Source of the DNA: a virus | Length of the DNA: 27,119 bases | IMG/VR virus record: IMGVR_UViG_3300035670_001071 | Coordinates: 1-27,119 of that record | Direction: 5' to 3' (one strand) | Part shown: piece after piece, positions 1-27,119 of the stretch | Numbering within the stretch: the first letter of the stretch is position 1 | How the letters are laid out: every line of letters begins with the position of its first letter | Program-made: the position numbers and the translations under genes | The notes under the pieces: generated by a model | Databases searched by the model: none | Seen by the model: only the letters and a program-made list of their open reading frames with translations | Told to the model about the DNA's origin: nothing

Positions 1-249
1 AATCTGGAATTTACCCCGTTTGGCTTAGAGGCAGTTAAGGAGCGCGGTTTCCGCTACCTGTCCGCCGAATATGCCGACAATTACACCGACAACGAAAGCG
101 GGGCCAGCTTGGGGCCGCTGCTGATTGGTGGGGGTTTGACCATTCGCCCGGTGCAGAAGGGTCAAAATGAAATCGTATTATCTGAATGCAGTCTTTTAGA
201 TGCCGAGCAATGCCGCCCGGCAAGTTCACAACCTGAAGAGGTACATACC
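1..249 (+). CDS. Head maturation protease, C-terminal part (5' end outside window), in frame with the capsid gene
   Basis: The frame is open from the first base. It encodes a stretch with the elements FRYLSAEY, a DNE segment, then LGPLLIGGGLTIRPVQKG, which I recognise as resembling the end of the protease domain of phage head proteases of the Mu protein I type. Such enzymes cleave scaffold and the capsid N-terminus inside the procapsid. No stop codon separates this frame from the capsid gene: translation would continue through residues EEVHT into the capsid Met at 250. Position 109 is a TTG and not a convincing start. Either the protease and capsid are made partly as a fusion, or a stop codon has been lost. 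The catalytic residues would lie upstream of the window. The family call rests on pattern memory only. Confidence 0.6.
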
Positions 250-2319
250 ATGAAGTTGAATGACGTAAGCGCAAAATTGCGCCAAGACCTGGGCGGCTTG
301 AATATCCCCGCCACGACCGCCGATACGCTGGTGCAGCGCTTTGAGGCGAAAGCCAAGACGCTGAGCGAAGATGCTGATTTGCAAGCGTGGGCCGATACCT
401 ATTACGACGCAGGCAAAACCGTTGCCGCTGGCATTGAAGATGGCAAGCAAGCTGTCACCGTCACCCTGTCCGACCCCGCCCCGGTGGCTCCGGCCATTGA
501 CCAAAATGCGGTGGCGCAAATGGTGCAAAAACAACTGGCCGAAATCCACGCCGCCGAGCAGGAAAAAAACCGCAAGCTTGCCGAAGCGGTGACGGCGAAA
601 AAAGATATTTTCGCTCAAATCGTCAATGGCGCGGAAATCAGCGCAGAAGCGAAAGCGCTGGCGATTGCTGAAGCGGGCATTACCCACGACATGCCGGACG
701 GTGTGGTGAAACGCTTGGCCGAGACCGCCGTGCAGTTGGCGCATGTGCGTGAAACCCAGGGCGCGGCTGATTATCTGGCAGCGCGTGGCGGTGTTGGTGG
801 CGGCGCTTATGGGCGCGTGTCTGTCTCTCATGCCAATGAAGTCAAGGAATTGAGCGAACATATCCGCATGGCGACGGGTATGGCCAAGAGCGAACCCCGC
901 ACCGAAGCCAACAAGAAGTTGGCAGACGCCGTGCTGGCTGAGTTCGACCGTAACAACGCACCGGAATTGTTGAATGAACACAAGCTGATGAAGCAACTGG
1001 CCGGCCGCTACGTCAACGACATGCGCGACATCAAGCGCTTGGCCGCTGGTAGCGCTGTCGCTGCTGATGCCTCGGTGCCGACTTCTTATGTGCGTGAAGT
1101 CATCCGCGAAACGTTGTACCAAATGGTCGGCCTGGAAATGTGTGATGTCGGCACACGCGAGTATTCCAATATTGTTGACATTGCCTATTCCTATCGTGAT
1201 ACCACCAGCGCAGGCGGAGCCTCGACGGGCGTGCTGTCGCCGAAAGCCTCTACCCGGATTTACGAAGGTAGCGCAATCGGCAAGGCGCAGGAGATTATGA
1301 CCTCTGAAAACACGTACCCGATTCCGATCAAGCTGTCGGTGAAAATGTCTGACGAATATCGCTTGTTAGCGGGCTATGGCCGCGACTGGGACGCCATCGC
1401 CGACAACATGCGCAACACCGTCCGCGTGGTGGGTGAAGCGAAAGACGCCAGCATTTTCGACGAAATTTTGCAGGCTTCCGACGAGTACAGCACCGTGGCT
1501 GTCAGCAACGAAAACCTGGAATTGCAAGCCGACGACGCCAAGACCATCTTTATCACCGCACAATGGCCGATTTGCCGTCCGCGTATCGTGAAAGACGTGG
1601 CTGGCTCTACCGTCAGCACCACCAACGCCGTGACCGTGACCTATAACAGCGTGGCGTTGAGTGAATATGACGGCACCGGCACGCAGGCTGCTGGTACTTA
1701 TTACGTTTTGAATCACAATTTAGGTGAAATCTATTTGGTGAATCAAGCCGGTGCAGTGCAAACCCCGGCGAATGGCACGGCGTATACCATCAGCTACACC
1801 TATACGACCAACGTGGCGAAGTTCGACACCGACCTCGGCACGGATACCACGAAGGTCAAGTGGTCTGCGTTCCTGTATCAGTACGGCTTACGTCAGGCGT
1901 TGATTACCGATAGCCGCTATCACATGGCGAACATGGGTATCATGTCCCGCACGGTGATGAATCAAATCCGCCAGGCTGAGAACTTCCAATACTGCTATAA
2001 GGACGGCACCAACACGAACTTACGCGCCGATGGTTCCTTGGGCTTTATCTGGGATACGGAAAACTTCAACAGCCGCGCCCCTGGTTTGTGGTTGGGTGAT
2101 AACCGCCTGGTCATCGGCGAGAAAGGCACGACTCGTTTCCGTATGCTGAAACCGTGGAGCATGGGCGAACTGGAAAACCTGACCGATTTCAACGGCAACT
2201 TTACCGGCCAGAAAGGCGCATACGGTAGCGAGTGGGTAGCCATTCATACGCCGACGCAGTTGAAAGCGGCTTATACGTCTATCGTGCTGTATAGCGCGAC
2301 GGCGCGTGTGGCGCGGTAA
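250..2319 (+). CDS. Major capsid protein with N-terminal scaffold-like domain
   Basis: This 689-residue protein starts at ATG 250, preceded by AAGAGG about 8 nt upstream, a strong ribosome site inside the open protease frame. Residues 1 to about 275 are charged, alanine-rich and mostly helical, as expected of a scaffold or delta domain removed by the head protease. From about residue 277 (SYVREVIRETLYQMVG) it looks like an HK97-fold shell protein with the usual early segments. A beta-rich insert with a VTVTYNSVALSEYDG start and a TYTTN end lies at about residues 455-521, followed by further shell-like sequence to the C-terminus. The tiny gene and head-tail adaptor next to it support the capsid role. 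Scaffold, capsid and possibly protease are therefore in one frame. The cleavage site is unknown; the alanine-rich AAGSAVAADASVP region just before the shell domain is a candidate. Confidence 0.8.
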   Translation: MKLNDVSAKLRQDLGGLNIPATTADTLVQRFEAKAKTLSEDADLQAWADTYYDAGKTVAAGIEDGKQAVTVTLSDPAPVAPAIDQNAVAQMVQKQLAEIHAAEQEKNRKLAEAVTAKKDIFAQIVNGAEISAEAKALAIAEAGITHDMPDGVVKRLAETAVQLAHVRETQGAADYLAARGGVGGGAYGRVSVSHANEVKELSEHIRMATGMAKSEPRTEANKKLADAVLAEFDRNNAPELLNEHKLMKQLAGRYVNDMRDIKRLAAGSAVAADASVPTSYVREVIRETLYQMVGLEMCDVGTREYSNIVDIAYSYRDTTSAGGASTGVLSPKASTRIYEGSAIGKAQEIMTSENTYPIPIKLSVKMSDEYRLLAGYGRDWDAIADNMRNTVRVVGEAKDASIFDEILQASDEYSTVAVSNENLELQADDAKTIFITAQWPICRPRIVKDVAGSTVSTTNAVTVTYNSVALSEYDGTGTQAAGTYYVLNHNLGEIYLVNQAGAVQTPANGTAYTISYTYTTNVAKFDTDLGTDTTKVKWSAFLYQYGLRQALITDSRYHMANMGIMSRTVMNQIRQAENFQYCYKDGTNTNLRADGSLGFIWDTENFNSRAPGLWLGDNRLVIGEKGTTRFRMLKPWSMGELENLTDFNGNFTGQKGAYGSEWVAIHTPTQLKAAYTSIVLYSATARVAR

Positions 2320-2337
2320 GCTTTAGCCTTGCTTTAG

Positions 2338-2374
2338 CCCCTCTCCCTTGGGGAGAGGGGTTGGGGTGAGGGTG
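2338..2374. repeat. Palindromic intergenic element (CCCTCTCCC type), copy 1
   Basis: Perfect 10-bp arms CCCCTCTCCC (2338-2347) and GGGAGAGGGG (2351-2360) with a 3-nt loop, followed by a TTGGGGTGAGGGTG tail. The same element recurs at 7487, 8836, 13784, 13848 and 21047 in both orientations. It lies 20 nt after the capsid stop, and could act as a transcript-end or processing hairpin. No T-tract follows, so it is not a standard intrinsic terminator. Confidence 0.8.
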
Positions 2375-2395
2375 TTTGGAACAGATGGAGGATTA

Positions 2396-2593
2396 ATGGC
2401 AACAGTCACCAACAACAGCAAAGAACCCATCGTCTACCAGGGCGTCACCGTCCGCCCCGGTCAGACTGTAGAAATCGACGTATTGAAACCCCAACCCCAA
2501 CCCGAACCGCAAGCCGATGACACGGACAACACTGATAGCGACGCTGAAAGCGAGTCTGCACGACGCAGCCCGCGTGTTAAACGCCGCCGCTGA
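2396..2593 (+). CDS. Small acidic-then-basic protein after the capsid gene
   Basis: This 65-residue protein starts at ATG 2396, with GGAGG 4 nt upstream. The first 30 residues look like a small beta fold (TVTNNSKEPIVYQGVTVRPGQ), then comes a proline-glutamine stretch, an Asp/Ser-rich acidic patch and a basic end (RRSPRVKRRR). Its last 77 nt overlap the next gene in another reading frame, so the odd acidic-basic tail may be partly a by-product of that overlap. Proteins of this size between capsid and connector are common in siphophages and may be decoration or head-completion proteins, but I do not recognise the family. Confidence 0.65.
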   Translation: MATVTNNSKEPIVYQGVTVRPGQTVEIDVLKPQPQPEPQADDTDNTDSDAESESARRSPRVKRRR

Positions 2594-3134
2594 TGATGAT
2601 TTTGAGCGGATTGTAGACAACGCGCTGTATGCGTTGTCGTTGCCGGATGGGCGGCCTTGTCCCACTCGCGCCAGCATCACCCTGGTTGCCGGGCAGCGGG
2701 AATATGCCGCGCCGGAATCGTTGCTTGCCGTGCGTGGCCCGACGGAGTGGGGGATGGATTCGCGCCAAGATTATCAGCCTTGGCAAGCGGGGTTCCTGCA
2801 TAAGCCGTTATTTTTGCGGATTGTAGAAACGGACAGCGGGCGCGGGTTGCAGGTGAACCGTGCGCCGACCGCCAGCGAGATTTCCAGCTATGGTGAGGCG
2901 TGTTACTTCACCTACTACAAGCTGCACACGCTGACGGACGAAGCCAGTACCGTGGCGACGGTAGACATGCCGCTGTTGCTGTTGCGGGGCCAGGTCGAGG
3001 CGGTGCATGAGTTGATGTTGCGCAATTACACCGAGCCGGTATCTGTCATGGGCGGGTCGGATGACATCAATGGATCGGCGCAGCAGGTTTATGCCGTGCT
3101 GCTGGGTAAATACTTTGGATATTGCCGGGCATGA
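2517..3134 (+). CDS. Head-tail connector/adaptor protein (gp6-like), putative
   Basis: This 205-residue protein starts at ATG 2517, inside the preceding gene and with no clear SD, so it is probably reached by coupling. The N-terminal pattern of two short helices (LIATLKASLHDAARVLNAAADDDFERIVDNAL) followed by a beta-rich segment (LVAGQREYAAPESLL) and a QPWQAG motif fits phage head-tail adaptors that bind under the portal. Its place right after the capsid gene fits too. It ends in an ATGA overlap with the next gene. The assignment rests on pattern and position; a neck or tail-completion role is also possible. Confidence 0.6.
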   Translation: MTRTTLIATLKASLHDAARVLNAAADDDFERIVDNALYALSLPDGRPCPTRASITLVAGQREYAAPESLLAVRGPTEWGMDSRQDYQPWQAGFLHKPLFLRIVETDSGRGLQVNRAPTASEISSYGEACYFTYYKLHTLTDEASTVATVDMPLLLLRGQVEAVHELMLRNYTEPVSVMGGSDDINGSAQQVYAVLLGKYFGYCRA

Positions 3135-3370
3135 GCGAAGAATCGTTATTGCGGGCGCAGATGGTGGCGTTACAGTCGCGGGTTGAACGGGTAGAGTATG
3201 ACCTATCCCAAATCATGAGCGACATGAACATCGAGAAAGGCCACCGCAAACTGTTCCGGGTGTTCGCGTTTTTGTTTTTTATCCTGGTCGTCGGCATGTT
3301 TGCCTGGACGCAATTTGAGAACCGAGAATTTTTCGCGGAAGTTTTAACCGCCATCAAAAACCATGAATAA
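3131..3370 (+). CDS. Small membrane protein with N-terminal coiled coil
   Basis: This 79-residue protein has ATG 3131 within the ATGA that ends the previous gene. Residues 5-35 have heptad character (LRAQMVALQSRVERVEYDLSQIM) and residues about 43-60 form one membrane helix (LFRVFAFLFFILVVGMFAW), followed by a short amphipathic tail. It ends in TAATG shared with the holin-like gene. This topology recalls antiholin or spanin-associated proteins or a membrane anchor; the sequence does not decide between them. Confidence 0.6.
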   Translation: MSEESLLRAQMVALQSRVERVEYDLSQIMSDMNIEKGHRKLFRVFAFLFFILVVGMFAWTQFENREFFAEVLTAIKNHE

Positions 3371-3840
3371 TGCACGACAATCACTGGCTTTTAGAACTGG
3401 GACGGATCGCGCTGCTGCTGATTGTCGGCGCGTTCGGGGGGCTAGCGCGGCTTTTTAATACCGATGTACCAATCACCACCCGCAACGCGATTAAGCATTC
3501 TATCGGCGGCGCGGTGGCGGCTTTATCGGGCGGGGCTTTCGCCTTGTGGATGGCTCCAGAACTGAACGAGAAAATCATTTTACTGGTCGGCCTGGGCGTG
3601 ATGGCCGGGTTCATGGGCATCAATGCAGTATCCGAGGTGATGACAAAGCGATTCCACCATCAACTGCAAACGCATCACCTCCCCCCAAGCAAAAGCGCCG
3701 ATTCTGACAGTAGCGAAGTGCGCAGAATGATGGATAGCGGGGAATTTACCGAAGAGGAAATCCACCAATTGATTGAAGAAGCACGCCACCGCCGCGCCAA
3801 AACGCAGCAGCGAATTAACCAGAACGAGGGCAAACCATGA
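3370..3840 (+). CDS. Putative holin (three membrane helices, charged C-terminal tail)
   Basis: This 156-residue protein has its start overlapping the previous stop (TAATG). Three hydrophobic segments are visible, at about residues 8-28, 43-61 and 68-88, the second and third rich in Gly and Ala. A long hydrophilic, helical, strongly charged tail follows (EVRRMMDSGEFTEEEIHQ). This layout resembles phage holins of the three-helix class, such as the LydA-like superfamily, which open the inner membrane at lysis. The pairing with a one-helix membrane protein just upstream fits a holin/antiholin pair. No endolysin gene is seen next to it, and the place between head and tail genes is unusual, so another membrane role is not excluded. 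Confidence 0.5.
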   Translation: MHDNHWLLELGRIALLLIVGAFGGLARLFNTDVPITTRNAIKHSIGGAVAALSGGAFALWMAPELNEKIILLVGLGVMAGFMGINAVSEVMTKRFHHQLQTHHLPPSKSADSDSSEVRRMMDSGEFTEEEIHQLIEEARHRRAKTQQRINQNEGKP

Positions 3841-4085
3841 GAAACCAACTGTCAGCCGCAAAGCGCATTTTCTCCACTATTGGGCCGGTGGTATCGGAAA
3901 CGATTGAATCCCTCGCTGATGACGGGCGTATCAGCGGCAAATAAGCGCTGAAAATCGGCTTTCGCCTTGCCAACGGGGTGAACTTTGCCGAGACCGCCGC
4001 GCCGTTGGCGATTTCGTTGGATGAATTGGCGCAAGTGGCGCGGGATTGCGGGGTGTGTTTGGTGGATGATGATGATGGGAAATAA
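3837..4085 (+). pseudogene. Small gene interrupted by an in-frame TAA
   Basis: Reading from ATG 3837 (ATGA overlap with the holin-like gene) gives 35 residues ending ADDGRISGK, then TAA at 3942-3944. The same frame continues without a stop for 46 more residues (ALKIGFRLANG onward) to TAA at 4083-4085. The downstream part has normal codon use and no start or SD of its own. The simplest reading is an 82-residue ancestral protein broken by one point change (for example GAA to TAA). Other genes here end normally on TAA, so a changed genetic code is not the explanation. A 35-residue peptide may still be made. Function unknown. Confidence 0.65.
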
Positions 4086-4086
4086 T

Positions 4087-4121
4087 CAATTAACAATTAA
4101 CAATTGACAATTAACAATGAA
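4087..4121. repeat. 7-bp tandem repeat (CAATTAA type), array A
   Basis: Five contiguous 7-bp units: CAATTAA, CAATTAA, CAATTGA, CAATTAA, CAATGAA. The array fills the whole gap between the broken small gene and the gp10-like gene. The ATG of the latter (4117) is part of the last unit, so the repeat replaces any Shine-Dalgarno region. Confidence 0.85.
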
Positions 4122-4587
4122 CATCGACGCCCGTATTTTGAAGAACGACCTTGCCAAGCTTGACCCGGCGCTGGTGAATACGGTATTGGCCGGGGTGGTG
4201 GCTTGGGCGGCGGGTAAAACGTCGAGCTTGGCGCGGCAAAAAGCGCCGAAGTTTACTTCCACGCTGGCGCAAAGCATCAAGCCGAATCGGCTGAATGATT
4301 TGCTGTGGGAGGTCAATGCCGGTCAACGCTATGCTGCCGGGCTTGAGTTCGGCGGCGGGCATCAGGGCGAGGCGCTGACATACCAACGGCTTTACGCGCT
4401 GGAGCAGTGGGTGAAGGGTAAAAACATTGAATCTGACCCGGTGCGAATCGCTTACGCGGCTTGGCATATTGGCAAGCACATCCAGGCGCAAGGCGTGAAG
4501 GAACAACCGTTCATGCGCCCGGCGCTGGAAGAAATCGAACCGCAAGTATTACCGCGTTTGAAACGTGAAATCGAGTCGAAATTATGA
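4117..4587 (+). CDS. HK97 gp10-like head-closure/tail-completion protein
   Basis: This 156-residue protein has the layout of HK97 gp10 family proteins: an N-terminal helix, a central KAPKFTSTLAQSIKP segment (the usual 'G.L..SI' region), EFGGGHQ (the usual E-x-G motif), and the C-terminal QPFMRPALEEIEPQVL (the usual 'PFLRPA' motif). The family acts at the head-tail joint or as a minor tail component. The start ATG lies in the 7-bp repeat and lacks an SD; no better start exists downstream before the conserved part. It overlaps the next gene by ATGA. Confidence 0.75.
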   Translation: MNIDARILKNDLAKLDPALVNTVLAGVVAWAAGKTSSLARQKAPKFTSTLAQSIKPNRLNDLLWEVNAGQRYAAGLEFGGGHQGEALTYQRLYALEQWVKGKNIESDPVRIAYAAWHIGKHIQAQGVKEQPFMRPALEEIEPQVLPRLKREIESKL

Positions 4588-5090
4588 GCAGTTTAGCATC
4601 GTATCCCTACTGGCAAGCCGGTAAAGCCTACACGGAAAATGACATCGTCACCTGGCGCGGAGGATTAAAACAGGCGCGAATCAATCACACCGCAGGCACC
4701 GACTTCGTGACCGACGAGCGGGCGGGTAAGTGGCTGGATTTCGATGCGTCACCGGCTTATGTGGGTGAAGGTGCTGGCGGTGCCGCCGCTGACAGTATTA
4801 CAGTCAAGAGCATCACCGATACCAGCTATACACTACTGGCGGACGACAAAGGGCTTGAATTGATGCTGAGCAATGCCGCTGCTATTACGCTGACTATCCC
4901 CGCTGATGTGTTTGCCGAGGGCGATATTGTTTACGGTCGCCAAACCGGAGCCGGACAAGTTACGCTGACAGCCGGTGGCGGTGCGACGATTAATCAGACT
5001 GGCAAAAAGACCTTGCGCCAGCACGCCGCGTTTATGATTACGGCACGGGCCGCGAATGTGTTTGATGTCGATGGAGAGTTGACCGCATGA
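4584..5090 (+). CDS. Phage surface/decoration protein with carbohydrate-binding-like N-terminus
   Basis: This 168-residue protein is translationally coupled (ATGA) on both sides. The first 50 residues (YWQAGKAYTENDIVTWRGGL, then AGKWLDFD) have the aromatic W-x(n)-Y-x(n)-V-x-W spacing of small chitin- or cellulose-binding modules. The remainder (LLADDKGLELMLSNAAAITLTIP, then INQTGKKTLRQHAAFMI) resembles the beta-rich repeat domain common in phage tail-fibre and head-fibre proteins. It may decorate the virion or bind host polysaccharide. No catalytic motif is seen. Confidence 0.55.
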   Translation: MSSLASYPYWQAGKAYTENDIVTWRGGLKQARINHTAGTDFVTDERAGKWLDFDASPAYVGEGAGGAAADSITVKSITDTSYTLLADDKGLELMLSNAAAITLTIPADVFAEGDIVYGRQTGAGQVTLTAGGGATINQTGKKTLRQHAAFMITARAANVFDVDGELTA

Positions 5091-6151
5091 AGAAGGGCCG
5101 GATAGCTGCGGCCTACAACGCCGCCCACGGTGCGCTGCAATGCCTGTTCAGCCACAAGCGGACGTTGGCGCAGAATGTTAGCGCTGGGGCTGTGGTGGAT
5201 GCTGTCGGCACGGGATCGGCGCGGGCGGTGCAGCCTGGGCGGGCGTTGGCTTTTGCGTCTGCTGCGTATTTATCCGTTCCTGTTGTTGCCAGTTTGGGCA
5301 CTGCTGATTTTACGATTGAAACCGATGCTATTTTTGATTCGTTCGCAGCAGCGCCGTCTATATTTTATTTCGGAAATAACGCGGCAACTAATCGGATTCA
5401 GATTTACACCAACTCAATCGGTGCCTTAGTTTTAGGTATTGATGACGGAAGCGGTTTTGCGGCGTTTACGCTGACGGTGACGCCGTTACTAGCGACAGCA
5501 AAATACCGATTAAAAATTGTCATTTTGCGCAGTGCGACAGCGACACTGTACGTCAATAATGCATTTGTAAAATCAATAGACATATCCGGCAAGTCTGCGC
5601 CTATAACTGCAACGCGATGTGACATTGGAAGTGCTTTGGGTGGTAACCTGTTGGTCGGAAAACTCTATAATTATAGTGTGTCAATCGGTGCTGCGAACGT
5701 TTTCACTTACCCGATGTCGGAAGTCACCGGCACGACTGCCTACGACATTAGCGGCAATGGCTACCACGGTACGCATATCGGCGGCGTCACGCACGCCACG
5801 TTTACTGATGGCAGTGGAACCGACACCAACAACCAACACGGGTACACGTTGAGCGGCGGCGTATTTATCCCGCTGACGCCTGCCAGCGGATACACGATGT
5901 CAGCCACCGGCGCGGCGGCGACCGTGACAGGCCGAGTGCAATACAACGCCACGCAGACCGGACACGACGGCACCAACAACGGTGTGCATTCCGGCATGAC
6001 TGTGAACCTGAATCCAATCGGCGCACCGGAATTGGCTAACGCCGGGATTCCCCTCAATACCACAGTCACCCACGGCGCGGCCTTGCCGCCCAACGTCACG
6101 GCGGATATTGACGGCGCAGGAATTATCAGAAACATCAGAGTAGCATCATGA
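5087..6151 (+). CDS. LamG/concanavalin-like virion surface protein
   Basis: This 354-residue protein is coupled by ATGA to both neighbours. Residues about 45-215 have the strand pattern of a LamG-type jelly roll: YLSVPVVASLGTADFTIETD, IFYFGNN, RIQIYTNSIGALVLGID, YRLKIVILRSATATLYVNNAF, then GKLYNYSVSI. A second part from about residue 220 contains a YDISGNGYHGTHIG segment and a glycine/threonine-rich end. Such domains on phage particles usually bind glycans. The central third (5300-5650) is visibly richer in A and T than the neighbouring genes, which suggests exchange. It is probably an adhesin or decoration protein; a fibre role is possible. Confidence 0.6.
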   Translation: MKKGRIAAAYNAAHGALQCLFSHKRTLAQNVSAGAVVDAVGTGSARAVQPGRALAFASAAYLSVPVVASLGTADFTIETDAIFDSFAAAPSIFYFGNNAATNRIQIYTNSIGALVLGIDDGSGFAAFTLTVTPLLATAKYRLKIVILRSATATLYVNNAFVKSIDISGKSAPITATRCDIGSALGGNLLVGKLYNYSVSIGAANVFTYPMSEVTGTTAYDISGNGYHGTHIGGVTHATFTDGSGTDTNNQHGYTLSGGVFIPLTPASGYTMSATGAAATVTGRVQYNATQTGHDGTNNGVHSGMTVNLNPIGAPELANAGIPLNTTVTHGAALPPNVTADIDGAGIIRNIRVAS

Positions 6152-6519
6152 AAAAAATCATTCTTCTCTCACTCGTAGTCATGCTGACCAGTTGCGCCAG
6201 CGTGTTTGAAACGCCTTTCGACACCGGGCAGGCGGGTTATGCCGAGGCGCAGGCGCTGAATATCAATGCGCTGGACGCGTGGCATCAAGCCAAACGCGCC
6301 GGGCGTCATTTCGATTGCAGCGATTTTGCCGCCGTAGCGATGATGAATTGCGCCGATTGCCGCACGGTCACGGTATCTATGCGGGATAGCAGTCTGTTTG
6401 TGACCGATGAGCGCCACGCTTTTGTTGTCACCGCCGATGGGTGGGCGGTGGATATTCAATCCCCGGTGCCGTACAGGTATGATCCGGATAACTACCTGCT
6501 GTTGGGTTATGCCCCATGA
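6148..6519 (+). CDS. Lipoprotein with possible Cys-His-Asp (transglutaminase/NlpC-like) triad
   Basis: This 123-residue protein has a lipoprotein signal: KK, a hydrophobic core IILLSLVVML and lipobox LTSC with the lipidated Cys at 16. The mature part has CSDFAAVAMM (Cys57), DERHAFVV (His90) and GWAVDI (Asp102). This order and spacing match small papain/transglutaminase-fold cysteine peptidases, where Cys caps a helix and His and Asp sit on adjacent strands. It could act on the cell envelope, or be a superinfection-exclusion-type lipoprotein expressed from the prophage. Further cysteines (68 and 71) may be structural. It is coupled by ATGA on both sides. The enzymatic reading is an inference from three residues and their context. 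Confidence 0.55.
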   Translation: MKKIILLSLVVMLTSCASVFETPFDTGQAGYAEAQALNINALDAWHQAKRAGRHFDCSDFAAVAMMNCADCRTVTVSMRDSSLFVTDERHAFVVTADGWAVDIQSPVPYRYDPDNYLLLGYAP

Positions 6520-6953
6520 GTTTCACTACCGTCATGGATGCCATCGTGATCGGGTTACAAGCCGCGTATCCCACGCGAATCGTGACCCGCGAACGGCGCA
6601 AGTGGATGCAGTACACGGACGCCGAAGCGAAGGCCGGTTTAATCGTGGTGAACTCTCGCGGTGCGACGTTCGATGACAGGTCAGGCGTGCATCAAATTCA
6701 AGCGGTGCTGGTGCAGCGCTTGACCGCAACAACCCCCGGCGAGGCGGTGACGAGTGAGCAAGTGGAAGAGGCCGAATTTAGTTTGTTTGACCAGTTTAGA
6801 ACTTGGGTCGATACCCACAACACCACCGGCCAAGATTGCGCCGTGGCCGGATTCATGTTGGATATTCGAGAGTTCACACAACCTCCCGCCGAGGCCAAGC
6901 AAGCAGCAACAGCCGTGGTTTTCGTTGAACTTGAGCGACCCATTTACCAATGA
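6516..6953 (+). CDS. Tail terminator/tail completion-like protein
   Basis: This 145-residue alpha/beta protein has ATGA overlaps at both ends. It starts with a helix (FTTVMDAIVIGLQAAYP), then beta-strands (RIVTRERRK) and a C-terminal strand (ATAVVFVELERP). The general plan and size fit the lambda gpU/Mu gp37-like family that caps the tail tube, and its place between head-closure and tube genes agrees. Sequence identity to a named family cannot be shown by eye. The gene at 7528 has a similar plan, so one may terminate the tail and the other complete the neck. Confidence 0.5.
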   Translation: MSFTTVMDAIVIGLQAAYPTRIVTRERRKWMQYTDAEAKAGLIVVNSRGATFDDRSGVHQIQAVLVQRLTATTPGEAVTSEQVEEAEFSLFDQFRTWVDTHNTTGQDCAVAGFMLDIREFTQPPAEAKQAATAVVFVELERPIYQ

Positions 6954-6982
6954 ACAATGAACAATTGACAATTGACAATGAA
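6948..6982. repeat. 7-bp tandem repeat (CAATGAA/CAATTGA type), array B
   Basis: Five 7-bp units: CAATGAA, CAATGAA, CAATTGA, CAATTGA, CAATGAA. The array contains the stop codon of the upstream gene (6951-6953) and the start codon of the downstream gene (6950). It is translated into the peptide MNNEQLTIDNE. Confidence 0.85.
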
Positions 6983-7195
6983 GAGCCTGGTTTTCCCGAT
7001 TGCGCCGGGTGGTATTGGTGTCAGGTGGGTGTGGTGAATGACGGTTTGCCGGACTTGGCAAAGGTTCACATCGACGAGTTCGACCGCCTGACGGCGCAGT
7101 TTTGCGGGTGTGAGCGGGAATTTACTGAAGATGAATTGCTGGATGCCCTGTGGCTTGGCCCGGTGCCGATGCCGGGTGCATTAATTGATAATTGA
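6950..7195 (+). CDS. Small cysteine-containing protein bounded by repeats
   Basis: This 81-residue frame starts at ATG 6950 in an ATGA overlap. Its first 11 residues are encoded by the 7-bp repeat array and its last residues and stop (IDN*) by another array at 7181. The core, about residues 13-75, looks like a genuine protein: FPDCAGWYWCQVG, then FDRLTAQFCGCEREFTEDELLDALWLGPVPMPG. A homologous gene without repeats would probably start and end within this core. Function unknown; it is a tail-module accessory by position. Confidence 0.5.
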   Translation: MNNEQLTIDNEEPGFPDCAGWYWCQVGVVNDGLPDLAKVHIDEFDRLTAQFCGCEREFTEDELLDALWLGPVPMPGALIDN

Positions 7196-7208
7196 TAATT
7201 GTTAATTG
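7181..7208. repeat. 7-bp tandem repeat (TTAATTG/ATAATTG type), array C
   Basis: Four units: TTAATTG, ATAATTG, ATAATTG, TTAATTG. This is the reverse-complement orientation of arrays A and B. It supplies the stop codon of the preceding small gene. Confidence 0.85.
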
Positions 7209-7527
7209 AAAAAATTTTATGAACCGCGTCGCTGCAAATCCTCGTTCTCCGTAAGCGCGACAACTCCAAAGTGGCGGCGCGGTTCGCCTGATTTTCTGGT
7301 ATGCAGGAAAGCCCTGCACTGCGCAACGTGTGGCGCATGTATAAAGGCCGTGCATTCTAAAATCGTCCACCTTAAGGCGCACACAAATAGAATGCCAGGG
7401 ATGCTAAAAACACCCGGTACACGGCGCGACGGAGAATTTCCGTCAATTTGATGGAGTTGCACCCATCACCAGACTTAATTTCGTCACCCTCTCCATCAGG
7501 GAGAGGGGACATAAGGAATTTTTTTAG
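7209..7527. other. Gene-poor stretch of about 320 nt between two repeats
   Basis: I find no convincing gene here. The stretch lies between 7-bp array C and a palindromic CCCTCTCC element. A frame with a TTG start at 7206 would give 81 residues with a cysteine cluster (CRKALHCATCGAC), and reverse frames are open over the same bases, but none has an SD or protein-like composition. A perfect small hairpin (GACGGA, 5-nt loop, TCCGTC) lies at 7428-7444. It could be a remnant of an inserted element, a decayed gene or an RNA. Confidence 0.4.
7487..7507. repeat. Palindromic intergenic element (CCCTCTCC type), copy 2
   Basis: Arms CCCTCTCC (7487-7494) and GGAGAGGG (7500-7507), loop ATCAG. This is a short copy without the GGGTGAGGGTG tail, just upstream of the SD for the gene at 7528. 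Confidence 0.75.
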
Positions 7528-7950
7528 ATGCTAAACCTATCTGACATTGCCGCCCGATTGACCGCCGAATGTGGCGACCTGGAGCGGGTCACGGTAAAAA
7601 CAGACGGCAATGACGCGACTGCGTTTTTGTCGGCGTGCTGTATGGTGCCGGAGGCTGTGGTGGGTGATTACAGCGAACAAGCCGCAGGGACGCCGCAATT
7701 GAGCGGGGTGCAGACTTTGCAGAACGTACAGGCGAATTTTAGCGTTTATTTGGCCGTATCCCCCGGCGACATGACCACGCTGGCAGCGCAGCGCGATGCG
7801 GTTGCGGCAGCGTTGACGGATTTTGAAGCGACCGGGATGGAGTTCCCTTGTTATTTCACGGCGCTGGATCGTGCCGGGGGAAATAAGTTTTTCGATTTGT
7901 GGCGCTTGCGGTTTTTTACCGGCTACAGCAACCAGTCAATTTACAATTAG
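7528..7950 (+). CDS. Tail completion/terminator-like protein (second copy type)
   Basis: This 140-residue protein starts at ATG 7528 with AAGGA about 10 nt upstream. An N-terminal helix (MLNLSDIAARLTAEC) is followed by alternating strands, a helix (TTLAAQRDAVAAALTDFEATG) and a final strand pair (FFDLWRLRFFTGYS). Size, plan and place directly before the tail tube fit the tail-terminator group of the gp37 or lambda U type. The last residues SIYN and the TAG stop fall in the 7-bp repeat region, so the natural C-terminus may have been trimmed or extended by it. Confidence 0.5.
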   Translation: MLNLSDIAARLTAECGDLERVTVKTDGNDATAFLSACCMVPEAVVGDYSEQAAGTPQLSGVQTLQNVQANFSVYLAVSPGDMTTLAAQRDAVAAALTDFEATGMEFPCYFTALDRAGGNKFFDLWRLRFFTGYSNQSIYN

Positions 7951-7993
7951 CAATGACCAATATTGTTAATTGTTAATTGTTAATTGTTAATTG
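7937..7993. repeat. Back-to-back 7-bp repeat arrays, array D
   Basis: The left half has four degenerate forward units (CAATTTA, CAATTAG, CAATGAC, CAATATT; 7937-7964). The right half has four perfect reverse units TTAATTG (7966-7993). The two halves can pair into an AT-rich hairpin between the tail-completion gene and the tail tube gene. The array ends 4 nt before the tail tube SD. Confidence 0.8.
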
Positions 7994-8011
7994 TACAAAG
8001 GAGTTTTTACG

Positions 8012-8797
8012 ATGGCATTACCCGCAGAACAATTCTTTGCCGCCAAGATGCGCGGTAAATTCATGCTCGGACTGTACAACCAGCCCGCATTATTGGACAT
8101 TGGCGCATGGGCCGAGGCGACGTATGAAGCCGATGTCGAGAAAGACGTGATTCCGAATTTGACCACCGACGACGGTGGCGATTATGAAACCGATTCCAAC
8201 GTCAATGCGGTGAATATCACCTGTTCGTTGTACAACTTCAATAGCGAGATGTTTGCCCGCATGTTGAGCGGCACCAAGACCGCCGTCGCCAGTGCGGCAA
8301 TCAGCAATGAAGTGGTAGCCGTTTATGCTTCGCCGGTGAATTATTTGGTACGGTTGAACCGCTTGATTAAAGCCAGTCCCGCGCCGGTGGTGACTTCAGT
8401 TGACGGTCTGACAACCTACACCGTGACGGATGATTATATTGTTCATCAGGGCGGGTTGGAGATTGTTGCTGGTGGTCAGATTGAAATTGACGCCGATGCC
8501 GCGCTGACCGACACCATCAACATTCATGTGGATTACACCAATGAAGCCAGCGACGTGATCGAGGCGTATACCGATTTTAGCCAGTACTTTACAGCCCGCT
8601 TTGTGCTGGATAACAAGGTACGCGGCGCAAATCCTGAATTTGCCGATGTGTGGAAGTTCAAATTTGCACCGGGGTCGTTCCCGATTCTGGATCAGAATTT
8701 CAAGGTACAGCAGGTGACGCTTAATCTTGAAGCGGATACCACCAAGGGAACCGGGGAATCGGCTTATTTGCGGATTAATCGTAAACAGTACGCTTAG
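8012..8797 (+). CDS. Major tail tube protein
   Basis: This 261-residue protein starts at ATG 8012, with AAGGAG at 7998-8003 and 8 nt spacing, the best SD in the structural module, as expected for an abundant virion protein. The sequence is beta-rich, with an N-terminal LPAEQFFAAKMRGKFMLG, a central VNITCSLYNFNSEMFARMLSG and a C-terminal strand-rich SFPILDQNFKVQQVTLNLEAD. Residues about 130-190 (VTSVDGLTTYTV, then DYIVHQGG to VDYT) form an insert-like beta module similar in plan to one inside the capsid protein. Its position just before the G/G-T chaperones and the tape measure is the canonical one for a siphophage tube. Confidence 0.8.
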   Translation: MALPAEQFFAAKMRGKFMLGLYNQPALLDIGAWAEATYEADVEKDVIPNLTTDDGGDYETDSNVNAVNITCSLYNFNSEMFARMLSGTKTAVASAAISNEVVAVYASPVNYLVRLNRLIKASPAPVVTSVDGLTTYTVTDDYIVHQGGLEIVAGGQIEIDADAALTDTINIHVDYTNEASDVIEAYTDFSQYFTARFVLDNKVRGANPEFADVWKFKFAPGSFPILDQNFKVQQVTLNLEADTTKGTGESAYLRINRKQYA

Positions 8798-8835
8798 CAA
8801 TTAGGCGCGACTATTCCCAGCCCATCACCTAATAA

Positions 8836-8867
8836 CCTCACCCTGCCCTCTCCCAAAGGGAGAGGGG
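8836..8867. repeat. Palindromic intergenic element (CCCTCTCCC type), copy 3
   Basis: A CCTCACCCTG lead, then arms CCCTCTCCC (8846-8854) and GGGAGAGGG (8858-8866) with loop AAA. It lies between the tail tube gene and the chaperone gene. A hairpin here could lower the yield of the downstream genes relative to the tube. Confidence 0.8.
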
Positions 8868-8898
8868 ATTAATGCAGGGGATGAATAGCGGAGAACAC

Positions 8899-9234
8899 AT
8901 GCAACTCACCAAGACCGTGCAAATCAACAACCAGACCGTAATCATCAAAGAACCGACAGTCAGCCAGTTACGCGATTTTTTAGCCGCGCTGGAGCCTGCC
9001 GGGGATTTGTCCGGCTTGAATGCGTTGACCTTGTTTGGCGAACACTGGGACGCCGTGAAGCGGCGCGGGGGTGAGTTGGTGTTGTTTCCGCATGGGATGG
9101 GGTTTGATGATTTGAGCGAGTCGGAATTGTCGGAGATTTGGGAGGCGCTGAAAGAGTTGTCCCCTTTTTTGCGCAGCATGGAGAGCGTGTGGACGGCAGT
9201 GACGCGACTGGCGACAGTCCCCGCCGCGTATTAG
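8899..9234 (+). CDS. Tail assembly chaperone, short form (G-like)
   Basis: This 111-residue zero-frame product has ATG 8899 chosen over ATGs at 8872 and 8881, because GGAG lies 5 nt upstream and MQLTKTVQINNQTVIIKEP is a good N-terminus for this family. It is a small acidic helical protein between tube and tape measure, the place of lambda gpG. It would coat the tape measure during tail assembly. The frame ends in LATVPAAY after the slip site at 9165-9171; the terminal residues past the slip site are probably not conserved. Confidence 0.75.
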   Translation: MQLTKTVQINNQTVIIKEPTVSQLRDFLAALEPAGDLSGLNALTLFGEHWDAVKRRGGELVLFPHGMGFDDLSESELSEIWEALKELSPFLRSMESVWTAVTRLATVPAAY

Positions 9235-9332
9235 AAACCAACGCGTTACGCTTGGCGCAAGCGCATCCGCGTATCTGGGAATATGGGTTTACGCTGTATT
9301 ACACGGCGATTGAGGCTTGGAATGGTGAGTGA
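8899..9332 (+). CDS. Tail assembly chaperone, frameshifted long form (G-T-like)
   Basis: A -1 shift on T TTT TTG (9165-9171) joins 91 codons of the zero frame to 53 codons of the -1 frame, giving about 144 residues. The -1 frame has no start of its own but encodes a protein-like segment, ALRLAQAHPRIWEYGFTLYY then TAIEAWNGE. This resembles the T part of tail chaperones, which recruits the tube protein. The -1 frame ends at 9332, overlapping the tape measure start by 11 nt, as in lambda-like tails. Frame arithmetic was checked: zero-frame codons are TTT (9166-9168) and TTG (9169-9171), and the next -1 codon starts at 9171. Confidence 0.75.
9165..9171 (+). promoter_or_regulatory. -1 ribosomal frameshift site T TTT TTG
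   Basis: The heptamer T TTT TTG is in the correct phase for tandem slippage in the chaperone gene. It lies within the run CCCCTTTTTTG. A small stem GACTG-GCGA-CAGTC at 9206-9219 lies 34 nt downstream, which is far for a stimulator, so I do not claim a stimulatory structure. Confidence 0.75.
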
Positions 9333-11631
9333 TTTAGACCTTAAAATACGGATTTCAGCGGAGAATGCGGCGAGTGGTGAACTTGCTGATTTTAGCCGTC
9401 AAGCGCAAGCCGCCGCAAAAACTGCTGAAGGCGCGTTTTCAAATGCCAGTGATAAATTAAAAGACTATTTTAAGGGCATTGGCGACCAGGCTAAAAAATC
9501 CAGCGATATTGTTGAAAACGCTTTCAAAACTTTAGGCGTGCAATCATCGGCTGATATTGCTAAACAGAAAACCGCAACGCTTAATGCCTACCAAGCCATT
9601 AAAAACAGCGGCACCGCATCCGCCGCTGACGTGCGCAAAGCCTGGGTCGCGGCGCAACAGCAAATCGACAAGCTGGACGGCAAGCTGGAGCAAACCGGGC
9701 AAGGCTTTCAGAACGTCACCACTTCACTTGGTAGCCAGGTCAAAGGCTTGGCGCTGCAATTTGTCGGCATTGGCTCGGCGTTGTCGCTTGCCAGCGATGC
9801 CTTCAATCGGATCATGACCAATACCCAACTGGAAACCCGTATCAAGCGCGTGGTGGGTGAGGGTGAAGCGTTCGCCGAAACGAATAATTACTTGTCAGAA
9901 ACCGCTAACCGCTTGAATGCGGATTTGCTGGGGCTTAAGCAAAGTTACGCCGGGTATTTGGTGCAGGTGGAGGGCGGGTTAATCACCGTCGAGCAGGCGC
10001 GGCAATTGACCGAGGGCTTTGCCGAAGCGGCAGCGGCTTTGGGGATTGGGCAGAACCAACTAGCACAGGCCAATTACGGCTTGAGTCAAGCGCTGGCTTC
10101 TGGGATTGTGCGGGCTGAGGAATTTAACCAGGTCTTTGAGGCCACGCCAGGATTAATGCAAGCCGTCGAGCGGGCCAATGGGCTGGCTTCCGGGTCGTTA
10201 CGTCGTTTGGTTAATGATGGGAAAGTCACATCAGAGCAGTTTATTAACTACCTCATCCCCGGCTTGGAACAGTTCAAAGGCACGTCGGAAGATATGAGCG
10301 GCACCGCTGTTGCCAGCTTTGCCCGCTTAAGCAACGCCTTCACCGAGTTAGCCGTGGAATTGACCCCGGTGGTCAACTCGGTGTTATTGCCGACCGTGGG
10401 CGCGTTGATTGAGATTCTGAAGTTCAAAGATGAATTGACCGGCATCAACCGCTTGAAAGAGGGCATTAAAGCCCTGGACGAAGAAGGGGCGCAGCTTAAC
10501 GAGGGCCTGGCCGAATATAGCAACCGCTTAGCCGCTATCAATACCGCCACCGGACAAAATTACCAGACTTATATTGAAGCGTATCGAGCGCTTGGCGGGC
10601 AAACAGAGCAAGCCATTGCCGACGGGCAAAAGCGGATTGAGTTAGAAAACCAACTCGCCAGCGAACAAGCCAAGCTGGCTGAATTGACCAAGAAAAGCGA
10701 TAAAGAGCTTGCTGCCTCCAACAAGCAATACTTGGGCGAACTGATTAAAAACCAGACCGATTTCAATACCTGGAAACTCGCCGCCGTGAAGCTGACGGCG
10801 CAAGAGTGGGCGCAAATCGAACAGCAGGCAATTGATGAAATCAAGCGCTTGAACGAGTCGCTGGCCGATACCTTAAACGGCATTGACGAGCAGATACGCC
10901 AGAACCGCCGCAAGACCTTGACCGAGGCCGGACAACAAGCCGACATCGAAGCGGAGATTAACGAAAAGATTGCAGCGGCGCGGGAAAAATTAGCCGCTGG
11001 TGAAACCCAGGGCGCGGAAGAGCTTGCCAACACCGTGCGCAACCTGACGGGCAGCTTGAAGGACGTAGACAAGGCCAATGCGATATTGGAAAACCTTAAG
11101 CTGACCTTTGCCGAAATCAACGCCCAAAAAATCGAAACCGGCGCGGGTAAGGTGTTGGAAGCGGCGCAACTGGGTCAGTTCGATGTGAAAGCCGACATCA
11201 CCGCCGCACAGAGCGAAATCGCCAAGCTGCAAGCGGACCTGGACAAGCTGAAACAGCCCATTACTATCCCGGTGAATTTTCAAACCGCAGGCGCTCCAGG
11301 GTTCCGCACTGGTGGCCCAGTCCCCGGCTTCGCCACGGGCGGGCCTATCCCTGGCTATGGAGGCGGCGACCGCATACCGGCACTGCTGGAAGCGGGCGAG
11401 TACGTCATCAACAAGAAAGCCGCCGCCGCGTTTCGGCCTTTGCTTGACCGGATGAATTACGGGCCGGTGGCGAAGTTTGCGACGGGGGGGAGTGTCAGCG
11501 GGAAAGCTGTCAGCTTGGGCGAGTTCACGCTGAATCTTGCCAGTGCCAACGGTAACAGACGACTGACGTTGTTGGGTGAGCGGAATAGTATGAACGGGTT
11601 TTTAAGTACACTCGGCGAGCTTGGCAATTGA
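9322..11631 (+). CDS. Tape measure protein
   Basis: This 769-residue protein uses ATG 9322 (or GTG 9325; MSDLDLKIRI is the natural-looking start), overlapping the chaperone -1 frame. Residues about 170-365 (ETRIKRVVGEGEAFAETNNYL, then QALASGIVRAEEFNQVFE, then VNSVLLPTVGALIEIL) match the tape-measure domain seen in many siphophages. Long coiled-coil-like helices occupy about 370-640. A Gly/Pro-rich stretch (GGPVPGFATGGPIPGYGGG) precedes ALLEAGEYVINKKAAAAF, a common tape-measure C-terminal motif. The protein sets tail length; by the usual rule of about 0.15 nm per residue this suggests a tail near 115 nm. The stop codon lies in 7-bp array E. Confidence 0.85.
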   Translation: MVSDLDLKIRISAENAASGELADFSRQAQAAAKTAEGAFSNASDKLKDYFKGIGDQAKKSSDIVENAFKTLGVQSSADIAKQKTATLNAYQAIKNSGTASAADVRKAWVAAQQQIDKLDGKLEQTGQGFQNVTTSLGSQVKGLALQFVGIGSALSLASDAFNRIMTNTQLETRIKRVVGEGEAFAETNNYLSETANRLNADLLGLKQSYAGYLVQVEGGLITVEQARQLTEGFAEAAAALGIGQNQLAQANYGLSQALASGIVRAEEFNQVFEATPGLMQAVERANGLASGSLRRLVNDGKVTSEQFINYLIPGLEQFKGTSEDMSGTAVASFARLSNAFTELAVELTPVVNSVLLPTVGALIEILKFKDELTGINRLKEGIKALDEEGAQLNEGLAEYSNRLAAINTATGQNYQTYIEAYRALGGQTEQAIADGQKRIELENQLASEQAKLAELTKKSDKELAASNKQYLGELIKNQTDFNTWKLAAVKLTAQEWAQIEQQAIDEIKRLNESLADTLNGIDEQIRQNRRKTLTEAGQQADIEAEINEKIAAAREKLAAGETQGAEELANTVRNLTGSLKDVDKANAILENLKLTFAEINAQKIETGAGKVLEAAQLGQFDVKADITAAQSEIAKLQADLDKLKQPITIPVNFQTAGAPGFRTGGPVPGFATGGPIPGYGGGDRIPALLEAGEYVINKKAAAAFRPLLDRMNYGPVAKFATGGSVSGKAVSLGEFTLNLASANGNRRLTLLGERNSMNGFLSTLGELGN

Positions 11632-11651
11632 TAATTGTTAATTGTTAATTG
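11624..11651. repeat. 7-bp tandem repeat (TTAATTG type), array E
   Basis: Units GCAATTG, ATAATTG, TTAATTG, TTAATTG. The tape measure stop TGA (11629-11631) is inside the array. The rest of the gap to 11719 holds nothing else recognisable except the SD AGAGGGG for the next gene. Confidence 0.85.
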
Positions 11652-11719
11652 TCTACGGCTCTTGGAATGGGTAATCACCGCCGCGAGTTTGATTCTACGA
11701 GCGATAGAGGGGCGCTAAA

Positions 11720-12100
11720 ATGGCGAGAACATTAAACGGGACTGCCTTGCCAACCAATACGGATTGGGTTGACCGTTTTCAGCATGTGCCGGTGCGTCAA
11801 ACTAAACGCCGGACAACGGGCGGTGGCTTGGTGGTATCGGGTCAGAGCCTGATCGCCGGGCGTCCGGTTACGTTGGAGTGGGCGCGGGGTCGGCAGTGGT
11901 TGACCTATGCCAATGTGCAGACGTTGCAAGCGTTGGTGGATTCCGGGCCGGAAGCGGTGTTTAGTTTCGTTTGGGATGAATTGGTATATACTGTACAAAT
12001 TGATTTTGAACGCGGCGGGTTGCAGCTTGAGCAGCGCGGGTGGCGCTTGAATCCGTCGAATGATAAATTTTATGGGACGTTGGCGCTGTTTACGCGGTAA
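11720..12100 (+). CDS. Small tail protein after tape measure
   Basis: This 126-residue protein starts at ATG 11720 with AGAGGGG about 7 nt upstream. It is beta-rich, with an RQTKRRTTGGGLVVSGQSL segment, WARGRQWLTYANVQTLQALV and a final GTLALFTR. Genes in this position usually encode distal tail or minor tail proteins that link the tube to the tip. I do not recognise the exact family. The TAA stop is immediately followed by repeat array F. Confidence 0.55.
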   Translation: MARTLNGTALPTNTDWVDRFQHVPVRQTKRRTTGGGLVVSGQSLIAGRPVTLEWARGRQWLTYANVQTLQALVDSGPEAVFSFVWDELVYTVQIDFERGGLQLEQRGWRLNPSNDKFYGTLALFTR

Positions 12101-12150
12101 TTATTAATTATTAATTATGAATTATGAATGATTCATAATTCATAATTCAC
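12101..12150. repeat. AT-rich 7-bp repeat array F with long perfect palindrome
   Basis: Units TTATTAA, TTATTAA, TTATGAA, TTATGAA, then the inverted order. Bases 12113-12129 and 12131-12147 are perfect 17-bp inverted arms around one central G, able to form a hairpin or cruciform between two tail genes. Confidence 0.85.
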
Positions 12151-12166
12151 ATACGGATTGTGCAAC

Positions 12167-12502
12167 ATGACCAGACTACCAGCAACGAAACGCGGCGACA
12201 CCTGGGGCGGGTTTGACCTGACCATTACCGAAGATGCGGTGCCGCGAGATTTGACCGGGGCAACGGTGCGGATGCAGTTGCGTAAGCAGTATACCGACAC
12301 CGCCGCGACGGCGAGTTGGACGACTGCCGACAATAGTATTTTGCTGTTTGATGCGGTCAACGGGGTGCTGCGCATTGTCGGGCGGGTGTTGAATGTTGAT
12401 CCGTGGGATTATTTGTTAGATGTTGAAATCACTTGGCCGGATGGCACGGTGCAGACCGTGTTTGACGGGGTAATGACCGTTTACCCGGATGTGACGCGAT
12501 GA
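12167..12502 (+). CDS. Small tail-associated protein upstream of fibre
   Basis: This 111-residue protein starts at ATG 12167; an upstream TTG at 12158 is less likely. It is beta-rich with motifs LPATKRGDTWGGFDLTI, LTGATVRMQLRK and WDYLLDVEITWPDG followed by DGVMTVYPDVTR. This pattern is familiar from small immunoglobulin-like proteins encoded just before phage fibres, often baseplate or fibre-attachment proteins. It is coupled by ATGA to the fibre gene. No clear SD is visible. Confidence 0.6.
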   Translation: MTRLPATKRGDTWGGFDLTITEDAVPRDLTGATVRMQLRKQYTDTAATASWTTADNSILLFDAVNGVLRIVGRVLNVDPWDYLLDVEITWPDGTVQTVFDGVMTVYPDVTR

Positions 12503-13776
12503 GTACCGTTATCCAAATCAGCGAAAATAGTTATCAGGTCGAGATTGCCGTCGGGCGCAAAGGCGATACCGGGGCAACCGGGCCGCAGGGGCCGCAAGGT
12601 GAGACCGGGCCAGCGGTATCTGAAGCTATCCCGCAAGACATCGGCACCGCCGCTGCGGGGGTGAGTACCACTGCAAGCCGCGACGATCATGTTCATGCGC
12701 TGCCGTCGCATGTCGATATTGACGAGCTACAACTGACCGGGGGCACCGGCACACAAGGCACGCTGGCATGGGATGTTGACCAGGAAACTATTTCGCTGGT
12801 GATGAATGGTGACACGACCTATCTAAACCAGGAGCTTTTCTACCATGTGCGGAATTTAACGCCGGGGACGATTGCTAAAGGCACTTGGGTACAGGCTTCC
12901 GGCACCGTCGGCGCGTCTGGTCGTATCACCGTATCACCGATGGACGGCAGCAGCAAAGCCGCTACCAAGTACCTCTTGGGCGTAACGCATGAAGACATTG
13001 CCAGCGGCGCCGACGGCAAGGTGCTGGCGATTGGTTCACTCAGGGGCGTGGATACCTCAGCCTGGGCTGATGGGACGGTGCTGTATATTTCCCCCGATAC
13101 CGCTGGCGCATTGACCGCCACTGCGCCGGAGCTTGCCGAGCTTGCCATGCCGGTCGCGTTTGTGATTCATCAGGCCAGCAATGGCACGTTAGCCGTGCGG
13201 GTGACGCCGTATGATGAACATGCGGACTATCACGCAGGCTGGTTTGACCTGGAGCCGATTTGGGCCAAGGATGACGGGTCAGGGGGTTGGGCTTTTGTGA
13301 TTCTGCCTACCGGACGCCGAGCGCTGGCCGCGACCAACACCGGGGGCGCAAAAACCCTAGTGATGAAATATCACATCCCGCACGACATCAAGCTGGGACA
13401 GCAGGACGGCGAGGTGTATTTCCACCTCCATACGGATTTTGAAGATACCAGCGCTGGCAATTGCGTCATCGTCGTGACCTTCTTCGCGGCGCTGGCAAAC
13501 GGGGCGTATTCCAGCCCGTTTACGCTAACTTACACCATGACCCCGGCGAACTACACCACCAACACGAATCACATCATAGAATTGCCCTTGCCGAACGGTT
13601 TAGCGGCCTATCTGGAGCCGGATGCGATCATCGACGCGAATTTCACCCGCACACCGGACGCGGCTGAGGATACTTATGAAGGTGATATTTATTTCGTGAC
13701 CGCCGATTTTCACATCCAAGGCGATAGCCGTTTGACCACGGCAAAAGATAAGGGCGCGGGGTGGGTGAAAAGCTAA
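12499..13776 (+). CDS. Tail fibre protein with collagen-like segment
   Basis: This 425-residue protein starts in ATGA. Residues 1-18 form a virion-attachment-like strand (VIQISENSYQVEIAVG). Residues 19-38 are Gly-X-Y triplets (GRKGDTGATGPQGPQGETGP), a short trimerising collagen-like stalk. A middle domain holds a DDHVHALPSHVD motif and a repetitive region often seen in tail fibres (LFYHVRNLTPGTIAKGTWVQ). The C-terminal 170 residues are a different beta-rich domain (WFDLEPIWAKDDGSGGWAFV onward), which may bind the receptor. The module order is attachment, stalk, shaft, head. Confidence 0.7.
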   Translation: MSTVIQISENSYQVEIAVGRKGDTGATGPQGPQGETGPAVSEAIPQDIGTAAAGVSTTASRDDHVHALPSHVDIDELQLTGGTGTQGTLAWDVDQETISLVMNGDTTYLNQELFYHVRNLTPGTIAKGTWVQASGTVGASGRITVSPMDGSSKAATKYLLGVTHEDIASGADGKVLAIGSLRGVDTSAWADGTVLYISPDTAGALTATAPELAELAMPVAFVIHQASNGTLAVRVTPYDEHADYHAGWFDLEPIWAKDDGSGGWAFVILPTGRRALAATNTGGAKTLVMKYHIPHDIKLGQQDGEVYFHLHTDFEDTSAGNCVIVVTFFAALANGAYSSPFTLTYTMTPANYTTNTNHIIELPLPNGLAAYLEPDAIIDANFTRTPDAAEDTYEGDIYFVTADFHIQGDSRLTTAKDKGAGWVKS

Positions 13777-13783
13777 CGCTTAT

Positions 13784-13886
13784 GCCCCTCTCCCTTGGGG
13801 AGAGGGGTTGGGGTGAGGGTGCTTGAACACGGCACATAGCCACTTCTAGCACCCTCACCCTAGCCCTCTCCCCAAGGGAGAGGGGA
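13784..13886. repeat. Facing pair of palindromic elements (copies 4 and 5)
   Basis: Copy 4 (13784-13822) and copy 5 (13848-13886) are the same element, of about 38 bp, in opposite orientations. Each has the CCCTCTCCC/GGGAGAGGG hairpin and the GGGTGAGGGTGCT tail. About 25 bp separate them, so the RNA could form either two small hairpins or one long one. The structure resembles a miniature inverted-repeat element and sits between two tail genes. Confidence 0.8.
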
Positions 13887-13917
13887 CAAAATGCAACAAT
13901 TACCAAAGAGGTGACAC

Positions 13918-14958
13918 ATGCCAATTGCACGAGCAGAACATATTTTTCGACCAGCCAAAAACACCACGCAGACCACCGCCCACGGTGGCAAGATGGACTG
14001 GGACAGCATCATTACTGGCGGCGTGTTGGCGGGTTTGATTGCGGACTTTACCGAATCCGAGCGGACGGCGGGCAGTACGCGGAGATACAAAATTTTTGAC
14101 CATGTGGCCGATAGTGAAAATATTACCAGTGGTAGCCATTTGATTTACTTGGCGGCGCAATTGGGCGGCAATGGCTTTGTGGCGAATCTGAAGACCGCAA
14201 GCTTGACCGACACTTGGGCCGATGTCAGCGCATCGCGGCGCTATGGCACCGGGAAGTTGAACACCACCGCCAGCGCGGGGGCTTCGACTCTGGTGATTGA
14301 TACCGACGGCGCGAGTTATAACCAATTCCAGAACGGTGATCAGATTATCATCCACAACAAAGCTGGGGCGGGTGAAACCGGGTTGGATGATACCACCGGC
14401 ACGATTGAGAAGCACACCATCAGCGGCGCACCGTCGTGGAATGGCGACGAGGTGACGGTGACGCTGGCCGGAACGCTGGCGAACACCTACAACCCCACGC
14501 GCACGGTGAGCGGTAACACGGTGTATAGCTATGTGTGCAGTCATCCGGCAGCGACCAATGTATCTACCGGGCTGACCAAGCAGAACAACACGTCCGCCGC
14601 TGGCACTTTGGCTGAAGCACAAATTACCGTACCGAATATTGGCGCGGTATCGCAAACCATCACTATCACCTTTACCGGGGCGACGACCTTCACCGCTGTC
14701 TCTGATGATGCGGGCATTACTTTGGCTTCCGGTTCCACGGGTTCGACCTATGCGCCGACCAATCCCGACAGCGGCACGGCTTTAATCAGCATTCCCGCCG
14801 CCGCTTGGGGTGGGACGTGGCAAAGTGGGGATTCTATTCAACTGGTGACGACCCCGGCAGCTAAGCCGGTATGGCTTGAGATTGTCTGCACCGCAGGGGC
14901 CAGCGCGGCGAATGAAGCACCCGAATTGCGGGTATACGGCTATTCTGGCAGCGCGTGA
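13918..14958 (+). CDS. Phage virion/tail surface protein
   Basis: This 346-residue protein starts at ATG 13918 with AAGAGG 6 nt upstream. It starts MPIARAEHIFRPAKNTTQ, has an aspartate- and glycine-rich central part with IIIHNKAGAGETGLDD, and ends in a beta-rich region with many Thr, Ser and Gly (SQTITITFTGATTFTAVS). Such composition is typical of fibre or baseplate-wedge surface proteins. No enzymatic motif is seen and no family is recognised. The 7-codon ORF at 13891 just upstream is probably chance. Confidence 0.5.
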   Translation: MPIARAEHIFRPAKNTTQTTAHGGKMDWDSIITGGVLAGLIADFTESERTAGSTRRYKIFDHVADSENITSGSHLIYLAAQLGGNGFVANLKTASLTDTWADVSASRRYGTGKLNTTASAGASTLVIDTDGASYNQFQNGDQIIIHNKAGAGETGLDDTTGTIEKHTISGAPSWNGDEVTVTLAGTLANTYNPTRTVSGNTVYSYVCSHPAATNVSTGLTKQNNTSAAGTLAEAQITVPNIGAVSQTITITFTGATTFTAVSDDAGITLASGSTGSTYAPTNPDSGTALISIPAAAWGGTWQSGDSIQLVTTPAAKPVWLEIVCTAGASAANEAPELRVYGYSGSA

Positions 14959-14970
14959 TGTAGCCTCCCC

Positions 14971-16572
14971 ATGACCGCGCCCAGCACCGATTTAAGCCTA
15001 TCACTCGACATCGAGCGGGCGTACTTTCAGCCGGAAATTGTGATTGAACCAGCCGACGATTTCACGCCTGTAATGTACTTCCCCTATTTGCCGATGGCCT
15101 TGCGGGAGGAATTGCCGCAAGCCTTGGTCGCTGAAACGTGGGCGGCTTATGATGCAGATAACCCGATGGAGGCTTTGCCGGAGGATTTTGGCGACGGGGT
15201 GGAGTACATCAACCTGGGCCAAACTGATGACGGGGTAGAATGCCTTAAGCAAACGCCAGCGCTTAAGCTGGCGCGATTCGGGCGGCAGGTGATACGGGTT
15301 TATGGGCCTTCTGAATACGATGATTGCGAGGCTTATGCATCTACCATGTTTGGCTGGGTGTGTTTGTCCGGAGGTAGCGATGTCGGCAACGACGAGAAGA
15401 TGATCGCGTATAACTCGGTCATTGCGGACTGTGTGGAGGCTGACAAAAACACCTACCAGTTGCCCCCGCTGCCAGAAACACAAGACGCGGGATACTACGC
15501 CGGACGTGGTGGGCGCTTTGATGTCAAGGCCAGCGACGGCAAACGCGACGGGCGCTTGCATCAATTGCAAGACAGCAACACGGGCGCGGGTAGCCAGTAT
15601 TATTTCCGCTTTAAGTTCGGCAAACAGGAATACAAGCGCATTTATTGCGTGTCTGGGAATCGCGGCAAGCACACCTTAACCAAGCAACTGCGCCGAATTG
15701 GCCGCCGTACCGCAACATTCCGCGAGGTGTTGAATTTTAACGGTGATACCGAGCAGACGATCCGGTATTGGTACGACGACCCGGCAGTATCAGTCATCAA
15801 CTGGACGCGCTTTTTGAAGCAGGACGGCACGTTTGCCGATGTGCGCCCGGTCAATTATTCGCCGGGTGATAAGTGGTGGAGCGATAGCTGGGCGCAACGT
15901 ACCGCCGCACGCCAGGGATACGAAGCCAAGCGGGGGAAAACCTTTTATTCTAAGGAGCCGGTATGGGGTTCGCTGGTGGTGCAGTACCAGGTCAGTTATA
16001 CCGCGTTCGAATTGTTCTATGACTTCCCAGACCCACGCCGCCCTTATGAGGTAGTGGTGGGTGGGATTGAGCGGGTCGGCACGCTGGTGAAGGATTATAA
16101 AAATGATGACGTGGTAAATAATTCCGCCCTGACTGATAACGACATCGGCTATGATTTCCAGAAAAAAGACAATGACTGGATCAGAGCGAATAAGAACAAG
16201 ACCGATTTTGACTACGCCAAAGCGCCGCACGTATACCTTAAGCTGTTCCCTAAAATCCGTTTCAAGCCCTACCGTGTGCCGAGTATCGAACTGTTCTACA
16301 CCAACGGCAAGCGGGTGGCAACGCGGGCATGGCAACCCCCGCAGCCTGAATTTATGGACTTGTCGCAAGAGGAACTCCCCAAGGTCGCTATTTTTGAAGA
16401 GCGCAAGCGCTACCGCCGTTATGCTGACGATGCGGTGAGTAATGCTGAGGACTATGGGGAATATGAACGGGTCATCGAAGCGGTATTTTTAGACCCGCTG
16501 GGCAATATCACGCGCCAGCGTTATGAGGAAGGCAACGACGCCACCGAGGACAACAGGCCGGAGCGTACCTGA
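14971..16572 (+). CDS. Unrecognised 533-residue tail-region protein
   Basis: The start ATG at 14971 follows a CCTCCCC tract and has no SD. The protein is acidic at its N-terminus (IERAYFQPEIVIEPADDFTP), rich in Tyr, Trp and Asp throughout, with notable segments YYAGRGGRFDVKASDGKRDG, WWSDSWAQRTAARQGYE and VVVGGIERVGTLVKDYKNDD. No signal peptide, membrane helix or known catalytic motif is seen. Its place between fibre genes suggests a tail-tip or receptor-binding role. It shares TGATG with the next gene, so the two are coupled. Confidence 0.5.
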   Translation: MTAPSTDLSLSLDIERAYFQPEIVIEPADDFTPVMYFPYLPMALREELPQALVAETWAAYDADNPMEALPEDFGDGVEYINLGQTDDGVECLKQTPALKLARFGRQVIRVYGPSEYDDCEAYASTMFGWVCLSGGSDVGNDEKMIAYNSVIADCVEADKNTYQLPPLPETQDAGYYAGRGGRFDVKASDGKRDGRLHQLQDSNTGAGSQYYFRFKFGKQEYKRIYCVSGNRGKHTLTKQLRRIGRRTATFREVLNFNGDTEQTIRYWYDDPAVSVINWTRFLKQDGTFADVRPVNYSPGDKWWSDSWAQRTAARQGYEAKRGKTFYSKEPVWGSLVVQYQVSYTAFELFYDFPDPRRPYEVVVGGIERVGTLVKDYKNDDVVNNSALTDNDIGYDFQKKDNDWIRANKNKTDFDYAKAPHVYLKLFPKIRFKPYRVPSIELFYTNGKRVATRAWQPPQPEFMDLSQEELPKVAIFEERKRYRRYADDAVSNAEDYGEYERVIEAVFLDPLGNITRQRYEEGNDATEDNRPERT

Positions 16573-17282
16573 TGAACACCGGGCGGGTGATTGGCGGCAA
16601 TATTCAAATGACGAGGCCGTTTGATAGGGTGTTGAGGTTTCCTGCTTTCCCAAAATTTATCGAAATCGAAAAAACTTTTGTAATTACCTATCAAGAAGTG
16701 GTCAGGGCATTTGGCGCGAAGGATGGAGAATGCTCTGAGGGGCAAACAACCGTCGGCAAGTGGTACACCTCTCATTCCCATTCACAAACAAAAACAAACA
16801 AGGCTGTTTTCAAGGTTTATAATTACGGCGTTGAACCAAAAAAACTGTTATTTACTGAAGAAGTGCTGCTTCCTGACTTTAGCATAAGCGTAAACTACAC
16901 AAATGCGGGGCCATTTGCCATTCCTTCAGTCTGCCAAATTTATGAGTTTCAAGGCGATATTGCAGTTATTTGTCCAGGTACAGACCCCTTTGAATATTTC
17001 GGCGGTGATTGCAACAGCATTACAATTGTAGGGTCTGGGTACGCCGTAACTTTTGCTAGTGGAACTAAAAATGGGTTTTCATTGTTAAGATATTTTGAGG
17101 TGAATTATCATGCAGAATACCCGCCTTATCCATGTGAAGTTATAGTAAATACATCAACAAGTAAACAAATACCTGTTTCTGAAAAGCTTTCTGAGTATAT
17201 AAACAGGGCGACGATTTTTACTAAAAAACAGGAAATAACGGGGTCTGATGGCGTCAGCTTATTTGACCCATGCTACTCATAA
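16572..17282 (+). CDS. Low-GC protein of unknown function in tail region
   Basis: This 236-residue protein has ATG 16572 overlapping the preceding stop. From about 16625 its DNA is clearly richer in A and T than the neighbours, with AAA, ATT and TTT codons dominating. It contains four cysteines (CSEG, VCQIYEF, VICPGTD, GGDCNSI) and a further PPYPCEV. The sequence is beta-rich and soluble. The composition shift within a coupled gene pair points to recent exchange of this module, as with receptor-binding parts. It is poorly conserved in feel and I do not recognise it. Confidence 0.45.
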   Translation: MNTGRVIGGNIQMTRPFDRVLRFPAFPKFIEIEKTFVITYQEVVRAFGAKDGECSEGQTTVGKWYTSHSHSQTKTNKAVFKVYNYGVEPKKLLFTEEVLLPDFSISVNYTNAGPFAIPSVCQIYEFQGDIAVICPGTDPFEYFGGDCNSITIVGSGYAVTFASGTKNGFSLLRYFEVNYHAEYPPYPCEVIVNTSTSKQIPVSEKLSEYINRATIFTKKQEITGSDGVSLFDPCYS

Positions 17283-17300
17283 ATTATTTACGAGGCACCC

Positions 17301-18065
17301 ATGTCCGACATCGACAACATCATCATTCTCCATACCGGGGGCGCATCCAACAGCGACCCAGACACCAGCCTGGGCGGGGTGGTTTCATCCGTGGCCGTGG
17401 CGGCGCAGACTGCCAGCGGCTTGTCCAATATCACCGGGGTGGCATTTGGCGACATCATCCGGGGCAACGTGACCGGCGACGGCACGCTGGATTTCGACGG
17501 CACGAATCTAGCCTGGGATGACGGCGACGGCACGCTCGGCGCGGCGGTCAATGTCAGCAGCGACGGCACGTATTGGCTCAAAGACGACGACAGCATTGCC
17601 ACCGTCGAGGTCGTGGTGACGGCGGCAAGCCTGCCCGTCGGCGCGGCGGGTGATACCATCACCATCGCCAATGTGGACAACAACCTGCTTGACGATATTG
17701 CAGGCGTCGAGGGCTTTGTAGGGGATACCGAATACCGGGTCTTTGCGCTGAAGAACACCGCCGCAAGCGCCTATCTGGTGTCTTTATGGATTGCCAACCA
17801 ACCGGGCGGCGATAGTACGCTGGAAATCGGGCTGTATACCGGGGGCAACAATGCCACCGCGCCGACTTTGACCGACGAAAACACCGCGCCCGCAGGCGGT
17901 GACGTGACGTTTTCCGCGCCGTCTACCCAAGCGACAGGCTTACAAGTGACGCTGGCAGCGGGTGACTATCGCTGTTTTTACATCAAGCGCACCATTGCCG
18001 CCGGGGAGTATGCGGAGGTGACTAATGATGTGTTTGCGTTGGGCTTGTCGGCGATTGCGGCTTAA
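17301..18065 (+). CDS. Beta-rich virion surface protein
   Basis: This 254-residue protein starts at ATG 17301 with CGAGG 5 nt upstream. It is rich in Gly, Asp, Thr and Ala with tandem-like short strands (GTLDFDGTNLAWDDGDGTLG, then WLKDDDSIATVEVVV). The C-terminal half ends with FYIKRTIAAGEYAEVTNDVF, reminiscent of phage tail-surface proteins that form trimeric or monomeric beta-sandwiches. No enzymatic motif is seen. Its composition is again GC-rich like the main module, in contrast to the gene before it. Confidence 0.5.
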   Translation: MSDIDNIIILHTGGASNSDPDTSLGGVVSSVAVAAQTASGLSNITGVAFGDIIRGNVTGDGTLDFDGTNLAWDDGDGTLGAAVNVSSDGTYWLKDDDSIATVEVVVTAASLPVGAAGDTITIANVDNNLLDDIAGVEGFVGDTEYRVFALKNTAASAYLVSLWIANQPGGDSTLEIGLYTGGNNATAPTLTDENTAPAGGDVTFSAPSTQATGLQVTLAAGDYRCFYIKRTIAAGEYAEVTNDVFALGLSAIAA

Positions 18066-18067
18066 GG

Positions 18068-18153
18068 GTCAGAATCAGGATTTACAGGATTTTATGATTA
18101 GCAGGATTCCCCCATCATGATAATCCTTTAATCCGGTAAATCCTGATTCAGAC
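18068..18153. repeat. Dispersed inverted repeat (TCAGGATTTACAGGATT type)
   Basis: Imperfect 32-bp arms at 18068-18099 and 18122-18153 (left arm reads GTCAGAATCAGGATTTAC; the right arm is its near reverse complement), separated by 22 nt. Similar GGATTTACAGGATT hairpins are dispersed between genes in many bacterial chromosomes. Here it sits between two virion genes, directly before the SD AAAGGA for 18168. Confidence 0.8.
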
Positions 18154-18167
18154 AAAAGGAATTAAAT

Positions 18168-21005
18168 ATGCCTACCGCTACGATATTTTCCACCCCCGGC
18201 ACTAACTCCCGCGCAGTATGCCGGTATGGAGACTATGTTTATTATGCCAACACTACGACAGTTTATAAACTACACAAAGATGGCGGTACACCTTCAACAT
18301 TTGCAAGCGGATTTAGTGGCATTTATTCGCTGTATCCAGATGCAAGCGGGAATATTTATGTTGCAGACTATTCAGCCAATTATGTTAAAAAGATAACTAC
18401 AGCAGGAAGTGTTTCTAATGTTGTCGCCGTAACTGGCTGCACTGGCGTTTTTGTCGAATCTAGCGGCGATTTATTAATTGCAAACTTAAGCACCGACAAG
18501 GTGCAGCGCTGGAATGGCTCAACACTAAATGACGTTGTAACAGCTTTAAATAACCCATTTTTCGCAGTATCCGACAGCGGCGGGAATGTCTATGTTGCGC
18601 AATTTGGGGCGAATGTCATCACCAAGTGGGATGGCATCAGCAAAACTAATTTGGCAAGCGTAGCTGGCGCGGCGGGAGTTGCGATAAACGGCAATGTCTT
18701 ATACGTCAGCAGCTACTCAGATAATAAAATAATTTCAATAAAAACAGATGGCTCAAGCTTAACAAATTACATCACAGGAATTACAGCGCCGCAACAAGTA
18801 ACAGCAGAACAGCGCTTATATATTGGCTCGGTAACAACGGGTAATATTTATCAGGCTGAATTGCCTCTGGCATCAGTTTCAAGATTCAACAGCCAATTCA
18901 CCCAAGCCAGTAGCGTTGCCGACAAAGCCAGCCATGCCGGGCAATTCACCCAAGCCGATAGCATCACCGACAAGGCCACACTTGACGGGCAATATAGCCA
19001 AGCCAGTAGCATAGGCGACAATGCTTGGCTTGGTGGTCAATTCACACAAGTCACTAGCATTGGCGATTTGGCAGGCTTTTACAGCCAATTCACCCAAGTC
19101 ACCAGCATCCCAGACCGTACCGCCATTGCGGGACAGTTCAGCCAGTTCCAAAGCGCACCGACTGAAGCGGCGATCACTTTGCCGTTTGTTGGGGCGCATG
19201 AGGCGGCGCTGCGGGTGCCGTTCGGGTCGCCGGTCGATGCTGCGCTTAGCTTGCCGTGGCGCTGTGCGATTGAGACCACGTTATATTTGCCGTGGGGTCA
19301 GGAAGTGGCGACCGAGGCGGCGCTGGTGCTGGCCTTTACCGGCACGCCGGACGTGGTGCAAGCCGTGCTGGCTTTGCCGTGGGCGGGTCAGGTACAAGCG
19401 GCACTCGCTTTGCCGTTTGGTCAGGAAGTGGCAACCGAGGCGGCGCTGGTGCTGAGCTTTGCCAGTACGCCGGACGTGGTACAAGCGGCACTGGCTTTAC
19501 CCTTCGCCAACATGACCCAAGCCGCGTTGGTGTTGCCCTATGGTCAAGAGGTAGCGACCGAGGCGGCGCTGGTGCTGAGCTTTTCCAGTACGCCGGACGT
19601 GGTTCAAGCCGTGCTGGCTTTGCCCTTCGCCAACACGACCCAAGCCGCGTTGGTACTGCCCTATGGTCAAGAGGTAGCGACCGAGGCGGCGCTGGTGCTG
19701 AGCTTTGCGGCAACGCCGGACGTGATACAAGCGGCATTGGCTTTGCCGTGGGCGAATCAGGTACAAGCGGCGCTGGTGTTGCCGTTTGAGTCGGTACGGC
19801 TTACCGAGGCGGCGCTGGTGTTGCCGTTTGGCTTTGCGGTGGTGGTAGAAGCGGCGATGCGCTTGCCGTTTCAGGCTCCAGACAAGGACATTATTCAAGC
19901 TGCATTGCCCTTGCCATTCGCCGGGGAACCGCCGACCACGACCGTTGTTACGCAAGAGAATTATCTTGTCCACAATGATCGCACGGTTCAAATATTGGAC
20001 TACGAAATTTCCAGCGACATCGACAGCCAATACTGGCAAGGCCGGGTGGTCTTGGCACGGCAAGCGGACTATGCCAGGATTCAAGCCGGTGACCAGGTCA
20101 CGCTACGAGTTCAAAATTTGGACTATCTCTTGATCGTGCTGTCCAGGTCTTACGGGGACAATGGCGATAGCGGCGAATTGAGTTTCACCCTGCGGGTTGC
20201 TTCGCCCGCCGTGCTGCTGGCCGATGAGGTGGTGTCTAAAATTTGGACGGGGCAAAATGCCGGCGACACGGTGGAAGAGGTAGCTGGTGTGGTAGTGGAT
20301 TGGGGCGTGGTGGATTGGCCTATCAAGGCCGGGCGCTTGATTGCCGACAGTGCCAAGCGCAGCGACGTGATCCGCGCCATTGCCGCCGCTGCCGGGGCGG
20401 TGGTGCAGTCGAACCCGGACGGGTCGTTGACCGTGGTGTATGAGACTGGCACGACGGCGTTTAATGCGCTGTTCGATGTCACGCCGGATGCTGTCTATAA
20501 TGACAGGCTGCATATTTTGGACTACACTGAAGACCAGCCGGAGGAGGTGTTCGACAGCATTATTATAACCGACGAAGAAGGCCGCGAAACGGGGTCACAG
20601 GCCAGTTATAACGCGGACTTTGCCAATACGGGGCAATATGTTGGGGTGTTGACGTTGTACGCCGTACCGTGGCGCGTATGGGGTTCGGATTTTGAACTTG
20701 AATGCACAGGCGATCCGAGTATCGTTTTGCGCAGTCCAAAAATTGAACTGGTCGAGGTCGAAGAGGTTGTCGAGCTTCAGGCCGGTCAAGGCAAGACGCG
20801 CTTCCCGGTGTATTCGAGTTTTCAGTATGAGTATCAGCACCGCAAACTGGGGGCGCTGGCTTGGGAGCAGGATAGTCAAACCCTCACCGCCGCCAGCGCG
20901 GGGTATAGCCTGGTGGTGGTGAAGTATTTGCGCCGTCGCTATGCGTTCCCGGTCGAGCATGGGTTGCAGGTGCCTGAATTGGCGCAGTTTTTAGTGGTGG
21001 AGTAG
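18168..21005 (+). CDS. Chimeric tail-tip protein: beta-propeller, two repeat arrays, baseplate-hub-like C-terminus
   Basis: This 945-residue protein starts at ATG 18168 with AAAGGA 7 nt upstream. Residues 1-240 carry repeated blades (NIYVADYSANYVKKIT; NVYVAQFGANVITKWDG) of an NHL/SMP-30-like propeller. Residues 243-330 are 16-residue repeats of the form QFTQxxSIxDxAxxxG. Residues about 330-590 are LPF-rich repeats with a 41-residue unit (EAALVLSFxxTPDVVQA...). From about 590 to the end (QNYLVHN-like start, WQGRVVLARQADYARIQAGD, AAAAGAVVQSNPDGSLTVVY) the sequence resembles tail-hub proteins of the gp27/gpD type. No signal peptide is seen. It probably forms the tail tip with an exposed adhesin arm. 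The propeller DNA is more AT-rich than the hub part. Confidence 0.65.
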   Translation: MPTATIFSTPGTNSRAVCRYGDYVYYANTTTVYKLHKDGGTPSTFASGFSGIYSLYPDASGNIYVADYSANYVKKITTAGSVSNVVAVTGCTGVFVESSGDLLIANLSTDKVQRWNGSTLNDVVTALNNPFFAVSDSGGNVYVAQFGANVITKWDGISKTNLASVAGAAGVAINGNVLYVSSYSDNKIISIKTDGSSLTNYITGITAPQQVTAEQRLYIGSVTTGNIYQAELPLASVSRFNSQFTQASSVADKASHAGQFTQADSITDKATLDGQYSQASSIGDNAWLGGQFTQVTSIGDLAGFYSQFTQVTSIPDRTAIAGQFSQFQSAPTEAAITLPFVGAHEAALRVPFGSPVDAALSLPWRCAIETTLYLPWGQEVATEAALVLAFTGTPDVVQAVLALPWAGQVQAALALPFGQEVATEAALVLSFASTPDVVQAALALPFANMTQAALVLPYGQEVATEAALVLSFSSTPDVVQAVLALPFANTTQAALVLPYGQEVATEAALVLSFAATPDVIQAALALPWANQVQAALVLPFESVRLTEAALVLPFGFAVVVEAAMRLPFQAPDKDIIQAALPLPFAGEPPTTTVVTQENYLVHNDRTVQILDYEISSDIDSQYWQGRVVLARQADYARIQAGDQVTLRVQNLDYLLIVLSRSYGDNGDSGELSFTLRVASPAVLLADEVVSKIWTGQNAGDTVEEVAGVVVDWGVVDWPIKAGRLIADSAKRSDVIRAIAAAAGAVVQSNPDGSLTVVYETGTTAFNALFDVTPDAVYNDRLHILDYTEDQPEEVFDSIIITDEEGRETGSQASYNADFANTGQYVGVLTLYAVPWRVWGSDFELECTGDPSIVLRSPKIELVEVEEVVELQAGQGKTRFPVYSSFQYEYQHRKLGALAWEQDSQTLTAASAGYSLVVVKYLRRRYAFPVEHGLQVPELAQFLVVE
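18894..19181 (+). repeat. 48-bp coding repeat (six units, the last degenerate)
   Basis: Units start at 18894, 18942, 18990, 19038, 19086 and 19134, exactly 48 bp apart, each opening with a Gln codon and encoding QFTQ or a variant. Units have diverged at DNA level, so the array is older than the 123-bp array downstream. Confidence 0.85.
19314..19805 (+). repeat. 123-bp coding tandem repeat (four units)
   Basis: Units start at 19314, 19437, 19560 and 19683, with a partial unit from 19806. Each encodes 41 residues with the pattern EAALVL, then TPDVVQA, then LALPF, then QEVAT. Unit DNA is very similar, especially units 2 to 4, which suggests recent expansion and possible length variation. Confidence 0.85.
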
Positions 21006-21046
21006 GTTTACCAGCACCGCAGATAACACAGCGCAGAGCCGTTTCC

Positions 21047-21083
21047 AGCACCCTCACCCTAGCCCTCTCCCAAGGGAGAGGGG
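21047..21083. repeat. Palindromic intergenic element (CCCTCTCCC type), copy 6
   Basis: An AGCACCCTCACCCTAGCCC lead and CTCTCCC/GGGAGAG hairpin in the orientation of copy 5. It lies 40 nt after the tail-tip gene and directly before repeat array G. Confidence 0.8.
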
Positions 21084-21096
21084 AAAAAGAGAAATC

Positions 21097-21131
21097 ACCA
21101 TTTACCATTCACCATTCACCATTCACCATTA
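21097..21131. repeat. 7-bp tandem repeat (ACCATTC type), array G
   Basis: Five units: ACCATTT, ACCATTC, ACCATTC, ACCATTC, ACCATTA. The period is the same as in the other arrays but the sequence differs. It sits upstream of the GAGGT SD of the next gene. Confidence 0.85.
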
Positions 21132-21144
21132 ACACGAGGTCACT

Positions 21145-21819
21145 ATGCCACTGCCAACCGCAACTTTTAGCTTTGAAATCGGCGGTGCTACCGACGGCAG
21201 CGCTTCGGCTGAAATTGATACCCGCAGCGCGGAGGACGGGGGCGACAATGCCCGCCGCCTGGGGGGGCGGACTTCTAACTTTCAGCCGGGGGACGCTATC
21301 GCGTTCCTGGTGTACTTCGACCACGACAAGTACGACATCGACTATATCAATACTTCGGTGTCCGAGATTAACGGGGCATCGGTCAGCATTGGCACGGTGT
21401 CAAACGGGGTGGTGAACATCACGCAAAAAGAGGGCGTCGTATTCAGTCAGCGCGGGGAGAGTAAGCAACTGGGAAAAAAGGCCATTGCTAACACCTTCAC
21501 GGCCAAGAACATCGGCAACAACCCGCTAACCCACTTCGGCGACGGCAACGCCGCGCTGCAAGATGACCTGCTGACTTTCGCCATGAGTGAAGTCAAGGCC
21601 AGCGAACAAATCTTGCCAACGGACAGCGACACGGTTAAGGCGGCGAAATTGAAGGTCATCCGCAAGCCGACGGTCTACGAGCTTGAGTACAAGACCAAGG
21701 CGCGGTTGTGCCGAATCCAAACGCCGAGCAGGGCGACGATTTTGGGCGATACGGTGAACTTCTCCACGGTCGCGCCGTGGTCAATCCATGTCGCTATTTA
21801 CCTGAAAGAAATCCAATGA
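21145..21819 (+). CDS. Tail-region protein of unknown family
   Basis: This 224-residue protein starts at ATG 21145 with GAGGT 4 nt upstream. It is beta-rich with segments ATFSFEIGGATDGSASAEID, FLVYFDHDKYDIDYINTSVS and ITQKEGVVFSQRGESKQLG, and a C-terminal strand VAPWSIHVAIYLKEIQ. No membrane helix or catalytic motif is seen. It is coupled by ATGA to a 101-residue protein and then to a 70-residue protein, so the three probably act together at the tail tip. Family not recognised. Confidence 0.5.
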   Translation: MPLPTATFSFEIGGATDGSASAEIDTRSAEDGGDNARRLGGRTSNFQPGDAIAFLVYFDHDKYDIDYINTSVSEINGASVSIGTVSNGVVNITQKEGVVFSQRGESKQLGKKAIANTFTAKNIGNNPLTHFGDGNAALQDDLLTFAMSEVKASEQILPTDSDTVKAAKLKVIRKPTVYELEYKTKARLCRIQTPSRATILGDTVNFSTVAPWSIHVAIYLKEIQ

Positions 21820-22121
21820 AGCTGAAGTGCATCCGAGGGCCTGGCATTTACCCGGCTCCGGCAATCTATGACCCGCTATGCAATACGCCGCAGGTGGCAA
21901 AGGCGCGGGGGCGAGTGGAGCTTGACAAGGTCAGCGGCGCAAGGCCGTTTACCTTGACGATTTTGCATGACCCGACGATCAGGCCGTCGCATATCATCGA
22001 AGCCAGCGACAGGGTGGTGGGTGAGGTGTGGCGCGGGGTGGTGCAGTCGGTATCACATGGCCTGGAAGCGAGTGATAACGGGGTGTTCCCGGTCACGGTG
22101 TTGCGGGGGTTGCGGGTATGA
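21816..22121 (+). CDS. Small tail-tip protein
   Basis: This 101-residue protein uses the ATGA start at 21816; the frame stays open upstream, but this start gives the coupled MKLKCIRGPGIYPAPAIYD. The N-terminal half ends in LCNTPQVAKARGRVELDKVS, then GARPFTLTIL and a VWRGVVQSVSHGLE strand. The content recalls small proteins with a hub or baseplate interface (RVELDKVSGARPFTL). It is coupled by ATGA to the next gene. Confidence 0.55.
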   Translation: MKLKCIRGPGIYPAPAIYDPLCNTPQVAKARGRVELDKVSGARPFTLTILHDPTIRPSHIIEASDRVVGEVWRGVVQSVSHGLEASDNGVFPVTVLRGLRV

Positions 22122-22330
22122 ACCCGGTCGGCAAGTTGCGTTCGCAGTTACGGGTCTCTGAACGGGCGCGGGGCGTCGTTACCGCCGTCGATGGGGGCAA
22201 TGTGTCGGTGTCGGTGGGCGGCGCGGTGCAGGTGTTTAACGCTGCTGGCTTGGTGGTGGGTGATGAGGTGGTCATCAACGCCGGGCGCATTGGCCGAGTA
22301 CCCGGTGATGTTGATGTGGTGGAGGTTTGA
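22118..22330 (+). CDS. Small OB-fold-like protein, last gene of the rightward tail set
   Basis: This 70-residue protein has an ATGA start. Strand-turn pattern: RGVVTAVDGGNVSVSVGGAV, then VVGDEVVINAGRIGRVPGDV. This is a short five-strand, OB-like or hub-cap-like pattern. By position it may be a tail-tip spike or plug component. It ends just before array H and the convergent portal gene. Confidence 0.5.
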   Translation: MNPVGKLRSQLRVSERARGVVTAVDGGNVSVSVGGAVQVFNAAGLVVGDEVVINAGRIGRVPGDVDVVEV

Positions 22331-22331
22331 A

Positions 22332-22397
22332 CAATTAACAATTGACAGTTATCAATTGTCAATTGTTAATTATTAATTATTAATTATTAATTATTAA
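22332..22397. repeat. 7-bp tandem repeat array H with 15-bp perfect stem
   Basis: Units run CAATTAA, CAATTGA, CAGTTAT, CAATTGT, CAATTGT, then four TAATTAT. Bases 22333-22347 and 22357-22371 are perfect 15-bp inverted arms with a 9-nt loop. The array separates the convergent tail and portal genes and supplies the stop codon of the portal gene. It could act as a two-way transcript end. Confidence 0.85.
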
Positions 22398-23758
22398 TTG
22401 CTGATGTCAGTGCGGGAATGGCCGCGGCCTGCCGCTTCTGGGCTGACGGTGACTTTGGGTTGTTTGGTGGCCGGGCCGTTGTTGGTGGTGATGGTTTGCG
22501 GGGGAAAAAACGCTTCTGGGTTGGCGTCTTCGGCGCGGACTAACTCTTGGATTTCCGCTGGATTGAAGCCGCGAGTCCGGATTACGGTTGTGCGTGGCAT
22601 CCCCAGGGCTTGATCTTTGAGAGCAAGGTCTGCACGTTGGTTGTCGGATAGGGTTCGGGGTTCGTTGTACTCGACGTAAAAATCATAGTTCAGCGGGTCG
22701 ATACACTTGAGGGCCAATTGGATTTCAAAGGCTTCTTGGTAGACCGTCGCGATGTGTTCCTGGTAGGCATCGACTTCGACAAAAAAGGCATCCTTTAGCT
22801 CTTGCAGCACGTCGCGGGAAAGCTCTTGGCCCCAACCGAACAGGCCGGAAGGCGCGGGGGCGGAGGCGAAAAAGATGTTCATGAGGTGGATCACGTCGCC
22901 GATGTCGGACAGGGCCGCGTCGCCTTGGACGGGTTGAATCGCGCCTTTGCGGTTCATGAAGTAGTCGGTGTCGTGGCCTTGGTATTGGTTGGCCTCGATG
23001 GTTTGCCGGTAGGCTTCAAGCTCTTCGGTGGTCACGCCTTCCATGATGTGCGCCAGGCGCAGGCTGGCGCGGGATGCCCGCCGCTGCACCAGTTTCTCTT
23101 CGGAAAAAATCAGCTTTTCATACACGTCGCGGGAGGCATCGAGCATGGGACGGCCAAACGCGCCGAGGTCGTCGTAGTTGGGCGGGTCTAGGCGGGCGAG
23201 GAGCAGGGTGCCGAGGCTGAAGGTGGTCTCGGCAAAGCCGTTGTAGACATCCCACTGGATATAGGCTTTCTTGGGGTCGGGGATGCGTCCGCGTTCGTCT
23301 ACGTTGGGCACGATGGTATCAGCCGGAAGGGAGGCCAAGCCGGTGACGGTGTCGCCATCGGTGAGCAGTTCCAGGGCGAGGTTGCCTTGCAGGACGAATT
23401 GCCGAGCATCGCTTTTGAGCTTGGGGATGGTGTCCAGGCGTAACCGCCGCTGAAACAGTCGCCATTCGCGCATGATGCGGGGTTCGCGCTCCGCGCCGAA
23501 GAGAGAGAGGCCACCTTTGGCGATGTAGGTGGAGGTGTTGCTGTGAATGCGTTTGACGCGGGGATCGCCAACCTTGCCGTTTTGGCCGTCCATTTCGCGG
23601 ATTTTTTCGATTATCACGCGGAGGTCGGTGTCTACCCATGTGCGCCGGTAGAGGGTGCGCCAGGTGTCTGCGGGTTTGACCGCGTTGCCGTATTGGCCGC
23701 GTTTGGTGTTGCGGTCGGTGTAGCCGGGGGGGAGGATGATGGTCGGGGTGGTGTTCAT
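22394..23758 (-). CDS. Portal protein, on the opposite strand
   Basis: This 454-residue protein has its reverse-strand ATG at 23756-23758, with AGG about 8 nt upstream. Features of a portal are clear: TLYRRTWVDTDLRVIIEKIR near the start, LEKLxxR-like EEKLVQRRASRASLRLAHIM at about 230, AALSDIGDVIHLMNIFFASAP, a following GLFGWGQELSRDVLQELKDA and a long terminal helix. Portals form the ring at the head vertex and recruit the terminase. A single copy is expected between terminase and protease, but here it lies about 22 kb away from the capsid on the other strand. The stop codon is in array H. It could be a second portal or a relocated one. Confidence 0.75.
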   Translation of the reverse strand: MNTTPTIILPPGYTDRNTKRGQYGNAVKPADTWRTLYRRTWVDTDLRVIIEKIREMDGQNGKVGDPRVKRIHSNTSTYIAKGGLSLFGAEREPRIMREWRLFQRRLRLDTIPKLKSDARQFVLQGNLALELLTDGDTVTGLASLPADTIVPNVDERGRIPDPKKAYIQWDVYNGFAETTFSLGTLLLARLDPPNYDDLGAFGRPMLDASRDVYEKLIFSEEKLVQRRASRASLRLAHIMEGVTTEELEAYRQTIEANQYQGHDTDYFMNRKGAIQPVQGDAALSDIGDVIHLMNIFFASAPAPSGLFGWGQELSRDVLQELKDAFFVEVDAYQEHIATVYQEAFEIQLALKCIDPLNYDFYVEYNEPRTLSDNQRADLALKDQALGMPRTTVIRTRGFNPAEIQELVRAEDANPEAFFPPQTITTNNGPATKQPKVTVSPEAAGRGHSRTDISN

Positions 23759-23805
23759 GGCGCGTTACCTGGTTTAGAAAAGCTTTTTGAAATGGTAACA
23801 TTTTT

Positions 23806-23830
23806 AGTATATTTGGTATATACTATATAC
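23806..23830. promoter_or_regulatory. Two overlapping AT-rich dyads upstream of the portal gene
   Basis: AGTATAT-TTGGT-ATATACT (23806-23824) and GTATATA-C-TATATAC (23816-23830) are perfect 7-bp dyads sharing bases. They lie 48-72 nt upstream of the leftward portal start and could be an operator. The 9-mer TTTAGTATA here recurs upstream of the integrase gene. Confidence 0.4.
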
Positions 23831-23867
23831 ATTAACTGAAGAGCATCCATTCTTTTGTCAGTGGTAC

Positions 23868-23894
23868 AACCCGTCCGTGAGACGGGTTTTTTTT
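23868..23894 (+). terminator. Rho-independent terminator
   Basis: Perfect 8-bp stem AACCCGTC (23868-23875), loop CGTGA, GACGGGTT (23881-23888), followed by a T-tract to 23894. It points rightward with no rightward gene upstream, so it may end a short RNA or antisense portal transcript, or insulate the strong promoter just downstream. Confidence 0.75.
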
Positions 23895-23920
23895 GGCTTA
23901 AAAATTGGTGTTTTTTTTTC

Positions 23921-23949
23921 TTGACAGTCCTACAGGACTCTACTATAAT
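23921..23949 (+). promoter_or_regulatory. Perfect consensus sigma-70 promoter with operator-like spacer
   Basis: TTGACA (23921-23926), a 17-nt spacer and TATAAT (23944-23949), a full match to the consensus. The spacer holds AGTCCT-AC-AGGACT (23926-23939), a perfect 6-bp dyad that overlaps the -35 and would suit a repressor. A T-rich run lies upstream. It reads into the small gene set from 23996. Confidence 0.8.
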
Positions 23950-23995
23950 TTTAAGCCATAGGGTAAGTGATTTTTTTAACTGTCGGAGAAAGGTC

Positions 23996-24193
23996 ATGAG
24001 AACAGCATATTTCGCAACGCTTAACGAAGCTTTTGAAGCCATGAGCGCAAGCAAAGACGATTATGAAAGACTGATTGAAGCATGGGACGGGTTCCCGGTT
24101 AATTACGGTCAAAAAGTTGAACGATTTGGTATCACTGTTGAGCGTGATAATGATGGCTGGTATTTTTTACCTGAAACTGACGCGACGCTGTGA
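23996..24193 (+). CDS. Small early protein, 65 residues, unknown
   Basis: ATG 23996 has the SD GGAGAAAGG just upstream, and lies about 40 nt after the expected transcript start. The frame stays open upstream but this start is strongly favoured. The product is a mixed helix-strand acidic protein: FATLNEAFEAMSASKDDYER, then a GQKVERFGITVERDNDGWYF end. No known family is recognised. As first gene after a consensus promoter it is probably made at high level unless repressed. Confidence 0.65.
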   Translation: MRTAYFATLNEAFEAMSASKDDYERLIEAWDGFPVNYGQKVERFGITVERDNDGWYFLPETDATL

Positions 24194-24194
24194 C

Positions 24195-24392
24195 ATGCAA
24201 TTTACTTATGGCGAAAAACAACGCGCTGACGGTGTAGCAAAATGCCTGCGGGCCAATGGGTTTACGGTCAAATGCGAGAAACAAGCGCTGCTTTATAAAG
24301 TTACAGTGGACTGCCCCAAAGATGATGAGCAAACATGTAAGGGCATTGTAACCGGGTTTATTTATGCGTATGACAGGTATATTGACGCATGA
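24195..24392 (+). CDS. Small early protein, 65 residues, unknown
   Basis: ATG 24195 lies just after the previous stop (one nt gap), so it is probably coupled. Compact alpha/beta pattern: FTYGEKQRADGVAKCLRANG, then FTVKCEKQALLYKVTVDCP and GIVTGFIYAYDRYIDA. It contains four cysteines. No family recognised. It reads like a small accessory protein; an anti-host role is possible by context. Confidence 0.6.
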   Translation: MQFTYGEKQRADGVAKCLRANGFTVKCEKQALLYKVTVDCPKDDEQTCKGIVTGFIYAYDRYIDA

Positions 24393-24444
24393 AAAGATGG
24401 CTAAAAAACTCGCTACTCAATGCGGCGAGAGGGAGTACAAGCAA

Positions 24445-24633
24445 ATGATTAACGCACTAACATTGTTGCCATGCCCATTTTGCGGTAGTAAAGCGCATAC
24501 CCCGCCTGATGAAAGGGGCGTCGTTTGTACGCATTGCGGAGCAAAAATGCAGTATGACTTAGACCCAGAAAGAAAAATAGCGATAAAAGTTTGGAATACG
24601 CGGACAACACAGCATAATCAGGGGGAGCTATGA
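24445..24633 (+). CDS. Lar-like zinc-binding protein (restriction alleviation family), putative
   Basis: This 62-residue product starts at ATG 24445, chosen for AGGGAG (24430-24435) at 9 nt and because the family normally starts close to its zinc motif; longer starts at 24364, 24370 or 24397 are possible. It has LLPCPFCGSKAH, then VVCTHCGAKM and a closing KVWNTR: two Cys-x2-Cys pairs and the WN-x-R end typical of Lar-family proteins. In lambdoid phages such as Rac, Lar relieves type I restriction. It is coupled to the next gene by ATGA. The function is inferred from family pattern. Confidence 0.65.
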   Translation: MINALTLLPCPFCGSKAHTPPDERGVVCTHCGAKMQYDLDPERKIAIKVWNTRTTQHNQGEL

Positions 24634-24809
24634 TTGATAACCTGGGGAAACCAGAAAAGCGCCAAGCATACCGGGAAAGGACAGGAAAAACCAGCTATCC
24701 GCTGGAAGTATACGCAGACGATAATATCCGTATGAAAGCCTGGTTAAAGCGCGAAAAGCTGACCCAGGCTGAAGGGCTAAAAAAGCTGTTGGACTTGGCG
24801 AAAGCTTAG
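24630..24809 (+). CDS. 59-residue putative DNA-binding/regulatory protein
   Basis: ATG 24630 is in an ATGA overlap, with GGGGGAG 2-8 nt upstream; TAG stop at 24807-24809. The product starts MIDNLGKPEKRQAYRERTG and has a strand YPLEVYADDNIRMKAWL and a final helix LTQAEGLKKLLDLA. The basic N-terminus, strand and helices fit a small ribbon-helix-helix protein, though no family can be confirmed. A natural hypothesis is that it regulates the upstream promoter or the integrase. It is the last gene of the set and ends before a stem-loop. Confidence 0.6.
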   Translation: MIDNLGKPEKRQAYRERTGKTSYPLEVYADDNIRMKAWLKREKLTQAEGLKKLLDLAKA

Positions 24810-24825
24810 CCCTTACCATTCCCAC

Positions 24826-24862
24826 ATGACCGGACAGCCGCTCCGGTCATTCTTCCTTCTTC
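24826..24862 (+). terminator. Stem-loop between convergent small-gene set and integrase
   Basis: 9-bp stem ATGACCGGA (24826-24834), loop of 7, TCCGGTCAT (24842-24850), followed by a T/C-rich TCTTCCTTCTTC run. It is a likely rightward terminator for the small gene set. The integrase stop codon (24847-24849 on the reverse strand) lies within the right arm, so on that strand no T-tract follows. Confidence 0.55.
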
Positions 24863-25899
24863 TTTTCCTTCAAACTATTCAGCAACGCCTTGCCGGGTGT
24901 GAGCATGCCCTTGAACGGATTGGCGCGTTCCATTGCTGCCCGCGCCAGGGCCGTGTTCATGTGGTCGTAGATTTCGCTGGCCGCCGCCGTGTTGTGCGTG
25001 AGCAACTGCATCCGGGTTATCGTGGCGATGTCCGCTTTTGACAGGCTGAGGCCAAACAGGTGACGGAAAGCGTGAGGGTGAAGCCTGTCCTTGGGGATGC
25101 CCAGTTTTTCGCCCGCCGTTTGTATCATGACCCAGCATTGTTGCCGGCCTAGTCGCCGTTTTTCGCCGCGCCAGTCTTCTTCGGGCACGCGCCACGGTCT
25201 GACGGTGTTGGGAAATAACAACTTGTCGCCATTTTCGAGCAGGCGGTCGATGCTTTGCAGGTCGGGGTGGCCGAGGTAGGCCCGCATCATCACCCAGACT
25301 TCATCGAGCATAGGGATAATGCCATCGCTAGACTTATTGCCGCGCCGTTTCGTCACGCGGATGCTAAGTTGTTCGCCGTGACTGCCACGCTCAAAAATCA
25401 AATCCGATTCATTCAAACCCACCACTGCGCCAACTCGCAAGCCAGAGCAAAACAGCATGATAAGCAGGGTATCACGGAGGCCGATGAAGGTGTCGATACC
25501 ACGGGACATGATGAGCTTTTCAGCATAGCCGGGTTCGATATAGGTGGATAGTGGCTTGCCATATTGCGGGTAAGGTAGCTCTTCTGCGGGGTTGGTGATG
25601 CCTGTGCGAGATGAAAACCATTTATAGAACGTGCGAATCGCTGCTACATGAATGCGCCTGGAACGGGGTTTAACACCCTTTTGATGCAGATAGATACCAG
25701 CATAAGCATGTAGCTCTTTGGAGGTCATGAGGGCGAAATCGTGCTTACCTGTGAAGGCTTGCAGGTGCTTTAGTGTGGAGACATACCCTGCTACGGTTCG
25801 CTCAGATAACCCGCGATTATATTTCGCGTATTCCTCAAAGCCTTGAACCGTGCTAAAAAGCTCGCTCTGTTGCATTTTCGCTACTTTTCCCTTCAACAT
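24847..25899 (-). CDS. Tyrosine recombinase/integrase
   Basis: This 350-residue protein has ATG 25897-25899 (a start at Met9 is possible). The N-terminal part about 12-110 is a SAM-like core-binding domain (FEEYAKYNRGLSERTVAGYV). The catalytic domain shows Arg155 (CSGLRVGAV), Lys184 (TKRRGNK), His276-x2-Arg279 (HPHAFRHLFG), His302 (LLTHNTAA) and the nucleophile Tyr311 (IYDHM). It catalyses site-specific strand exchange between phage and host attachment sites, or resolves other DNA. It is convergent with the small gene set. No repressor or excisionase is obvious next to it. The small gene at 24630 may fill one of these roles. Confidence 0.9.
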   Translation of the reverse strand: MLKGKVAKMQQSELFSTVQGFEEYAKYNRGLSERTVAGYVSTLKHLQAFTGKHDFALMTSKELHAYAGIYLHQKGVKPRSRRIHVAAIRTFYKWFSSRTGITNPAEELPYPQYGKPLSTYIEPGYAEKLIMSRGIDTFIGLRDTLLIMLFCSGLRVGAVVGLNESDLIFERGSHGEQLSIRVTKRRGNKSSDGIIPMLDEVWVMMRAYLGHPDLQSIDRLLENGDKLLFPNTVRPWRVPEEDWRGEKRRLGRQQCWVMIQTAGEKLGIPKDRLHPHAFRHLFGLSLSKADIATITRMQLLTHNTAAASEIYDHMNTALARAAMERANPFKGMLTPGKALLNSLKEKKKEE

Positions 25900-26320
25900 T
25901 ACCTAAGTATTTAGTATAGTACATACGATACAGACTAAGCAAATACGGGATGTTTGGGGATTCGCGAAAAACCACACAAAAAGTAGGGACAACCGGGCGA
26001 GCGAGTTCAAAAAAGTTTTGTCTATGGATGATGTACCATCTACCATACTGGCAGCTTAAGTTATTGATATAGCTAGAATTTTTCTGGCTTGGTTTTCAGG
26101 ATACCGTCAAAAATACCCGCATTTAGGGAGCGCTTAAGCTTGGCTCACTGCCTAAACTAGACAGCACAAAGCACGGTGCGGTGCGCCTCTAGCGCTGTAT
26201 GTAGCGCTGAATGTAGCGATTAATACGGGGGTGGGTATTTGGCAGCGCAGGCGAACATAGGCCAGGGTATAGGTGGGTACTTCCATATCTACAGGGTTTT
26301 TAAAAACTGGAATTTTTCAC
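25900..26320. other. Non-coding stretch upstream of integrase and ParB-like genes
   Basis: About 420 nt between the divergent integrase and ParB-like genes with no gene found. It holds AT-rich TTTAGTATA (25910-25918) just before the integrase start, a GCTTAAGC palindrome (26132-26139) and 12-bp direct repeats at 26191-26226. Both genes should have promoters here. An attachment site is possible, but no core can be recognised from one end. Confidence 0.5.
26191..26226 (+). repeat. 12-bp direct repeats (AGCGCTGTATGT type)
   Basis: AGCGCTGTATGT (26191-26202), AGCGCTGAATGT (26203-26214) and a decayed third unit AGCGATTAATAC (26215-26226). Tandem units of this spacing suit binding sites for a regulator, recombination arm sites or iterons. 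They sit 95 nt upstream of the ParB-like start. Confidence 0.55.
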
Positions 26321-26995
26321 ATGCGAATATCAGATTTAAAGCCAGCAGCGTACAACGCTGATATAAGACACATCAGCGATACCGCTAAAAACGGCTTGGA
26401 AGCCTCTATAAGCGAGTTTGGCGACTTGGCAGGGATAACCTACAACGTGCTTACTAAAAACCTCGTAACAGGCCACCAGCGCGTTTCTAGGTTGAGAGAT
26501 AAATACGGTGATTTGGAAATTATAGACGGGGCGATTCGCACACCGGACGGCCACGTTTTCGCCGTCAGAATGGTAGAGTGGAGCGAATACAAAGAACGGC
26601 TCGCCAATATTGTCGCCAATTCGCCTGAGATTTCTGGCGTTTTCACGGCGCAACTGCCCGCGTTTATCGCCGAATTACCCGCTACCGGCAAGCAACCGCT
26701 ACGGATTCAGGAGCTCGCGGCAAGCATCAAGCTTTCCGCTGATTTTGTGGAAAATTCCTTGCAAGGTGATAAAATTAATGATAATACTCACGGAATTGAC
26801 GACCAAGCACCGCAACTGCCGCCTGATTTCGGCGCGGACATCGGCCACAGGCGCGACGACCGTGACGGGTGGCCGGTATATTTCATGCTGTCGCATGAAG
26901 ATTATCAGCGATTTAAGCAGGTATCCGGCAAAGACGCCGAAGCTTGGTTTTTGATGGTGTTGGACTACGCAGAAGCGGGTAAATTTAAGGAGTAA
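26321..26995 (+). CDS. ParB-like nuclease domain protein
   Basis: This 224-residue protein has ATG 26321 chosen; the frame is open 48 nt upstream. The N-terminal domain has the ParB/Srx pattern: MRISDLKPAAYNADIR, LEASISEFGDLAGITYN, then the central TKNLVTGHQRVSRLRDKYG. The rest has a VENSLQGDKINDN link and a C-terminal WPVYFMLSHEDYQRFKQVSG segment and AEAGKFKE tail. In phages, such proteins often lie beside DNA modification and terminase genes and may bind DNA or act as nucleases or ADP-ribosyl/nucleotide-dependent clamps. No partition partner is visible. The function remains open. Confidence 0.7.
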   Translation: MRISDLKPAAYNADIRHISDTAKNGLEASISEFGDLAGITYNVLTKNLVTGHQRVSRLRDKYGDLEIIDGAIRTPDGHVFAVRMVEWSEYKERLANIVANSPEISGVFTAQLPAFIAELPATGKQPLRIQELAASIKLSADFVENSLQGDKINDNTHGIDDQAPQLPPDFGADIGHRRDDRDGWPVYFMLSHEDYQRFKQVSGKDAEAWFLMVLDYAEAGKFKE

Positions 26996-27119
26996 TGTAT
27001 GAAATTCAAAGGGCCAGTGTACGTGAAGACTGCAAGCAGATTTGGTAAAACTGATGAACCAAAAACAACTCATCATGCGCCAAAGCAACAACAAAAACCG
27101 GCAGCGGGTAAATTTAAGG
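26974..27119 (+). repeat. 17-bp direct repeat, two copies 129 bp apart
   Basis: AGCGGGTAAATTTAAGG occurs at 26974-26990 (end of the ParB-like gene) and at 27103-27119 (the window end). Both copies encode AGKFK in the frame of their genes. It suggests a duplication at the gene end or a shared C-terminal peptide. Confidence 0.8.
26999..27119 (+). CDS. Partial ORF downstream of ParB-like gene, runs off the window
   Basis: ATG 26999 opens 40 codons to the window end: a basic, Gln-rich peptide MKFKGPVYVKTASRFGKT then HHAPKQQQKPAAGKFK. The SD AAGGAG (26987-26992) belongs to the 17-bp repeat region of the preceding gene end. An ATG at 26995 in another frame closes after 17 residues. The C-terminal AGKFK echoes that of the preceding protein. 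Function unknown. Confidence 0.45.
   Translation, partial: MKFKGPVYVKTASRFGKTDEPKTTHHAPKQQQKPAAGKFK

Follow-up and report, generated by a model that had tools for sequence, protein, structure and literature searches.

Phage morons are units flanked by a promoter and a terminator and having a deviating base composition (PMC4378225). Strong promoters of acr-aca operons contain inverted repeats inside the core promoter; the regulator gene lies 3' of the acr genes, and its product represses the strong promoter that drives its own expression (PMC9410906). The "restriction alleviation" name attached to the Lar family goes back, according to the paper in which the original report is cited (PMC5964084), to the work of King and Murray in 1995 on the Rac prophage, and later work established RalR, the Rac protein, as a DNA-cleaving toxin belonging to a toxin-antitoxin pair of type I (reviewed in PMC4147584). 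The locus described here comprises four tiny genes, one of them a member of the Lar family, behind a consensus promoter.

The window, which is the whole stretch of DNA analysed, is a linear virus record of 27,119 bases whose plus strand carries a capsid and tail module. The cassette lies near the right end, on the plus strand, between a portal protein gene (22394-23758, minus strand), from which it diverges, and a gene for a tyrosine recombinase/integrase (24847-25899, minus strand), with which it converges; a ParB-like gene (26273-26995, plus strand) follows. The integrase, placed next door to the cassette by the initial annotation, is recognized by Pfam PF00589 with E=6e-13 and is 35-37% identical to the integrases of related phages.

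A sigma70-type promoter, TTGACA-17-TATAAT (TTGACAGTCCTACAGGACTCTACTATAAT), is located at 23921-23949 on the plus strand and is preceded by an A/T-rich tract. The initial annotation described it as perfect, and it does match the consensus at 12 of 12 positions with a spacer of 17; it is the sole match in the window to TTGACA-N16-18-TATAAT, for which shuffled sequences give a mean of 0.01, and the second-best promoter site on either strand matches at 10 of 12 positions. The dyad AGTCCT-AC-AGGACT, likewise reported earlier, is present in the spacer at 23926-23939 as a perfect 6+2+6 palindrome that extends over the final base of the -35 box, and constitutes a candidate operator. An exact 6+6 inverted repeat with a gap of at most 6 occurs in 3.2% of the window's 29-mers, and because a comparable dyad is thus found in about 3% of them, the dyad alone provides modest support, suggestive and not compelling. 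Apart from a solitary AGGACT near 16450, its half-sites do not recur in the window, and they are never again paired. The combined promoter and dyad string is absent from the viral contigs searched.

Terminator-like hairpins close the unit on both sides, as judged from sequence, a point missed in the initial annotation. Upstream, AACCCGTC-CGTGA-GACGGGTT followed by a T run resembles an intrinsic terminator (23868-23895, plus strand); its stem (23868-23888) has 8 bp and a predicted energy of -12.1 kcal/mol, with a z-score of only -1.5. Downstream, ATGACCGGA-7-TCCGGTCAT with a T/C-rich tail (24826-24860, plus strand) forms a hairpin at 24826-24850 having a 9-bp stem and a z-score of -4.5, located where gene 4 and the integrase gene converge. 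Two further features precede the cassette. A promoter-like site matching at 9 of 12 positions (23795-23824, plus strand) lies ahead of the upstream hairpin (23868-23895), and no obvious gene separates them; the two might delimit a small RNA of some 65 nt. Within the portal leader, palindromes rich in A and T occur at 23807-23830.

The four genes, all on the plus strand, have the lengths of 65, 65, 62 and 59 residues given in the initial annotation. Gene 1 (23996-24193; ATG at 23996) is preceded by the ribosome-binding-site-like sequence GGAGAAAGG, and gene 2 (24195-24392) begins with an ATG at 24195, 1 nt past the gene 1 stop. Gene 3, the Lar-family gene (24445-24633; ATG at 24445), has alternative in-frame starts at 24364 and 24397, and its stop overlaps the start of gene 4 (24630-24809; ATG at 24630) in an ATGA, gene 4 being preceded by the ribosome-binding-site-like sequence AGGGGGAG. 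Purine-rich sequences of this kind are thus found 5' of genes 1, 3 and 4. Codon usage favors genes 2 and 4 as coding and is ambiguous for gene 1, for which frame +2 scores 0.088 versus 0.059 for the true frame; codon-usage support is absent for gene 3, but homology nonetheless shows that it is coding.

Gene 3 scores 40.3 bits against Pfam model PF14354 (cut-off 28.6) and 43.2 bits against NCBIfam model TIGR03655 (cut-off 39.6), and in the alignment both the four zinc-ligand cysteines of the zinc ribbon (CPFCGS...CTHCG) and the C-terminal IKVWNTR (WNTR) motif are intact. By these sequence criteria it is a genuine Lar-family member, sharing the Cys4 zinc ribbon CPFCGS...CxxCG, the (A)xKxWNTR motif and above-cut-off scores with the family, although it is only ~45% identical to the phage Lar proteins compared and far under the equivalog cut-off for RalR. 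Its match to the RalR model NF007260 (NCBIfam) is weak (E=2.7e-4, 21.5 bits), short of the cut-off of 113. The NCBIfam model for this Rac-prophage relative, which we take to be the product of the gene once called lar, now carries the name DNase toxin. Thus, of the initial description of a Lar-like zinc protein linked to restriction relief, the family membership (PF14354, TIGR03655) stands and the link is ambiguous; because the Rac member RalR has been shown to be a DNase toxin, membership in the family is a weak and ambiguous clue to the function of gene 3.

Searches of virus contigs, phages and plasmids, and of 369 sampled genomes of one class, revealed no relatives of genes 1, 2 or 4, an empty homology search being weak evidence for proteins as small as these; the two 65-residue proteins, genes 1 and 2, accordingly lack an assignment, as the initial annotation had stated. 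Single matches to the three genes at E~0.005-0.008 were set aside as chance at that search size, lying inside large ORFs or in stop-containing frames. The three genes also have no match to PADLOC, anti-CRISPR or other defence-related models. The structure prediction proposed in the initial annotation yielded a confident fold for gene 2 and a model for gene 4, with no significant fold match for either. The single-sequence AlphaFold2 model of gene 2 is beta-alpha-beta-beta-alpha with a pLDDT of 88; it resembles many ferredoxin-like folds, none at E<0.01, and a function was therefore not assigned from this resemblance. The monomer model of gene 4 consists of three helices (pLDDT 77), including residues 26-42 and 46-58, and has no strand; the C-terminal half of the protein is predicted to be helical, and no fold match in the PDB was found with Foldseek. 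Inspected by eye, the gene 4 sequence TSYPLEVYADDNIRMKAWLKREKLTQAEGLKKLLDLAK has a strand-helix-helix rhythm like that of ribbon-helix-helix repressors, which serves as a lead only to a small protein of this class. The RHH_1 model (PF01402) gave nothing at E<=10, and a CopB-type protein was rejected as the RepB-RCR_reg model had no match. Gene 4 has no match in Pfam, PHROGs or PADLOC; its one library match, to RepC_IncLM in NCBIfam at E=0.019, is below the cut-off and was not accepted. Rfam gave no match, leaving an RNA explanation unsupported.

Among sequenced phages, Microcystis phage vB_MaeS-yong1 is the nearest, with identities of 44% for the portal, 33% for the capsid and 35% for the integrase. 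A profile built from the two portals added 45 loci from virus contigs and another 6 from genomes of Proteobacteria. A tblastn search with all four cassette genes against 53 related-phage loci gave no match, and PF14354 gave two weak matches and none above cut-off among 28 related phage records. Because it is absent from these relatives, the cassette is, by sequence comparison, accessory in this phage group. Its four coding sequences together have 45% GC, versus a mean of 55.2% (SD 4.2) for 27 other phage genes, a difference that is not decisive alone because the gene at 16572-17282 is equally AT-rich. That gene, which encodes 236 residues in the tail region, has 41% GC, far under its neighbors, and this suggests that it is another recent acquisition. 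In the relatives the integrase, several genes, the portal and the capsid follow one another on one strand, with an integrase-portal gap of 4-7 kb; an exact empty site cannot be displayed because the gene order of the window differs.

Several further observations concern the rest of the window. Relative to the relatives examined, the portal gene (22394-23758) is inverted and split from the capsid gene, with the junction (22331-22399) on a heptamer-repeat hairpin, and the inversion (22331-23758) reflects either rearrangement mediated by the repeats or a chimeric assembly. Heptamers, mostly CAATTAA-like, are repeated in tandem at 4087-4123, 6948-6982, 7182-7209, 7962-7994, 11626-11652, 12098-12133 and 22331-22399, with TCACCAT as the unit at 21095-21130. 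These repeats recur where phage structural genes adjoin (an 18-mer is matched 14 times, versus 0.01 expected), and none occur in the 53 related-phage loci; they look like short tandem repeats of the host, and the prophage may have been invaded by them. Near-identical 13-bp tandem repeats of TTGGGGAGAGGGG lie between phage genes at 2348-2372 and 13795-13819 and are like an interspersed repeat of the host. A 123-bp tandem repeat of 4.3 copies (19287-19820) lies within the 945-aa tail gene.

Compared with the described systems, the cassette has, like the morons, what by sequence are its own promoter and terminator, together with deviating GC, a place between portal and integrase, and absence from relatives, whereas morons usually have one coding region and four genes are present here. 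In common with acr-aca operons, it has an inverted repeat within the core of a strong promoter (23926-23939), tiny genes, and a small possible regulator in last position, but none of the anti-CRISPR or Aca models in the scanned libraries matches it. A helix-turn-helix Aca repressor was looked for downstream and none was recognized, nor is gene 4 a recognized helix-turn-helix protein; because a recognized Aca regulator was sought and not found, the cassette is not classed as an acr-aca operon. The Lar gene also occurs within a run of genes of 63-82 aa in two unrelated virulent phages, Klebsiella phage VLCpiS13b and Salmonella phage vB_CECAV_048. As in the cassette, Lar is third or fourth in these clusters and the next gene overlaps it, and in VLCpiS13b the overlapping gene is annotated as a MarR-type regulator; in contrast, their other small genes have no detectable kinship to those of the cassette, and a consensus promoter with a dyad is lacking. 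The median length of neighboring ORFs is below 110 aa in 38 of 67 Lar-bearing viral loci, as obtained with a crude ORF caller and without a control. Among 80 Lar-bearing viral loci, none has gene 1, 2 or 4 beside Lar, and none has a promoter of the scanned form matching at 10 or more of 12 positions and holding an inverted repeat.

The features listed in the initial annotation are confirmed, and its interpretation of the cassette as a candidate anti-host-defence set is supported in part. The reading preferred here, tentatively and with a probability of about 45%, is that of a moron-type accessory counter-defence operon in a temperate tailed phage (prophage), with the promoter dyad under the control of a repressor. 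That the unit is flanked by terminator-like hairpins, low in GC and missing from relatives argues for an autonomous accessory unit, and the acr-aca-like layout, together with Lar loci rich in small genes, favors a counter-defence operon with feedback repression. In this mechanism, the four small genes would be transcribed apart from the phage's own programme from a strong, constitutive sigma70 promoter insulated by terminators, and their products would most likely blunt host defences upon entry of the phage DNA. The Lar-family protein may tip a type I restriction system toward modification and away from cleavage, and the products of genes 1 and 2 would act against defence through some form of contact. 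The dyad is most economically read as the operator of a small repressor, possibly the 59-aa product of gene 4, which would limit expression after an initial burst. Several findings weigh against this reading: RHH_1 and RepB-RCR_reg do not match gene 4 and its model has no PDB match, a dyad has a background of ~3%, another gene of the phage is equally AT-rich, none of the 80 Lar-bearing loci has a comparable promoter with an inverted repeat, and the Lar family includes the DNase toxin RalR. In addition, genes 1, 2 and 4 lack detectable relatives, so that there is no conserved sequence, layout or operator to lean on. A narrower version, in which the cassette is an autoregulated anti-defence operon of the acr-aca type encoding two new 65-aa immunity inhibitors, Lar, and a new minimal 59-aa autorepressor acting at AGTCCT-AC-AGGACT, is unlikely as a whole.

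Small genes clustered behind a strong promoter, and similar Lar clusters in virulent Klebsiella and Salmonella phages, are what would be seen if the promoter were an early-lytic one, with the dyad bound by the main CI-like repressor encoded off the contig and the four genes serving in ordinary early host takeover and not expressed in the lysogen; the immunity region may indeed be missing, the window being a linear fragment. Main phage repressors usually have several operators, however, and the half-sites are paired nowhere else in the window. Moreover, the unit comprises only four genes and is closed by a terminator-like hairpin; it converges with the integrase gene and does not run into replication genes. 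An early-lytic promoter is considered rather unlikely.

Alternatively, the unit might benefit or maintain the lysogen and have no part in counter-defence, for example as a toxin-like nuclease of the Lar/RalR type restrained by small proteins encoded alongside it. RalR is a toxic, DNA-cleaving protein (PMC4147584), lysogenic conversion genes typically form insulated units with constitutive expression (PMC4378225), and gene 3 does match the RalR model weakly, but its score is far under the RalR cut-off; furthermore, the antitoxin of RalR is an antisense RNA, whereas here Rfam gave no match and no antisense promoter was identified, so that a maintenance unit appears distinctly unlikely. A comparably slender chance is assigned to coincidence, the perfect promoter and dyad having come together by accident in front of random low-GC accessory ORFs with no joint function. 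The ~3% background of the dyad and the lack of any conservation to draw on are in keeping with an accident of this kind, but the concurrence of a perfect promoter (0.01 expected), compact coupled genes and flanking terminators, all within ~1 kb, argues against it.

If the locus is ordinary, it represents one further uncharacterised phage moron. If the counter-defence reading is true, it would provide a short and experimentally tractable list of anti-defence candidates tied to Lar by guilt of association, namely the pair of unrelated 65-aa proteins along with what may be a minimal repressor, and it would mean that Lar travels in an insulated accessory unit of a temperate phage group having genome-derived relatives in Proteobacteria.
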